Shown here one piece after another: positions 1 through 64,000 of a DNA stretch of 64,000 nucleotides (the first letter of the stretch is position 1; each line of letters opens with the position of its first letter). The notes beneath the pieces were generated by a model, which made no database searches, was not told the origin of the DNA, and saw only the letters and a program-made list of their open reading frames with translations. Made by a program: the position numbers and the translations under genes. Source of the stretch: Prosthecobacter vanneervenii (lineage in GTDB: Bacteria > Verrucomicrobiota > Verrucomicrobiia > Verrucomicrobiales > Verrucomicrobiaceae); contig NZ_JACHIG010000005.1 in NCBI RefSeq assembly GCF_014203095.1, positions 62,001 to 126,000 of the forward strand, written 5' to 3'.

Positions 1-2
1 GA

Positions 3-1316
3 TTCATCAATTCCGCTTTCATCGAGACTCCATCCGCAGTCCGTGCCAAACACAGCAGCAGCAGCGAACTCCTTTTCGTGCAGGAGTTTGGCCTGGATGC
101 CAAAGGCCGCTCCATTCCCGGCATCGCCTATCGCGATGTCGGCTCCGTTTTTGAGATTGAGCCCGAGCTGCGGGGAGATGGCCGCACACTCGATGTCATC
201 CTTTCCTGCATGCTTCATCCCGCCCCGCCAGCCATGCGCCGCGAGACCTTTCGCGATCCCGCCTCCGGGCTGCGTTTTGACCTCCCCGTGCCGGATTTTC
301 ATGCCACGCAAACCACCACCAAACTCGTGATGACTGCGGGCGGCACCCGGCTGCTGAGCCTGCACCCTCCCACCGGACGCGATGCCGAGGGCATGCTGTG
401 GGCCACATTTCTGAAGTGCGATGTGGTCACGCAGGTAAAGCCGCGCAAAAGCAACCCGCGCATTGCAGCGCCCACCAGACCACTCGATCCCAAATCCTGG
501 CACACACAGAGCTACAAAGCCCCGCCTGATTTCCTCTCCTCCGCCAACGTAGAAGGCAAGAAAAAGCCCACCGCACAGTCTGTGCTCGAAGCTGCCGGAA
601 TTCGCTTTCCAAGAGGAGCCACAGCCATTTTCGATCCCGCACACGCTCTTTTGATCGTGCACAGCACTCAGGAAAACCTCGACCTCGTGGAAGCCTATGT
701 GACAGGCCTCGATGACAGCCGCAGTCCCAGCACCGTGGCCTACACCGCCCAGATCTTTCAGGGCCCGGGCCCGCTGCTGCGCCAGCTCACCGCCCAGGCC
801 GCAGTCAAATGCGATCAGCGTGCTGAGCTGGATGCCCTGCTGGCTGCGGTGCAGTCCGGCACCGTGCAGGCGCTCGACACAGCGCGCATCGAGACCCGGT
901 TCGGCACCCAGGCCACTACCACCCAGGCGCGTGAGCACACCTCCCTGAGCACTGTGAAAGTGAATGACAAAGGTGTGACGGAGTTTGACCAGGATATCAG
1001 GCAGGTCGGTCTCACCCTCTCAATCGAGCCCAAACGACGGGCCGACAATCGTGCGATCGAATCCACCCTCTCGTTAGAATTTCACACCGCCGAGCCCAAA
1101 GAGCATCGCGAGCAGATCATCGACTCCCAAGACCATAAACTGGAGCTGCCTCTCACAGATTACCAGGTCGTCCATCTCAGCACAGGACCCACCATGCCAA
1201 GCGGCACCGCACACCTCGTCGGCCTCTGGAAGCCCGTGGGAAAGCCCGAATTTGAAGAACAAGACATCCTGCAGATGCTTTTCATCACCTGCGATCATCT
1301 GTGGGTGGAGCCTTGA
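3..1316 (+). CDS. Secretin-like secreted protein, 5' end outside window
   Basis: The reading frame is open from the first bases of the window, so the N-terminus is missing; a GTG at 78 is in frame but is unlikely to be the start because coding continues upstream. The middle carries a stretch around 580-700 encoding AGIRFPRGATAIFDP followed by LIVHSTQENLDLVEAY, which resembles the short N-domain of secretin-like proteins common in Verrucomicrobia. Two stretches look like copies of one beta-rich module: one ending near 440 and one ending at the C-terminus, both with a TxxxSG/GGTxLLxL-type core followed by a hydrophobic strand. It probably acts in the envelope, but the partner is not visible. 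The family assignment is by pattern only. Confidence 0.6.
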   Translation, partial: FINSAFIETPSAVRAKHSSSSELLFVQEFGLDAKGRSIPGIAYRDVGSVFEIEPELRGDGRTLDVILSCMLHPAPPAMRRETFRDPASGLRFDLPVPDFHATQTTTKLVMTAGGTRLLSLHPPTGRDAEGMLWATFLKCDVVTQVKPRKSNPRIAAPTRPLDPKSWHTQSYKAPPDFLSSANVEGKKKPTAQSVLEAAGIRFPRGATAIFDPAHALLIVHSTQENLDLVEAYVTGLDDSRSPSTVAYTAQIFQGPGPLLRQLTAQAAVKCDQRAELDALLAAVQSGTVQALDTARIETRFGTQATTTQAREHTSLSTVKVNDKGVTEFDQDIRQVGLTLSIEPKRRADNRAIESTLSLEFHTAEPKEHREQIIDSQDHKLELPLTDYQVVHLSTGPTMPSGTAHLVGLWKPVGKPEFEEQDILQMLFITCDHLWVEP

Positions 1317-1390
1317 GCGCTAACGCATCCAGCCCGTTTTTGCGCCCTGCACGGCTTTTGCAGCCACTCGCCCGCGCATGCCTCTTCCGG

Positions 1391-1430
1391 CATTATTTCG
1401 TCATTCGGATTCACTCATTCGTCATTTTCC
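1391..1430 (-). repeat. Dispersed repeat A (TCATTCG type), copy 1
   Basis: An intergenic 40-bp block reading ATTTCGTCATTCGGATT then ACTCATTCGTCATTTT. The same block recurs at 6999-7047 and, in the opposite orientation, at 6878-6900 and 7529-7566. It lies in the leader of carA, upstream of the chosen start, and shows no coding sense. It looks like a REP-type mobile intergenic repeat. Confidence 0.7.
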
Positions 1431-1554
1431 ACCCGGCTTCCATGAGAGACGCGCAGGGATCGAGGAAGAGAGTGAGGACGATTCCCTTCCCCCCTGCCGC
1501 CCTTTCCCTCTTGCACCCCCCGCCCTTCTGGCTATGACCACGGGAGCAACCTTG

Positions 1555-2721
1555 ATGAAGAAAGCCCTCCTCGCCCTCGAAGACGGCCGGGTGTTTGAAG
1601 GCACGGCGTTCGGCGCCGATGCCACCCACACCGGCGAAATCTGCTTTAACACCTCCATGAGCGGTTATCAGGAGGTTCTCACCGATCCCTCCTACCGTGG
1701 TCAGATCGTGACCATGACCTACCCCATGATCGGGAACTACGGCGTGAATCCCCTGGATACGGAGAGCGACCAGCCCCACGTGCGCGGCTTTGTCATCGAG
1801 GAGCTCTGCGAAGTGCCCAGCAACTGGCGCAGCACCCAGAGCCTGGACGCCTACCTCAAGCAGTGGGGCATCCCCGGCATCCAGGGTGTGGACACCCGCG
1901 CCCTCACCAGCCACCTGCGCTCCCGCGGCGCCATGCGCGCCGTCATCACCACCACCGCCACGGCGGAGGAAGCCGTGAAGCAGGCCGCCAGCAGCCCCCC
2001 CATGGAAGGCAGCGACTTCGTCAAGGAAGTGACCACCAAGGCCCCCTACCTCTGGGACCCCGAGAGCACTGAGAGCGGCGACTGGGACATCCCCAGCCCC
2101 TCCCAGAACCGCGAGCCCGGCGCCGATGGCGTGGTGCGCCACCCCCTTCCCGAGGCCAAGCACCACATCATCGCCTATGACTTCGGCGTAAAGCGCAACA
2201 TCCTCCGCCGCCTGCGCCAGCAGGGCTTCCGCGTGGACGTGGTGCCCGCCACCACCAGCGCCAAGGACGTGCTGGCCCGCAATCCGGACGGCATCTTCCT
2301 CTCCAACGGCCCTGGCGATCCCGCCGCGCTCGACTACATCCACAAGGAAGTGAAGGAACTCATCGGCAAGAAGCCCATCTTTGCCATCTGCCTGGGCCAC
2401 CAGATCCTCGGCCACGCCTACGGCGGCAAGACCTTCAAGCTCAAGTTCGGCCATCGCGGCGGCAACCAGCCCGTGAAGGACCTGCGCAATGGCAAGGTGT
2501 CCATCACCAGCCAGAACCACGGCTTTGCCATCGACCCCTCCTCCCTGCCCAGCAACGTGGAGGTGACACACATCAACCTCAACGACGGCACCGTGGAAGG
2601 CATGCGCCACCGCGAGGCCCCCGTGCTCAGCGTCCAATACCACCCCGAAGCCGCCCCCGGCCCGCACGATGCGAAGTACTTCTTCTCGGAGTTCGCACGC
2701 ATGGTGGAGACAGGAAGGTAA
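1555..2721 (+). CDS. carA: Carbamoyl-phosphate synthase small subunit
   Basis: Glutaminase subunit of carbamoyl-phosphate synthase, which supplies ammonia from glutamine for pyrimidine and arginine synthesis. The 388-residue product has the CarA N-terminal domain (start [11 protein letters not shown], then [13 protein letters not shown] near 27-40) and a class I glutamine amidotransferase domain from about residue 203, with the nucleophile Cys279 in FAICLGHQ and the His363/Glu365 pair in QYHPEA. Length is normal for the family. The start at 1555 is preceded by GGGAG with 8-nt spacing; an in-frame ATG at 1534 and earlier codons lack this support. carB is not in the window, so the large subunit is encoded elsewhere. 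Confidence 0.97.
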
Positions 2722-2828
2722 ACACGCAGCAGCTCAGCGCAAACCAAGGAGGCTGCCTCCCAGCCTCCGCCGGGTGTCATGCGGTATACAGCCATGCAGA
2801 TTACATTCGTTGAAGGCAGTCCCCCACA

Positions 2829-3023
2829 GTGGTCCGCACAACGCGAAGCCAGCCGAAGGCAATCCTCTGTGCGGCTCGCCCCCCCCTGAGCTGTGGGCCA
2901 TGAACTGCCTGCGCAGAAACCCAACGCTCGTTTCATGACGGAGCGATGGAGAACACGCGTGGAGAATCTGGAAAAAAGGAAGCGCCGTGTGGCATCAGCC
3001 GCACAGAGGACTGTGCGGACCAC
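2829..3023. repeat. Nested inverted-repeat element (195 bp)
   Basis: Fills most of the 2722-3114 gap, which holds no gene. Outer arms GTGGTCCGCACA (2829-2840) and TGTGCGGACCAC (3012-3023) are perfectly complementary. Inner arms TCCTCTGTGCGGCT (2863-2876) and AGCCGCACAGAGGA (2997-3010) are also perfectly complementary. The arms themselves share a TGTGCGG core. The structure suggests a small non-autonomous mobile element or a long hairpin transcript between carA and the convergent KAP gene. Confidence 0.7.
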
Positions 3024-3114
3024 AATCCTTGCGCATGCTCGTGCCCCCTTACCACCGTTTCTATTTTGCGCCCAAAGGCAGGCCTCACCTTGGGTGCTCA
3101 GAATTCCCAAATCG

Positions 3115-5910
3115 CTACTTGGTAGCCGGAGCCTCAGGCGCTTGCGCCACTGAGGCAAGCTGCTGGAAGTACATTTCTAGCGGAGCCTTGCTCAGGTCAT
3201 AAGCGGAGTTGGATTCAGGATCACCGTTAATACCTGAGTCGAGCATCTTCAAAATGACCGCCTGTCTCGGCTCGGGATGCTCCTTCTTGACACGCTCTTT
3301 GATTGTTTCCAGGGAGACGCCAGCCTCCTCGCGCAGACCACTCATGGTCTGCGGGCAGCAAAGATCGAGCGCCACCAGCTTGGCGATGTCATGCACGCTG
3401 AGTGTTCCGGGGAAATGACGATGCTTCTCTTGTGGATCGAGTGAGGTTCTGTCCAACAGCTCCATTGCAGTGGCAAGGAAGAGGCGCAGGCGAAAGAGAT
3501 TCACAAACTGCTTCAGCCTCCTTGGATTGCGCTCCAGGGCTTCGATCACATAGCTGGCGCAAAGGAAGGCAGCCTGCCCGTCTCTCAATTTAACTTCCAC
3601 CACTGTCACGGCCGTTCGTGTTCTCTTAGCTTCCTCGGCCTTGAGCCGCTCGGCTTCATCCTGGTTTGAGGAGACCATGCGCTTGCCATCAGAGCGCGTT
3701 GTGGCAGTTGTATTTGCCGCAGGCTGTGCGCTGCCCGGTGTAGTTTCCGGTGAGAAGGCAGCGGCATTTTCCTCACCTTCCCATCCAGTGATCATTCGTA
3801 GGTACTGTTCCTGATCCTGCCCCGCCAGCCCCGGCAGATGCAAGGTGATCTGGATGAACTTTTCCAAGAACTCATGCCCAAAGCCCAGCGCCTGATGCGG
3901 TGCCAGCTTGCCATCTTTTTCATTCGGCAGCAGCAGAAAGGGCAGCAGCTTCTCATGCTTGGCCGCCACAGCGGCGGCCACCTTCTCACGGTCCATGCCC
4001 AGGACGCAGATCACCCCGGGCGGCTTGGGCGCATTTTTGCGCCGCTCATGGCCGCCACCGCTCAGCATCAGGTGCAGGCTCTGCAGCACCTCGGCTGCCT
4101 TCGGTGCCTCACAGCGGTCCAGATCATCAATAAAGACCACCACACGGTTCTGGCTCCAGAGAGGGCGTGGAGACACGCTCAGTTTCTCCGGCGCAGGAGT
4201 GCTGTAGGTGTAGAGCACTCGCCGCACCCAGCGGCAGATGCCCAGGACTACCGCCCGCGCGATGGCTCTCCACTGGTCGGGCCAGTTCGGGTCGGTGTGG
4301 CTGCGCAGGTCCGCCATGAAGCGCTCCAGCGGTCCGCTGCCAGGCGTGTAGGCACACATCAGACGCTCAAAGTCCTCGTGAAAACGGTGCAGGTCGTCCA
4401 CGCCATCCTCATGCTGATTGCGGGTGAAGACACTGACCATGTCGATCTTCAGCGGACTGCCGAAGCTGCCCACGAGGTCCTTCACAAAACCCCACAGCAG
4501 CAGGGGGATGCCCACGAGCGGCAGCTTGCTGGCCAGGAGCGTGTTGAGCTTCGACTCGGCATCCTTGGCGAAGTCCTCGCCATGACACCAAAGCCATACC
4601 AGCACTGCCAGTCCCAGCAGCCACAAGGCCAGCCGAGACAGCAGCAAAATCCTCTCTGCTGTCGAGAGGCGCTGCCAGCTCAGCGACAGCCTGCGTCGCC
4701 AGAGCCCCAGCCAGGAAAGCTTCTCTGCCATCTGCCGCTCATAGGCCACGGCAAAGGCCGCCCAGAGCGTCTTCCCGGCCTCGTGCTTCCAGGGATTAAA
4801 CCACACGGTGGGGATGCGGTCTTTCTCTTCCAAAGCAATGCGCAGATGATGGAGGAACGAGGTTTTCCCAGCGCCCCAAGGTGCCTCCACCGAGACCGTG
4901 ATAGGAGCCTCCGTCTCACCACTGGCCACAAAGGCCCTCAGCGCCTCCTTGCACTTCTCCGCCGTGTCCGTGAGCTTCGGGGCTGCGCCATCGCTAGCCA
5001 AAGAGCTGGAGATAATCGGTTCTTTGTAGATGCGCCTCAGAACGGAAGGCTCTCCAAAATCATGAACTTGAGATGAGTGCAGCTCAAATGACTCGTCCTC
5101 AAATGCAGGTTCATGCTCCGTATTTTTTGGATGACCAAGCCACCATTCGTTGAACCACTGCCGCATTTCTTGAATTGGGGGAACACCGTGCGCCAAGGCC
5201 GAGTACCAAGAAGATAACATGTCTTTTTCTTTCTGACCGCGCATGGTCTCCGGCGCGAGTAACATCGATTCACCCCCTGTTATGGAAAAGCTCCGCCAAA
5301 GAGGGGTATTTATCAAAGATGCCCCCCGTGCATCAGCACAATCCAGATCCTCACGAATCTCTTGGACCAACTGAGCACGTCTAGCTCTGGATGTGGCGGC
5401 GGCGGTAGAATAGGCATCGGCCGCGGCTGCAGCGTCTGCGGTGGCAGCGTAAGCATATGCGTAGGCGGCGGCTGCAGCTGCGGCGTCGGCGGCGGTGTAA
5501 GCGACGGCAGCGTACGCGGAGGCGGCGTACGCGGCAGCGGCGGCAGCGGCGTAAGCTGCAGCGTATGCTGCGGCGGAGGCAGCAGAAGCAGCGGAAGCAG
5601 CGGACGATGAGGCGGAAGAAGCCGAAGCGGAAGCACGTGAAACTTTACCGGCTTGCACGCCTTCAAGAGTAGCCAGAATCAGGGCGCTCAGGATGGAATG
5701 GCTGTTTTTAGTCCACCATTCAATGAGCCGATCTTGACTTTTCCAACCAGTAAACATCAGAGGCACGACACGCCAGGCCGCTCGTGCCGCAATGGCGACC
5801 TGTGCCTCACGCGGAAGAAGATTGATCTTTGACCGAACTTCCTTGTGAAAGGCATCGCGATCAAATTTTAGCGCACTGTCATCTCGAGCTTCAGAGGCCA
5901 TGCCCAACAT
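3115..5910 (-). CDS. KAP-family P-loop NTPase with Ala/Tyr-rich tract
   Basis: A 931-residue predicted KAP NTPase, a family of membrane-associated STAND-like ATPases that in bacteria includes phage-exclusion and plasmid or defence-linked proteins. Walker A is VEAPWGAGKTSF (about residues 342-352) and Walker B is VVVFIDDLDRCE (about 590-601), the KAP signature. Two hydrophobic segments (about 421-442 and 460-480) lie between them, as is typical for KAP proteins. Residues about 93-174 are almost entirely Ala with interspersed Tyr and Ser. ATG at 5910 was chosen; a TTG at 5934 and ATG at 5901 are alternatives, and none has a clear ribosome-binding site. The gene stands alone, convergent with carA and about 95 bp downstream of thyA. 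Function is inferred from the family only. Confidence 0.85.
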   Translation of the reverse strand: MLGMASEARDDSALKFDRDAFHKEVRSKINLLPREAQVAIAARAAWRVVPLMFTGWKSQDRLIEWWTKNSHSILSALILATLEGVQAGKVSRASASASSASSSAASAASAASAAAYAAAYAAAAAAAYAASAYAAVAYTAADAAAAAAAYAYAYAATADAAAAADAYSTAAATSRARRAQLVQEIREDLDCADARGASLINTPLWRSFSITGGESMLLAPETMRGQKEKDMLSSWYSALAHGVPPIQEMRQWFNEWWLGHPKNTEHEPAFEDESFELHSSQVHDFGEPSVLRRIYKEPIISSSLASDGAAPKLTDTAEKCKEALRAFVASGETEAPITVSVEAPWGAGKTSFLHHLRIALEEKDRIPTVWFNPWKHEAGKTLWAAFAVAYERQMAEKLSWLGLWRRRLSLSWQRLSTAERILLLSRLALWLLGLAVLVWLWCHGEDFAKDAESKLNTLLASKLPLVGIPLLLWGFVKDLVGSFGSPLKIDMVSVFTRNQHEDGVDDLHRFHEDFERLMCAYTPGSGPLERFMADLRSHTDPNWPDQWRAIARAVVLGICRWVRRVLYTYSTPAPEKLSVSPRPLWSQNRVVVFIDDLDRCEAPKAAEVLQSLHLMLSGGGHERRKNAPKPPGVICVLGMDREKVAAAVAAKHEKLLPFLLLPNEKDGKLAPHQALGFGHEFLEKFIQITLHLPGLAGQDQEQYLRMITGWEGEENAAAFSPETTPGSAQPAANTTATTRSDGKRMVSSNQDEAERLKAEEAKRTRTAVTVVEVKLRDGQAAFLCASYVIEALERNPRRLKQFVNLFRLRLFLATAMELLDRTSLDPQEKHRHFPGTLSVHDIAKLVALDLCCPQTMSGLREEAGVSLETIKERVKKEHPEPRQAVILKMLDSGINGDPESNSAYDLSKAPLEMYFQQLASVAQAPEAPATK
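5389..5634 (-). repeat. Low-complexity Ala/Tyr/Ser coding repeat inside KAP gene
   Basis: About 80 codons that are mostly GCx (Ala), broken by Tyr roughly every 3-8 residues and by Ser in the first part. The DNA is degenerate repeats of GCGGCGTAC and GCAGCGGA type, so it is prone to slippage and length change. The encoded segment could form a long Ala helix with a Tyr stripe. Confidence 0.75.
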
Positions 5911-6005
5911 GAGCACAATAAATCGGGCATCCAACTAGCAATTGTGCAATTTTCCTAAGCCTAGAGCCCCCAACACGCAGATGTCTGCCTTAACTTGATC
6001 CAAAC

Positions 6006-6803
6006 CTACACCGCAATCTCCGCCTTGATGCTCGGATGCGGATCGTAGCCTTCCAGCGTGAAGTCCTCGTACTGGAAGGCGTCGATTTCCTTCACGTCGG
6101 GATTCAGCTTCATCACGGGCAGAGCGCGGCACTCGCGGGTGAGCTGGAGCTTGGCCTGATCGAGGTGGTTCTTGTAGAGATGCAGGTCACCGAAGGTGTG
6201 GACGAATTCGCCGGGCTGGAGATCGCAGACTTGGGCCACCATCATCGTGAGGAGGGCATAGCTGGCGATGTTGAACGGCACGCCGAGGAAGAGGTCCGCG
6301 CTGCGCTGGTAGAGCTGGCAGCTCAGGCGGCCGCGATCGACAAAGAACTGAAACAGGCAGTGGCAGGGTGGCAGCGCCATCTTCTCGATGTGCGGCACGT
6401 TCCACGCGCTGACGATGTGGCGGCGGCTGTAGGGATTGGTTTTGATGCCGTGGATCAGCCGGGCGATCTGGTCGTGCGTCTCCGCCTCCGGTGCGCCCTG
6501 CCAGCGTCGCCACTGCGCGCCGTACACGGGGCCGAGGTCGCCGTTTTCGTCGGCCCATTCGTCCCAGATGGTCACCTTGTTGTCCTGCAGGTATTTGACG
6601 TTGGTGTCGCCTTTGAGAAACCACAGCAGCTCATGGATGATGGAGCGCAGGTGCAGCTTCTTGGTGGTGACGAGCGGGAAGGTGCTGCTGAGATCGTAGC
6701 GGCTCTGCTCGCCAAAGACGGAGTATGCGCCCGTGCCGGTGCGGTCCTCACGGTAGCTTCCGTGTTCGAGCACTTTGCGCAGCAGGCGGTGGTATTCTTC
6801 CAT
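6006..6803 (-). CDS. thyA: Thymidylate synthase
   Basis: Methylates dUMP to dTMP with methylene-tetrahydrofolate. The product is 265 residues when started at [15 protein letters not shown], matching the usual 264-residue ThyA. Visible signatures are DRTGTG near the start, [17 protein letters not shown], the [19 protein letters not shown] block, the catalytic Cys147 in [32 protein letters not shown] and the C-terminal [13 protein letters not shown]. Upstream in-frame TTG/ATG codons to 6875 would add a non-family leader. No strong ribosome-binding site is seen. No dihydrofolate reductase gene lies next to it. Confidence 0.96.
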
Positions 6804-6873
6804 CGGCAAGCCATAGCGGGCTGCGCGGGGGATGCAAACGGGTTGCGCGGACGGCATTCGGGATGGGAGCGTC

Positions 6874-7047
6874 AAGGAATGACGAATGAGTAAATCCTAA
6901 TGTCTAAAAAATGAGGAAGCTCGAATGATGAATTCAGCTGCCCGGAGGGCGTGCGTTTGCCGGGAGGGGTAGCGGATATGGGCCGCTGCTTCGATCTTCG
7001 TCATTCGCCATTATTTCGTCATTCGGATTTACTCATTCGTCATTTTT
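6874..7047. repeat. Dispersed repeat A, inverted pair
   Basis: The gap between thyA and the release-factor-like gene carries AATGACGAATGAGTAAATCC at 6878-6897 and its reverse complement within 6999-7047 (GGATTTACTCATTCGTCATT). The two arms enclose about 120 bp with no gene. The right arm is extended by ATTTCGTCATTC, matching the copy at 1391-1430. This is the only complete inverted pair of the family in the window. Confidence 0.7.
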
Positions 7048-7121
7048 GACCGCCGTTCCCTTAACCGCGCCCCATGCACGCACCAGTTGCAGCCCCCATC
7101 ACCCGGTCCGATACTCATTCC

Positions 7122-7526
7122 ATGGCCGACCTGCCTGATGATCCCGCGCTACGCGCACGCATGCAGAGACTCCGCATCCGCGAGGAGGATCTGGAGGAGG
7201 ACTTTATCCGTGGCAGCGGGGCAGGCGGGCAAAAGATCAACAAGACCAGCTCCACCGTGGTGCTGCGCCACGTGCCCAGCGGCCTGGAGGTGCGCTGCCA
7301 GCGCGAGCGCTCGCAGTCGCAGAACCGCCTGATCGCCCGCCAGGAACTGTGCGACCGCCTGGAAGCCGCCTTCAAGACCGCACAGATGGAGATCCAAAAC
7401 GACCGCGAGAAAGTCCGCCGCCAGACCCGCGCCCGCCCCCGGGGGCTCAAACGCCGCTTTGTGGCCGGAAAGAGGCACCGCGCGGGGATCAAGGAAGGTC
7501 GTGGCAAGGTGAGCGGGGAGGAGTGA
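7122..7526 (+). CDS. Peptide chain release factor-like protein (RF-1 domain)
   Basis: A 134-residue single-domain protein with the peptidyl-tRNA hydrolase motif GSGAGGQKINKTSS (GGQ at residues 35-37), lacking the stop-codon recognition domain of RF1/RF2. The C-terminal tail is very basic (RRQTRARPRGLKRR and GKRHRAGIK). This is the general build of ArfB/ICT1-like stalled-ribosome rescue factors, which insert a basic tail into the mRNA channel, so a rescue role is plausible. The start MADLPDDPALRARM at 7122 fits the family; an upstream in-frame ATG at 7074 would add 16 residues. Copies of repeat A flank the gene on both sides. Confidence 0.85.
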   Translation: MADLPDDPALRARMQRLRIREEDLEEDFIRGSGAGGQKINKTSSTVVLRHVPSGLEVRCQRERSQSQNRLIARQELCDRLEAAFKTAQMEIQNDREKVRRQTRARPRGLKRRFVAGKRHRAGIKEGRGKVSGEE

Positions 7527-7528
7527 GG

Positions 7529-7566
7529 GAAAATGACGAATGAGAAAGTCCGAATGACGAAATAAA
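7529..7566 (+). repeat. Dispersed repeat A, copy 4
   Basis: AAAATGACGAATGAGAAAGTCCGAATGACGAAAT, the reverse complement of the 1391-1430 and 6999-7047 copies with two or three changes. It begins just after the stop codon of the release-factor-like gene. Confidence 0.7.
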
Positions 7567-7704
7567 CCCAAATCTCCAATAACGAATGGGGCTTTTGGAC
7601 GCTGCGTCTTTCTTTATCAGCGAGCGGAGGCCATCCCCGGCATTTTTTAGTTTTCATTTTTCAGTTTTCAGTGCTTGCCCCCAAAGCCCCTGCGCACACG
7701 CAAT

Positions 7705-7742
7705 GATCGAGGACGAGCAGGAGAACGAGAACGAGGACGAAC
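7705..7742 (+). repeat. Dispersed repeat B (GA-rich leader), copy 1
   Basis: A purine-rich block GATCGAGGACGAG followed by GAACGAGGACGAA, ending about 50 nt before the alcohol dehydrogenase start. Related blocks lie just upstream of the plus-strand starts at 38857 and 49172. It could be a leader element or part of a mobile repeat; it is not coding in a conserved frame. Confidence 0.55.
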
Positions 7743-7794
7743 TCACACTTCCCCCCTTGCCTCCCGCCCCAGCCGAGGCATGATCCGCGCTCCC

Positions 7795-8925
7795 ATGAAA
7801 GCGCTCGTCCTTACCGCCCCCTCTGAGTTCAACTTCGACACCCAGTTCCCCGACCCCACGCCCGCCGCTGGCGAGGTGCTGGTGAAGGTGGCGGCCTGCG
7901 GCATCTGCGGCAGCGACATCCACGGCATGGACGGCCGCAGCGGCCGCCGCCAGATGCCCATCGTCATGGGCCATGAGGCTGCAGGCGAAATCATCGGCCT
8001 GGGCGAAGGCGTGCAGGGCTGGAGCCTCGGCGACCGCGTGACCTTTGACTCCACCGAGTACTGCGGCGAGTGCGACGAGTGCCAGTCCGGCTTTGTGAAT
8101 CTCTGCCCCAACCGCAAGGTGCTCGGCGTCTCCCCCGGCGAGTATCGCCGCCACGGCTGCTTTGCGGAAAAGATCGCGCTGCCCACCCGCATCCTCTACC
8201 GCATCCCGGACGAGCTTTCCTATGAGAAGGCCGCCTTTGCCGAGCCCGTGTCCATCGCCCTGCATGCGGTGAATCTGGCCGATGGCATCGAAGTGGGAGA
8301 GGCCTTCACCCAGGCTGCGGAAGAAGAAGACTGCGGCTCCAAGGAGTGCGGCCATGACTGCCACTGCGAAGGCGAGGAAGCCAAAGGCGGCACCGCCGTG
8401 GTCGTCGGCGCGGGCCTCATCGGCCTGCTCGTGGTGCAGGCGCTCAAGGCGCGCGGCTGGGAAAAGGTGATCGCCGTGGATCTGGATGACGGCCGTCTGG
8501 AGCTGGCCCGCAAGCTGGGCGCAGACGAGGTCTTCAATGCCAAACAGGAAGGCCTAGCCATGCACATCCGCAAGATCTGCGACGGCGACGGTGCCGACGC
8601 TAGCTTTGAAGTCGTGGGCGCAGGCGCGCCGCTGGACCTCGCCATCCGCAGCGTGCGCAAGGGCGGGCAGGTCGTGCTGATTGGCAATCTGCAGCCCAAC
8701 ACCCCCTTCCCCCTCCAGGAGGTCGTGACCCGCCAGCTCACCATCAAGGGCTCCTGCTCCTGCGCCGGTGAGTACCCCGAGGCGATCCGCCGCATTCAGG
8801 ACGGCAGCATTCAGGTGGAGCCCCTGCTCAGCGCCGTGGCCCCGCTGGAGGAAGGTGCCGGCTGGTTCAAGCGCCTTTACGACAACAAGGAAGGCCTGCT
8901 CAAGGTCGTGCTGCAGCCCGCGTGA
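7795..8925 (+). CDS. Zinc-dependent medium-chain dehydrogenase with Cys/His insertion
   Basis: A 376-residue MDR-superfamily polyol or alcohol dehydrogenase (sorbitol or threonine dehydrogenase-like), oxidising a secondary alcohol with NAD(P). Catalytic zinc ligands are Cys38 in GICGSDIHG, His60-Glu61 in MGHEAAG and Glu150 in FAEPVS. Structural zinc ligands are Cys90, Cys93, Cys96 and Cys104. The Rossmann motif is VVVGAGLIGL at about 203-212. Between the two domains is an acidic insertion (about 170-197) with Cys180, Cys185, His187, Cys189, His190 and Cys191, which ordinary family members lack. The start at 7795 begins at the family N-terminus; ATG 7780 is an alternative. lspA follows 16 bp later. 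The substrate cannot be read from sequence. Confidence 0.9.
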   Translation: MKALVLTAPSEFNFDTQFPDPTPAAGEVLVKVAACGICGSDIHGMDGRSGRRQMPIVMGHEAAGEIIGLGEGVQGWSLGDRVTFDSTEYCGECDECQSGFVNLCPNRKVLGVSPGEYRRHGCFAEKIALPTRILYRIPDELSYEKAAFAEPVSIALHAVNLADGIEVGEAFTQAAEEEDCGSKECGHDCHCEGEEAKGGTAVVVGAGLIGLLVVQALKARGWEKVIAVDLDDGRLELARKLGADEVFNAKQEGLAMHIRKICDGDGADASFEVVGAGAPLDLAIRSVRKGGQVVLIGNLQPNTPFPLQEVVTRQLTIKGSCSCAGEYPEAIRRIQDGSIQVEPLLSAVAPLEEGAGWFKRLYDNKEGLLKVVLQPA

Positions 8926-8941
8926 TTTTCCACCTAGTGCC

Positions 8942-9478
8942 ATGATCCGCCTCTTCCTGCTCCTTTCCCTGCCTTTGTACATCCTCGACCAGCTCAGCAA
9001 GAGCTGGATCGTGCAGCACTTCAGGCTGTATGAAACGGAGCAGGAGGTCATCCCCGGTGTGTTCTGGCTGCACCATGCCGCCAATACCGGCGTGGCCTTT
9101 GGCATGTTTAACGGCACGCAGTATGCCAACTACGTCTTCACAGCCGTGTCGCTGGGGGCGCTGGCCTTCATCCGCTACATGCATGTGAAGGGCTACTTCC
9201 CCGGCGCTCTAAGTCGCACGGCCGTGGCGCTGCTGGTCTCCGGCGTCTTTGGAAACCTGACCGACCGCCTCTTCCGCAGCCACGACGGCGGCCACCTACT
9301 GGATGGCAAGCTTTTCGACGGCTACGTGGTGGACTTCCTGAAATTCGACTTCGGCTTCCCGCCCTTCCACCCCTGGCCCTCTTTCAACGTGGCCGACTCC
9401 TGCGTCGTCAGCGCCGCCATCCTGCTGGCCCTGGCTTCGTTCTTTGAGACACCGCCGACGGCGGAGAAGAAGGCGTAA
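8942..9478 (+). CDS. lspA: Lipoprotein signal peptidase (signal peptidase II)
   Basis: Inner-membrane aspartyl protease that removes signal peptides from diacylated prolipoproteins. The product has 178 residues with four hydrophobic segments. Conserved boxes are LDQLSKSW near 15-22, HHAANTGVAFG near 44-54, GNLTDRL near 104-110, and the two expected catalytic aspartates in VVDF (Asp131) and FNVADS (Asp152). The ATG at 8942 starts directly at the first membrane segment. It follows the dehydrogenase closely and may share its transcript. Several lipoproteins in this window (17200, 36202) would be substrates. Confidence 0.95.
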   Translation: MIRLFLLLSLPLYILDQLSKSWIVQHFRLYETEQEVIPGVFWLHHAANTGVAFGMFNGTQYANYVFTAVSLGALAFIRYMHVKGYFPGALSRTAVALLVSGVFGNLTDRLFRSHDGGHLLDGKLFDGYVVDFLKFDFGFPPFHPWPSFNVADSCVVSAAILLALASFFETPPTAEKKA

Positions 9479-9500
9479 GCAGCGCGCAATGCGTCAGAGC

Positions 9501-9732
9501 GTATTTGGAGTGCGACTGCGCAACGAGGAACGGCCGGTCCTTCGTAGCTCAGAGAGCGGAGGAGGAAGTGGAGCTGCCGCCTTCGAGCGTCTCGTGATGC
9601 GCCTGTGGCTATGAGCCCCGCGCATGACGTGAGTCGTGTGCCTCCCGCAGGTCTTCACATTCCACGCAAACCTACCGGCCCTCAAAAGCGGTAGCTGCGT
9701 TCGTGCCTCACTCCGCGACCGCACTCCATATT
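9501..9732. repeat. Repeat C (MITE-like), copy 1
   Basis: An intergenic block after lspA with imperfect terminal inverted repeats: TTTGGAGTGCGACTGCGCAA at the left and GCGACCGCACTCCATA at the right. Inside is TTCGAGCGTCTCGTG and, near the right end, AAAGCGGTAGCTGCG. The same internal and right-end blocks occur at 35583-35785. There is no transposase, so it would be a non-autonomous element. Confidence 0.7.
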
Positions 9733-9745
9733 TAAAGCCCCGCCC

Positions 9746-10828
9746 TCACTCCGTGGGAACCGGGCCCCAGCGGTAGATGCCGTCGTGCCAGGAGAAGACG
9801 CCGGGAAGGGCGGCCTTGCGGCGGACCTCCACCCAGAGGAAGCCGCCTTTGCGCTTCAGGGTCACATTCACCTCCTTGGCATTTTCTGGCACATCAGGCT
9901 CGATGAAAACGGCCTGCGCCGTGGTTTCGTCTCCTTGCTTTTTCAGCGCCTCAGGCAGGATCTGCCCCTGGAGGTCGCTGCCTTGGTTTTCATTCACGCG
10001 GGTACAGTTCAGGTTCACGCGAAGTTTGCCTTCCTTCGTGGCACGGATGCTCACATGACCGCCAAAGCCGTCGTCATACTCGCCATCCCATGAGGTGCTC
10101 TTGAGCGGCGGCAACTGCTGCAGGAAGCCAAACCCCAGCGCCGTGGCCTGCGCGATCTTGAGCCAGTACTCCGCATCCTTTTCCGGAGAGGCGGCGTCCT
10201 TGGCCGCAGCCGGTGCCAGCGCAGGCTGCCCGGGCTTGGGCTTGGGTGCCTCCGGTGGCTGGTAGGCGATCTTCATCCACCGGCTCAGCAGTCCGGGCCA
10301 GCGCGCCTTCCAGTCGGCAGGCACCGCCTTGTCCACCGCAGGCCAGCTGCGAGCGGCCTCTTTCAGCGTTTCGGTCAGGCGCACCTCAGCCGCCTGCGCC
10401 TCCTTGCGCGCCAGCTGCAGGCGCTTCTCATCGCTGATGCGGCGGTAAAGGCCCAGCAATCCTGCATCCTGCGGCATCTTCTGCCCGGGCCTGTAAAGGA
10501 TCTCCATCTTCGACTCACCGCCCTTGGCGATGAAATACGTGCCCCGCTCCTGCCCCTCATCCACCGAGGCGGCAAAGGTCACCACATTGTCCTTGCGGGT
10601 CCCCTGCCCCAGCCAGGTGCCCGTGCTTCCTGGCTCCGAGGCCCAGCGCACCTGCACCTCCACACCCGTGGCCGAGTTGTTTCTCAGCGTCAGGTAGCGC
10701 ATGCCCTCCTCATCATAATAGCGCGCCACCTGCGGCACCTCCGCAGCACGTGCGTGCTCAGGAGTGCCCGCCGAGGCCGCAGCCAGCACCAATTCCAAGA
10801 CCATGAGTGAGCGATGTCGCAGGTTCAT
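9746..10828 (-). CDS. Hypothetical secreted protein
   Basis: A 360-residue protein not assigned to a known family. The N-terminus (MNLRHRSLMVLELVLAAASAG, seen as about 21 residues) looks like a signal peptide ending near residue 29. The first third resembles a beta-sandwich (RYLTLRNNSATGVEVQVRW), the middle is helical and rich in Glu and Arg, followed by a Pro/Ala/Lys linker near 205-220, and the C-terminal part is again beta-rich (GEYDDGFGGHVSIRAT). It is probably periplasmic or surface-exposed. The gene is convergent with lspA across repeat C and divergent from the NlpC/P60-like gene. Confidence 0.7.
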   Translation of the reverse strand: MNLRHRSLMVLELVLAAASAGTPEHARAAEVPQVARYYDEEGMRYLTLRNNSATGVEVQVRWASEPGSTGTWLGQGTRKDNVVTFAASVDEGQERGTYFIAKGGESKMEILYRPGQKMPQDAGLLGLYRRISDEKRLQLARKEAQAAEVRLTETLKEAARSWPAVDKAVPADWKARWPGLLSRWMKIAYQPPEAPKPKPGQPALAPAAAKDAASPEKDAEYWLKIAQATALGFGFLQQLPPLKSTSWDGEYDDGFGGHVSIRATKEGKLRVNLNCTRVNENQGSDLQGQILPEALKKQGDETTAQAVFIEPDVPENAKEVNVTLKRKGGFLWVEVRRKAALPGVFSWHDGIYRWGPVPTE

Positions 10829-11004
10829 TCGGCCCGCATTCTCAAAGAAGAACTCTCATGCGCAAGAATTAGAAGAAAGTCATTTTTTCCACCCTCTCTA
10901 GAATGATCGGAATTTCGGAAAATATCGATTACATGCCGGTTTTTTAGACGTTTTTCGCCATTTTTATCATTTAGAAGCCCGAAATATCAGCCCTGAAGGC
11001 GAAA

Positions 11005-11099
11005 TTATCAATATTGATAACCGTTGATAATGAATGGTTTATGAAGCTTTTTCTCAATGAGAATTATCAATTTTACAATTTTATGATCAAAATTTGATA
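11005..11099. promoter_or_regulatory. AT-rich region with iterated TGATAAT-like palindromes
   Basis: The 10829-11165 gap is markedly AT-rich compared with its surroundings. It contains the perfect 16-bp palindrome TTATCAATATTGATAA (11005-11020), then TTGATAAT, then ATTATCAA (11063-11070), then the near-palindrome TGATCAAAATTTGATA (11084-11099). Repeated half-sites upstream of a good promoter suggest operators for one repressor or activator. The half-sites resemble Fur-type boxes only in part, so the regulator is not assigned. Confidence 0.5.
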
Positions 11100-11105
11100 T
11101 GGCTG

Positions 11106-11133
11106 TTGCAACGATTCTAATTTCTGTTATAAA
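11106..11133 (+). promoter_or_regulatory. Sigma70-type promoter for the NlpC/P60-like gene
   Basis: TTGCAA at 11106-11111 and TATAAA at 11128-11133 are separated by 16 bp, and the coding start lies about 33 bp further on. The position just downstream of the iterated palindromes supports regulated transcription. Confidence 0.6.
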
Positions 11134-11165
11134 TACCAGAAGAAACGAGAATCACTCACGCAGCC

Positions 11166-11858
11166 ATGAAAACGATCATCCGCCTCGCACTTGCCGTCAG
11201 CCTCCTTGCTGTTGCCACCGCCGCGAAAGCTCAGAATGGTTATTATGCCGCCGGCTACTATGCCGCCCCCCAAGCACAGGCTGCTTACGAACAGCAGGCC
11301 GCCAATGCGCAGGCCTGGGCTGCCTACAACGCTCAGCAGCAGGCCTACGCTGAAGGTTGGGCCCGCTACTACGCCGACCAGGCCGCAGCCAAGGCCAACG
11401 CCGAGCGCGCCGCTGCAGCTCAGCAGGCTGCCAACAGCGTCGGCAATTCTCAGATCCGCTTTGACGGCCGCTTTGCCACCGTGGGCCAAACCGCCCCCCA
11501 GGCCCTTCAGTATGCCGTTTATGCCGCCAACACCCTCCAGAACAAGCCCTACGTCCTGGGCGGCGGCCATCGCAACATTGAGGACAGCGCTTATGACTGC
11601 AGCAGCAGCACTTCTTATGTGCTGATCAAGGCAGGATTGCTGAACCGCTGCCTGTCCAGCAAGGAGTTCGCCAGCTATGGCCAGCCTGGCGAAGGCCGCT
11701 TCATCACCATCTGGGTGAAGCCTGGTGAGCACGTTTTCATGACCATCTGCGGTCTTCGCATGGACACTTCCGGCCAGTATACCGGCGAAGGTCCCCGCTG
11801 GCGCACCAAGGGCCGCAACTATGCTGGCTTCTTCCCCCGCCATCCTTTTGGCATGTAA
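11166..11858 (+). CDS. Secreted NlpC/P60-like cysteine peptidase
   Basis: A 230-residue protein with a clear signal peptide (MKTIIRLALAVSLLAVATAA, cleaved near AKA-QN). Residues 25-90 are Ala/Tyr/Gln-rich. The C-terminal half (about 105-225) fits a divergent NlpC/P60 fold: YVLGGGH, then YDCSSSTSYVL with the probable nucleophile Cys145, and GEHVFMTICGL with the probable His189. Such enzymes cleave peptidoglycan stem peptides or related amide bonds in the envelope. It has its own AT-rich upstream region with a promoter. A 64-residue gene follows about 100 bp downstream. Confidence 0.8.
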   Translation: MKTIIRLALAVSLLAVATAAKAQNGYYAAGYYAAPQAQAAYEQQAANAQAWAAYNAQQQAYAEGWARYYADQAAAKANAERAAAAQQAANSVGNSQIRFDGRFATVGQTAPQALQYAVYAANTLQNKPYVLGGGHRNIEDSAYDCSSSTSYVLIKAGLLNRCLSSKEFASYGQPGEGRFITIWVKPGEHVFMTICGLRMDTSGQYTGEGPRWRTKGRNYAGFFPRHPFGM

Positions 11859-11961
11859 TTCTCATTTTTGTGACTCGATTCTCACACCCATAAACAAAGC
11901 TTCATTCAAAACTGAATCTCACCGCCTAAATCACCCCGAAATTCTCAAACTTACGAATCAT

Positions 11962-12156
11962 ATGAATACCAACAACACCTCCACCACCGCCGCCGCCACC
12001 CAGGAAATCGCTCTCGGCTGGACCAAAATGCCCACCTACGGCGAAGTGATGCCCCACATGATCGGCACCGCCCACACCGACGTGAAGAGCAGCATGAACG
12101 TGGGCACCAAGAGCGTGCTGCAGAGCTTCTGGAGCACCCTGAGCAACCTGAAGTAA
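11962..12156 (+). CDS. Small hypothetical protein (64 aa)
   Basis: MNTNNTSTTAAATQEIALGW begins a 64-residue protein with no signal peptide or membrane segment. It has a Thr/Asn/Ala-rich start and a C-terminal part (GEVMPHMIGTAHTDVKSS) that looks folded. Codon use is GC-rich and biased like a real gene (for example AAG, CTG, ACC). No family is recognised. No good ribosome-binding site precedes the ATG, but the preceding ~100 bp is AT-rich and could hold its own promoter. Its place after the NlpC/P60-like gene is the only clue. Confidence 0.6.
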   Translation: MNTNNTSTTAAATQEIALGWTKMPTYGEVMPHMIGTAHTDVKSSMNVGTKSVLQSFWSTLSNLK

Positions 12157-12261
12157 TCCGCCCCTCTACACAGGGCTGCCGCACACAGCGTCGTGCGCTC
12201 CGCCCTCTTCGCCTTGCGCTCTGCATGGCCGCTGGTATGGCTGATTCTCCCCACCACGTGC

Positions 12262-13173
12262 ATGCAGGTTCTCCGCTCCATTGATTCTCTTTCTTCACTT
12301 CCGGGCCCGCTCGCCCTCGCCGTAGGAGTTTTTGACGGCATCCACCTCGGGCACCAGGAGGTCATCCGCGCGGCCCAGGAGCACGCCACGCAGCACCACG
12401 GCACCGCCGTCGTGGTCACCTTTGATCCCCACCCCGCGCAGGTGCTGCGCCCCGGCGCCGCCCCCCGCCTGCTCTGCGGCCCGCGCCACCAGCAGCTCAT
12501 CCTGGAGCAAAACGGCATCTCATGCCTGCTGGCCTGCCCCTTCACGGCTGAGACAGCCAAAACCCCGGCGCGCGATTTCATCCAGCAGCTGGTGCGCGCC
12601 GCACGCCCGCTGGGCTGCATCTCCGTGGGCTACACCTGGAGCTTTGGCCGGGGGCGGGAGGGAAATATTCACCTCCTCATGGAGCTGGGGCAGGAACACG
12701 ACTTTGCCGTGTATGGCGTGCCGCCATTGAAAATCGACGGTCAGGTGGTCAGCAGCACACTGATCCGCGAGGCGGTCTCAAACGGCGACTTTGCCCGCGC
12801 CGCCACAATGCTGGGCCGGGGCTACTCCGTCTTTGGCCCCGTGGGCGAAGGACAGAAGCTCGGCCGCCAGCTCGGCTTTCCAACGGCCAATGTGGCGGTG
12901 GAAAATGAACTGCTTCCTCCTCTGGGCGTGTACGCCGTGGAGGCTCGCATTGGCTCCGAATGGCTGCCCGCCGTGGCCAATCTCGGCCGCCGCCCCACGG
13001 TGGCAGCAGATGCCGATCCCTCGCTGGAAGTACACCTCCTGAACTGGAGCGGCGACATCTATGGGAAGGACATGGAAGTCCGCTTCACCCGCCACCTGCG
13101 AAGCGAGATGAAATTTGCCAGCTTGGAAGAGCTGAAGGCGCAGATCGCACGGGATATTGAGGCGGCAAAGTAG
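12262..13173 (+). CDS. ribF: Bifunctional riboflavin kinase / FAD synthetase
   Basis: Makes FMN from riboflavin and FAD from FMN. The 303-residue product has the nucleotidyltransferase domain first, with AVGVFDGIHLGHQEVI (about residues 20-35) and TFDPHPAQVL, then the flavokinase domain with RGYSVFGPVGEGQKLGRQLGFPTANV and the C-terminal VEVRFTRHLRSEMKF-like block. The start MQVLRSIDSL at 12262 matches the family; an upstream in-frame start at 12193 would add 23 non-family residues. No FMN riboswitch is visible upstream. The stop codon overlaps a strong hairpin. Confidence 0.95.
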   Translation: MQVLRSIDSLSSLPGPLALAVGVFDGIHLGHQEVIRAAQEHATQHHGTAVVVTFDPHPAQVLRPGAAPRLLCGPRHQQLILEQNGISCLLACPFTAETAKTPARDFIQQLVRAARPLGCISVGYTWSFGRGREGNIHLLMELGQEHDFAVYGVPPLKIDGQVVSSTLIREAVSNGDFARAATMLGRGYSVFGPVGEGQKLGRQLGFPTANVAVENELLPPLGVYAVEARIGSEWLPAVANLGRRPTVAADADPSLEVHLLNWSGDIYGKDMEVRFTRHLRSEMKFASLEELKAQIARDIEAAK

Positions 13174-13198
13174 TCCAGTTGCGCGCCGCAACTGGACT
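13172..13198. terminator. Hairpin between convergent ribF and ThuA genes
   Basis: AGTCCAGTTGCG, loop CGC, then CGCAACTGGACT: a 12-bp perfect stem starting within the ribF stop codon. It is followed by TCTTCT on the plus strand. The T-run is weak, but the place between convergent genes fits a bidirectional terminator. Confidence 0.5.
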
Positions 13199-13225
13199 CT
13201 TCTCGCCGGTTTTGGCGTAACCGGT

Positions 13226-14137
13226 CTACTTTGCCTTCGGCTTCGGGGGCTCCTGCTTCGGATACCCTTCCAGCTTCACCGTACTGACAGCCGTCTCCGT
13301 GGGGAAATCTGCCGGCACGGCTGCCGTGCGTTCCACCTTGCCTGTGGCCACCCACTCGGTGCCGCGCTGCACGATCGTGTAAAAGCCACGATCCAGCATG
13401 GAGTAGTCCGCATGGCCGAGCGTGGTATGAAAGACACGGCCTTTATGATAAGCCAGCACCATGTTGTTGGGCTCATTGACGGAGGTGAGATCAGACACCG
13501 CCGTGCTCAGTACATCCACATTTTCAGCAGGACCGCGCAGCTTGCTGTAAAGCTCGTCCTTGGCGTGCAGCCAGCGCTTGGGCAGACCACGCATGATGGG
13601 GTGCTCCGCATTCTGCACCTCCACGATGAACTCATGCTGCGGACCGTGCGCGCCGCCATTCCCTGCGGAGGTGTCGCGGAAGAGCTTGCCGTCTTTCACA
13701 TAAAGCCAGGGGCCGGACTTTTCATTACGTCCGCCCCAGCCACCCACGCCGATCATGTCATTGTACTCCTTCCACTCGGGGAAGGAATTGTTCGCTGCAT
13801 GGATGGAAACAAAACCGCCGCCATCGGCCACATACTTGGTGAAGGCATCTCGCACATTCTGCGGCCAGGGCTCGCCGTTGTAGTTGCTTACCACGGCCTG
13901 GTAGTCGGTGAAGACCGGCTTGAACGCATGCCAGGCCTCAGGCGGAGAGCCTTTGGGCGGAGTGGTGCTCACCTCCACGGCAAAGGCTCCGCTGCTCTCC
14001 AGCGCATTCCGCAGCACGGGCGTGGTGATCTCCCATTTGTGATTGTTCTGTCCGTCAATGATGAGAACCTTCAGCTTGTCTGCGGCGTGCAGGCTGAGGG
14101 CGGAGATGCAAAGCAGGGTGGCAAGGAATATGCGCAT
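13226..14137 (-). CDS. Secreted ThuA-domain protein
   Basis: A 303-residue protein with a signal peptide (MRIFLATLLCISALSLHAAD). The body is a ThuA (trehalose-utilisation-like, glutamine-amidotransferase-fold) domain, with VLIIDGQNNHKW at the start, YQAVVSNYNGEPWP, YVADGGGFVSIHAANN and HTTLGHADYS. ThuA proteins are abundant in Verrucomicrobia and Planctomycetes and are tied to sugar metabolism, but the reaction is not settled. The start was placed at the signal peptide; the frame extends upstream to 14236 without family support. It faces ribF and is divergent from the CNNM gene. Confidence 0.88.
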   Translation of the reverse strand: MRIFLATLLCISALSLHAADKLKVLIIDGQNNHKWEITTPVLRNALESSGAFAVEVSTTPPKGSPPEAWHAFKPVFTDYQAVVSNYNGEPWPQNVRDAFTKYVADGGGFVSIHAANNSFPEWKEYNDMIGVGGWGGRNEKSGPWLYVKDGKLFRDTSAGNGGAHGPQHEFIVEVQNAEHPIMRGLPKRWLHAKDELYSKLRGPAENVDVLSTAVSDLTSVNEPNNMVLAYHKGRVFHTTLGHADYSMLDRGFYTIVQRGTEWVATGKVERTAAVPADFPTETAVSTVKLEGYPKQEPPKPKAK

Positions 14138-14256
14138 AAAGCCCCGTGCTATCAGGATGCCAGGCTCTTGGCAAGAACGAAGACGCGATGCTGTTCCGTA
14201 ATTAACCTTGACCCCGAGCGCCCCCTCCTCCCACACTGAAACCCTTCCGTTTTTCG

Positions 14257-15519
14257 ATGTCCCTGCTGGTCGCTTTTTCCATCTACCTCGCTCTGCTGCT
14301 GCTTCTTGCCACCATCTCCGCCACGGAGACAGCCATCCATAGTGCGCGGGACATCGAGGCGCAGCTGCTGGCTGCCGGTGAAGGTGCGGTGGCGCAAAAG
14401 CTGCGCGCCATCACGGCCAATCCCTTTGCGCAGCTGCATCGCACATTGCTGCTCTCAGCGGGGCTGAACCTCGCCCTGGCCGCGCTGGGCCTTTGGATCG
14501 TGACGGGTCCGCTGCGTGCTCTGGGATGGAATGCGTGGCTGACATCATCCGTGTTATTTTTGGCAACGGTTCTGCTAGGAGATATGGCTCCTAAATTTTT
14601 TGCCGCCCGCAATCCCTCCGTGGTTCTGCTCGGCAGCCTGCGTCTGCTGCACCCGCTGCGCAATGTGCTGGATCCTCTGGCCGCTCTGGTGGACCGCACC
14701 ACCGATGTGCTGCTGCAGAAATTTGTGACGCGCCATGTGAAGATGCGCATGCCCGTGACGCGGGATGAATTTGAGACCCTGGTGGAAATGCGCCAGGAGC
14801 AGGGCCTGCTGGACAGCGACGAGAGCTCCATGATCCACGAGGCGCTGGACATCGAGGCGCTGACCGTGCGCGACTGCATGGTGCCGCGCGTGGATCTGGC
14901 GCTGATCAGCAGCGAGGACGCTGCGGATAAAATCACCGCCACGCTGGAAAAGGCGGCCAGCAGGTTTGTCATCGTCTATGGCGAGACCCCCGACTCTGTG
15001 GAAGGCGTGATCGACACCAGCGAATGGAAGCTGGCCAACCGCCCGGACTGGCGCACACTCATGCGCACACCTGCCTTTGTGCCGGAGACCATGCCCGTGC
15101 TGGAGGCGCTGGAGCATCATCTGCAGGGCGATGTGCAACCGGTGCTCATCGCGGATGAATACGGCGGGCTGGAGGGCATGATCACCCGCCGCGAGATCGC
15201 CGACTGGCTGCTGTATGAGGCCGCGCCCTGGCATGGGGAGGCCTCTGAGATCCGCGACCTGGGCCACGGCCGCTTTCTGCTGGATGGCGGCACGCGGCTG
15301 GACCACATCCACGAAGAGCTGGGCGTGGAACTGCACGAAGACGGCATCGACACCATCGGTGGGCTGGTCTTCAATCAGCTCGGCCATGTGCCCAAGCCCG
15401 GAGAGCGCATCGGCCTGGAGGAGGCGGACATCAAGGTGCGCCGCATCGTGCGGGCCCGCATCCAGGAGGTGGAGCTGCGCCTGAAACCCAAACCCGCCCC
15501 CAGCCCGGAAGCTGAATAA
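14257..15519 (+). CDS. CNNM/CBS transporter-associated protein (HlyC/CorC family)
   Basis: A 420-residue membrane protein: DUF21/CNNM transmembrane domain (about 1-165), a pair of CBS domains (about 185-310, including MVPRVDLALISSED and VLIADEYGGLEGMITRREI), and a C-terminal CorC_HlyC domain (about 325-410). Family members are implicated in Mg2+ or Co2+ export or homeostasis. A second, shorter paralogue follows 36 bp later and the two probably form one unit, perhaps a heterodimer. Confidence 0.9.
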   Translation: MSLLVAFSIYLALLLLLATISATETAIHSARDIEAQLLAAGEGAVAQKLRAITANPFAQLHRTLLLSAGLNLALAALGLWIVTGPLRALGWNAWLTSSVLFLATVLLGDMAPKFFAARNPSVVLLGSLRLLHPLRNVLDPLAALVDRTTDVLLQKFVTRHVKMRMPVTRDEFETLVEMRQEQGLLDSDESSMIHEALDIEALTVRDCMVPRVDLALISSEDAADKITATLEKAASRFVIVYGETPDSVEGVIDTSEWKLANRPDWRTLMRTPAFVPETMPVLEALEHHLQGDVQPVLIADEYGGLEGMITRREIADWLLYEAAPWHGEASEIRDLGHGRFLLDGGTRLDHIHEELGVELHEDGIDTIGGLVFNQLGHVPKPGERIGLEEADIKVRRIVRARIQEVELRLKPKPAPSPEAE

Positions 15520-15555
15520 TACCACCCGCTGCCAGCCGATACCACGACCTGCTGC

Positions 15556-16491
15556 ATGACGCCTTTTCTTCTCATCCTCTGCCTCGCGCTTTCCTTCACG
15601 CTCTCCGGACTGGAAAGCGCAGTCATGGCCGTGAGCCGTGTGCGCGTGCGGCACGCCGCCAGCGCCGGAGACCGCCGCGCACGCGGGCTGCTGCCGCTGC
15701 TGGAGGACCGCGATGCGCTGATCGGCTGCATCACGGTGGCAAATCACCTGACCAACCTCGTCGCGTTCCTGCTCATCGCCCTGCCCGTCATTCATCATGC
15801 CACCCTGTGGGGCTATGTGCTGGCTTTTGTCTTTGTGCTGCCGGTGTTTCTCATCGGGCTGGAGGTGATGCCCAAGAAGCTCTTCCGCAGCTATCCTTTC
15901 CGCTCCCTGCGCAGTGTCTCGCCGCTGGTGCATCTGGTGGGGCTGGCGCGCCCGCTCTTCCGTGCGGTAGCCGGAAAGCCCTCCAGCAAAGCTGATGACG
16001 AAAGCAATGAAGCGCGCCAGACACGCGGCCGGGAGGACCTCAAAGCGCTGGCCCAGGAGCTGGCCTCCAAGCAGCAGCTCTCCCCCAACGCCACGCACCT
16101 CATCGAGCGTGTGCTGGACTACAAAAAACTGCGCACGGCAGATGTGATGCAGCCGCTGGCACGCAGTGTGGCGCTGGCGGCGGAGATCCCGCTGAGCACG
16201 GCGCTGATCGCCGCACGCGAGCAGAACTGCGCCCTGCTGCCCGTGCTGGGAGACAACGGCAGCTTCATTGGCATGCTGGACACCACCGACCTGCCAGCCA
16301 CGCTCCCGCCCGACCGCCTCGTGCGCCAGCACATGCGCACTCTGGACACCGTGCCCGCCAGCCTGTCTGCCCTGCACGCCCTGCAGCGCCTGCGCAAATC
16401 CGGCCGCCGCCTTGCCATCGTGCTCGATGAGCGCCAGCTTCCTCTCGGCCTGATCACTGAAGAGCGGCTGCTGGAGCCGCTGATGCACTGA
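15556..16491 (+). CDS. CNNM/CBS protein lacking CorC_HlyC domain
   Basis: A 311-residue paralogue of the preceding gene. It has the DUF21 membrane domain (about 1-150, start MTPFLLILCLALSFTLSGLE) and a CBS pair (about 185-305, ending with ERLLEPLMH), but stops where the CorC_HlyC domain would begin. The tandem arrangement with a full-length partner suggests the two work together in divalent-cation handling. A four-unit palindromic repeat follows the stop codon. Confidence 0.85.
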   Translation: MTPFLLILCLALSFTLSGLESAVMAVSRVRVRHAASAGDRRARGLLPLLEDRDALIGCITVANHLTNLVAFLLIALPVIHHATLWGYVLAFVFVLPVFLIGLEVMPKKLFRSYPFRSLRSVSPLVHLVGLARPLFRAVAGKPSSKADDESNEARQTRGREDLKALAQELASKQQLSPNATHLIERVLDYKKLRTADVMQPLARSVALAAEIPLSTALIAAREQNCALLPVLGDNGSFIGMLDTTDLPATLPPDRLVRQHMRTLDTVPASLSALHALQRLRKSGRRLAIVLDERQLPLGLITEERLLEPLMH

Positions 16492-16497
16492 GCAGGA

Positions 16498-16586
16498 GTT
16501 TACGGTAGTTGACGATTGTTTACGGTTGTTGACAGTGGATTGAGACAACCGTCAACCACTGTAAACAACGGTCAACAACCGTAAAC
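16498..16586. repeat. Four-unit palindromic repeat (GTTTACGGTTGTTGAC)
   Basis: The left half carries two direct units, GTTTACGGTAGTTGAC and GTTTACGGTTGTTGAC. The right half carries two units in reverse complement, GTCAACCACTGTAAAC and GTCAACAACCGTAAAC. Together they form an 89-bp hairpin filling nearly the whole space between the CNNM pair and rdgB, ending 12 nt before the rdgB start. Confidence 0.8.
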
Positions 16587-16598
16587 TTTCCCCTCCCA

Positions 16599-17195
16599 AT
16601 GCCATCCATCGTCTTCGCCACCTCCAACGCCCACAAGACTGAAGAAGTCGCCGCCATCCTCGGAGATGCCTGGCAGGTGGCGGATCTCCGTGCTCACCCC
16701 GGCGTAACGCTGGATGAGGAGACTGGTGACACCTTTGAAGCCAATGCCATCATCAAGGCCGTGAGCGGCAGCCGTGGTGCGCCGGGCCTGCTGGTGCTGG
16801 CGGACGACTCCGGCCTGGAGGTGGACATTTTGGGCGGCGCGCCCGGTGTGCGCAGCGCACGCTATGCGGGAGAAACCGCCACCTCCGCCGACAACCGCGC
16901 CAAGCTGAAAACCGAGCTCTCCAAGCTGCCGCAGGACGTCCCCTTCACCGGCCGCTTTCACTGCTGCATGGTGCTGGCACGAGATGGCAAGGTGTTGCAC
17001 ATCACGCACGGCAGTGTCGAGGGCCGCCTGCTCACGCAAGAGGTGGGAGAGGGCGGCTTTGGCTACGATGCCCTTTTCATCCCCGACGGCTATGCTGACA
17101 CCTTTGGTGTTCTTTCCGCCGAGACCAAGAACCAGCTCAGCCACCGCGCGCGTGCGCTGGCGGCCATGAAGGAGCAGCTCGCCACCCTCGCCTGA
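16599..17195 (+). CDS. rdgB: XTP/dITP pyrophosphatase (Ham1 family)
   Basis: Hydrolyses non-canonical purine triphosphates such as dITP and XTP to keep them out of DNA. The 198-residue product has the N-terminal IVFATSNAHKTEE, LADDSGLEVDILGGAPGVRSARYAG with the metal-binding acidic residues, and GEGGFGYDALFIPDG near 145-160. Length is typical. It lies just after a palindromic repeat and 4 bp before the next gene, with which it is probably cotranscribed. Confidence 0.95.
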   Translation: MPSIVFATSNAHKTEEVAAILGDAWQVADLRAHPGVTLDEETGDTFEANAIIKAVSGSRGAPGLLVLADDSGLEVDILGGAPGVRSARYAGETATSADNRAKLKTELSKLPQDVPFTGRFHCCMVLARDGKVLHITHGSVEGRLLTQEVGEGGFGYDALFIPDGYADTFGVLSAETKNQLSHRARALAAMKEQLATLA

Positions 17196-17199
17196 GCCC

Positions 17200-18075
17200 A
17201 TGAAACGCGCACTGGCATTCATTCTGACTCTGGTGCTGGCCTCCTGCGCCACGACGCCACCGCCACGCCCGCTGACACCCACGACGGAATCGGAGTCGGG
17301 CCTTTCAGTACCAGGCACGGAAGAAGCTCAGCCAGCCCAGCCTGCGGCTCCGCCCTCCAAGGCCGCCGAATGGACTGCCATTTCCGACTTCAAAGGCCAG
17401 CCGCTGTTTGGCAATGCCTCGCTGATCGAATACAAGATCGGTCACAAAGGGCACACCTATCAGATCCGGGTCGTGGTCTTCGACAGCCGGCAGTTTGAGC
17501 TCAAGGTGATCGACCAGCCGAACGACTGGGCGGGCGGCAGTCATATCAAAGACAGCCTGCAGGCCGCCGGAGCCATCGCCGGGGTGAATGGCGGATTCTT
17601 CTCCCGCGACTTCAAGCCCATGGGCCTCATGATCGCAGACGGACGCAAGACAGGTGAATGGCAGACGGGATCGCTCCTCACCGGCGCGGTCGCCGTCACC
17701 ACCCATCCGCAGATCCAGTGGAATCACGAAGTCAGCCCCTCCGAAGCCAGCCAGTTCCTGCAGGCGGGCCCGCGCCTCGTCGATGACGGCCAGGTCGTTC
17801 CAGGCCTGGACTACCGCAAGCAGAGTGCGCGCACGTTCATCGCCAACGATGGCAGCACGCAGTGGCTCATCGGCACGGCGGAAGAGATCACCCTCAGTGA
17901 CCTGGGCGATCTGCTCTCCACGCCCGGCCTGATGCCCGCCTTCACCGTGCACCGCGCCCTCAATCTCGACGGCGGCCACTCCTCCGCGATCTACTACCGC
18001 ACCGTGGACGGCCACGAACGCTCCTACCCCGGCTGGAGCACCGTGCGGAATTATCTGGGAATCGTGCCGAGGTGA
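17200..18075 (+). CDS. Phosphodiester glycosidase-like lipoprotein (NAGPA domain)
   Basis: A 291-residue predicted lipoprotein: signal sequence MKRALAFILTLVLASC with lipobox LASC, then a Pro/Thr/Ser-rich linker to about residue 50. The main domain fits the NAGPA family, with SLQAAGAIAGVNGGFFSRDF, LIADGRKTG, and ALNLDGGHSSAIYYR near the end. NAGPA-type enzymes cleave glycosidic phosphodiester bonds; the bacterial substrate is probably an envelope polymer. It follows rdgB by 4 bp, with no obvious functional link. Confidence 0.85.
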   Translation: MKRALAFILTLVLASCATTPPPRPLTPTTESESGLSVPGTEEAQPAQPAAPPSKAAEWTAISDFKGQPLFGNASLIEYKIGHKGHTYQIRVVVFDSRQFELKVIDQPNDWAGGSHIKDSLQAAGAIAGVNGGFFSRDFKPMGLMIADGRKTGEWQTGSLLTGAVAVTTHPQIQWNHEVSPSEASQFLQAGPRLVDDGQVVPGLDYRKQSARTFIANDGSTQWLIGTAEEITLSDLGDLLSTPGLMPAFTVHRALNLDGGHSSAIYYRTVDGHERSYPGWSTVRNYLGIVPR

Positions 18076-18094
18076 GGCAGGCGGTGGCAGACGG

Positions 18095-18805
18095 TCAGTT
18101 CTTTTCCATCGGCTTGAGGATAGCTCCCATCCAAGAAGTAAACTGGGTCATGAAATCCGGCGGCCGCGTGTGCTTGGAGACACCTTCGTAGAGCTTCAGG
18201 GTGACGTGGGCACCGAGCACCCGCTCTAGATGCTGTGCATAAGCCTTTGTGAGGCCGACATTGCCCGGATGCTCTTCGGCACCGCAAAAGCAAAAATAAA
18301 CCTGCGTGGCATGCAGTGGCAGCCTTCGCTCAGCAGCCTTTGGTGCACCCATGCCTCCAGGTGACATCAAAATGGCACCCCGATAGGACTCGGGATAGAG
18401 AGTGGCAAGATCAGCCGCCACCATGGCCCCCTGAGAAAAGCCAAACAATCCGACCCGCTTCAAATCCAGCTTCAAATCCGATGTCAGAGTTTTTAGCCTG
18501 TCCTGAATGTAAGCATGGTCAGCCACCGGCTCCTCGGACCACTGCTGAGTGTCATCTCCAAGGTCTGTCGTAGCGGGAAAACCGAGGATCACAGCGCCCA
18601 GCGCATCGGCCAGTTTCTGCATGGATTCCGCAGTCTCTCCTGGCATTGGACCCAAAGGCGAATACCCGCGATAACCATGAAGCCAAACTGCCACAGGCAG
18701 GTCGCCGGAGACATCCTTGGGAATAAAGATGAAGTGCTTAGGCTTGCCTGCCTGAGAGACTGCAACCAGCAGAAAGAGCAGGGCTGTAGTGAGGAGATGT
18801 TTCAT
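18095..18805 (-). CDS. Secreted alpha/beta hydrolase (esterase-like)
   Basis: A 236-residue protein with a signal peptide (MKHLLTTALLFLLVAVSQAG). The hydrolase fold shows VAVWLHGYRGYSP (oxyanion region), the nucleophile Ser124 in GLFGFSQGAMVA, and a late His in GVSKHTRP. It resembles phospholipase/carboxylesterase or feruloyl-esterase-like enzymes. The start at 18805 was chosen for the signal peptide. It faces the NAGPA lipoprotein gene and lies beyond the rpoC terminator. Confidence 0.85.
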   Translation of the reverse strand: MKHLLTTALLFLLVAVSQAGKPKHFIFIPKDVSGDLPVAVWLHGYRGYSPLGPMPGETAESMQKLADALGAVILGFPATTDLGDDTQQWSEEPVADHAYIQDRLKTLTSDLKLDLKRVGLFGFSQGAMVAADLATLYPESYRGAILMSPGGMGAPKAAERRLPLHATQVYFCFCGAEEHPGNVGLTKAYAQHLERVLGAHVTLKLYEGVSKHTRPPDFMTQFTSWMGAILKPMEKN

Positions 18806-18880
18806 GAAAAAGTCTGATAACTTTAGCTGGCAGCCTAATGAGGGCAACCCAAGGCACTGTCACATGATCCGCCCATACGC

Positions 18881-18916
18881 AAAACCGCCTCCGACGGCTT
18901 GCACCGAAGGAGGCGG
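18881..18916 (-). terminator. Intrinsic terminator of the rpoBC operon
   Basis: On the minus strand CCGCCTCC (18916-18909) pairs with GGAGGCGG (18892-18885), extended by TTCGG/CCG pairing inside, and is followed by TTTT. It lies about 30 bp after the rpoC stop. Confidence 0.85.
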
Positions 18917-18947
18917 GTGATGGTTGATGCTATGCTGGCGGGGCGGA

Positions 18948-21900
18948 TCAGGCCGCGTCTTCGTCGGCTCCGGCGGGCAGCACAGGGCGCTCCGTTTCGT
19001 GCAGCTCGAAGTTGCGGTTGTTGATGAAGCCGGTGCCGGCAGGGATGAGGTGACCCATGATGACGTTTTCCTTGAAGCCGCGCAGGAGGTCGGACTTGGC
19101 AAGGGTGGCGGCCTCGGTGAGCACACGGGTGGTGTCCTGGAAGGAAGCGGCGGAGATGAAGGACTCCGTCTCGATGGACGCCTTGGTGATGCCGAGGAGC
19201 ACAGGCTCTGCTTCCGCAGGCTTGCCACCCTCTTCGGCCACACGGGCGTTTTCCTTGTCGAACTCCGTGCGGTCGATCTGGTCGCCCCAGAGGAACTCGG
19301 TGTCGCCGGTGTCGGTGATCTTAACCTTGCGCAGCATCTGGCGGATGATGATCTCCACGTGCTTGTCATTGATTTCCACACCCTGGGCGCGGTACACTTC
19401 CTGCACTTCGTTGACGAGGTGCTCGCGCAGCGCCTGCGGGCCAAGAATTTCGAGGAGGTCATGCGGAACGACAGGACCATCGGTGATCTGGTCGCCCTTG
19501 CTGACGTGGTCGCCATTGAACAGCAAGATGTGCTTGCTGCGGGGGATGAGGTGCTCCTCCTGCTGGCCGGTCTTGTTGTCGGTCACGATCACGCGGCGCT
19601 TGCCACGGACGAGGCCGCCGATTTCCACGGTGCCGTCGATACGGGCGATTTCGCACGCGTCCTTGGGCTTGCGGGCTTCGAAGAGCTCGGCCACACGGGG
19701 AAGACCACCGGTGATGTCCTTGGTCTTGGAGGCCTTGCGCGGCGTCTTGGCGATCGTGGTACCGGCTTCCACCTTCTCGTTGTTCTTCACGCTAAGGTGA
19801 GCACCGGCAGGAATGGTGTAGCTGGCGAGGACTTCGTGCGTCTTCGGATCCACCACCACGACCTGCGGATGGAGGTCTTCCTTGTGCTCGATGACAACGG
19901 TTTCTTCGTTGCCTGTGCTCTGGTTGACTTCCTTGGTGATCGTGATGCCGGAGATCATGTCGCGGAATTCCAGCTTACCGGCCTTCTCGGTGATGATCGG
20001 CACGTTATAGGGATCCCAGGTGACAACCTGCTGGCCCTTCTTGACCTTGCCACCGTCTTCGACGGCGATAACGGCACCCGTGACCAGCTTGTGGCTTTCG
20101 AGCTCGCGGCCTTCGTCGTCATGGATGGACAGGACGCCGTTCTTGGTGAGGGCGATCCAGGTGCCTTCGATGGTCTGCACCGAACGCATGTCGGTGTATT
20201 TGACGGTACCGGCGTTTTTGACGTTGATGAAGGGCTGCTTGAAGGAGCTGGTGGCAGCACCACCGACGTGGAACGTACGCATGGTGAGCTGCGTTCCGGG
20301 TTCGCCGATGGACTGGGCGGCCACGATGCCGACCGCTTCGCCGATCTTGGCCATGCGGTGCGTGCCGAGGTGGAGGCCGTAGCACTTGGAGCAGCAGCCG
20401 CGCTTGCTTTCGCAGGTGAGCACGGAGCGGATCTTGAGCTTCTCGACACCGATCTTTGCCAGGTGGGCGGCCTCCTTCTCGGAGACGAGCTGACCAGCCT
20501 TGACGATGGTGCTCTTGTCCACGGGATCATGGATGGTCTCGCAGGAGACGCGGCCATAGACGCGGGTCTTGAGATCGACGATTTCTTCGTCGCCCTGGTA
20601 GATGGAGGAAAGCGTGATGCCGTTGGCAGTGCCGCAGTCTTCCTCAGTGACGATGACGTCCTGGGACACGTCGACCAGCTTACGGGTCATGTAACCGGAG
20701 TCAGCGGTCTTCAGAGCGGTGTCTGCCAGACCCTTACGAGCACCGTGCGTGGAGATGAAGTACTCGAGCACGCTCAGACCTTCGCGGAAGTTCGAGGTGA
20801 TCGGGCGCTCGATGATCTCACCGGAGGGCTTGGCCATAAGGCCGCGCATGCCGGCGAGCTGCTTGATCTGCGTACGGTTGCCTCGGGCACCGGAGTTCAC
20901 CATCACGTAGAGCGGGTTGTGGTGCTTCTTGCCTTCGTTGTGCTCCAGCGTGCGGAAGAGTTCGTCAGCGACGATTTCACCCACCTGCGTCCAGATGTCG
21001 ATGATCTTCTGATAGCGCTCACCATTGGTGATGATACCACGGCGATACTGCTTCTCGATTTCCTCGATCTGCTTGTAGGCGTTTTCCAGTCCGCCGGCCT
21101 TGGCCTGCGGGATGACCATGTCCGTGATACCGATGGAGCAACCGGAGCGCGTGGCTTCGCGGAAGCCGAGCTGCTTCAGGCGGTCCAGAGCAGAGACGGT
21201 TTCCTTCTGGCCAAAGGTCTGGAAGCAGCGCCAGATGATGTCGGAGATCTGCTTCTTGCCCACGGTGGTGTTGATGAAACCAAGGCCTTCGGGCCAGATT
21301 TCATTGAAGATGACACGACCAGCGGTGGTCTCGATGACTGCCTTGCTCGGGTCGCCGTAGGGGCGCTTGGGCAGGCCGTGGTCAGGATTGCGGAAGCGCA
21401 CCTTGTCGTTCACGCTCAGGCCGCCTTCGGCGATGGCGAATTCGACTTCGGAAGCGCTGTTGAAGACCGGCACGCGGCCTTCCACTTCGCCCTTCTTGCC
21501 CTTGGCGTCGTGCTGGGGGAAGTCGCGCAGGTAGGTGAGGAAGTAGCAGCCCAGAGGAATGTCCTGGGAGGGGTTGATCACCGGCTTGCCGCTGGCTGGG
21601 CTGAAGAGGTTGTTCGGCGCCAGCATGAGCAGGCGGGCCTCCATCTGGGCCTCGATGGAAAGCGGAACGTGCACGGCCATCTGGTCACCGTCGAAGTCGG
21701 CGTTGTAGGCCGTACAAACGAGGGGATGCACGCGGATGGCCTCACCTTCGATGAGCTTCGGCTCGAATGCCTGGATGGACAGACGATGCAGCGTCGGAGC
21801 GCGGTTGAGGAGGACGGGGTGGCCTTTGGTCACTTCGTCCAGAATGTCCCACACCTCGGGCGTGCGGCGCTCGATCATCTTCTTGGCGCTGCGCACGGTG

Positions 21901-23087
21901 TGCACCAGGCCCATCTCCTTGAGACGGCGGATGATGAAGGGTTCGAAAAGCACGAGGGCCATCTTCTTCGGCAGACCGCACTGACCCAGGTTCAGGTCAG
22001 GACCGATCACGATGACGGAACGACCGGAGTAGTCCACGCGCTTGCCGAGCAGGTTCTGACGGAAGCGGCCGGACTTGCCCTTGAGCATGTCGGACATGGA
22101 CTTGAGAGGACGATTGCCAGCGCCAGTCACCGGGCGGCCATGGCGGCCGTTGTCGAACAGGGCGTCCACGGCTTCCTGCAGCATGCGCTTTTCGTTGCGG
22201 ATGATGACATCCGGCGTGCGGAGCTGAAGGAGGTTCTTGAGACGGTTGTTGCGGTTGATGACACGACGGTAGAGGTCGTTCAGGTCGGAGGTGGCAAAGC
22301 GGCCGCCTTCGAGAGGCACCAGCGGACGGAGGTCCGGCGGAATGACGGGCAGCACTTCCAAGATCATCCACTCAGGACGGCTGTGGCTTTCAGCAAAGCC
22401 CTGGCAGAGCTTGAGGCGCTTGGCCAGCTTCTTGCGGATCTGCTTGGAGCGGGTCTTCGTCATGGCCTCTTCCAGCTCCTTGGTCACTTCAGCCAGGTTG
22501 ATCTGGGAGAAGATGTCGCGGATGGCCTGGGCACCCATGCCCACGCGGAAGGCGTCTGCACCGTACTGTTCCTCGGCTTCGCGAAGGTCCACTTCGGTGA
22601 GAAGCTGACCGCGCTGCAGCGGGGTGTTGCCGGGATCGACGACCATGTAGTCCTCATAGTAGATGACGCGCTCGAGGGAACGGGCGGTCATGTCCAGCAT
22701 CAGGCCGATGCGGGAGGGCATGCACTTGTAGAACCAGATGTGGGTCACAGGCACGGCCAGCTCGATGTGGCCCATGCGCTCGCGGCGCACGCGGGACAGC
22801 GTCACTTCGACGCCGCAGCGGTCGCAGACCACGCCCTTGTGCTTGATGCGCTTGTATTTGCCGCAGGCGCACTCCCAGTCACGGGTGGGCCCGAAGATAC
22901 GCTCGCAGAACAAGCCGCCTTTTTCAGGCTTGAAGGTGCGGTAGTTGATGGTTTCTGGATTCTTGACTTCGCCGGAGGACCAGGAGCGGGTGCGGTCCGC
23001 CGAGGCGATGCAGATCGACACATAGTCGAACTCCTCGCCGTGCTGGGGTTCCCCGAAGATTTCTTTCAAGCTCGCGTCAGCATTCAT
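18948..23087 (-). CDS. rpoC: RNA polymerase beta' subunit
   Basis: Catalytic largest subunit of RNA polymerase, 1379 residues. The first zinc site has Cys73, Cys75, Cys88 and Cys91; the active-site Mg motif NADFDGD is at 462-468; a second zinc site appears as [11 protein letters not shown]. The trigger-loop region and the C-terminal domain that contacts omega are present. The frame is intact. It lies 54 bp downstream of rpoB in the same operon and is followed by an intrinsic terminator. The C-terminus ends in an acidic tail (GADEDAA). Confidence 0.99.
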
Positions 23088-23141
23088 GATGTGTGGAGAT
23101 GGGTGGCAGTATTGTGCGCTGGGTTTCTAGGGGAAGGCAGG

Positions 23142-27002
<3,861 letters not shown>

Positions 27003-27384
27003 AAGGCAGTGATGAGGCGGTTAGGGGGCGGTGGGCGTGGCAAGGTGTGCGGGAGGTGAGGCCCGCGGAGCGGCAAAGGGGTGATGTCAGGCAGCCAGCC
27101 CGGCAACACCAGCGATTGTCGCGAAAACGAAGCAGCCGGAACCCAGGTTTTTGCCGGGATTCAGGCCATGAAAATGACAGGACGCATGCCTTTTCTCGTG
27201 GTGTGTCCCAGAACCGTGCCAGAGGCTGCGGAGGTTCGGAAGGGAGACACGGGCGGGAGCGGGCATTGCTATGTAACGAAAACGAACAGAGGGAACGAAC
27301 GAAACTGACCAAAGGAAGCTTCTGACCGCGCGGCGCTGCGGAGAGCAGACACCGCGCGGCAAAGAGCAGATGAGGAACGAGAGA
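27003..27384 (-). other. Long rplL-rpoB intergenic region with GC hairpin
   Basis: No coding sequence is seen in these 382 bp. On the minus strand, soon after rplL, a hairpin is formed by two copies of the self-complementary octamer CCGCGCGG (27352-27359 and 27326-27333) with CTGC/GCAG inside and a TCTCC loop. A short T-containing stretch (TTCCTTT) follows. In many bacteria this gap holds an attenuator that lowers rpoBC expression relative to L12, and an attenuator or partial terminator is the simplest reading here. No clear promoter was found in the rest. Confidence 0.5.
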
Positions 27385-27768
27385 TTACTTGATCGTGACC
27401 TTGGCGCCAGCGGCTTCCAATTTCTTCTTGATCTCTTCGGCTTCTTCCTTCTTGCAGCCTTCCTTGAGGGTCTGCGGAGCGCTCTCGACGAGCTTCTTCG
27501 CTTCTGCAAGGCCAAGGCCGGCGACGACGCCGCGGACTTCCTTGATGACGCCGATCTTGTTGGAGCCAGCGTCGGCCAGGATGACGTCGAACTCGGTCTT
27601 TTCTTCCGCAGCGGCTGCAGGAGCAGCACCACCACCAGCAGCACCGGCGGCAGCGACAGGAGCAGCGGCGCTAACGCCCCACTTCTCTTCGAGGGATTTC
27701 ACGAGTTCAGCGACTTGCAGGACGGTCAAGCCACTCAGTTCTTCAACGATTTTATTAAGGTCAGCCAT
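27385..27768 (-). CDS. rplL: 50S ribosomal protein L7/L12
   Basis: Stalk protein that recruits translation factors to the ribosome. At 127 residues it has the N-terminal dimerisation domain ([18 protein letters not shown]), an Ala/Pro/Gly-rich hinge (about 34-56) and the C-terminal factor-binding domain with [20 protein letters not shown] and [15 protein letters not shown]. It lies 132 bp downstream of rplJ. Confidence 0.98.
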
Positions 27769-27900
27769 AGTATTTTGTCGGTATCGCCGCGATCCGAAGC
27801 ATCGGATGATTTAAGAGCGAAAGCTTTCGCCCCGGAGAGGGACCATTGGGTGTTGGGGTATTCAGGCCGTGTAACGGGCCATCTGATCAAATGGGTTGTA

Positions 27901-28440
27901 TTAGGCAGCGGGGGCAGCTTCTTCAGCGGCAGCCGGAGCGGCTTCCTCAGCAGGAGCGCCACCTTCCTTGTCGGCCTTGGCCTTGAGGACGCGGGCGAGG
28001 GCGGAAGCAGGAGCCTGGAGCACACCGAGGAGCTGGGCGAGCAGCACTTCGCGGGAAGGCAGATCGGCCAGCACTTTGATGGCCGCAGTGTCCAGCAGAT
28101 TGCCGTCGAGCACGCCGACTTTCATCACCGGCTTTTCGAATTCAGCCTGGAAATTCTTGAGGATTTTGGCCGCGCCGAAGACGTCCTTCTCACCGGTCAC
28201 GAAGGCGCTCTGGCCCGTGAGGTGATCACCAAGTCCACCAGGGTAGCCTGCCTTTTCAGCGGCTTTCTTCACCAGGTTGTTCTTGTAAACGTGGATCTCA
28301 GATCCGACGGCGCTGAGGCGCTTGCGCAGTTCGGCAAACTTGTCCACCTTCAGACCGGTGTAATCCACCACGAAGAGGAAGGGGGAGGCATTGACCCGTT
28401 GCAGCAGGTCGTCAATGAGCAGTGTTTTGAGTTCTTTCAT
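27901..28440 (-). CDS. rplJ: 50S ribosomal protein L10
   Basis: Base of the ribosomal stalk; binds L7/L12 dimers and 23S rRNA. The 179-residue product has DYTGLKVDKFAELRKRL and VYKNNLVKKAAEKAG near the N-terminal half, and PSREVLLAQLLGVLQAPASA before the C-terminal helix. The C-terminus is extended by an Ala/Glu/Pro-rich tail (about 165-179). It begins 21 bp after rplA. Confidence 0.97.
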   Translation of the reverse strand: MKELKTLLIDDLLQRVNASPFLFVVDYTGLKVDKFAELRKRLSAVGSEIHVYKNNLVKKAAEKAGYPGGLGDHLTGQSAFVTGEKDVFGAAKILKNFQAEFEKPVMKVGVLDGNLLDTAAIKVLADLPSREVLLAQLLGVLQAPASALARVLKAKADKEGGAPAEEAAPAAAEEAAPAA

Positions 28441-28461
28441 GTTGCTGTGCTGCTACGAGGT

Positions 28462-29160
28462 TTAGAGTTTGATGTACTTGGAGACATCGATGCGGAGCGC
28501 GGGCGACATGGTCGCGGCCAGCGTGATGGTTTCGACGTAGCGGCCACGAGCGGAAGCTGGACGGGCGCGAACCACGGCTTCGATGAGGGAGGTGGCGTTT
28601 TCAGCGATCTGATTGACTTCAAAGGAGGTCTTGCCGACGGAGGAGGCGATGTTGCCGTTCTTGTCGAGCTTGAAGTCGGCACGGCCGGCCTTCACAGCCT
28701 TCACAGCACCAGCGGTGTCGTCGGTGACGGTGCCGGTACGAGGATTGGGCATCAAACCGCGAGGTCCGAGCTGCTTACCCAGCTTACGCACTTCATTCAT
28801 GGCAGCGGGGGTGGCGATGGCGACGTCGAAGTCGAGGAATCCATCCTTCACCTTGGCGATGAGGTCTTCGTTGCCGACGATGTCAGCGCCGGCGGCTTTG
28901 GCTGCCTCAGCAGCGGAGCCCTGGGCGAAGACGGCCACACGCACGGTCTTGCCGGAGCCGTGGGGCAGAGGGCAGGTGCCACGCACCATCTGGTCGCTCT
29001 TCTTCGGATCCACACCCATGCGGAAGGACAGGGTGACGGTCTGGTTGAACTTGGTGCCGGGCAGCTTGCGCAGGAGTTCGGCCGCTTCTTCGAGCGAGAA
29101 TACCTTGCCCGCCGGAACCATCTCGGCGGCCTTCTTGTAGCGTTTGCTTCTCTTTTGCAT
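28462..29160 (-). CDS. rplA: 50S ribosomal protein L1
   Basis: Forms the L1 stalk near the tRNA exit site. The 232-residue product has the L1 start region (KRSKRYKKAAEMV), TVTLSFRMGVDPKKSDQMVRG, and GPRGLMPNPRTGTVTDD near the middle. Length is normal. It lies between rplK and rplJ, the canonical order. Confidence 0.98.
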   Translation of the reverse strand: MQKRSKRYKKAAEMVPAGKVFSLEEAAELLRKLPGTKFNQTVTLSFRMGVDPKKSDQMVRGTCPLPHGSGKTVRVAVFAQGSAAEAAKAAGADIVGNEDLIAKVKDGFLDFDVAIATPAAMNEVRKLGKQLGPRGLMPNPRTGTVTDDTAGAVKAVKAGRADFKLDKNGNIASSVGKTSFEVNQIAENATSLIEAVVRARPASARGRYVETITLAATMSPALRIDVSKYIKL

Positions 29161-29215
29161 GGTGGATGTGCAGTGGTGGCGAACTGTGACGTTCTCCTGC
29201 TGTGGGTTAGGGTGA

Positions 29216-29641
29216 TTAGTCGATGATTTCGATGCCCATCTGGCGGGCGGTGCCTGCCATGATGCGGGAGGCGCGCTCCAGATTGGTGGTGTTCAGGTCC
29301 GCGAGCTTCATCTTGGTGGCTTCGAGGAGCTGGGCCTTGGTGATCTTGGCGACCTTCGTCTTGTTGGCTTCCTTGGAGCCGCTGGCAATGTTGGCCACCT
29401 TCTTGAGAAGGTTGGAAGCCGGGGGCTGCTTGGTGATAAAGGTGAAGCTCTTGTCCTTGAACACCGTGATGACGGTGGGCAGCACTTCACCACCGGCCTT
29501 GGCGGTCGCGGCGTTGAACTCCTTGCAGAACGCCATGATGTTCACACCGGCCTGACCGAGAGCAGGGCCGATGGGCGGTGCGGGGTTGGCGGCACCAGCT
29601 TTGATCTGGAGCTTGATGAGTTTGATGATTTCCTTGGCCAT
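29216..29641 (-). CDS. rplK: 50S ribosomal protein L11
   Basis: GTPase-centre protein binding 23S rRNA. The 141-residue product has [27 protein letters not shown] and the C-terminal [14 protein letters not shown], both diagnostic; the former is split here as [12 protein letters not shown] and [10 protein letters not shown]. It lies 53 bp after nusG. Confidence 0.98.
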
Positions 29642-29694
29642 GTGTTTGTTTTCCTTGCTTGCTTAAGATGAGATTCAGTGCGGCGGTGCGCGGC

Positions 29695-30264
29695 TTACGC
29701 CTTCTCGACCTGCCAGTATTCGAGATCGACCGGAGTGGAGCGGCCGAAGATGTTGACGGAGACGCGCAGCGTGCCGCGTTCGGGATCGATTTCCTCCACC
29801 ACGCCGTTCTGGCTTTCGAAGGGACCGTCCGCCACACGCACGGTGTCGCCGGGGCTGAAGGAGATCTTGGGCACGGCGCCGTCATCTTTGTCACGCACCT
29901 GGGCCAGCATGGCCTCCACTTCCTTGGCGCGCATCGGAATGGGGTGGTCCTTGGTACCGGCAAAGTTGAGGACGCCGTCGGTGTCCTTCACAAAGTACCA
30001 GGTCTTGTCCACCAGGCGGTTGTGCTCGTCGAGCAGGTGGCAGTTGGCGATGACGTAACCGGGGAAAAACTTGCGGTTGCTCTCAGAGCGCTTGCCCTTC
30101 TTCACCTCGGCCACACGTTCCATCGGGACGAGCACCTGGTAAACAAAGTCTCCCATCTCCTCTTTTTCGATGCGGCGGAGCATGTTGTCGCGGACCTTTT
30201 GTTCAAGGCCTGAGCGGACGTGGATGACAAACCACTGATCACGGGGTGCGGGGATGGCTCCCAT
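29695..30264 (-). CDS. nusG: Transcription termination/antitermination protein NusG
   Basis: Binds RNA polymerase to aid elongation and links it to Rho or the ribosome. The 189-residue product has the NGN domain (WFVIHVRSGLEQKVRDNM, FFPGYVIANCHLLDE) and a C-terminal KOW motif (SPGDTVRVADGPFESQNGVV). It follows secE with a 35-bp gap. Confidence 0.97.
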   Translation of the reverse strand: MGAIPAPRDQWFVIHVRSGLEQKVRDNMLRRIEKEEMGDFVYQVLVPMERVAEVKKGKRSESNRKFFPGYVIANCHLLDEHNRLVDKTWYFVKDTDGVLNFAGTKDHPIPMRAKEVEAMLAQVRDKDDGAVPKISFSPGDTVRVADGPFESQNGVVEEIDPERGTLRVSVNIFGRSTPVDLEYWQVEKA

Positions 30265-30299
30265 AAGATTCGGAGGAGAAAGGTGGTTGAGGGGGGAAA

Positions 30300-30518
30300 T
30301 TACATGCCAATCTTCTGAGCGGCCTCAAAGGCCCACTTGAAGGTGACGTCAAACGCTGCCACGAAACCTCCGAGGAGGATCATCGCGATGAAGACCACCA
30401 CTGTGGATTCATTCAGCTCGCGGTATTTGGCAAAGCCCTTTTCCTTGGGGTCCCAGGGCCACGTGGCCTTTTTGAGTTCCAGGGCGACTTCGCTGATGTA
30501 TTTGCGGATGCGGCTCAT
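30300..30518 (-). CDS. secE: Preprotein translocase subunit SecE
   Basis: Essential SecYEG channel subunit. The 72-residue product has the short cytoplasmic amphipathic region (KKATWPWDPKE) and one membrane segment (VVVFIAMILLGGFVAAF). The start MSRIRKYISEV at 30518 is the family start; the open frame continues upstream into the tRNA-Trp region, which is not coding. Position between tRNA-Trp and nusG is canonical. Confidence 0.95.
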   Translation of the reverse strand: MSRIRKYISEVALELKKATWPWDPKEKGFAKYRELNESTVVVFIAMILLGGFVAAFDVTFKWAFEAAQKIGM

Positions 30519-30560
30519 GTGAAGCGTTTCTTGATCTGCGGAGATTTCCGGGACTTTCGC

Positions 30561-30636
30561 TGGCAGGCCAGGAGGGACTCGAACCCCCAACCGACGGTTT
30601 TGGAGACCGCTACTCTACCAATTGAGCTACTGACCT
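30561..30636 (-). tRNA. trpT: tRNA-Trp (CCA anticodon)
   Basis: On the minus strand the gene starts AGGTCAGTAGCTCAATTGG, has the anticodon loop CTCCAAA (anticodon CCA), a T-loop GGTTCGAGTCC, and acceptor AGGTCAG pairing with CTGGCCT (one G-T pair). The 3' CCA is encoded. It sits between tuf and secE, a widespread arrangement. Confidence 0.95.
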
Positions 30637-30731
30637 GTGTAAGCGAGAAAGGCTTCCCGGAATGTTTAACAAAAACTTGGGCTGTCTGCAAGTTCATTGC
30701 CTCGCTCATCTCACTTTAGGAGACGAAATCA

Positions 30732-30760
30732 CCGCCGGGCCTGTGCGCCAGACCCGGCGG
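30732..30760 (-). terminator. Hairpin after tuf
   Basis: CCGCCGGG (30732-30739) and CCCGGCGG (30753-30760) are perfectly complementary across a 13-nt loop, in the gap between tuf and tRNA-Trp. No T-run follows on the minus strand, so it may be a partial terminator or an RNA-processing site rather than a full stop. Confidence 0.4.
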
Positions 30761-30788
30761 GATTCGAGACAAACGAACTGCGCGGGGA

Positions 30789-31973
30789 CTAGTCGAGGAT
30801 GTTGGCCACGCGGCCGGCACCCACGGTCTTGCCACCTTCACGGATGGCGAAGCGGATGGTCTTTTCCATGGCGATCGGGGTGATCAGCTCGACTTCGATC
30901 GAGACGTTGTCACCAGGCATCACCATTTCCACGCCTTCAGGAAGCTTCACGCTGCCGGTCACGTCCGTGGTGCGGAAGTAGAACTGCGGGCGGTAGTTGT
31001 TGAAGAAGGGGGTGTGGCGGCCGCCTTCGTCCTTGGAAAGGACGTACACTTCAGCGGTGAACTTCTTGTGCGGGGTCACAGAGCCGGGCTTGGCGATGAC
31101 CTGGCCGCGCTCGATGTCGCTCTTCTTGGTGCCGCGAAGCAGAAGGCCCACGTTGTCGCCTGCACGACCTTCGTCGAGCAGCTTGCGGAACATTTCGATG
31201 TCCGTGACGGTGGTCTTGACGGTCGGACGGATGCCGACGATTTCGACTTCGGACATCTTCTTGATGATGCCACGCTCGACACGGCCGGTGCAGACGGTAC
31301 CGCGACCTTCGATGGCGAACACGTCTTCCACAGGCATGAGGAAGTCCTTGTCGATCGGACGCTCAGGAAGGGGGATGTAGCTGTCCACAGCGTCCATGAG
31401 CTTGTGGATGTTGGCTTCGTGGGTCGGGTCGCCTTCAGCGGCCTTCAGGGCGGAGCCCTTCACGATCGGGATTTCGTCTCCCGGGAAGTCATACTTGGAA
31501 AGGAGGTCGCGGACTTCCATTTCGACGAGGTCGAGGAGTTCCGGATCGTCCACCATGTCCACCTTGTTCATGAACACCACGAGGGCGGGCACGCCCACCT
31601 GACGGGCGAGCAGGATGTGCTCACGGGTCTGGGGCATCGGGCCGTCAGCGGCGGAGACCACGAGGATCGCTCCGTCCATCTGGGCAGCACCGGTGATCAT
31701 GTTCTTCACATAGTCAGCATGGCCGGGGCAGTCGACGTGCGCGTAGTGGCGCTTGTCGGTTTCGTATTCCACGTGGGCGGTGTTGATCGTGATACCGCGC
31801 TCTTTTTCTTCAGGAGCTGCGTCGATTTGATCGTAAGCCTTGGCCTGAGCGAAACCTTTCTTGGAAAGGACGGTCGTGATGGCGGCGGTCAGGGTGGTCT
31901 TGCCGTGGTCAACGTGGCCAATGGTGCCGATGTTGACGTGCGGCTTGTTGCGTTGGAATGCTTCTTTAGCCAT
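30789..31973 (-). CDS. tuf: Elongation factor Tu
   Basis: GTPase delivering aminoacyl-tRNA to the ribosome, 394 residues. G1 is [11 protein letters not shown]3 is [12 protein letters not shown], and G4 is NKVD; the switch I region has [14 protein letters not shown]. It is the only tuf in the window and is placed between two tRNA genes, tRNA-Thr upstream and tRNA-Trp downstream. Confidence 0.99.
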
Positions 31974-32049
31974 GTGGGTGGATTAGTTGAGGGGGTGCGC
32001 TTGACTGATTCGTTTGTCTTGTATCGAAAGACCCCCACGGCGACGCCAC

Positions 32050-32124
32050 TGGAGCTGTTAGAGGGACTTGAACCCTCGACCTCGTCCTTACCAAGGACGT
32101 GCTCTACCACTGAGCTATAACAGC
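32050..32124 (-). tRNA. tRNA-Thr (GGT anticodon)
   Basis: On the minus strand: GCTGTTATAGCTCAGTGG at the 5' end, anticodon loop TTGGTAA (anticodon GGT) on a GTCCT/AGGAC stem, T-loop GGTTCAAGTCC, acceptor GCTGTTA pairing with TAACAGC, discriminator T and encoded CCA. It lies 76 bp upstream of tuf and is probably the first product of the operon. Confidence 0.95.
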
Positions 32125-32249
32125 GTAACCGGCGGCGGCCCGCCAAAGGGACCTCCTCCTCTTTCGACAAGAAAACCGGGACACACAAGCCTCTGACAAC
32201 TGGCATCAAGAGACAATGCACCCCGGCCTTGGACCGAAAAAGTGGCGCG

Positions 32250-32277
32250 ATGTTAGGACAGCACGCCCGCCTGTCAA
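32250..32277 (-). promoter_or_regulatory. Sigma70 promoter of the tRNA-Thr-tuf-secE-nusG-rpl-rpo cluster
   Basis: On the minus strand TTGACA (32277-32272) and TAACAT (32255-32250) are 16 bp apart, about 125 bp upstream of tRNA-Thr. The perfect -35 box suits a strongly expressed stable-RNA/translation operon. The rest of the gap 32125-32519 shows no gene and no confident promoter for the divergent VWA gene. Confidence 0.75.
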
Positions 32278-32519
32278 AGACTTTTCCACTCTTTTGGAAA
32301 GAAATCAACGATCTTCTCCGCCCTCAAAGCACATTTGGGGCATGAAACAGCGTTTTTAGGGGTTGCTGATGCAGAAGGACGAAAACGGTAGAACAACTAT
32401 CGTAGCAACCCTGATGCCCAAACGCTCAAAACCTTCCTGCGAATTATCTAAACCACTCGCTTATAGTGTTTTAACCATCCATTATTTAGACAACACCCTT
32501 CGTCATTCACAGCCTCCCC

Positions 32520-33869
32520 ATGCGCTCCCCTGCCCTGGCCTTTCTGCTTCTGCTGCACACCGCCGCCCTTCCTGCGGCGGAGGATGCCACCGTGATGCTC
32601 AAGGCGCTGGTGAAAGAGGTGCGCGGCGGCAAACAAGAGGCGCTGGAGCCGCTGAAAGACCTCCCCGGTGGCAAACTGGCCGCTGAGGCCGTGCTGAGCC
32701 TGATCAATGACCGCCGTGTGGGCTACGGGATGAAGCTGCGCCTGGCCGAAATCGTGGCCGAGTGGCCTGCTGGCGAGGCCCGTCAGGTGCTGGCGGAATG
32801 GCTGGCCAGGCACCCCGCCTGCGAAGACGACGCGCTGATGTTTTTCTCAGGCATCCGCCTGATGGAGGCACGGGGGTATTTCTGGAGCCTGATCACCCAG
32901 GCCAAGCCGCCGCTCTCTGCTCTCAAAGACCCTACGCGCGTGGCTCTGGCCGTGCGGGCACTGGGACCCTACCAGGACAATCCGGAGAACGTGGTGGCCC
33001 GCATCGCTGCGCTGCTGGATGCGGCCAATCCCCACGTCATCCGCGCCTGTGCCGCCGAGGCCCTGGGCGGCATGCGCAGCACCGCCGGCCTGCGCGCCCT
33101 GCTGTCCTGCCTGGGAGACGATGCCATCGGCGACTCCGCACGCGCCTCCCTTTTCCAGCTTACCGGGCAGGACTTTGGCCAGGACCTATCCAAGTGGGAC
33201 ACCTGGCTCAAGGAGCACCAGGACGGCATCCCGTGGAAGATGCTGCCGCGCTCCGAATACGCCGAATACCTGAAGCTGCAAAAGCTGCTCAAGCCGCTGG
33301 ATGACGACCCCGCCATGAACATGGCCTCCTTCTACGGCCTGGAGGTGCGTGGCAAAGGCGCGCTCTTCATCCTGGATGTCAGCGGCAGCATGAACGCCGA
33401 CGATCGCATCGGCAAGCTGCACGCGCAGATGAGCAACCTCCTGGCCGTGCTGCAGACCAAGTCCAGCAAGCTGCGCTACGGCATTCTCAGCTTTGGAGAG
33501 GATGTGGACTCGTGCTTTCCCGGGCGCGGCATCTCGGTGAACGATGACAAAAACCACAAACAGGCCGTGCAGTTTGTGGAAGGCCTGCAGGCCCGTGGCG
33601 GCACCCCCATGTGCGAGGCGCTGAACCACGCCCTGACCCGCATGCTGCCGGAGGGCGGCATCGACGCCATCTACTTTCTCAGCGACGGCCAGCCCAGCGA
33701 CGGCACCCCCGCCCAGGTGCTGGATCTGGCCCGCCGCATCCACACCCAGTTCAAGGTCCGCATCCACACCATCAGCATCGGCGAAGAGCCCGGCCCCACC
33801 CCCGGCGAGCTCTCCCTCCTGCACCAGATCGCCGATGCCTGCGAAGGCACCTTTGTGCTGCCGCCGTGA
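32520..33869 (+). CDS. Secreted VWA-domain protein with HEAT-like N-terminal half
   Basis: A 449-residue protein with a signal peptide (MRSPALAFLLLLHTAALPAA). Residues about 20-230 form alpha-helical repeats of HEAT type (for example VARIAALLDAANPHVIRACAAEALGGM, shown here as ARIAALLDAANP and ACAAEALGGM). Residues about 275-449 are a von Willebrand factor A domain with an intact MIDAS motif DVSGS, the later Thr in RGGTPMCEAL and the Asp in FLSDGQPSD. Such proteins bind metal ions and protein partners in the periplasm or on the surface. The partner is unknown. Confidence 0.88.
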   Translation: MRSPALAFLLLLHTAALPAAEDATVMLKALVKEVRGGKQEALEPLKDLPGGKLAAEAVLSLINDRRVGYGMKLRLAEIVAEWPAGEARQVLAEWLARHPACEDDALMFFSGIRLMEARGYFWSLITQAKPPLSALKDPTRVALAVRALGPYQDNPENVVARIAALLDAANPHVIRACAAEALGGMRSTAGLRALLSCLGDDAIGDSARASLFQLTGQDFGQDLSKWDTWLKEHQDGIPWKMLPRSEYAEYLKLQKLLKPLDDDPAMNMASFYGLEVRGKGALFILDVSGSMNADDRIGKLHAQMSNLLAVLQTKSSKLRYGILSFGEDVDSCFPGRGISVNDDKNHKQAVQFVEGLQARGGTPMCEALNHALTRMLPEGGIDAIYFLSDGQPSDGTPAQVLDLARRIHTQFKVRIHTISIGEEPGPTPGELSLLHQIADACEGTFVLPP

Positions 33870-33896
33870 GCCGCCCTTCCCTGCCCGCCCGGACGC

Positions 33897-34069
33897 AAAG
33901 TTGCCGAGTTGCCGCACCTATGCACGGCAACTTGGCAACTTTCTCCCAGCCCCCTCAAATCGACAAGCACAGGATAGCATGGCGTGGTATCTCATGGTAA
34001 ATAGAGACATCTCATTGCACTCTGAAAAGCCGATGCACGGCAACTTTCGCACCCCTGAAAGTTGCCGTG
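33897..34069. repeat. Repeat D (twin-hairpin element), copy 1
   Basis: Occupies the gap 33870-34167 before the Fic gene. Hairpin 1 (33897-33942) pairs AAAGTTGCCGAGTTGCCG with CGGCAACTTGGCAACTTT, 17 of 18 positions. Hairpin 2 (34036-34069) pairs CACGGCAACTTTC with GAAAGTTGCCGTG perfectly. About 95 bp with a GCATGGCGTGG block separates them. The same build recurs at 35841-36022 in direct orientation. Confidence 0.8.
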
Positions 34070-34167
34070 GTTTTGCGGTCGATGCCCCCTCTTAAAGCCC
34101 CGTAGAAGTCCTCCTTTTTTCTACTTTTCCAGTAGCGTCTGTTTCCATCTCCGGCTTCCCTTGCCCC

Positions 34168-35490
34168 ATGCAAACAGAGATCCAGACCCTCGAAGCCCTG
34201 CGGGATGATTGGCGGGCCCTCCAGCCACTGACGGCGGAAAACGAGGCACGCCTGTGGAAAAAGCTGCGCCTGGAGTGGAACTACCACTCCAACCACATCG
34301 AGGGCAATACGCTGACCTACGGTGAAACAGAGCTGCTCCTGCTGCATGACCGCACCCACGGCAACCACAGCCATCGCGAGTATCTGGAGATGAAAGCCCA
34401 CGATGTGGGCATCGAGCACGTGCGCACCCTCGCCGCCGACAAAGACCGCCTCATCTCCGAAGGCGACATCCGTGACCTGAACCGCATCATCCTCAAGGAG
34501 CCCTTCTGGAAACAAGCAACAACCGCAAACGGCCAGACCACTCGCAAGGAGATCATCCCCGGCGAGTACAAGACCACCCCCAACAGCGTGCTCCAGGCCA
34601 CAGGGGAGATCCTGAGCTTTGCCAGCGTGGAGGAAACACCTGCACGCATGAGCGATCTCGTGGCATGGCTGCGAGCGGAGCTGACATCCCCCACCCTGCC
34701 CGTCGCAGCATGCATCGCCAAGCTGCATCACGACTTTATCATCATTCATCCCTTTGAGGATGGAAACGGCCGTGTGGCCCGCCTGCTGGTGAACTACGTG
34801 CTCATGCGCGGCGGCTGGCTGCCCCTCATCGTCCACACCGAGGAGAAAGAAGACTACCTTACCGCACTTCGCCTGGCCGATGCCGGCGAACTCTCCGCCC
34901 TCATGACCTACCTCCAGCGCCGCCTGGAGTGGTCCATGCAGATCGGCATCAAAGCCGCCAAGGGAGAGAGCATCGAAGAGCCAAGCGATCTGGAAAAGGA
35001 AGTGGCGATCTTTGTGCGGAATCAGCAGGAAAGTAAGGACAAGGTTGTGTTTCGGTCCCAGGAGGTTTTGCGCCAGCTTTTTGATTTGGGACTTCGTGAG
35101 TTTGTTGAAAGGGTGGAGACGAAGCTCAGTAAATTAGTCCCTCTTTTCAGAGATCATCGTGTGACGATTCAACCTCATTTGCCTGCCGCTCAAGGCAATC
35201 CAGTGAAGGCCTTGGAACTCATGATTCAAGCAACTGAACATGTATCTTCATTCAGCATGCAGCATGTTTTCCTGCGTTATTTAACTAAAGCTCCCCAGCC
35301 GTTCAACGTCTCAGTTACTGCAACTATGACCTTCGATGATAGCCAATACGCACTTAATCTTGCAGGACAGGACTTAATCCGAAGGCGTTACAACAAGCCC
35401 GTCCTCCCAGACGAGGCTGAAACTCTGGCCAACAAAGCCTTGGCACATGCCTTCGCTGAGATCAAAAAACTCAGCGGTAGCACAGAATGA
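34168..35490 (+). CDS. Class II Fic-domain protein
   Basis: A 440-residue Fic-family protein, predicted to transfer AMP (or another phospho-group) to hydroxyl side chains of target proteins. The complete active-site motif HPFEDGNGRVAR is at 194-205. An N-terminal inhibitory helix motif SNHIEG (Ser41, Glu45, Gly46) fits the (S/T)xxxE(G/N) rule, so the enzyme should be self-inhibited and no separate antitoxin is expected. Residues from about 270 on have no recognised family and are encoded by DNA with visibly lower GC at third positions, suggesting a grafted or divergent target-binding domain. Direct copies of repeat D lie on both sides. Confidence 0.88.
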   Translation: MQTEIQTLEALRDDWRALQPLTAENEARLWKKLRLEWNYHSNHIEGNTLTYGETELLLLHDRTHGNHSHREYLEMKAHDVGIEHVRTLAADKDRLISEGDIRDLNRIILKEPFWKQATTANGQTTRKEIIPGEYKTTPNSVLQATGEILSFASVEETPARMSDLVAWLRAELTSPTLPVAACIAKLHHDFIIIHPFEDGNGRVARLLVNYVLMRGGWLPLIVHTEEKEDYLTALRLADAGELSALMTYLQRRLEWSMQIGIKAAKGESIEEPSDLEKEVAIFVRNQQESKDKVVFRSQEVLRQLFDLGLREFVERVETKLSKLVPLFRDHRVTIQPHLPAAQGNPVKALELMIQATEHVSSFSMQHVFLRYLTKAPQPFNVSVTATMTFDDSQYALNLAGQDLIRRRYNKPVLPDEAETLANKALAHAFAEIKKLSGSTE

Positions 35491-35582
35491 GCACTCCTCG
35501 GTGGCAACTTGCAGTGGCCCAGCAAGAACGGACTCACCAAGGCCTTCAGACAAAATCAGGTACGCCCACCACGCGCCAGCAT

Positions 35583-35785
35583 CCTGGAATGCGGTGCAGA
35601 GATGCGCGGCGCAGGCCTGCATCGGCGGCACCGCTTTCGAGCGTCTCGTGGCAGGCGTAGGTTCCCATGGCTGGCGTGCGCCGTGAGTGGTGGGGTGTTC
35701 GTTTGCCTTGAGCCCCTCGCCAAATCATCCGGCCTGCGAAAGCGGTAGCTGCGCTCGTTCCTCGCTCCGCGACCGCACTCCAAAA
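35583..35785. repeat. Repeat C (MITE-like), copy 2
   Basis: Shares TTCGAGCGTCTCGTG and the right end AAAGCGGTAGCTGCG...CGACCGCACTCCA with the copy at 9501-9732, in the same orientation; the left end (TGGAATGCGGTGCAGAGA) is a degraded inverted match of the right end. It lies in the 35491-36201 gap after the Fic gene. Confidence 0.65.
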
Positions 35786-35840
35786 CGCATAGCGCACTCG
35801 CAGGGCATGCCCCATCGCTGCCCGCCCCCTAGGCCCCCGA

Positions 35841-36022
35841 AAAGTTGCCAAGTTGCCGTGTATAGGTGCGGCAACTCGGCAACTTTCTCTTTCACGCTGG
35901 CTTGAGACTGTGCACGAGCCAGCCCCCAAAGGCATGGCGTGGCAGCAGCGCGCACCCTGTGGAAGACTTTTGGAGCCCTGAAAGCATGGACGACGGCAAC
36001 TTTTGCCTCTCAAAAAGTTGCC
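35841..36022. repeat. Repeat D (twin-hairpin element), copy 2
   Basis: Hairpin 1 (35841-35886) pairs AAAGTTGCCAAGTTGCCG with CGGCAACTCGGCAACTTT and has the same 46-nt length as copy 1. Hairpin 2 (35995-36022) pairs GGCAACTTTT with AAAAGTTGCC. The spacer again contains GCATGGCGTGG. The remaining 36023-36201 stretch holds no gene. Confidence 0.8.
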
Positions 36023-36201
36023 ACAGTTTCCACGCCTGAATGCGGGCAAACGGCCCCGGCTTCGCATGCGCAGTCTCGACCTCAGCGCCGCGCCTACGTG
36101 CGGCCTTGCCATTCCATCGCAGGATTCTTTTCGTTTTTTGAGTGAGCGCTTTTCACTTTTTCACTGTCTCTTTCCACCGCCTGCACTACTCTGCCCCCTG
36201 T

Positions 36202-36366
36202 ATGAAAATCTTCGCCTCCTTCCTCGCTGTCGTCGTTTTCTCCATCACCGCCTGCCGTGGCAGCGGCGGCCCCATGACCCGTGCCGGACGTGGCGTGGAC
36301 CACGCCTTTGAAAAGACGGGCGAAGGCATCGCCAAAGTCGGTCGCAAGATCGAGCACACTTTCTGA
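36202..36366 (+). CDS. Small entericidin-like lipoprotein
   Basis: A 54-residue predicted lipoprotein: MKIFASFLAVVVFSITAC gives a signal peptide with lipobox ITAC and mature Cys18, followed by a short polar helix (GRGVDHAFEKTGEGIAKVGR). Length and layout resemble entericidin-type lipoproteins, which are tiny and often linked to membrane stress or stationary phase. The stop codon overlaps the miaA start (TGATG), so the two are translationally coupled. Family assignment is tentative. Confidence 0.7.
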   Translation: MKIFASFLAVVVFSITACRGSGGPMTRAGRGVDHAFEKTGEGIAKVGRKIEHTF

Positions 36367-37328
36367 TGCCCGGCCTCCCGGGCACAGCCATGCTCCCAGA
36401 CAGCACCTTCTTCATCACCGGGCCCACGGCCTCGGGAAAGACGGCGCTTGCCATCGCCCTGGCGCAGCAGGTGGGCGGGGAGATCGTGAATGCAGATGCC
36501 TTCCAGCTCTACGCCGGGATGGACCTCCTCACGGCCAAGCCCTCCGCCGCCGAGCTGGCCAGCGTGCCGCACCATCTCTACGGCGTGCTGCCTCTCTCCG
36601 AGTCGTGCGATGCCGCGCGCTACCATGCGCTGGCAGTCCCTGTCATTCAGGAAATCGCCGCGCGTGGCCGCGTGCCCATCGTGGTGGGCGGGTCTGGGCT
36701 GTACATCAAGGCGCTCACCCACGGCCTCTCGCCCCTGCCTGCGGCGTCTCCGCAGCTTCGCGCCCAGTTTCAGCACCTCTCCCCCGGAGAAAAGATCGTG
36801 TGGCTGCTGCAGCGGGACCCCGAGGCCGCCACCACCGTGAATCTGCGCAATCCCCGCTACGTGGAGCGCGCACTGGAGATCTGCCTGCTCTCCGGCCGCC
36901 CGCAGTCCGGCCTGCGCCGCTCCTTTGAGCAGGCCGAGCCGGAGGTGAATGGCATCATCCTCCAGTGGGACCGCGAGACGCTCTACCGCCGCATCAATCA
37001 GCGCACGCTGGACATGTTTGCAGCCGGGCTGGTGGCCGAGGTGGCCGCGCTGGGACCGCTCTCCCCCACGGCAGAAAAGGCCATCGGCGTGCGCGAGGTG
37101 CGCGCCCATCTGGCCGGGCAGACCACGCTGCCAGACACCATCTCCGCCATCCAGCAGGCCACCCGCCACTACGCCAAGCGCCAGATCACCTGGTTCCGCC
37201 GCGAACGCTGCTTCCAAACGATTTGCCTCGATTCCCTTCCCACGGCACAGTGCGTGCTCCCCCATCTCCTCGATCTCTTTCCATGCCTCCGCCCGTCCAG
37301 CCAGTCCGCCCCGTCTTCGTCAACCTAG
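36366..37328 (+). CDS. miaA: tRNA dimethylallyltransferase
   Basis: Adds a dimethylallyl group to A37 of tRNAs reading UNN codons. The 320-residue product has the P-loop FITGPTASGKTALA (about 16-29), the DAFQLYAGMDLLTAKP substrate region, and VGGSGLYIKALTHGL near 112-126, ending with the HYAKRQITWFRRE block. The start at 36366 overlaps the upstream stop; an in-frame ATG at 36390 is also possible. The 3' end overlaps aroB by 46 bp in another frame. Confidence 0.95.
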   Translation: MPGLPGTAMLPDSTFFITGPTASGKTALAIALAQQVGGEIVNADAFQLYAGMDLLTAKPSAAELASVPHHLYGVLPLSESCDAARYHALAVPVIQEIAARGRVPIVVGGSGLYIKALTHGLSPLPAASPQLRAQFQHLSPGEKIVWLLQRDPEAATTVNLRNPRYVERALEICLLSGRPQSGLRRSFEQAEPEVNGIILQWDRETLYRRINQRTLDMFAAGLVAEVAALGPLSPTAEKAIGVREVRAHLAGQTTLPDTISAIQQATRHYAKRQITWFRRERCFQTICLDSLPTAQCVLPHLLDLFPCLRPSSQSAPSSST

Positions 37329-38383
37329 GCCCCCGCAGCTACCTGGTCCAGGTCGGTCGTGATCTGCTGAAAACCCTCGGTGAAGAGGTGAACAAAAAGC
37401 TGCCCGACCGCACCTCATGCGCCGTGGTGACAGACAGCAATGTGGGCCCGCTCTATGCCGAGACGGTGCTGGCCAGCCTGCGCGCCGCCGGGAAAAAGCC
37501 CTGCCTCATCACCGTGCCTGCAGGCGAGTCTTCCAAATCCCTCTCCTGGAGCCAGTCCGTGCTGGGCGAGATGGTGCGCGCCGGGCTGGACCGCAAGAGC
37601 TTCGTCGTCGCCCTGGGTGGCGGCGTCATCGGCGATCTGGCCGGTTTCTGCGCCTCCGTGTACCAGCGCGGCATTCCGTATGTGCAGGTGCCCACCACCG
37701 TGCTCTCCCAGGTAGACAGCTCCGTGGGCGGCAAGACGGGTGTGAACCTCCCCGACGCCAAAAACATGGTCGGCTGCTTTCACCAGCCCGTGCATGTCAT
37801 CGCTGATCTGGACACGCTGAACTCCCTGCCCACCCGCGAGTGGAATGAGGGCTTTGCCGAGATCATCAAGCACGCCTGCATCCGCGATGCCTCCATGTTC
37901 AAGGCCATCGAAGACATCGCCGCCGGCAAGGGAGACATCGTCAGCCTCATCCGGCGGAACATCGCCATCAAGGCCGTCATCGTCGAGGCCGACGAGCACG
38001 AGACCATCGGCACGCGTGCGCTGCTGAATTTTGGCCACACTCTCGGCCACGCCATCGAGGCCGCTGCAGGCTACGGCAGGCTGCTGCACGGAGAGGCCAT
38101 CAGCCTGGGCCTGCGCGCCGCCGCCTGGCTCTCCGCCCAGGTGTCCGACCTCACCTCCGACGACTACGAACGCATCGTGGCCCTGCTCAAGCTCTGCGAC
38201 CTCCCCACCCGCCTGCCGGATGATCTGGACACCGAGGAGCTCATGCGCATCGCCCGCACCGACAAGAAATTCGAGAACGGCAAGATCCGCTTCGTCCTCC
38301 TCCGCAAGATAGGCGACGCCTACGTCAGCAAGGATGTGATGGAAGGCCACCTGAAGCAGGCGCTGGATGAGCTGAGGAAGTGA
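37283..38383 (+). CDS. aroB: 3-Dehydroquinate synthase
   Basis: Second step of the shikimate pathway, converting DAHP to 3-dehydroquinate with NAD and a divalent metal. The 366-residue product has VALGGGVIGDLAGFCASVY, PTTVLSQVDSSVGGKTGVN, the metal-site Glu/His in GFAEIIKHACI, LNFGHTLGHAIE and LLHGEAISLGL. The start at 37283 lies inside the 3' end of miaA; the open frame runs further upstream only as an overlap. Length is normal. Confidence 0.96.
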   Translation: MPPPVQPVRPVFVNLGPRSYLVQVGRDLLKTLGEEVNKKLPDRTSCAVVTDSNVGPLYAETVLASLRAAGKKPCLITVPAGESSKSLSWSQSVLGEMVRAGLDRKSFVVALGGGVIGDLAGFCASVYQRGIPYVQVPTTVLSQVDSSVGGKTGVNLPDAKNMVGCFHQPVHVIADLDTLNSLPTREWNEGFAEIIKHACIRDASMFKAIEDIAAGKGDIVSLIRRNIAIKAVIVEADEHETIGTRALLNFGHTLGHAIEAAAGYGRLLHGEAISLGLRAAAWLSAQVSDLTSDDYERIVALLKLCDLPTRLPDDLDTEELMRIARTDKKFENGKIRFVLLRKIGDAYVSKDVMEGHLKQALDELRK

Positions 38384-38406
38384 CGAGCCGGATGGGGTGG
38401 CCGCCT

Positions 38407-38465
38407 CAGTGGTCAGTGGTCAGTGGTCAGTGGTCAGTGGTCAGTGGTCAGTGGTCAGTGGTCAG
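38407..38465. repeat. Tandem 7-bp repeat (CAGTGGT, 8 copies)
   Basis: Eight perfect head-to-tail copies of CAGTGGT followed by a partial CAG, just after aroB. Perfect copies of a short unit in non-coding DNA suggest slippage; copy number is likely variable between strains. Confidence 0.9.
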
Positions 38466-38539
38466 GGCTTGGCCTGAGGTGCGCGGGGGAGGCGCAAAGC
38501 ACCTGTCCACACTTCGGCCTCCGGAGCGCCAAGGGCGCG

Positions 38540-38622
38540 GCCTAGCGAAGCCCAGGGCAACGCCCTGGGTAGGATGCAAAACCACCTCGATCTCCAGGTC
38601 GAGCCCTGAAAGGGCGGCCTAA
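38540..38622. repeat. GCCCAGGGC/GAAAGGGC hairpin repeat
   Basis: Contains GCCCAGGGCAACGCCCTGGG (38550-38569, an 8-9 bp stem with a 3-nt loop) and GCCCTGAAAGGGC (38603-38615). To my knowledge blocks of this type are dispersed in Planctomycetes and Verrucomicrobia genomes. The gap 38384-38856 otherwise shows only the 7-bp tandem repeat and repeat B. Confidence 0.6.
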
Positions 38623-38802
38623 CTCCTCTGCGTTCTGCGTGGATGCCTGCTCAAGATTTCCCACATGCATGCGCCCTTCACGGCGGCCATGACACTGCCC
38701 GCATTTTTTCATCAATCTTGATGACGCGAGATGGAGTACCCACCAACTTCGCCGTTACACATCCCCTGCCATTCATCTCTTGTTCTGCATTCGGCGCGTC
38801 TT

Positions 38803-38838
38803 GATCGAGGACGAGTTCGAGTAGGAGGACGAGGACGA
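38803..38838 (+). repeat. Dispersed repeat B, copy 2
   Basis: GATCGAGGACGAG then GGAGGACGAGGACGAAT, ending 18 nt before the start codon of the BatA-like gene. It matches the blocks at 7705 and 49129. Confidence 0.55.
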
Positions 38839-38856
38839 ATCCCAGCCCCCCCTACC

Positions 38857-40710
38857 ATGCGCCTCCTAGCACCCGCCAATCTCCACCTGCTCTGGCTGCT
38901 GCTCATTCCGCTGGCGCTGTGGCTTTACAAGAGGCAGGCGCGCAGGGTGCCGGTTTCGACGCTGCTCTTCTTCAAATCGCTCGCGCGGGAGCATCAGGAG
39001 TCCGCATGGCTGCGGCGCATCAAAAAGTGGCTCTCCCTCATCCTCACGCTGCTGGTGCTGCTGGGGGCCATCCTGGCGCTGGCGCGGCCCAGCGGGAATC
39101 TTTCCGCAGACGCCACCAGCGCCATCGTCGTGGTGGTGGACTGCTCCGCCTCCATGGCCGCAAAAGATGTGCAGGGCCAGACCCGGCTGGAGGCCGCACG
39201 CCTGCGTGTGCGGGAGCGCCTGCGCTCGCTGCCAGACCAGACTGTGGTATCTCTCATCGCCTTTGATTCACGCGCCCGCGTGCTGCTCTCCCGCAGCCGC
39301 AACCACCGCGAGTGCCTGCGCCTGCTGGAGGAGCTGACCCCGCTGCCGGTGGAAGGCAAACCCGAGGCCGCGCTGACTGTGGCGCAGCGCCTGGCCGATC
39401 TGGAATCCCGCTCCCGCATCTGGCTGGCCAGCGATGCAGCCCCGCCTGCCGCCGAAGGCGCCAAGGCCTCCGCCATCGACTGGCTCCCCGCCGCGCTCAC
39501 CGAGCCGCTCAATGTGGGCATCACCGGTTTTCAGATCCGCCACAGCCCGCTCACCCGCGACCGCTACGAGGCTTTTGTGAAGGTCAGCGCCGCCGCCAGC
39601 AACAAGGCCAAAACTACCGCCACGCTGGAGGTCAGCATCTCGGGCCGCATCGCCCAGCTGCGCGAGCTCGATCTCGCCCCTGGAGACAGCAGCGCGCTCA
39701 TCCTGCCGCTGGAGGGCGTGCGCGGCCAGTTGCTGGAGATTCGCCTCAAGACACCCGGAGACTGCTTCAGCTGGGATGATGGCATCGCCGCACCACTGCC
39801 CAAGCTGAAGCCGCTGCGGGTGGCCTACTTTGCGGAGAAGCCCGATCCTTTCACCGAGCTGGCGCTCTCCGCGCTCATCGAAAACGGCCGTATCGAGATG
39901 AAGAAAGGCGCACCCGCCGCCTGGCCGTCCAAGGAGACGCCGGATGTGTACATCTTTGAGCACTGGCTGCCCAAGGAATGGCCCGCCGACCGGCCCGTCA
40001 TCGCCCTGACCCCGGAGAGCAGCTCCGGCCCGCTGAAGACCCGTGCCATTCGTGGCGTGCCGCACGATGCCGTGCGCGGCGTGCAGCCAGACCACCCCGT
40101 GCTCTTCCGTGCCAGCAGCAGCCGCATTGCCGTCACGCAGACCACGCTGCTCAGCCTGCCCGCCTCCATCGAGCCGCTGTGGATGGCCGGTGCCGAGCCC
40201 GTGCTGGCCGCCGGTGAGTACAATGGCCAGCGCCTCGTGGCCACCGCCTTCTCCCCCGCACAGTCAGAGCAGCTCGCCCTGCTGCCCTCCTTCCCCCTCC
40301 TGCTGGGAAATGCCATTTACTGGTGTGCTGAAGACAGCGATGCCCTCACCGACACCCGCACCCTGCATACCGGAGAGCTGCTGCACACCGACAGCCTGGT
40401 GCAATGGCATGCGTGGAATGGCGAGACATTCACCGATGTGTCTGACGATCCCGCCCACGGCCTGCTCATGCTCAGCCGCATCGGCAGCTGGGAAACCGCC
40501 CCCGACCGCAGCGGCACCTGCGCCCTCATCTCCGCCGCCGAGACGAACCTGCCCGCCCCGCCTGCCCCCAGCGCCGCACACAGCCTCCAGCCTGCACAGC
40601 CCGTCATCACCGCCAGCGCCTTCAGCACCTGGCCGCAGAGACTGATCTGGCTGGTGCTCGGTGTGCTGCTGGTGGAGAGCTTCTTGTTTCACCGCAGGGC
40701 GGTGTATTAA
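38857..40710 (+). CDS. BatA-like membrane protein with VWA domain
   Basis: A 617-residue protein. The N-terminal 75 residues form a BatA (aerotolerance regulator N-terminal) domain with two membrane segments (LHLLWLLLIPLALWLY and LSLILTLLVLLGAILAL). A von Willebrand factor A domain follows (about 88-240) with VVVVDCSASMAAKD; the MIDAS motif is DxSxS. A long periplasmic beta-rich part follows, and a last membrane segment (LIWLVLGVLLVESFLF) lies at the C-terminus. Usual partners (MoxR ATPase, DUF58) are not in the window, so a Bat operon role is uncertain. The start is placed at the first membrane segment. Confidence 0.85.
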   Translation: MRLLAPANLHLLWLLLIPLALWLYKRQARRVPVSTLLFFKSLAREHQESAWLRRIKKWLSLILTLLVLLGAILALARPSGNLSADATSAIVVVVDCSASMAAKDVQGQTRLEAARLRVRERLRSLPDQTVVSLIAFDSRARVLLSRSRNHRECLRLLEELTPLPVEGKPEAALTVAQRLADLESRSRIWLASDAAPPAAEGAKASAIDWLPAALTEPLNVGITGFQIRHSPLTRDRYEAFVKVSAAASNKAKTTATLEVSISGRIAQLRELDLAPGDSSALILPLEGVRGQLLEIRLKTPGDCFSWDDGIAAPLPKLKPLRVAYFAEKPDPFTELALSALIENGRIEMKKGAPAAWPSKETPDVYIFEHWLPKEWPADRPVIALTPESSSGPLKTRAIRGVPHDAVRGVQPDHPVLFRASSSRIAVTQTTLLSLPASIEPLWMAGAEPVLAAGEYNGQRLVATAFSPAQSEQLALLPSFPLLLGNAIYWCAEDSDALTDTRTLHTGELLHTDSLVQWHAWNGETFTDVSDDPAHGLLMLSRIGSWETAPDRSGTCALISAAETNLPAPPAPSAAHSLQPAQPVITASAFSTWPQRLIWLVLGVLLVESFLFHRRAVY

Positions 40711-40825
40711 AGTGACTCGCATCTGTCCATGGAGAGATGCTCGCACAGTGGCTGCTTGGTTGAATTTGCTTTTGCGAAATCAATCCGCCCCTCTCATACG
40801 TGTTTTCTCGTTTCAAAAGGCTCCT

Positions 40826-42868
40826 ATGCGCTGTTTTGCCCGCCCTCTCTGCTTTCTGTTGATGATGTTTCTGGCCGCACAGGCTTATGCTCAGCATGCC
40901 TCCACTCCCATTCAGAGACCGGGGCCGGAATTTGGTGAGGAGTTGCAGACCGAGGCATTGCATCTCGGTGACACGATGGACGTGGCCGTTGCGGGTGACC
41001 ATGTGTTTGCCATTGGCAAAGGCGAGCTGCGCATCCTCTCGAATGCCCGTGTGGGCAAACCGGCCTTGATTGGAAAACTGGAAGGACTCGGCAACACGCG
41101 GCAGATCGCGATCTCTCGCGGACACGCGTTTATCACGTCTCGCGAGGATGGGATGTTCATCGTGGATGTGCGCGAGCCATCCGGACCGAGACTTGTCCAT
41201 CATTATGACACAGCGGAGCTGGCCACGGCAGTGGCGGTGTCGGGAGATGTCGCGGCGGTTGGGAACCGGTTTGCTGGCATCGAGCTGCTGGATGTTTCGC
41301 ATCCTGAGCAGCCAAGGCACCTCTCAACGATCCGCTGTGGAGAGGTGCAGTCGCTCGTGTTTCATGGCACGTGGCTCTGTGCGGGCACATGGTCGGAGAA
41401 AACGGTGGCGGTGATCGATGCGCGCGATCCGTGGAAGCCTGCGCTGGTGAAAATGGTGCCTCTGGATGGCAAGGGCGATGGTCTCGATGTCAGCGGCAAC
41501 ATGCTCGCAGTGGCCACCGGCCATCATGCGCGCACAAAGGGCATTCCCAAACCCGGCGGTGCAGCTTATGGCAGCGGACATGGGGTGGAGTTCTTTGACA
41601 TCACGAATCCCGCAGATCCGCAGCGTCTTTCCGGCGTGAAGTTTCCTCCGTTCTACCGGCTCGGCATGGACATGTGGGGCGTGGTGCTTGCGGGCGGGCA
41701 CGCTTTCGTGAATGACACGCACAACGGCTTCTTCCTCATCGACGTGCGCGATCCCGCGAAGCCGCGAAACATCGGCTGGACGCAGCTCCCCAAAATCAAA
41801 GGCGATCCCAGCCCCGTGGCAGGCCTCGCCGTCGCTCAAGGTCGAGTTTTTCTCGCAGGCGGCTTCGATGACCTGCATCTCGTGGAGACGGGAATCCGCG
41901 ATGCTGAACCCGTTTTGACTGAAGGTGGACTGCAGGTGCCCAAACAACCCGCCGAAGTCTCTGCGCACGGTTTGCCAAAGTACGTCGTCGAGGGCTCGAT
42001 TCGCAGCGTCGTTCCATGGAAAGACGACTTGCTGCTGGTGGCGGCCGGATCGGCTGGCTGGCATATCGTGCGGCAAACAAGCGCGGGCTTTGAGCCGGTC
42101 TCGCAGCACCCCACACGAGGGTTTGCACGCGATGTGGCCTTTGAGGGCGATCATGTTTTCGTTGCGGAATCCCTTGGCGGGCTGTCCATCTGGCAAAAGC
42201 AGCCATCTGGCGGCTTGCAGCGCCTAGGAGCCTACGAAGTGCCCGGCAAGTCCATCCATCAGGTCGTGCTCGCGGATGAAGGGCGCATTGCCTTCCTCGC
42301 GGTGGGAGCCAATGCACTGCACGTCATCAAGATCTCCCATGACGGCAAAACAGAGCTCGTCATGCCTCCAGTGATGAACACCGGTCTGTTTTACCGCGAT
42401 CCCATCTCGCCGCTCTCCGCCGATGGCCGCCGCGTGCTGGTGCAATGGCATGTGACCGGGCTGCACGAGTTCATCATCGAAAACGGCACCGTGAAACGCG
42501 GCAGCTGGACTTTCCCGCACGCGATGGACACCGAATGCGGAGCCACCCCCTGGCAAGACGCCTGGCTCGCCACTTCGCACCGGGGTTTCTTCACTCTCGC
42601 TGAAGGTGAAACTCGCCCCGCCGAGAAAATAGGCCTGCTCAAGCCTGCAGACCGTATTTTCCCCGGCAAGCCGAGCCTCTCGAACGCCACGCTGTACATC
42701 GCTGATCCTTTCCTGGGCGATGTGTCTGCCTTTGACATGTCTGACGCCGCGAATCCCAAGCTCACAGCCGAACTCCATCTCACAGGCCATCCCGGCCGGG
42801 TGGTTGTGCACCAAGGCCACGCCCTGATTCCCGCCGGACGCGAAGGGTTGCTGTTGTGGAACCGTTAA
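40826..42868 (+). CDS. Secreted LVIVD-repeat protein (beta-propeller-like)
   Basis: A 680-residue protein with a signal peptide (MRCFARPLCFLLMMFLAAQA). It contains repeated units of about 40-45 residues with the pattern V..G..AFV....G...IDVRDPAKP, for example GMFIVDVREPSGPRL, GIELLDVSHPEQPRHL and GFFLIDVRDPAKPRNI, which is the LVIVD repeat found in predicted surface beta-propellers. Its codon use is more relaxed than that of its neighbours. The start at 40826 matches the signal peptide. Its role is unknown; binding or adhesion would be usual for such folds. Confidence 0.85.
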   Translation: MRCFARPLCFLLMMFLAAQAYAQHASTPIQRPGPEFGEELQTEALHLGDTMDVAVAGDHVFAIGKGELRILSNARVGKPALIGKLEGLGNTRQIAISRGHAFITSREDGMFIVDVREPSGPRLVHHYDTAELATAVAVSGDVAAVGNRFAGIELLDVSHPEQPRHLSTIRCGEVQSLVFHGTWLCAGTWSEKTVAVIDARDPWKPALVKMVPLDGKGDGLDVSGNMLAVATGHHARTKGIPKPGGAAYGSGHGVEFFDITNPADPQRLSGVKFPPFYRLGMDMWGVVLAGGHAFVNDTHNGFFLIDVRDPAKPRNIGWTQLPKIKGDPSPVAGLAVAQGRVFLAGGFDDLHLVETGIRDAEPVLTEGGLQVPKQPAEVSAHGLPKYVVEGSIRSVVPWKDDLLLVAAGSAGWHIVRQTSAGFEPVSQHPTRGFARDVAFEGDHVFVAESLGGLSIWQKQPSGGLQRLGAYEVPGKSIHQVVLADEGRIAFLAVGANALHVIKISHDGKTELVMPPVMNTGLFYRDPISPLSADGRRVLVQWHVTGLHEFIIENGTVKRGSWTFPHAMDTECGATPWQDAWLATSHRGFFTLAEGETRPAEKIGLLKPADRIFPGKPSLSNATLYIADPFLGDVSAFDMSDAANPKLTAELHLTGHPGRVVVHQGHALIPAGREGLLLWNR

Positions 42869-43250
42869 ACGGGTGGCTACGGCGTGGGTGAGTTTCATCC
42901 AGCCAGCCTTCCCTTGGCAACACATGCAAGAGCCACCGAGGCTCGTTCAAAAAGCAGGCCCGAAGGTTTCCAGGTCGCTGCGCCTTGGACTCGTTTGCTT
43001 CGGCCATCGCATGGCAAGTGGCTGTTCCTTCCCCCCTCGAAAACTTGTTCACAGCGGGCACGATTATTCACAGGAAAAACGTGCTCAAAAATCCCACATC
43101 TTGTTTAAGACAACTTAAATAACCACAAGATAGCGTGGATTTTTGCCTTCATTCTTGCGAGCATCTGGCGTGAAATGGTTCTGTCCCACCCGGCACCCGC
43201 CGTGCCTTTCGTGTTCCGTCTTCGTCATTCCGTTTTTAGCCCTTCCTGCC
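42869..43250. other. Intergenic region upstream of smc
   Basis: No gene is seen. The right part is AT-rich. It contains TTGTTCACA (43045-43053) and TTATTCACA (43064-43072), each near the DnaA box TTATCCACA, and an inverted pair ATCTTGT (43099 region) / ACAAGAT (43128 region). A weak copy of the TCATTCCG part of repeat A lies near 43222. The stretch probably holds the smc promoter; an origin role is not supported by other evidence. Confidence 0.3.
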
Positions 43251-46200
43251 ATGTATCTCAAGAGCCTCACCCTTCACGGCTTCAAGTCCTTTGCGGACAA
43301 GACCCACTTTGAGTTCCACAAAGGCGTCACCGGCATCGTGGGGCCGAACGGCTGCGGAAAGTCCAACGTGGTGGATGCCATCCGCTGGGTGCTGGGGGAA
43401 ACCTCCGCCAAGGCGCTGCGTGGCGATGAAATGGCCGACGTCATCTTCAACGGCACCGACAAGCGCAAGCCCGTGGGCCTCGCTGAAGTGACGCTGACCA
43501 TGGCGGACTGCGAGCAGTCCCTGAACGTGGACTTCAACGAAGTGGCCCTGACCCGCCGCGTCTTCCGCGATGGCCGCAGCGAATACCGCCTGAACAACAC
43601 CGTCTGCCGCCTCAAAGACATCCACGATCTCATCGCGGGCACCGGCATTGGTCGTGCTGCCTACTCCATCATGGCGCAGGGCCAGATCGACATGCTGCTG
43701 AGCTCCAAGCCGGAAGACCGTCGTACCGTTTTCGAAGAAGCAGCGGGCATCACCAAGTTCAAATCCCAGAAGCGCGAAGCTCTCCGCAAGCTGGAATACA
43801 CCGAGGCCAATCTCCTGCGCGTGGCGGACATCATCGCCGAAGTGAAGCGCCAGATGGGCACGCTGCAGCGCCAGGCCGCCAAGGCCCGCCGCTACCAGGC
43901 CCTGCTGGAAGACACCCGACTGCTGGACACCCACCTGGCGCACAAGCAGTACACCGAGTTCAGCGGAGAGAAGTCCGAGGCTGAAAACACGGTGCGCATG
44001 ATGACGCAGCAGATCGAGGAACTGCAGCGCAAACTGCAAACCGCCGAGACCGAGGCTGCACAAACGCGCGAGGCCTACCACTCTCTGGAATCCCAGATCA
44101 GCCAGGCACGCCAGCAGGCGCAGGAGCTGCGCTCGCAGATGCAGAACGCGGAAGGCCGCATCGGATTCAACCGCGAGCGCAATGAGGAGCTGGAAGGCCG
44201 CCTGCGCCAGAATGAGGAGCAGATCGCCGCCAATGAAGAGCTGCTGGATCAGGCACGCCGCGATCTCGTGAATGCAGACGAGCAGCTGCTCGCCATCGCC
44301 GAAAACATCCAGACGCGCCAGATGGCGGTGAACGAGCACGCCAGCCAGCACCAGAACATCCTGCCAGAGCGCAACCGCCTGGAAAGCGACCGCCGCGCCA
44401 TCCGCGAGTCCATCCGCCAGTTTGAAGGCCAGATCGCCGCCAGCGAGGCACGCGCGCAGTCTCTCAGCAATCAGATCTCCGGTGACCGCCAGCGCTTTGA
44501 ATCCCTGTCGCATGACCGCATGACGGCGCAGCAGGCGCGTGAGACGAGCCAGATCGAATTCGACGAACTGCAGCGCAACATCCAGGAACTGGAAGAGACG
44601 CGCAACCAGCTCGAAGAAAAGGCCAAGGACTGCGCTCGCGAGATCATCGAGCGCCGCCGCCAGCGCGATGCCCTGAGCAATGAGCTGAACGAACTGCAGC
44701 GCAGCCTGACGCAGCGCAAGTCACGCCTGGAGATCATCGAGCAGCTGCTGCAGAAAGGCGAGGGCCTCTCAGCCGGTACGCAGAAGGTCATCAGCGGCTT
44801 GGACAATCCCGAGGTGTACTCCGTCGGTGTGCGTGGCCTGCTGGCCAGCAGCATCGAGGTGGAGCCCGCCTTCATCACCCCCATCGAGGCCGCTTTGAAA
44901 GACCACCTGCAGGCGGTGCTGCTCACCGAGAGCGAGCTGGCCGCGCAGATCATCGACCGCCTGACGGACCACAAGATGGGCCGCGCCGCACTGGTGCCGC
45001 ACGATTTCTGCAACCTGCGCAACGCCGCTGACCGCGAGCTGCTGCCCGCAGGTGCCATCACCTGGGCCACGGACAAGGTGCGCGTGAAAACCGGCGTGCA
45101 GAGCCTGCTGGACCACCTGCTGCACAATGTGGTGATCGTGGACGACCTGCACACCGCCCTGCGCATGAAGCGCGAGATGCCGCACCTGGCCATCGCCACC
45201 ATGCGCGGAGAGTTCATCACCCATGATGGTATCATCTCCGGTGGTGCCACCAAGGAGGAGGGCTCCTCCACCCTGCGCCGCGAGGCCGAGGTGCGCCAGC
45301 TCCGCTCAGAGGTGGAGGCGCTGGAATACCAGTACATGGAGAAGGAGGACGCTGTAAATACCGCCAGCACGCAGCTGGAGGAAATGCAGCGCGAGGAAGT
45401 GTCCCTGCGCGAGCAGGCCCAGCGCGCGCGCGAAGGCTTCTCCCAGTTCCAGGGCAAGATGAGCGTGGTGCAGCGTGCGCTGCAGCAGGCCACCGCCAAG
45501 CTGGAAAGCGTGGAGTGGGACCAGAACCAGATCCAGGAGCGCATGAGCGGCTCTGAAAGCCAGATCCAGCAGCTGCGCGAGGCCGTGGTCATCGCCCAGG
45601 AGCAGCTGGAAACCTCCCGCATCCGCGAGGCGGAGCTGGAGACGGAGATGGAGTCCTTCCTGCGCCGCGAGCTGGAGTCCAGCGAGCGCCTCAACGAGCT
45701 GCGCACCGCGTTGGCCCTGGAGCAGAGCGCCCTGCAGTCCATCGAACGCCAGAAGGCCCCGCTGGCCATGCGCCTGCAGGAGCTGCAGGCGGGCATCAAC
45801 CGCTTTGCGGAGGAGATGAACACCTGGCGCATGCGGATCCAGCAGAATGAGGCTGAAAGCGCCCGCTTTGAGGAGCAGATCCAGTCCCAGCGCGGCACCA
45901 TCGCCGCCATCGAGGAGCACCTGCAGTCCAAGACCGAAGAGCGTGCCGGATTGTTTGAACAGGTGAGCCAGCTGGAAGCCCAGCTGACGCAGCTGCGCCA
46001 GAGCTTCAACGGCCTCAATGAATCGCGCAACCGCGCCGAGGTCACCCTGACCCGCGTGGACCTGCGTCTGGAAAATCTCATCAGCCAGGTGCAGGAGCGC
46101 TACAGCTTCCACATCGAAGCCTTTGAGCCCGACTACCACGTGCTCATGCTCACCATCGAGGAGCAGAAGAAGAACCGCAATCGAGGCAAGAAAGGCGCAT

Positions 46201-47267
46201 CCAGCGCAGCGGACAGCAGCAGCCAGAACGAAGGTGCAGAAGCCGTCGCCGATGACTCTGCCGAGCCCGAAGCCGCAGCCGAGGAAGTCGAGGAAACGCA
46301 GGTGCGCGCCGTCTCCAACCGCGACGACGATGCGGTGGACATCGACGACGTCGTCATCCCCGGCCAGGAGGCCGAGCCCGACTGGGCCTTTGTCATGGAG
46401 GTGGTCTATGAGCTGCGCCAGAAGCTCGAAGGCATCGGCCCGGTGAACCTCGACGCCATTCAGGAATTTGAAGAACTCGAAGAGCGCCACAACTTCCTCG
46501 ACACCCAGCACAACGACCTCGTGAAATCCAAGGAGGAGCTGCTGCAGGTCATCGCCAAGATCAACGACACCACAAAGACCATGTTTGTGGAGACCTTTGA
46601 GCAGGTGCGCGGCTTCTTTAACAACAACTTCCGCGAGCTCTTCGGCCCCGCTGCCAAGGCCGACCTCATGCTGGTGGATGAAAACGATCCGCTGGAGTCA
46701 GGCATCGAAATCATCGCCAAGCCCCCGGGCAAAAAGCTGCAGACCATCAGCCTCCTCTCCGGTGGCGAGCGCAGCATGACCGCCGTAGCCCTGCTCTTCT
46801 CCATCTATCAGGTGAAGCCCAGCCCCTTCTGCGTGCTGGACGAGCTCGACGCCCCGCTGGACGAAACCAACATCGGCCGCTTCCTCAAGATGCTGGACAG
46901 CTTCATCGACAACTCGCAGTTCATCATCGTGACGCACAACAAGCGCACCATGAGCCGCGCCGATGTGATCTACGGTGTGACGATGCAGGAATTTGGCGTC
47001 AGCAAGCCGGTCGGCGTGCGCATGACTACCGAAGACACCCGCACCCTGGCCAAGTCCGCGCAGGAGCTGGCCCTCGAAGCGCCGAACCAGAACAAGCGCA
47101 AGAAGAAGGGGGCTGATGCTGATGAGGCAGAGGTTGCCGCCGAAGGCGAATCCGCCGCTGAAGCCCCTGAGGCCAATGCTCCCATCCAGGAAGACCTCGA
47201 CCAGGAACAGGCCCGCCTGACCGCCATCGAGGAACAGGAGGAGCAGACACCTGCGGTGCTGGTGTAG
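43251..47267 (+). CDS. smc: Chromosome partition protein SMC
   Basis: Condensin ATPase that organises and segregates the chromosome. The 1338-residue product has the N-terminal head with Walker A GIVGPNGCGKSN (about 29-39), long coiled coils rich in Gln/Glu/Arg, a hinge near residues 505-660 (VYSVGVRGLLASSIEV, AALVPHDFCNLR), the ABC signature LLSGGERSMTAVALL and Walker B FCVLDELDAPLDE near the end. It is about 150 residues longer than usual owing to an acidic low-complexity insertion (about 975-1045, before the C-terminal head) and an Ala/Glu-rich C-terminal tail. The start MYLKSLTLHGFKSF is the family start. Confidence 0.97.
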   Translation: MYLKSLTLHGFKSFADKTHFEFHKGVTGIVGPNGCGKSNVVDAIRWVLGETSAKALRGDEMADVIFNGTDKRKPVGLAEVTLTMADCEQSLNVDFNEVALTRRVFRDGRSEYRLNNTVCRLKDIHDLIAGTGIGRAAYSIMAQGQIDMLLSSKPEDRRTVFEEAAGITKFKSQKREALRKLEYTEANLLRVADIIAEVKRQMGTLQRQAAKARRYQALLEDTRLLDTHLAHKQYTEFSGEKSEAENTVRMMTQQIEELQRKLQTAETEAAQTREAYHSLESQISQARQQAQELRSQMQNAEGRIGFNRERNEELEGRLRQNEEQIAANEELLDQARRDLVNADEQLLAIAENIQTRQMAVNEHASQHQNILPERNRLESDRRAIRESIRQFEGQIAASEARAQSLSNQISGDRQRFESLSHDRMTAQQARETSQIEFDELQRNIQELEETRNQLEEKAKDCAREIIERRRQRDALSNELNELQRSLTQRKSRLEIIEQLLQKGEGLSAGTQKVISGLDNPEVYSVGVRGLLASSIEVEPAFITPIEAALKDHLQAVLLTESELAAQIIDRLTDHKMGRAALVPHDFCNLRNAADRELLPAGAITWATDKVRVKTGVQSLLDHLLHNVVIVDDLHTALRMKREMPHLAIATMRGEFITHDGIISGGATKEEGSSTLRREAEVRQLRSEVEALEYQYMEKEDAVNTASTQLEEMQREEVSLREQAQRAREGFSQFQGKMSVVQRALQQATAKLESVEWDQNQIQERMSGSESQIQQLREAVVIAQEQLETSRIREAELETEMESFLRRELESSERLNELRTALALEQSALQSIERQKAPLAMRLQELQAGINRFAEEMNTWRMRIQQNEAESARFEEQIQSQRGTIAAIEEHLQSKTEERAGLFEQVSQLEAQLTQLRQSFNGLNESRNRAEVTLTRVDLRLENLISQVQERYSFHIEAFEPDYHVLMLTIEEQKKNRNRGKKGASSAADSSSQNEGAEAVADDSAEPEAAAEEVEETQVRAVSNRDDDAVDIDDVVIPGQEAEPDWAFVMEVVYELRQKLEGIGPVNLDAIQEFEELEERHNFLDTQHNDLVKSKEELLQVIAKINDTTKTMFVETFEQVRGFFNNNFRELFGPAAKADLMLVDENDPLESGIEIIAKPPGKKLQTISLLSGGERSMTAVALLFSIYQVKPSPFCVLDELDAPLDETNIGRFLKMLDSFIDNSQFIIVTHNKRTMSRADVIYGVTMQEFGVSKPVGVRMTTEDTRTLAKSAQELALEAPNQNKRKKKGADADEAEVAAEGESAAEAPEANAPIQEDLDQEQARLTAIEEQEEQTPAVLV

Positions 47268-47333
47268 CCAGAGTACTCGCAGGCTTCAGCCCTCCTCCAA
47301 GCGCCATCGGAAGGCCAACGCCTGCCGACGGCT

Positions 47334-48497
47334 CTATGCCCTGGCATTCATCCGCCGCTCCCAGTTCATCAGGGGGCGCTCAATGCCCAGATGCAGCACC
47401 ACCGCCGCAAGCAGGATCAAAGGCAGGCCAAGTAACATCAGGAGGAGCAGGGCGTCGCCGGATGAAACCTGGGGATTCCAATGCAATATCACGGCCAGAA
47501 AGCCGATGATCATGGGCCAGTGCACGAGATACAGCGGATAAGAAATCTGCCCCAGCCGCTGCAACCAGCGATGGCGCAGCAAGATACGAATCGAGGAAAG
47601 CACCCGGGAAAACAAATCATCTCCCTGTGCAAAAACACATCCAAAAGCCAGCGCCCAAAGAGTGAGCGCGACTGCGTGCCAGCGTGTCATGAATGCCAGG
47701 GAAAGCACCACAGCCACAAGAATGGGGTTGAGGCTGGATCGTTCACGCCGGGAGGCGGCAAAAGCCTCATACAGATGGAAGCTCCCGATCCCGATGAGAA
47801 AAAGAGGAAGCTGATGCAGCAGAAAAGCATGATTGGGATTGCCAGTGCTGTAGAAACGAAAACAGAGCCAGTTCAGCGCCACGAGAAACAGCACCCCAGC
47901 ACCCGAACGAACCACTCTGGCGAGCAGCGAGGCCACAAGATAATACTGCCACTCCAGCGAGACACTCCATGCAGGCCCGAGCAGAGTCCCGGTGCTGTCG
48001 CTGAGCACCGATTTCGGAACGGCACCGTGCAACAGCGTCAAATGCCAGAATGCATGCTGGGCGGTCGCGGAGGTCTCGCTCAGAGAAAGGTTGCGGTTCC
48101 ACTCGAAATAAACAGTCGCATCCCGCCACGCGGCAGTGTTCAGCACATAGGGAGTCCAAAAAATGGCAGCCACCGTGCCCAGGGTCAGGCAGACAAGATA
48201 GACGGGGTAAATGCGAAAGAAACGCCCTCGAATGAAGTGCCCGTAGGACTCCTGGCGTCGGGCGATCAGAAACGAAATGGCAAATCCGCTGAGGATGATG
48301 AAGGTGTCCACCGCCGCACCAGCCTCGACAAATCCTGCCCAGCTGCTTGTGAGCAGACGCGGCCCGGTGACAGAATCCCAGAACCCTGTCCAGCAAAAGA
48401 CATGCGCCAGGGCCACCCACAAGGAAAGCAGACCTCTGAGTCCATCCAGTTCGTCCACACGAACGATCTGATGCTCCGCCTTGAATGTGCTCGTCAT
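47334..48497 (-). CDS. Acyltransferase family 3 membrane protein
   Basis: A 387-residue polytopic protein of the acyltransferase-3 (OafA/NolL-like) family, which acetylates sugars of surface polysaccharides. The N-terminus shows the family block ELDGLRGLLSLWVALAHV, with the conserved His in VALAHV, followed by about ten hydrophobic segments and RGRFFRIYPVYLV. The start MTSTFKAEHQ at 48497 was chosen; the frame runs to 48533. The substrate is unknown. It is convergent with smc. Confidence 0.88.
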   Translation of the reverse strand: MTSTFKAEHQIVRVDELDGLRGLLSLWVALAHVFCWTGFWDSVTGPRLLTSSWAGFVEAGAAVDTFIILSGFAISFLIARRQESYGHFIRGRFFRIYPVYLVCLTLGTVAAIFWTPYVLNTAAWRDATVYFEWNRNLSLSETSATAQHAFWHLTLLHGAVPKSVLSDSTGTLLGPAWSVSLEWQYYLVASLLARVVRSGAGVLFLVALNWLCFRFYSTGNPNHAFLLHQLPLFLIGIGSFHLYEAFAASRRERSSLNPILVAVVLSLAFMTRWHAVALTLWALAFGCVFAQGDDLFSRVLSSIRILLRHRWLQRLGQISYPLYLVHWPMIIGFLAVILHWNPQVSSGDALLLLMLLGLPLILLAAVVLHLGIERPLMNWERRMNARA

Positions 48498-48606
48498 GCA
48501 GCGAGGCTTAACAAAAAGCAGCACGAGGAGCAATGGTGAATAATTCCCGTGCCCTGCAGGATGAGAAACAGTGCACTCACTATCGAGCCCCCAATCCGCA
48601 GCCCGC

Positions 48607-49092
48607 TTACACCTGCTCCGTGTTTGCCACGTTGTCTGCCTTTAGCTCCCACTCCCTCATCGCCTCCTCATACTTCTCCCGCAGCTCCTCATCTCCAACT
48701 CGCTGGGCCAGCTCGATGAGTTCCAAATACGCGTCCCGCTCCTCAGGATAGTAAAACAGGATCTTCTCATACTCCTGCACTGCGGCGTCCACCTTGCGCT
48801 CCTGGCTGTACTTGCGCGCCAGCACATAGGAAAGCGGCGGCTTCTCAAACTCATCGTCGGGATAAAACAGCGCCGCAAACGGCCGTGCGATCCACTCGGC
48901 GATCTTCACCGCCGTGTCCGGTGCCGTGAGCATCACCGATGCGACAAACAGCAGCAAGCTCCCGATCACTGGAAACGCCGCCGCCAGCCAGCTCGATCTC
49001 AGCGCCACAATCATCAGCCACACGCTCGCCAGCAGGGCGATGCAGGCGAGAATCCTTCGTGCAGTTAGCAGGTGCATGAGCATGAATGGCAT
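48607..49092 (-). CDS. Membrane protein with TPR-like C-terminal region
   Basis: A 161-residue protein. Two hydrophobic segments lie near residues 12-30 and 35-53. The cytoplasmic part has a TPR-like helical pair (YVLARKYSQERKVDAAVQEY and PEERDAYLELIELAQ) and a charged C-terminal helix. The start at 49092 is preceded by AGGTGA with 8-nt spacing. The open frame continues upstream over the start of the divergent enolase-superfamily gene but that part is not coding. No known family is recognised. Confidence 0.75.
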   Translation of the reverse strand: MPFMLMHLLTARRILACIALLASVWLMIVALRSSWLAAAFPVIGSLLLFVASVMLTAPDTAVKIAEWIARPFAALFYPDDEFEKPPLSYVLARKYSQERKVDAAVQEYEKILFYYPEERDAYLELIELAQRVGDEELREKYEEAMREWELKADNVANTEQV

Positions 49093-49128
49093 GGAATTTG
49101 TCACCTGAAACTTGAAACAATGAGCTAG

Positions 49129-49159
49129 GATCGAGGGCCAGAACGAGTAAGAGGACGAA
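49129..49159 (+). repeat. Dispersed repeat B, copy 3
   Basis: GATCGAGGGCCAGAACGAG then TAAGAGGACGAAT, ending 12 nt before the start at 49172. It matches copies at 7705 and 38803, which also precede plus-strand genes. Confidence 0.55.
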
Positions 49160-49171
49160 TCCCCCCGCCGC

Positions 49172-50617
49172 ATGACCTTCACCATCGCTTCTTTCCAGTT
49201 CCACGTGCTGCCCATGCGCACGCGCTTTCCGTTTAAATACGGCATCGCCAGCATGAGCGCCCTGCCGCATCTCTTTGTCACGGCGAATCTGGTGGTGGAT
49301 GGCAAAGCCGTGAGCGGGCTGGCCAGCGAAGGCCTGCCGCCCAAGTGGTTCACCAAGAATCCGGACACGCCCTTCGAGATCGATCTGGCGGAGATGATCT
49401 CGGTCATTCAGAACGCCTCTCGCATCGCCAGGCTGGCCGCGGAGAAACCCACGAGCTTTTTTGAGTGGTGGCAGAACCTGTATGCTGAGCAGTCCAGCTG
49501 GGCCAAGATCAAGGAACAGCCCGCGCTGTTGGCCAACCTGGGCGTGAGCCTCATCGAGCGCGCCGTGCTTGACGGCCTGTGCAAGGCCCTGGGCCAGCCT
49601 TTGCACGCCGTGCTGCGCTCCGATGTGCTCGGCATCGACCTCGGCGCTGTGCGCGAGGAGCTGCGCGGCATGCGCGTGGCGGACGTCATCGCTCCTGCAC
49701 CGCTTTCGCGCATCCACGCACGTCACACGGTAGGCCTGGGAGATGCCCTCAGCGCCGCCGATGGCACGCTGGACGATGGCCTGCCCTACACGCTGGAGGA
49801 AACCATCCGCGCCTACGGCCTGCGCTATTTCAAGATCAAGGTCTGCGGCAAGCCAGAGCAGGATCTGCCACGCCTGCGCGAGATCACCCGCGTCATCACC
49901 GCCAACTGCCCCTCAGGATTCCACGCCACGCTGGATGGCAACGAGCAGTTCTACGATCTGGCTTCTTTCCGCGACTTCTACGCCACGCTGCGCGCCGATG
50001 CCGCCCTGGCCCCGCTGTTCCAAAATCTGCTCCTCATCGAGCAGCCGCTGCACCGCTCCCAGGCATTAAATGAAGATGTAGCCGCCACGCTGAGCACCTG
50101 GACCGAAGGCCCCGGCATGATCATTGATGAAAGCGATGCCTCCCTGGCCGACCTGCCACTCGCGCTGGATCTCGGCTACCGCGGCACCAGCCACAAGAAC
50201 TGCAAAGGCATCGTCAAAGGCTTGGCCAATGCCGCGCTGCTCAAGAAACGCACCCCCGTCATCCGTGGCGGCCCCATCCTCAGTGGCGAGGACCTGGCCA
50301 ATGTGGGCCCCGTGGCCCTGCTGCAGGATCTCAGCGTCATGGCTCTGCTGGGCGTCACTCACGTGGAGCGCAATGGCCACCACTACTTCCGCGGCCTTAG
50401 CATGCACTCCCAGGCCACGCAGGAGGCCGTGCTGAGCACTCACACCGGCCTCTACCACCGCCACCCGCAGGGCTTCCCCACGCTCAAGATCCAGAACGGC
50501 ACGCTCGATGTCTCCACCGTCAACTCAGCCCCCTTCGGCTGCGGCATCACGCTGGATGTGACCCAGTTTGAGCCCCTGAATGACTGGATCAAGCGGGGTG
50601 GGATGGGGGAGTTGTAA
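49172..50617 (+). CDS. Enolase-superfamily enzyme (mandelate racemase/muconate lactonizing-like)
   Basis: A 481-residue enolase-superfamily protein. The acid/base and metal residues are in place: Lys221 and Lys223 in YFKIKVCGK, Asp255 in TLDGNEQF, Glu290 in LLIEQPLHR, Asp319-Glu320 in IIDESD, and a lysine in GTSHKNCKGIVK (Lys342 or Lys345). A KxK pair plus a later lysine is the pattern of the muconate lactonizing enzyme subgroup, which acts by abstracting a proton alpha to a carboxylate. It is longer than usual because of extra N-terminal and capping segments. The substrate is not known and no pathway genes are adjacent. Confidence 0.85.
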   Translation: MTFTIASFQFHVLPMRTRFPFKYGIASMSALPHLFVTANLVVDGKAVSGLASEGLPPKWFTKNPDTPFEIDLAEMISVIQNASRIARLAAEKPTSFFEWWQNLYAEQSSWAKIKEQPALLANLGVSLIERAVLDGLCKALGQPLHAVLRSDVLGIDLGAVREELRGMRVADVIAPAPLSRIHARHTVGLGDALSAADGTLDDGLPYTLEETIRAYGLRYFKIKVCGKPEQDLPRLREITRVITANCPSGFHATLDGNEQFYDLASFRDFYATLRADAALAPLFQNLLLIEQPLHRSQALNEDVAATLSTWTEGPGMIIDESDASLADLPLALDLGYRGTSHKNCKGIVKGLANAALLKKRTPVIRGGPILSGEDLANVGPVALLQDLSVMALLGVTHVERNGHHYFRGLSMHSQATQEAVLSTHTGLYHRHPQGFPTLKIQNGTLDVSTVNSAPFGCGITLDVTQFEPLNDWIKRGGMGEL

Positions 50618-50662
50618 TGAATGTGATTTGACGAAATCACGGAATCCAACAAAATTCCTTGC

Positions 50663-50929
50663 ATGACATACTCCTCCACTTTGACGTCGAAAAATCAGAC
50701 CACCCTGCCCAAGGCCGTCGTTCATTTGCTAGGCGCCACGCCTTCATCGATCCTCGCCTATGAAATTCTGGAAGACGGCAAGGTTCTGCTCACAGCCAAA
50801 TCTGCGACTTTCAAGGACATCGCCGACACCTTTCCGAAGAAAAAAGCAACCAAACCTATCAGCATTGAAGACATGAAAAGAGCCGTCGCCCAAGGTGCTG
50901 CAAAACGTTTTAAGAAAGCTGTAAAATGA
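50663..50929 (+). CDS. vapB: AbrB/VapB-type antitoxin
   Basis: An 88-residue protein with a swapped-hairpin AbrB DNA-binding start (TLTSKNQTTLPKAVVHLLGA) and a basic C-terminal tail (AVAQGAAKRFKKAVK). It would bind its own promoter and neutralise the toxin through the C-terminal part. The stop overlaps the toxin start by 4 bp (ATGA), the usual arrangement of VapBC operons. Confidence 0.85.
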   Translation: MTYSSTLTSKNQTTLPKAVVHLLGATPSSILAYEILEDGKVLLTAKSATFKDIADTFPKKKATKPISIEDMKRAVAQGAAKRFKKAVK

Positions 50930-51318
50930 CGGGGCTCGATACGAACGTCCTTGTGCGATACCTCGCACAAGATGACGAGCCCCAGCTACGAAGCGTGCTG
51001 ACTTTACTGCTGAAGAAGGGCGCGACTTTCTTTGTCCCGGATCTCGTTTTGGTCGAAACTGACTGGGTGCTCAGCACACTCTATGAGTGGACGCCAGAAG
51101 AAGTCGCTGAAGCATTCGGCCGCCTGCTAAATGTGCACAATCTGACCTTCGAGAACGAGGGCAGAATACGCGCCGCATTGCGTGCTATGCGCCAAGGTGC
51201 AGATTTGTCTGACGAACTCATCATTGATCGCTGTCGCGACATGGGTTGCAAGACAGTGGCAACATTTGATAAAGGCATAACAAAACGGCATCCTGGATTT
51301 GCCGTGACTCCCAAATAG
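50926..51318 (+). CDS. vapC: PIN-domain toxin (VapC-like ribonuclease)
   Basis: A 130-residue PIN domain. Acidic residues expected to bind the metal are present: Asp5 in GLDTNVLVRYL, Glu44 in VLVETDWVL, Asp95/Asp101 in ADLSDELIID, and Asp115 in TFDKGI. Such toxins cut tRNA or other RNA when free of antitoxin. The gene overlaps the antitoxin gene by 4 bp and is intact. Confidence 0.88.
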   Translation: MTGLDTNVLVRYLAQDDEPQLRSVLTLLLKKGATFFVPDLVLVETDWVLSTLYEWTPEEVAEAFGRLLNVHNLTFENEGRIRAALRAMRQGADLSDELIIDRCRDMGCKTVATFDKGITKRHPGFAVTPK

Positions 51319-51374
51319 CTTCCTCAGCATGCTCCACTTGATGCATCAATCAAGCAGGGCGGCAATGGTGAGCA

Positions 51375-51980
51375 GTGAAGTCCATTTCCATGTTTTCAAT
51401 ACGTCCGCCCATGATCACGGCGCTTATCGCACTGGGTATGCTGCTTGTTGCCTACGGGCTGATGTCGACAATTTCCAACTCGTTGGAACGTCCTGCAGCA
51501 CACACCATCAACGACATAACGGATGCAAACACCATCTGGCGGGCAGACATCCCGCTTGGCTTTGAGGAATCAGTAGCTCGTAAAAAGTGTCCAGTTCCGC
51601 TACCTCAAGGAGCCCGCCATATTCAGTATGTTGATTTCTACGAATACGGTGGATTCATGCACTGCATGCGTTTTGAAGCCCCGCTCTCCGTCTGCAGGGA
51701 GCATGCCGCCCAGCTGATCCAAGCATTTAATGCACGGAACAACGAGACCCAAAAATCCAATCAAGCGCCTTTGCCAGTTCGTCCGATCCCTCTGGACCAA
51801 TCGACAACCACCGTGATAGGCCATTATGTTCGTGATCAAGTTGCGGAGGCTGCGCGTGCTTCCTGGTTTGAGCCAGATAAGTTGACCAGTGGAGAAATGT
51901 GGGGCCGCAGCGGAAGCCATACGCCCATGATCATCATCGACAGCGACAAAGGTGTCTTTTACTACCTCCGCACCGATTAA
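51375..51980 (+). CDS. Hypothetical membrane-anchored protein
   Basis: A 201-residue protein with one N-terminal hydrophobic segment (MITALIALGMLLVAYGLM, about 13-30) and a soluble remainder facing the periplasm or outside. Features include ARKKCPVPLPQGARHIQY, EYGGFMHCMRF and the C-terminal DSDKGVFYYLRTD. No known family is recognised. It follows the toxin gene by 56 bp but has no evident link to it. Confidence 0.65.
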   Translation: MKSISMFSIRPPMITALIALGMLLVAYGLMSTISNSLERPAAHTINDITDANTIWRADIPLGFEESVARKKCPVPLPQGARHIQYVDFYEYGGFMHCMRFEAPLSVCREHAAQLIQAFNARNNETQKSNQAPLPVRPIPLDQSTTTVIGHYVRDQVAEAARASWFEPDKLTSGEMWGRSGSHTPMIIIDSDKGVFYYLRTD

Positions 51981-52027
51981 TAGTTTTGAAAACTGCAAAA
52001 ATAGGTCTGTCAGCCATGGAAGGAAAA

Positions 52028-52516
52028 ATGACGCATCCCGGTTTCAAAATCATATCCGGCGCTCAAACAGGGGTGGACCGGGCTGCACTGGACGCAGCTC
52101 TGGCCTTTGGCGTGCCCTGTGGCGGCTGGGTGCCAGCAGGCAGGCGCGACGAGGACGGCGTCATTCCTCCAGATTATCCGGTGCAGGAGCTGAAGGAAGG
52201 GGGCTACAGGCAGAGAACCATTCAAAATCTCAGTGATGCCGATGGCACGCTGATTCTGTATTTCGAAGAGCTGGAAGGAGGCACGGAGCAGACGCTCTAT
52301 CGGTGCATCAAGCTGCATCGCCCTTACGTGCTTGTGGATGGAGCAGAAATCAGCGCCGAGAGAGCCTCTGATCTTGCCCTTCGATTCATCCGCAGCCGTA
52401 ATATCAGCAGCCTCAACGTCGCTGGTCCGCGTGGCAGCAAACGGCCAGAAGGCCACGCTTACGCGCTAGATGTCATTTCAAGACTGCTCATGAAGCTGGG
52501 ATTCCAGCGGCAGTGA
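52028..52516 (+). CDS. Putative molybdenum carrier / YpsA-like Rossmann protein
   Basis: A 162-residue protein whose start MTHPGFKIISGAQTGVDRAA is typical of the putative molybdenum-carrier family, a Rossmann-like SLOG-related fold that binds nucleotide or metal cofactor. The DGTLILYFEELEGGTEQT block and C-terminal NVAGPRGSKRPE fit the family. Two starts are possible, 52016 and 52028. No molybdopterin gene is near, so the role is open; related SLOG proteins can sense nucleotides. Confidence 0.75.
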   Translation: MTHPGFKIISGAQTGVDRAALDAALAFGVPCGGWVPAGRRDEDGVIPPDYPVQELKEGGYRQRTIQNLSDADGTLILYFEELEGGTEQTLYRCIKLHRPYVLVDGAEISAERASDLALRFIRSRNISSLNVAGPRGSKRPEGHAYALDVISRLLMKLGFQRQ

Positions 52517-52532
52517 GGGTCAGCTTTAACTT

Positions 52533-53423
52533 TTACTCTATTCCAGCTACCTCATCGATCTCGGCAACTGCCTCTTCTGGCACCACCCTCTGCGGTGCCA
52601 CCGCAAACACAAAGCGGTGAATGCCTGCCAGATCTGCCGCAGTGCTGGCATTCAGGTAGCCCAGCTCGGTGCAGAGGGTGACCACGGGAGCACCTTGATC
52701 GTGGCCCAATTCGAGGGCGATGAGCGCACCGGTGTTGAGATGAGCGAGGGCATCCTTCAGAAAACGCTCCACGATGCGCAGGCCGTCCGGGCCGCCATCG
52801 AGGGCGAGGATGGGATCGCGCTGCACTTCGGCGCTGAGCGTGGGGATTTCAGCGGTGGGGATGTAGGGCAGATTGGCGGCGATGACGTCAAAGGTGCCGG
52901 TGATTTTTTCAAAGAGATCGCTGCGCAGAAACTTCACGTTGCAGCCCAGACGCGAGGCATTGAGCCGGGCGAGATCCAGAGCGTCTTCGCTGATGTCTGC
53001 CAGCACCACCTCGCTCAGCGGCCAGGCTTTGGCGAGGCTGAGGCCGATGCAGCCGGAGCCGGTGGCCATGTCCAGCACACGAGCGGGCGCGCTGGGGCAT
53101 TTTTTCAAAATCATCTCCACCAGCGTCTCCGTCTCCGGGCGTGGGATGAGCGCACGGTGGTCGCTCACGAATTCGTGGCCGCAGAATTCCACGGTGCCCA
53201 ACAGGTGCTGCAGCGGCTCCCCTTCCCCACGGCGCTTCAGCAGGTCGCGCAGTTTTACCAGATCGGGCTCGGGCACGGATTCGCCAAAGCGCAGATACAG
53301 ATCCAGCCTGCGGCAGTGCAGCACATGGGCCAGCAGGTGCTCCATGTTCAACCGGGCTTCCTCGATCTTGCGCTTCTCCAGGTAGGCGGTGCCGGACTGG
53401 ATGATTTCAAGGATGAGCTTCAT
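52533..53423 (-). CDS. prmC: Peptide chain release factor N5-glutamine methyltransferase
   Basis: Methylates the Gln of the GGQ motif in RF1 and RF2. The 296-residue product has the SAM-binding ARVLDMATGSGCIGLSLAKA, the DISEDALDLARLNA acidic loop and the substrate motif in the form NLPYI, where classic PrmC has NPPY. The start at 53423 (MKLILEIIQ) was chosen over a frame extension to 53480. It is the last gene of the E1-E2 operon on the minus strand. Confidence 0.9.
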   Translation of the reverse strand: MKLILEIIQSGTAYLEKRKIEEARLNMEHLLAHVLHCRRLDLYLRFGESVPEPDLVKLRDLLKRRGEGEPLQHLLGTVEFCGHEFVSDHRALIPRPETETLVEMILKKCPSAPARVLDMATGSGCIGLSLAKAWPLSEVVLADISEDALDLARLNASRLGCNVKFLRSDLFEKITGTFDVIAANLPYIPTAEIPTLSAEVQRDPILALDGGPDGLRIVERFLKDALAHLNTGALIALELGHDQGAPVVTLCTELGYLNASTAADLAGIHRFVFAVAPQRVVPEEAVAEIDEVAGIE

Positions 53424-53483
53424 GGAGGGAGATGGGGCAAAGGCAAAACGGCACGCGGCACAGGCCGAAGCGCTGCGCACTAA

Positions 53484-54059
53484 TCAAGACGCCACGGCCT
53501 CGATCAAGCCGGATTCCGTGATGATTTGCACCACACGCTGGTCGTGGGCTTCGCACGGAATGTCATTGATGATCTGCATCTCAAACGCCACGGCGAGACG
53601 TCGCGCGCGGCACTCCGGCCGAGCCAGCAGGCGGTCGTAATAACCACCGCCGCGCCCGAGACGCGCTCCTGTGCGTGTGAATGCCAGCCCGGGCACCAGA
53701 ATGACATCCAGCTCCGCCACCTGCACCGGCGTGCAATGCTCCTGCGGCTCCCACACATTCATCGTGCCACGTTTGAGATCCTCCGCTGAGCGCACCACAC
53801 GCGGTTGCAGCTCTTCTTTCTCGATGTGGAAAAAGCACACGCGCACACCGCGTGCGAGCAGCCCGGGCAGCAGATGCGTCACGAGATCGGGCTCATTGCG
53901 CAGACCACCAAACAGCGCCCAGGTCTGGCCAGCGCGATCATTCCCCACATAGCGCAGGATCTGCGTGGAGATCCTGGCACTGGCATCAGCGCGCGTGGGT
54001 TCCTCCAGCGCACGCAGGCGCTCGCGCAGAGTTTGGCGCAGCGTGGCTTTGTCTGTCAT
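53484..54059 (-). CDS. 5-Formyltetrahydrofolate cyclo-ligase
   Basis: Converts 5-formyl-THF to methenyl-THF with ATP. The 191-residue product has KATLRQTLRERLRALE at the start and the characteristic ATP-binding LGRGGGYYDRLLAR near 140-153, then VAFEMQIINDIPCEAHDQ. It lies between the E2 gene and prmC and is probably cotranscribed with both. Members are named fau, ygfA or MTHFS. Confidence 0.92.
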   Translation of the reverse strand: MTDKATLRQTLRERLRALEEPTRADASARISTQILRYVGNDRAGQTWALFGGLRNEPDLVTHLLPGLLARGVRVCFFHIEKEELQPRVVRSAEDLKRGTMNVWEPQEHCTPVQVAELDVILVPGLAFTRTGARLGRGGGYYDRLLARPECRARRLAVAFEMQIINDIPCEAHDQRVVQIITESGLIEAVAS

Positions 54060-54077
54060 GACACTTCGATCAATGGA

Positions 54078-54095
54078 GCGGACAGGAGTGTCCGC
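54078..54095. repeat. Short hairpin GCGGACA-GGAG-TGTCCGC
   Basis: A perfect 7-bp stem with a 4-nt loop, 10 bp after the E2 stop. The sequence AGCGGACAGGAGTGTCCGCGCTACC is of a kind I recall as dispersed in Verrucomicrobia; only one copy is in this window. Confidence 0.5.
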
Positions 54096-54105
54096 GCTAC
54101 CTTCT

Positions 54106-55350
54106 TCACAGCAGCTCGGGCTTCTGCAGCAGCTCGGCCACGCGCTTGAGCAGGCGTCCGGCGCCGCCGCCATCCAGCACGCGGTGGTCAAAGCTGAGGG
54201 TCAGCTCGGCTTCCGTCACGGGGATGAACTGGTTCACCTCATCGCTCCAGTGCGGCACCTTGCTGCCGGCACCGAGGCCCAGCACGAGATTCTGCTCTGG
54301 CAGCGGGATGGGGGTGGCCCACACGATGCCAAAGGTGCCAAAATTGGTCACGGTGGCGATGCCCGGGCGCTTCACATCATTGGGCAGGCGGCGTGCGCGG
54401 GCCTGCTCCACCAGCTTGTTGTAGGTGGGCACCAGCTTCATGAGCGGGGTCTTTTCCACCTCGCGCAGCGTGGGCACCATCACACCATCGTCCACCTCCA
54501 CGGCAAAGCCGATGTCGATGGCCAGCGGATGCACGATGCGGTTGCCCACCAGGCGTCCGGCAAAGGCGGTGTTTTCAGAGAGCGCGATGGCCAGCGCGCG
54601 GATGACATAGAGCGCGGGGCCGGGCTTGGGGTCGGCCTTTTTGCGGTGCGCCAGCATGGCGTCCAACATGATGGGGCTGCCCACGGTGGCCAGCGGGCGC
54701 GTCCAGCTCCGGCGCATGGAATCCGCCACCGCGATGCGCATGGGCGAGGCCGGTGTCATGCGGTGCTGCTCCAAGCCGCGCAGGAAGGACTCAAAGTCCT
54801 CCACCGTGACACGGCCGCCCGCACCTGTACCGGGCACGCCGGCGAGGTCGGAGGCATTCAGCCCCAGCTCGGCCATGCGTGCACGCATGCGCGGAGAGAT
54901 GTAGGTGGCCCCAGCCGCACCCGCAGGCACCGGCAGGCCGCCCACCACCGGCTCCACGGTGGGCTGACGGGTGGAGATCACGTCGTTGTCGCTGATCTTG
55001 AAGTGCAGATTTTCCACCTCCTCGGAGCTTCCGCCCGAGTGGCTGTGACTGGGGGCATCGGCCTTGGCAGATGGCTCGTCGCTGAGGCCCAGCAGCTGGG
55101 CGTCCTCGGCGCTGATCTCAAAGGCCGCCAGCGTGGCGCCCACGGCGTAGCTGGTCTTGGCCGCAGCCACGATCTGGCCCACTTTGCCGGCGCACGGGGC
55201 CGTCACGGCCATGGTGGCCTTGTTGGTCTCCACTTCAAAGAGATCGCAGCCTGCCTCGACGACGCTCCCGGGCTCGACCAAGATGCGGATGATCGTGGCT
55301 TCAGCGATGGACTCGCCCAGCTGGGGCATCAGGATGGGAATGGTACGCAT
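54106..55350 (-). CDS. 2-Oxoacid dehydrogenase E2 (dihydrolipoamide acyltransferase)
   Basis: Core acyltransferase of a pyruvate or branched-chain 2-oxoacid dehydrogenase complex, 414 residues. The lipoyl domain is at the N-terminus (about 1-78) with the lipoylated lysine in EVETNKATM. A peripheral-subunit-binding domain lies near 145-180 (SPRMRARMAELGLNASDLAG). The catalytic domain follows, with His389 and Asp393 in DHRVLDGG, a small variation on the usual HRxxDG. A Ser/Gly/His-rich linker separates the first domains. It is the third gene of an E1 alpha, E1 beta, E2 operon. Confidence 0.93.
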   Translation of the reverse strand: MRTIPILMPQLGESIAEATIIRILVEPGSVVEAGCDLFEVETNKATMAVTAPCAGKVGQIVAAAKTSYAVGATLAAFEISAEDAQLLGLSDEPSAKADAPSHSHSGGSSEEVENLHFKISDNDVISTRQPTVEPVVGGLPVPAGAAGATYISPRMRARMAELGLNASDLAGVPGTGAGGRVTVEDFESFLRGLEQHRMTPASPMRIAVADSMRRSWTRPLATVGSPIMLDAMLAHRKKADPKPGPALYVIRALAIALSENTAFAGRLVGNRIVHPLAIDIGFAVEVDDGVMVPTLREVEKTPLMKLVPTYNKLVEQARARRLPNDVKRPGIATVTNFGTFGIVWATPIPLPEQNLVLGLGAGSKVPHWSDEVNQFIPVTEAELTLSFDHRVLDGGGAGRLLKRVAELLQKPELL

Positions 55351-55389
55351 GACTGGATGCTGAAAAAGAAAACGGGGCTGAAAGTGGGA

Positions 55390-56355
55390 TTAATGGCGCA
55401 GCAGAGTGCGCAGTGCGGCCGCGATGGTGGCCGTGGTAGGCCGGTGGGCCTTCCAGAGATTGGGGTGGTAGGGGATGGGCGTGTCCTTGGAGTTCAGCCG
55501 CATGGGCGGCGCATCCAGCAGGTGGAAGCCCTCGGTGGTCACACGGGCGATGATTTCCGCCGTGACACCGCCCCAGGGGAATGCCTCTCCCAGCGCCAGC
55601 AGGCGGCCGGTGCGGGCCACAGAGGCCAGGATGGTGTCCGTATCCATCGGCTTCACGGAGCGGAGATCCACCACCTCGATCTGGTAACCGTCGAGCTGCA
55701 GCTCCTCAGCCGCGCGCAGGGCCTCGTGCACCATGGCGCTGTACGTCACGATGGTGGCGTGGCGGCCCGGGCGTGCGATGCGTGCCTTGCCGATGGGCAG
55801 CTCACGATCGCCGATGCGGTCTGCCTTCAGGTGGTAGTAGAGAAACTTGTGCTCGCAGAAGACCACGGGGTCATTGATCTCCACGCTGTCCAGCAGCATC
55901 CAGTAGGCGTCCTCCACGGTGGCGGGCGTCACGATCACCAGGCCGGGATAGTGCGCATAGATGGCCTCCATGGACTGGCTGTGGAAGGGGCCGCTGCCAG
56001 CCGTGCCGCCGGAGGGCATGCGGATGGTGATGGGGCACGGCACATTGGTGCGCCAGTAGAGCGTGGCCGCCTGATTGATGATCTGGTTGAACCCGATGGA
56101 GGAGAAATCCGCAAACTGCATCTCCACGATGGGGCGCGCGCCCTCCACCGCCGCACCCACGGCCATGCCGATCATGGCATCCTCGCTGATGGGGGAGTCA
56201 AAGACACGGTTGGGGAATTCCCGGCTCAGGTTTTTGGTGGCCTTGAAGGCACCGCCAAAGGTGGCGATGTCCTGCCCGTAAAGGAAAACGGAGGGGTCAC
56301 TGCGCAAAGCCTCGTACTGGGCCTCCCGAATGGCTTCGAGGTAGGTGATGCTCAT
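55390..56355 (-). CDS. 2-Oxoacid dehydrogenase E1 beta subunit
   Basis: A 321-residue thiamine-diphosphate enzyme subunit that pairs with E1 alpha. It has the start MSITYLEAIREAQYEALRSD, FPNRVFDSPISEDAMIGMAVGAA, and VFCEHKFLYYH; these match the transketolase-like beta fold. Its start overlaps the E1 alpha stop by 4 bp. The complex would act in the cytoplasm; pyruvate is the likely substrate but branched-chain acids cannot be excluded. Confidence 0.93.
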   Translation of the reverse strand: MSITYLEAIREAQYEALRSDPSVFLYGQDIATFGGAFKATKNLSREFPNRVFDSPISEDAMIGMAVGAAVEGARPIVEMQFADFSSIGFNQIINQAATLYWRTNVPCPITIRMPSGGTAGSGPFHSQSMEAIYAHYPGLVIVTPATVEDAYWMLLDSVEINDPVVFCEHKFLYYHLKADRIGDRELPIGKARIARPGRHATIVTYSAMVHEALRAAEELQLDGYQIEVVDLRSVKPMDTDTILASVARTGRLLALGEAFPWGGVTAEIIARVTTEGFHLLDAPPMRLNSKDTPIPYHPNLWKAHRPTTATIAAALRTLLRH

Positions 56356-57398
56356 GCCTTGTACTGCCCTTCCACCAGCTCAGCGCAAGACAAGGCCTGC
56401 CAGTTTTCTTTATAGGGGTCTGGGGTGGGTTCTTTGGACACTTTGGAAACGGTTTGATCCACGGTGCGGCGCACCTCTTCATGCAGCTCGCGCACCTCGG
56501 CGGGGGTCATCCAGCCATGGGCGCAGGCAAATTCTTCCGCCACCTGCAGGCAGTCGCGTGCATTGGGGGCATGGCGCGCTTTGTCGGGAATGTAGGAGGC
56601 GTCATCGTGCTCGCCGTGGCCGGAGAGGCGCAGCAGCGTGCCCACCACCATCTGCGGTCCGCCACCGGAACGGGCACGGGCCACGGCAGCGCGGAAGGCC
56701 TTGAGGCAGGAGGCCAGGTCCGTGGCATCCACGGTCACGCCCTCCACACCATAGCCCGCAGCGCGGTCCACCAAATTTTCACAGGCGTACTGGCGGGTGT
56801 TGGGGGTGGAGTAGGCGTACTGATTGTTGGCCACGCTCACGATCATGGGCAGCTTTTCCACGGCGGCCATGTTCAAGCCCTCATGAAAAGCCCCGGTGGA
56901 GGTGCCGCCATCGCCGATGCTCGTGGCACCCACGCTGTCGCCCAATGTCCCAGCAAGCCGCCGGGCAAAGAGCGCCCCGGACGCCACTGCCAGCATGCTG
57001 CCCAGGTGGCTGATCATGGCCATGTGCCCCTCTTTCGGGCGGCCACGGTGGATGTTGCCATCCCGCCCGCGCATCGGCCCGGTCACGGCACCCAGGTAGG
57101 TGCGCACGGTGTCGATGATGGGTTCGCCAAAGGCGATTCGGCCCGCCTGGTCGCGGATCAGCGGAGCATAGACGTCTTTACCCTTACGCAGTTGGATCCC
57201 CAGCGCGGCGCTGAAGGCCTCCTGCCCTTTGCCTAGGTACACTCCACCCACGATACGCCCGCCGGCACGGTAGAGAGACCCGAGCTTCTCCTCCAGCACT
57301 CTGGAAAGCATCATGTGCTGGAAGGTCTGTAGAAATTGATCGCGAAAATCGGCCGTCAGGTCGGTTTCGGCGCAGTTGATCGATGAAGCAAGTGCCAC
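56352..57398 (-). CDS. 2-Oxoacid dehydrogenase E1 alpha subunit
   Basis: A 348-residue subunit binding thiamine diphosphate through the motif SIGDGGTSTGAFHEGLNMAA, closed by the Asn-Asn of VANNQYAYS. GGVYLGKGQEAFSAALG is the substrate-channel region. It starts with GTG at 57398. It is the first gene of the operon E1 alpha, E1 beta, E2, cyclo-ligase, prmC. An E3 gene is not in the window. The intergenic region 57399-57623 is shared with the divergent gene at 57624. Confidence 0.93.
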   Translation of the reverse strand: MALASSINCAETDLTADFRDQFLQTFQHMMLSRVLEEKLGSLYRAGGRIVGGVYLGKGQEAFSAALGIQLRKGKDVYAPLIRDQAGRIAFGEPIIDTVRTYLGAVTGPMRGRDGNIHRGRPKEGHMAMISHLGSMLAVASGALFARRLAGTLGDSVGATSIGDGGTSTGAFHEGLNMAAVEKLPMIVSVANNQYAYSTPNTRQYACENLVDRAAGYGVEGVTVDATDLASCLKAFRAAVARARSGGGPQMVVGTLLRLSGHGEHDDASYIPDKARHAPNARDCLQVAEEFACAHGWMTPAEVRELHEEVRRTVDQTVSKVSKEPTPDPYKENWQALSCAELVEGQYKA

Positions 57399-57566
57399 GA
57401 GGCATACTTGGTATCTATGGCGACAGTTTCGTCAATAGCGCGGCGGTAAGGATTCCTCTACAAATGACGAAATCTAGCCGCAACTGGCATCCGATCGGCT
57501 TCTTTTGTCCGCCACAAGTTTTTAAGATAAAGCGTGACAAGCTTCACTCGTTTTAATAATATCGTT

Positions 57567-57623
57567 GAAATTTTTATAATTCAGTGGAAATTTAATAAAC
57601 TAACCTGAAATTTTTAGAAACCG
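57567..57623 (+). promoter_or_regulatory. Three phased 20-bp direct repeats upstream of 57624 gene
   Basis: GAAATTT recurs at 57567, 57587 and 57607, exactly 20 bp apart, in the AT-rich leader of the following gene; the third copy ends at the start codon. The pattern fits either binding sites on one face of the helix or phased A/T tracts that bend DNA. No ribosome-binding site is visible between the last copy and the ATG. Confidence 0.5.
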
Positions 57624-58187
57624 ATGGAATCACTTGTCTCCACCGCCGCTGCTGATCCAGCCTTTGCTGGCTTCCACACTCAGAGCTACGGTAGCCTGCT
57701 GCTGCCAGACCACCCCATCCGTTTCGGCTTTCAGGTGGACATTGTTCCTGAGAACTGCCCCAACAGCATCATCTTCGGCATCGTCAGCCGGGACCCCGCC
57801 AACAGCAGCCATGCCAAAACCAGCGGCTTTGCGGTGAAGGTGGACCTGGAGATGCGCGAGGTCTGGGACGCCCTGAACAAAAGCGGCCTCGTCGGCTGGG
57901 TGGAGCATCCCCTTGGCCTGGCCGGATTTACCGATGAGGAGCCCCTGCTCCTCGGCTGGGAGATCGAATTCCACGGCCACGCATTGATCCCCAAACTCGT
58001 GGTGGCAGACCAGCAGTGGCTCTACCCCGCCGTACAGTGCCCCAATCCTGTGGTGATGGAGACCGTGATCGGCTGGCAGGGCACGTGGGACCGCGATCCC
58101 CGCAGCACCTTCCTGCACCCTGCCCTCTGGCGCGAGCAGCTCCCCGTGCTGCACACGCCTCAGCAGCCCGAGGCTGTGGCGGCGTAA
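57624..58187 (+). CDS. Hypothetical cytoplasmic protein
   Basis: A 187-residue protein with no signal peptide or membrane segment. It begins MESLVSTAAADPAFAG; the centre contains SGFAVKVDLEMREVWDAL and EIEFHGHALIPKLVV and is probably beta-rich. No known family is recognised. The GC-rich codon use is like that of its neighbours while its leader is very AT-rich with three phased 20-bp repeats, suggesting specific regulation. hldD follows 60 bp later. Confidence 0.65.
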   Translation: MESLVSTAAADPAFAGFHTQSYGSLLLPDHPIRFGFQVDIVPENCPNSIIFGIVSRDPANSSHAKTSGFAVKVDLEMREVWDALNKSGLVGWVEHPLGLAGFTDEEPLLLGWEIEFHGHALIPKLVVADQQWLYPAVQCPNPVVMETVIGWQGTWDRDPRSTFLHPALWREQLPVLHTPQQPEAVAA

Positions 58188-58247
58188 AGGCGGCTGGCGC
58201 AAGCTCCGGCTTGAATCCCGTCGCATCCCCCGTTACCGGACGGGCTC

Positions 58248-59252
58248 ATGAAAAACACGGAAAGTCGCATCCTCATCACCGGCGGGGCCGGATTCATCGG
58301 CAGCGCCCTCGTCTGGGAACTCAACCGCCGGGGCTGCGAAAACATCGTGGTGTGCGATCGCCTGAGCACCGACGAGAAGTGGAAAAACCTCGTCCCGCTG
58401 AAATTTGCCGACTACATCGACGGCAACGACCTCCTTCAGGCCGTGCAGCACAGTCCTGCCAAGATCGGCCGCTTTGACCACATCCTGCACCTAGGTGCCT
58501 GCTCCGCCACCACCGAGCGGGATGCGGACTACCTCATGCGGAACAACTACGAGTTCACCAAGCAGCTCTGCCAGTGGTCCCTCGCCAGCCAGACCCGCTT
58601 TGTGTACGCCTCCTCCGCCGCCACCTACGGTGATGGAGCCCACGGCATGGACGACCAGATGGCCGACCTGCACGCCCTGCGCCCGCTGAACATGTACGGG
58701 TACTCCAAGCACCTCTTTGACCTGCACGCCAAGCGCGAAGGCTGGCTGCCCCACATCGTCGGCCTCAAGTACTTCAACGTCTATGGCCCCAACGAAGACC
58801 ACAAGGCGGACATGCGCAGCCTCGTGCACAAGGCCTGCGGCCAGATCCTCGCCACCGACAAGGTGCAGCTCTTCAAGTCCCACCGCCCCGACTACAAGCA
58901 CGGCGAGCAGATGCGCGACTTCCTCTACGTAAAGGACGCCATCCGCATGACCCTGCACCTGGCCGAAACCCCGAGCGCCGGCGGCCTCTTCAACCTCGGC
59001 TCCGGCAAAGCCCACACCTGGGTCGAACTCGCCACCGCCATCTTCACCGCCCTCGGCAAGGAGCCGAACATCGAGTTCATCGACATGCCCGAGCACCTCC
59101 AGTCGAAGTACCAGTACTACACCTGCGCCGACATCGCAAAGCTGCGCGGCTCAGGATTCAAGACGGAGATTACGCCGCTGGCGGAAGCCGTGCGGGATTA
59201 TGTGCAGGGGTATCTTGTGCCGGATAAGCGGCTTGGGGATGAGGTGTCCTGA
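58248..59252 (+). CDS. hldD: ADP-L-glycero-D-manno-heptose-6-epimerase
   Basis: Last step in making the heptose donor for lipopolysaccharide inner core. The 334-residue SDR-type epimerase has the NAD motif ITGGAGFIGSALV, the catalytic YxxxK with Tyr150 and Lys154 in NMYGYSKH, and NVYGPNEDHKADMRS, typical of HldD. Its presence points to a Gram-negative, heptose-containing envelope. The last 36 bases of the gene are copied at 60055-60084. Confidence 0.93.
   Translation: MKNTESRILITGGAGFIGSALVWELNRRGCENIVVCDRLSTDEKWKNLVPLKFADYIDGNDLLQAVQHSPAKIGRFDHILHLGACSATTERDADYLMRNNYEFTKQLCQWSLASQTRFVYASSAATYGDGAHGMDDQMADLHALRPLNMYGYSKHLFDLHAKREGWLPHIVGLKYFNVYGPNEDHKADMRSLVHKACGQILATDKVQLFKSHRPDYKHGEQMRDFLYVKDAIRMTLHLAETPSAGGLFNLGSGKAHTWVELATAIFTALGKEPNIEFIDMPEHLQSKYQYYTCADIAKLRGSGFKTEITPLAEAVRDYVQGYLVPDKRLGDEVS
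59217..59246. repeat. Direct repeat of hldD 3' end, copy 1 (original)
   Basis: GTGCCGGATAAGCGGCTTGG then GGATGAGGTG, the codons near the end of hldD. The copy at 60055-60084 matches 28 of 30 positions in the same orientation. Confidence 0.85.
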
Positions 59253-59268
59253 ACGATGCGGCATGTCG

Positions 59269-59724
59269 TCACATGCGCGTCAAGAGAAGGGTCAGATCAA
59301 CGATGCGCCGTTGCTTGTAGATGAGAAAGTCAATGAATCGCAAACGGCCTTTTGAGGCGATGCGGGCCTCGGCTGGCAAGTAACCTGGAGCCTCGCAGCG
59401 AACCGTCGAGGTACCAACGCTGATGCTGGTGCCTGTATTATCGAAACCCGCGCCAAACCTGTCTTTGACGGTTGCTTGGCCATCGCTGTCAGTCAGCGCG
59501 GTAAGAACCGTTGGAGGGGAAACAAGCATCTCGGGTGCCCTGGCCCGGCGCTCAGAAATCAAGGTCACGGTCGCTGCGGCAATGGGCTGCTTTGTGACGG
59601 CATCGATAGCTCGCACGCTAACGGTAACCCACGCCGAGCCACAGCCGATGTAACCAGGCACAAGCAAGGCAAAGGCGATGCCGAAAACCAGAAGGGTCCA
59701 GAATGCACATCGTAAAAGTTTCAT
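59269..59724 (-). CDS. Hypothetical membrane-anchored protein with Ig-like region
   Basis: A 151-residue protein starting MKLLRCAFWTLLVFGIAFALL, a signal anchor or uncleaved signal peptide. The following part (VTVSVRAIDAVTKQPIAAAT and TALTDSDGQATVKDRF) resembles a carboxypeptidase-regulatory-like or Ig-like beta fold. It is the last gene of the minus-strand array that runs down from 62545, 13 bp after the DUF4262-like gene. The start at 59724 was chosen; upstream in-frame codons run to 59781 inside the preceding gene. Confidence 0.65.
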   Translation of the reverse strand: MKLLRCAFWTLLVFGIAFALLVPGYIGCGSAWVTVSVRAIDAVTKQPIAAATVTLISERRARAPEMLVSPPTVLTALTDSDGQATVKDRFGAGFDNTGTSISVGTSTVRCEAPGYLPAEARIASKGRLRFIDFLIYKQRRIVDLTLLLTRM

Positions 59725-59737
59725 TTTCCGGAGCTGG

Positions 59738-60103
59738 CTAGCTTGAGAGGTCAACCTGAAGCCCCTTGAATCGTTCGTCAAACCCGTCCTCGCGAGGGAA
59801 CACGCCGTTCAGATCAGGCCATAGGCACTGCAAGGCGGGATACCCGTCTGGATGCGGCCGGTAGACCCAGTTTGCGCAGCCTAGATAATCGTAAAAATGT
59901 CTGTTTTGAATCGGGCAAAAAATCACATCTCTATCATCAACAAAATCGGGGTATCGTTGTTCAGGCACAAGCAGACCACCTGCCATCAAATATTCGCCAA
60001 TGGCATTTAGCACTCGTCCAGGTGGGGCAACGTCGCCCCCGATGATCAGGATTCGTGCCGGATAAGCGGCTGGGGCATGAGGTGGGGTGAGTGAGCTTTG
60101 CAC
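59738..60103 (-). CDS. N-terminally truncated DUF4262-like protein
   Basis: A 121-residue product from a GTG start. The body matches the C-terminal two thirds of DUF4262 proteins (YPALQCLWPDLNGVFPRED, with DERFKGLQVDL at the end), a family often found near toxin-immunity clusters. The usual first ~40 residues (the GxxxxGLT strand region) are absent. The N-terminal part (TPPHAPAAYPARI) is read from the antisense strand of a duplicated piece of hldD, so the gene is a fusion or decayed fragment. It may still be translated. Family assignment is from recall of the motif. Confidence 0.6.
   Translation of the reverse strand: MQSSLTPPHAPAAYPARILIIGGDVAPPGRVLNAIGEYLMAGGLLVPEQRYPDFVDDRDVIFCPIQNRHFYDYLGCANWVYRPHPDGYPALQCLWPDLNGVFPREDGFDERFKGLQVDLSS
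60055..60084. repeat. Direct repeat of hldD 3' end, copy 2
   Basis: GTGCCGGATAAGCGGCTGGG then GCATGAGGTG. It lies at the 5' end of the truncated DUF4262-like gene and marks a recombination junction. Confidence 0.85.
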
Positions 60104-60109
60104 GCTCGA

Positions 60110-60343
60110 TCACTCCCCTACTTGCTGAATGGTCACATACCCCTCCAGCCAGCCTATGTGGTCATCCACTTGGTGTTCATCGATCGAGAAGCCTGCAGGC
60201 CGTTCTCTAAATCCCGGCAGGTCGGCTACTTTCTGTTGGGCAGCACGCGCAAAAGCCTCGGTCGAAAAAACACCGATCAGTTTCACATCTTCGTGACCGT
60301 CATCAAACTCGTGCACATGGTGAAGGAGGAAAACAGTGTTCAT
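60110..60343 (-). CDS. Small protein of DUF7336 type
   Basis: A 77-residue protein (MNTVFLLHHVHEFDDGHEDV) with KLIGVFSTEAFARAA and LPGFRERPAGFSIDEHQVD. The HVHE...EDVKLIGV pattern and PGF...F.IDE block fit a small family (DUF7336, by recall) frequent in gene clusters with immunity-like and toxin-related proteins. No signal or membrane segment is present. It lies 21 bp after the 60365 gene and 6 bp before the DUF4262-like gene. Confidence 0.65.
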   Translation of the reverse strand: MNTVFLLHHVHEFDDGHEDVKLIGVFSTEAFARAAQQKVADLPGFRERPAGFSIDEHQVDDHIGWLEGYVTIQQVGE

Positions 60344-60364
60344 TATGGTGTTATTGCAGATAGG

Positions 60365-60967
60365 TCACCAGACTGGTGCTGAATGACCTGAAAGATATCC
60401 GTCGAAAATCCTTCGGTATCGCTCAGCTAAGTACGCTCCATGCGCCTGCCCAAGACGATCAATGTCATGCCAAAATCGCGCCTCCTCAAATCCCTCAAAG
60501 TTCCAGACCGAGAAGAGCGCCAAATTATGAAAGCAGTCTGCCACATCTCGGCACAGCCGCAGGTCTGAAGCCCTGCGCCACCAGCTTACTGGATTCCACC
60601 AAACAGTATCGCAATGACCTGAGCGAAGGTGACACAAGACTGTGTAGAGCAGATGGCGGTAGGCTTCCTGACGTTGCGTCTCAATGCGCGTGGTGTTGCC
60701 TAAGGAGTCGGGATTACCACCTAAAGTCTGTGCTGCCTCATGAAAAAGCTGTCTTATCGCCGGAGTCGCATACCGGGCGGTGTAAACCATCTGATCCGTA
60801 ACCAAGTCGTAGTACTTGCTGCCGATACCACGGTAACGCTTGTTCATCTCGGTCCGGTCGATGGCACCCTCCTTTTCCAACGCCAGCATGGAGCAATTGA
60901 AGCCATCGCTGATGATGCCAACGAGCGTGTTCCGGATCTCTTCGTCGGTGGGCTTATTCATCGTCAT
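60365..60967 (-). CDS. Hypothetical cytoplasmic protein coupled to PrsW-like gene
   Basis: A 200-residue protein, soluble and mostly helical, rich in Trp/His/Cys in the C-terminal half (HCDTVWWNPVSWWRRASDLR, RFWHDIDRLG). The start at 60967 overlaps the stop of the membrane-protease-like gene (ATGA), indicating translational coupling and perhaps a physical partnership. No known family is recognised. Confidence 0.65.
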   Translation of the reverse strand: MTMNKPTDEEIRNTLVGIISDGFNCSMLALEKEGAIDRTEMNKRYRGIGSKYYDLVTDQMVYTARYATPAIRQLFHEAAQTLGGNPDSLGNTTRIETQRQEAYRHLLYTVLCHLRSGHCDTVWWNPVSWWRRASDLRLCRDVADCFHNLALFSVWNFEGFEEARFWHDIDRLGQAHGAYLAERYRRIFDGYLSGHSAPVW

Positions 60968-61815
60968 TTGGTAGAGCTTCTCTCTGTCCACAGCCACTTG
61001 CGGCAATGTGGGCATTTTTCATACCGCTTACTTCCCATGTTAACCGCCATCGGCGAAGGCTCGAAGTCGGTGCCGCACTCCGGGCAGTGGCGGATGCCGT
61101 AGAGGAGGTGCCAGGGGAACTTGCGGCCGGTGGTGTAGCGGGTGAGCAAGGCCAGCGCCCCCACGAAGAGCGCCACCAGCCACAGAACCACGATCACCTC
61201 CCACGCCGAGCGACCCAGGCCGCCCACATTCCACGCCATGAGGCTGATCGGAAAGTTCGCCGCCCAGTGCGCGACCATGGCCCCGCCAAGCCCAAGCCAT
61301 AGCCGACGACGCAGACGGGAGAGGGTGATGGCCACGAAAGCACTGTGAAACACACAGGTCATCAGCCGCTCGTTGATGTAGCCGCCAAACTGATAAAACG
61401 GCAGCTTGGCCAAAGCAGGCTGGGTGGACACGCGCTCGGCGATGAACCACATCTCCCCCAGCGCGAACCCGAGCCCGATGGCGAGGGCGTAGCGGCTGAA
61501 GTTTTCAGGCCGAATGTCGCGAAAGACCGCCGGAATCAGCAGCACCAGCAGCTTCGCAGGCTCCTCCGTCAGCGGCGCATACAGCGTGGCCAGCCACTGA
61601 TACGCCATGGACTTCCGCGTCAGCCATCCGGCAAGCCAGTGATCCAGCGGCAGCCGCACCAAATAAAAAGCCAGTGGCTGCAACGGCAGACAGATCAGCA
61701 CCGCCGCCAGCAGCAGCCAGCCATTGGCAGGCTTGGGCAGCTTATAAATGAGCGCGCCAAAACCTGCGCTGGCGATCAGGCTGGTCAGAATGGCGGCGAT
61801 GTAGATTCCGGGCAT
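60964..61815 (-). CDS. PrsW-like intramembrane protease with C-terminal zinc ribbon
   Basis: A 283-residue polytopic protein with about seven hydrophobic segments. Family motifs for PrsW/CPBP-like glutamic intramembrane proteases are present: LTEEPAKLL (Glu84, Glu85, Lys88), FALGEMWFIAERV (Glu121, Glu127), CVFHSAF (His157) and VAHWAANF (His183). After the last membrane segment is a zinc ribbon with Cys244, Cys247, Cys268 and Cys271. PrsW cleaves anti-sigma factors in other bacteria; no anti-sigma gene is near here. The stop overlaps the next start. Confidence 0.8.
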   Translation of the reverse strand: MPGIYIAAILTSLIASAGFGALIYKLPKPANGWLLLAAVLICLPLQPLAFYLVRLPLDHWLAGWLTRKSMAYQWLATLYAPLTEEPAKLLVLLIPAVFRDIRPENFSRYALAIGLGFALGEMWFIAERVSTQPALAKLPFYQFGGYINERLMTCVFHSAFVAITLSRLRRRLWLGLGGAMVAHWAANFPISLMAWNVGGLGRSAWEVIVVLWLVALFVGALALLTRYTTGRKFPWHLLYGIRHCPECGTDFEPSPMAVNMGSKRYEKCPHCRKWLWTERSSTK

Positions 61816-61836
61816 GGCTGTGGGAAGACAAAGATC

Positions 61837-62181
61837 TCAGCCTTTCACTTGATCATCGGAGCCCCATATTTTGATATTTAGCAAAGTGGCCCACACGGGA
61901 TGATAATGAGCCTCAACGGTCACGCAATGTTTGGTGCCATTGGGTGCCTCACAATCCACATGGTAGTCTTTGATCGTCAAGCTGGCATAGAATGCTGCGC
62001 GGATGGAACCACAGTCACGCCACACACCAGCTCGGCTGATTTTCAAAACCTTGACTGAGTCCACTTCCAAAAGCCGACGAATGGCCGGCCTCACCTGAAT
62101 CGTTCTCCAGCAATGGCGGAGGAACATCAGGGCCATCAGCAGGCCCCAAAGGAAGATCATGGCTAAGTACAATATTTTCAT
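61837..62181 (-). CDS. Hypothetical single-pass membrane protein
   Basis: A 114-residue protein with one N-terminal membrane segment (ILYLAMIFLWGLLMALMFL) and a C-terminal soluble domain of beta type (VDSVKVLKISRAG, KHCVTVEAHYHP). No family is recognised. The start at 62181 is the first ATG after the preceding stop; 13-bp and 21-bp gaps on either side place it within the array. Confidence 0.6.
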   Translation of the reverse strand: MKILYLAMIFLWGLLMALMFLRHCWRTIQVRPAIRRLLEVDSVKVLKISRAGVWRDCGSIRAAFYASLTIKDYHVDCEAPNGTKHCVTVEAHYHPVWATLLNIKIWGSDDQVKG

Positions 62182-62194
62182 TTCATGCCGGAGG

Positions 62195-62545
62195 TCAAGC
62201 GAGCCCTCCCCCGTGAAAGCGGCGGAGCAGCACCTGACAGGCTGCAATGGCATGATCGCGATGAAATGATTCAGCAGCTCTGATTTCTGCGTCTTTGACC
62301 GCCAGAGCCTCTGACGCCCAATGCTGACGGATTTCCCCGATGGGTAGATGGTCGGTTTCGCTATCGATACCGACGAAGCAAAGGAAGTCCGGATCGTGCT
62401 CCAATGAGGACACTCGGCAGCAAAGACCAGCAAGAAGCCTTGAACCTTCAATGATGCCCAGTTCGCCACGCAACATGGCAGATGCCGCCTCAACGACTTG
62501 CTGCTGAGGTGACTGTTCGGTGAAGGCTAATTCAGAGTCTTTCAT
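62195..62545 (-). CDS. Hypothetical protein, first gene of the minus-strand array
   Basis: A 116-residue soluble protein starting MKDSELAFTEQSPQQQ, mostly helical, with a conserved-looking core DFLCFVGIDSETDHLPIGE followed by RQHWASEALAVKD. The FVGIDSETDHLP motif recurs in uncharacterised bacterial proteins. No function can be assigned. It is divergent from the TPR gene at 62617, so promoters for both directions should lie in 62546-62616. Confidence 0.6.
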   Translation of the reverse strand: MKDSELAFTEQSPQQQVVEAASAMLRGELGIIEGSRLLAGLCCRVSSLEHDPDFLCFVGIDSETDHLPIGEIRQHWASEALAVKDAEIRAAESFHRDHAIAACQVLLRRFHGGGLA

Positions 62546-62616
62546 GGCAAGCCAGCAGGTTAAGAATGCAGTTTAATACCATTGACCAAGAACCGTCCGC
62601 CAGCATAAAAAAGCGC

Positions 62617-63627
62617 ATGAAAAACGACGCCAGAACATTGCTATTGGCTGCAGCACTGGCACTTTCGCCCACAGCTGCCACGGCATGCCTTTGGGACAGC
62701 GACACACTGGCCGCAGAAAGCGCCCGGTTCCCCGGCATCTCTCAGCTCATCACCGGAGCTTTCCCTCGTCATTCGCAGGAGTTCTATGAATGGCGGCGAA
62801 AAACTTGCGAGCAACAGCTGGCCAAAAACCCGGCCCTTATTGCCTTGTATGACGATCTCTCCGTAGCGCAGCACAAGCTCGGCGATCACAAGGCAGCCAT
62901 TGCCACAATGCTGGCCAAGGAAAAGCTCAAGCCCGGTGTGTATGAGACCTATTCGAACCTGGGCACCTTTTACATCTACACCGGTGAACTCGAAGAAGCC
63001 ATCAAATGGATCAGCAAGGCGCTGGCCATCAATCCCAACGCGCACTTTGGGAGGGAGAAATATCAAAAGTGGCTGGTCGAATGGCAGATCGACCTTAAAA
63101 AACCCAGGGGAGAAAATGACAGCCAACCCCAACCAAGATTATCACCACACAACACGTTGATGGGCTTTGCTCGGTTCGTGGCCAGCAAAGAATCCGGCAT
63201 GGACACCATGTCTTATGACTCCGACCTCGCGCTTTCTCCTGAGCAGGCGCTGGCCGCCATACGTGGTGTCTCAGGCATGATGCGGTTTGCAGATTTTGAC
63301 AACCCGCTGCTGCAGGAAGCCATGGGAGATTTGCTTCTCGTAGGAGAACTGAAAAGAAATGCAGCGCAGCTAGCCTCGATTTGCTACATGCAGGCAGCTC
63401 AGCAGTCGACTGATGATGAGAAGAAGGCTGCCATGCAGGCCAAATGCAAGATGGCAGGCCGATTTACACCCGACTTCAGCATGGATTTAGTAAAAAGTCA
63501 GCTTCTGTACGGACTCAAGGAGGGCAATTCCTACTTTCAAACGATTCGGGAAGACGAAATGAACTGGATCGCCGCTGGTCTGGACGCCAGCGCCGAATTC
63601 CAAAAGAAGTATCTGGCGGCCCGCTGA
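62617..63627 (+). CDS. Secreted TPR-containing protein
   Basis: A 336-residue protein with a signal peptide (MKNDARTLLLAAALALSPTA, cleaved near ATA-CL). Residues about 78-155 have TPR-like repeats (ALYDDLSVAQHKLGDHKAAI and TYSNLGTFYIYTGELEEAIK). The C-terminal part is helical and unassigned. The start at 62617 is set by the signal peptide; an upstream ATG at 62566 is in frame. It probably acts in the periplasm as a scaffold. Confidence 0.8.
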   Translation: MKNDARTLLLAAALALSPTAATACLWDSDTLAAESARFPGISQLITGAFPRHSQEFYEWRRKTCEQQLAKNPALIALYDDLSVAQHKLGDHKAAIATMLAKEKLKPGVYETYSNLGTFYIYTGELEEAIKWISKALAINPNAHFGREKYQKWLVEWQIDLKKPRGENDSQPQPRLSPHNTLMGFARFVASKESGMDTMSYDSDLALSPEQALAAIRGVSGMMRFADFDNPLLQEAMGDLLLVGELKRNAAQLASICYMQAAQQSTDDEKKAAMQAKCKMAGRFTPDFSMDLVKSQLLYGLKEGNSYFQTIREDEMNWIAAGLDASAEFQKKYLAAR

Positions 63628-63701
63628 GCCAGTTTTTTTGGATTCTGGAGCCCATTCCGCCAGTCGACAGCGAGGGGATTGCATGCTAAACACCCCGCCC
63701 C

Positions 63702-64000
63702 ATGTCTGCCACCACCAACCGTCTTGACGCCCGTTTTGCCCAGCTTCGTGCCCAGAAGAAGAAGGCTTTCGTTGCCTATGTCTGCGCCGGGGACCCCACG
63801 CTGGAGGGTACGATCGACATCGTGCTGGGCCTGGAGCGTGCCGGGGCGGATGTGGTGGAGCTGGGCGTGCCCTTCTCTGACCCTCTGGCAGACGGAGTGG
63901 TAAACCAGATGGCGGCGGACCGCGCGCTGAAGGCCGGTGCCACCACGCCGAAGGTGCTGGAGATGATCCGCCAGCTGCGCACGAAGTCGCAGATCCCGCT
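63702..64000 (+). CDS. trpA: Tryptophan synthase alpha subunit, 3' end outside window
   Basis: Cleaves indole-3-glycerol phosphate to indole for the beta subunit. About 99 residues are visible: FAYV-type strand (KAFVAYVCAGDPTLEGT), GADVVELGVPFSDPLADGV with the catalytic Glu and Asp region, and DRALKAGATTPKVLEMI. The ATG at 63702 starts the family N-terminus. The frame runs off the window. Other trp genes are not visible. Confidence 0.93.
   Translation, partial: MSATTNRLDARFAQLRAQKKKAFVAYVCAGDPTLEGTIDIVLGLERAGADVVELGVPFSDPLADGVVNQMAADRALKAGATTPKVLEMIRQLRTKSQIP

Follow-up and report, generated by a model that had tools for sequence, protein, structure and literature searches.

Hairpin repeats around a fic gene in Prosthecobacter vanneervenii as probable orphan origin-like sites of small integrated elements

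The replicon of the IncQ plasmid RSF1010 combines the RepA helicase, a primase, iterons and ssi hairpins. Integron attC sites are marked by the core GTTRRRY / RYYYAAC, and P4-type satellites are integrated elements with a primase-helicase function and cis replication sites. For P4 itself, the alpha protein and its ori site have been described (PMC6092414). According to the same source, phage-inducible chromosomal islands carry a module of int, pri, rep and ori, in which the origin lies immediately 3' of the initiator gene and contains two sets of iterons (PMC6092414). A Vibrio satellite has iterons that are bound by its own replication protein (PMC7145576). Further, REP/RAYT repeats are short, often clustered intergenic palindromes with GTAG or CGTC tags and have been reported in a verrucomicrobium (PMC3733652).

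The window considered here is a stretch of 64,000 nucleotides of Prosthecobacter vanneervenii, in which two copies of a hairpin-bearing repeat (repeat D) lie on either side of a fic gene. With a probability of roughly 0.7, these copies are orphan origin-like sites of a family of small integrated elements, standing around a captured fic gene. Sites of the same kind occur behind genes for AAA_25 proteins, and it is these AAA_25 loci that can be compared with the described systems. Like phage-inducible islands, they show a primase-type gene followed by the adjacent gene of a candidate initiator, a site of repeated words directly 3' of the latter, accessory genes and, in some elements, a tyrosine recombinase (integrase) gene upstream (G008, G028 and G039; G numbers denote genomes) or an attachment site (G008, G028, G056 and G232). 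Unlike in those islands, the candidate initiator is an AAA_25 protein, the site contains a long palindrome built from doubled words, the few element genes scanned gave no sign of phage induction or packaging, and the copies in the window are orphans without replication genes beside the pair. The loci resemble P4-type satellites in being integrated elements with a primase-type function and candidate cis replication sites, but their primase-type and AAA_25 genes are separate and the anatomy of the site differs.

An ATPase, a primase, iterons and paired hairpins also recall RSF1010, whereas the present case is a chromosomal element in which the hairpin words are the iteron words. As in the REP/RAYT repeats, the site is a short intergenic palindrome that is often clustered; unlike there, the window hairpins have neither GTAG nor CGTC at their foot, the stems measure 17-18 bp and the copy number is low. 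The Y1_Tnp transposase family is found in 53 of 56 genomes, with or without hairpins (hairpins in 14/56), and at the level of presence per genome no link between the two was seen. No account of this hairpin site was recognised in the literature covered; most subscription journals lie outside that coverage and a description may be published.

The features of the locus, in window coordinates, are as follows.

32520 to 33869, plus strand: gene of a VWA-domain protein, the left boundary of the fic site in relatives
33897 to 33942, no strand assigned: left unit, hairpin 1, with an 18-bp stem, AAAGTTGCC-n-AGTTGCC words, a 10-nt loop and inverted words
33976 to 33997, plus strand: left unit, spacer block with GCATGGCGTGGTATCTCATGG, including the GCATGGCGTGG block at 33977-33987
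about 34037 to 34067, no strand assigned: left unit, hairpin 2, inverted GGCAACTTT / AAAGTTGCC
34168 to 35490, plus strand: fic, 440 aa, with the HPFEDGNGRVARL motif; matches to Pfam Fic (7.5e-15), PADLOC PDC-S04 (2e-28) and SoFic (2e-20)
35577 to 35788, no strand assigned: copy of repeat C, a dispersed repeat, between fic and the right unit
35841 to 35886, no strand assigned: right unit, hairpin 1, with an 18-bp stem and a 10-nt loop
35931 to 35942, plus strand: right unit, spacer block GGCATGGCGTGG, including the GCATGGCGTGG block at 35932-35942
about 35993 to 36024, no strand assigned: right unit, hairpin 2, with a 10-bp stem
36366 to 37328, plus strand: gene that we take to be miaA, the right boundary of the fic site in relatives

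The initial annotation had described two repeat D copies flanking a Fic gene, with a repeat C copy inside, and this layout is borne out: hairpin 1, spacer block and hairpin 2 are found at both places, in identical left-to-right order. Its statement that the copies share 46-nt first hairpins holds for the inverted comparison, in which 45 of 46 bases (98%) match once one hairpin is reverse-complemented, and fails in direct register, where identity is 81% over 52 nt. Besides both hairpins, comparison of the two units revealed no long common stretch. The left hairpin 1 matches hairpin model R1 at 1.7e-14, being itself one of the ten hairpins from which the model was built. The left spacer block (33976-33997) probably consists of degenerate phased words; by eye, G002 has TGGCAATCCATGGTATTTCATGG at the corresponding position and relatives have similar sequence there, and the window's repeat D spacers retain the words in degenerate form only. 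Stretches of 180 nt with at least five GGCAAC/GTTGCC words occur at just two places in the window, which are both D copies. The GGCATGGCGTGG block is weak evidence on its own, with 24 matches at up to two mismatches against 14 expected, a number reached in 2 of 100 shuffles. Rfam at gathering thresholds recognises two tRNAs in the window and nothing more.

Exact searches of the 6.66-Mb genome returned no other complete D copy, and the pattern of AAAGTTGCC, 10 to 30 nt and GGCAACTT was found nowhere else in the whole genome; a single match resembling the second hairpin lies at C9:341. Exact repeat searches overlooked hairpins with different words, which were recovered by a covariance model built from ten hairpins and then refined on 71 matches. 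In this genome the model gives 24 matches over both strands, corresponding to about 12 sites. An even spread of copies between genes throughout the genome, which the initial annotation had named as the outcome contrary to its proposal, is not what is seen, since 9 of the 11 listed sites fall in four clusters of two or three.

Hairpin matches have been obtained in 14 of 56 genomes, the window's genome included. The full site comprises a palindrome, made of doubled GTTKCC words around a TAG-containing loop, and additional GGMAAC words that are often spaced about 11 nt; the usual hairpin word is GTTGCC or GTTTCC. The stems covary, with 10 of 17 pairs altered on both sides and 93.4% of cells paired compared with at most 49.4% in slid controls, in an alignment of 150 of the 160 matches that was fitted to the structure and holds most palindromes on both strands. 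Word similarity among hairpins of one locus averages 0.81 versus 0.76 in label shuffles (0 of 5000 reached it; 80 hairpins compared), and 48 of 70 hairpins have their best-matching partner within their own locus. In the window's genome, the similarity is 0.958 versus 0.719; it is barely raised in G012 (0.844 versus 0.831) and not raised in G018 and G021 (0.806 versus 0.816 and 0.759 versus 0.769, respectively). Within G018, locus L057 (9892-10634, contig C19) has six hairpins within about 750 nt whose words are concentric (A B C C' B' A'), and at L100 (5087-5975, C14) two hairpin pairs with unlike words are interleaved rather than nested around a DMP19 gene. The word CGGCAACT is tandemly expanded to about seven copies at a hairpin edge in L066 of G001 (5652-5710).

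By its position and anatomy, the site behind AAA_25 genes is most likely the replication origin of integrated elements. Among the 17 AAA_25 genes of the 56 genomes, the model places a hairpin 0-33 nt 3' of the stop codon of 12; three further genes have one by eye, two of these degenerate, and two have none. Hairpins and AAA_25 genes are each found in 14 genomes and co-occur in 12, while G016 and G031 have hairpins and no AAA_25 gene that was found. AAA_25 genes without the site are those of G012 (C65), G033 and G101. Most sites in the window's genome are orphans, with 1 of the 11 listed adjoining an AAA_25 gene. An independent sample of 336 genomes of the order yielded AAA_25 matches in 26, of which 12 loci were new: one from the same genus (G101), two from other genera of the same family (G056, G107) and nine from other families. 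The site is present near the AAA_25 stop in 11 of these 12, all eleven belonging to other genera (nine by model, two by eye as palindrome plus words), and was not found near the stop in G101. The nine model matches have E-values of 9e-7 to 0.03; seven lie 2-13 nt from the stop, and two at 126-127 nt with words preceding the hairpin.

The 250 nt behind the AAA_25 stop contain 3-13 words in 26 of 29 loci, compared with a control mean of 0.65 that is inflated because control windows were drawn from the same loci and at times overlap sites. Direct GGAAAC words stand behind the hairpin. Word spacing is nearly alike in four Prosthecobacter loci (7-8, 19-20, 11-12, 11, 19-32 and 10-12), which show two word groups at 10-12 nt, and differs from these in G039 and most loci of other genera. 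A primase-type gene, recognised by similarity or Pfam, lies upstream of 14 of the 17 AAA_25 genes; for the others it lies beyond the stretch in view (G001, G002 C59) or is unrecognised (G039). Primase similarity was detected upstream at 6 of the 12 new loci, where some contigs end close by. Five primase-type proteins were scanned for domains, giving Zn_ribbon_DnaG in two, Toprim_2 in two, once above and once below the cut-off, and no domain match for the protein of G018.

The AAA_25 proteins of G008 and G028 have a C-terminal winged helix; that of G018 gave no winged-helix match at E 0.01, and searching PDB sequences with the alignment of AAA_25 proteins gave no match. Across 26 loci with sites (7 GGCAAC, 19 GGAAAC), the top alignment column has N or H in 7/7 GGCAAC loci and 0/19 GGAAAC loci. 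In G000 this column is the N of MDKNKGTISKWA, in a C-terminal motif at position 321 of the stretch used; G000 is of the GGCAAC type, whereas G018, of the GGAAAC type, has P. The correlation between residue and word, found after the fact and among related rows that are not independent, is strong but not final, because its mutual information is attained in 4 of 500 shuffles of the labels and G012's word was called by 4 to 3. The tree requires three word changes, two of which well supported branches make unavoidable, and G012 (H) and G027 (P), which are sisters, differ at the top column.

Some elements of this family sit in tRNA genes. The modules of G008 and G028 are each flanked by perfect direct repeats (37 and 31 bp) of the tRNA-Lys 3' end, spaced about 8.1-8.2 kb; the hairpin lies inside the element, about 4 kb from the repeats on either side. 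Seven further tRNA loci were tested, and two repeats, of tRNA-Met in G056 and tRNA-His in G232 (56 and 29 bp), enclose the AAA_25 gene and its site. A 23-bp repeat in G177 encloses a shortened AAA_25 gene, a 26-bp repeat in G039 does not enclose the AAA_25 gene, and the other three loci have no repeat above chance. As the AAA_25 gene and the site lie together between tRNA direct repeats in four genomes, the site is not the attachment site. In G008 and G028, the tRNA-Lys elements both have genes for a PIN-domain protein and an IrrE/ArdC-like metallopeptidase (L119 4214-5584, L125 6373-7727).

At the window site, the gene order EF-Tu, VWA, (fic), miaA and aroB is retained in relatives that show the whole stretch. 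Intact fic is found in G000, G002, G021 and G027 (70-78% identity), and fic has been lost with a C-terminal scar left behind in G029, G001, G030 and G012. The scar in G012 aligns with a score of 60, while 1000 shuffles score no higher than 42, and by eye those of G029 and G001 begin at an identical point past the fic leader. Hairpins and fic, or its scar, are jointly present between VWA and miaA in 8/8 genomes (in G021 and G030 the flanks are on separate contigs), and five outgroups in which both flanks could be seen (G004, G017, G032, G008 and G011) have neither hairpin nor fic there; G013 and G018, with hairpins elsewhere and no VWA beside miaA in view, were left out of these counts. Such co-occurrence (8/8 versus 0/5) suggests that hairpins and fic arrived together, in keeping with the capture of the gene that the initial annotation had offered as one option. 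Its other option, excision of fic by recombination between the copies, does not agree with the relatives: the four genomes that lost fic keep hairpins on either side of the scar, which points to loss by internal deletion, and a genome with a single hairpin and no fic, proposed as a check, is absent among the 13 that could be judged (eight with hairpins, five outgroups without).

For each of five relatives, the left spacer alignment scores above all 300 shuffles, and the left site is therefore the same site across relatives. On the right, six spacers were compared with that of the window's genome, and G012 aligned clearly and G002 marginally above shuffles. The words on both sides of fic are AAAGTTGCC in the window's genome and mostly GAGTTGCC in relatives, which suggests a concerted change of words on the two sides, most simply by gene conversion; because the right-hand spacers align weakly between species, this suggestion rests mainly on the left site. 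Nine queries for primase, AAA_25 and integrase gave no match at E 1e-4, either in the window or around miaA in relatives.

Class II Fic proteins are defined by the Fic core motif together with an N-terminal inhibitory motif. The window Fic translation has the core motif and an N-terminal SNHIEG inhibitory motif, which places it in class II as the initial annotation had it, and the gene is a candidate defence gene by its resemblance to phage-defence genes. Other genes between hairpin pairs include a pentapeptide-TIR gene and a DMP19 gene in G018, a NOV_C gene in G029 (PADLOC PDC-S36 match, 1e-100), PDC-M31A/B in G001, HNH genes and an LRR-Roc-COR-TIR gene in G027. PADLOC matches at 0.001 or better were obtained for 8 of 10 hand-picked proteins; twelve other proteins in brackets or beside sites had no Pfam match above the cut-off, and several hairpin pairs enclose no clear gene. 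A hotspot between a presumably Vsr-like gene and the primase-AAA_25 module is common to L103, L108, L109, L111 and L098/L059, and its candidate defence genes differ by species.

In the favoured reading, each repeat D copy would be a solo cis-acting site derived from small integrated elements of Verrucomicrobiales, in which the AAA_25 protein may bind the site words through its C-terminal winged helix. Two such sites of the GGCAAC type would bracket fic in the window. The hairpin pair and fic may have entered the VWA-miaA interval jointly, in the common ancestor of a Prosthecobacter subclade, with the replication genes either lost afterwards or never having arrived. Since then, the two hairpins would have been kept matched, probably by gene conversion, and fic would now and then have been lost through internal deletion. 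This reading connects an odd intergenic hairpin with one family of integrated elements across several Verrucomicrobiales genera, with a proposed initiator, a proposed binding word and a residue that tracks the word. Orphan origin pairs around candidate defence genes may be relics, mobilisable units or decoys. We consider it unlikely that the paired orphan origins are functional, in that a resident AAA_25 protein would bind them and amplify or mobilise the defence gene in trans, or that they would serve as decoys titrating incoming initiators. If true, origin pairs would be a way of carrying defence genes, or themselves a defence.

The hairpins might instead be integron-like cassette ends or recombination sites, with a recombinase acting on the folded hairpin and moving the bracketed gene. 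Pairs that flank accessory genes at several loci, the PADLOC matches of the picked proteins, the covarying stems and the words shared beyond chance within loci would all be compatible with such cassettes, which are nevertheless improbable in view of the tRNA-Lys repeats: these are the attachment repeats in G008 and G028, and the hairpin, internal to the element, is not the site of its tyrosine recombinase. Moreover, the usual hairpin word does not correspond to the attC core, at the window site species retain the hairpins even where fic is decaying in place, no empty one-hairpin site was found among the genomes judged, and nested and interleaved pairs fit poorly with simple cassettes. The integron idea had been prompted by GTTAGGC words near some hairpins and failed to hold up.

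A nature as intergenic terminators, or as REP-like repeats that are unlinked to mobile elements and kept alike by local gene conversion, is quite doubtful for the hairpins. Some hairpins do have A and T tails, the left hairpin 1 begins 27 nt past the VWA stop and others lie just past AAA_25 stops, but the GG-type hairpins have no T tails, and the conserved loop and doubled words, the further words beside the hairpin, the tie to one gene family across several genera and the residue-word correlation argue against this view. Hairpins with A and T tails may still act as terminators. That homologous recombination between the two copies could excise or invert fic is favoured by the inverted match of 98% over 46 nt, yet it is very improbable, because the direct-register identity is low (81% over 52 nt), the minus/plus loop orientation is the same in G000, G001, G002, G012 and G029, and the fic losses resemble internal deletions.

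Other repeats and distant hairpins have also been observed. Repeat C is dispersed and consists of two modules; its part at 35721-35782 matches 9667-9728 at 85%, and a query containing it gave 74 genome matches, a total that includes the query and a few hits to its hairpin portion. Stretches related to repeat C are also found inside hairpin pairs or next to them in L058, L102, L105 and L108. A pattern scan of GTDB yielded three stretches, from one Prosthecobacter MAG and two Acidobacteria MAGs, the latter with exact GTTGCC double-word hairpins (L116 1603-1652, L117 303-359); reading the ORF lists of these two loci (8 kb and 3 kb) by eye, no AAA_25 gene was noticed. Within the window, a second, AT-rich repeat (AATGACGAATGAG) occurs in direct and inverted copies at 1383-1433, 6878-6933, 7001-7051 and 7532-7587, and a tandem TCAGTGG repeat with a seven-base unit lies at 38406-38475, downstream of the gene read as aroB.
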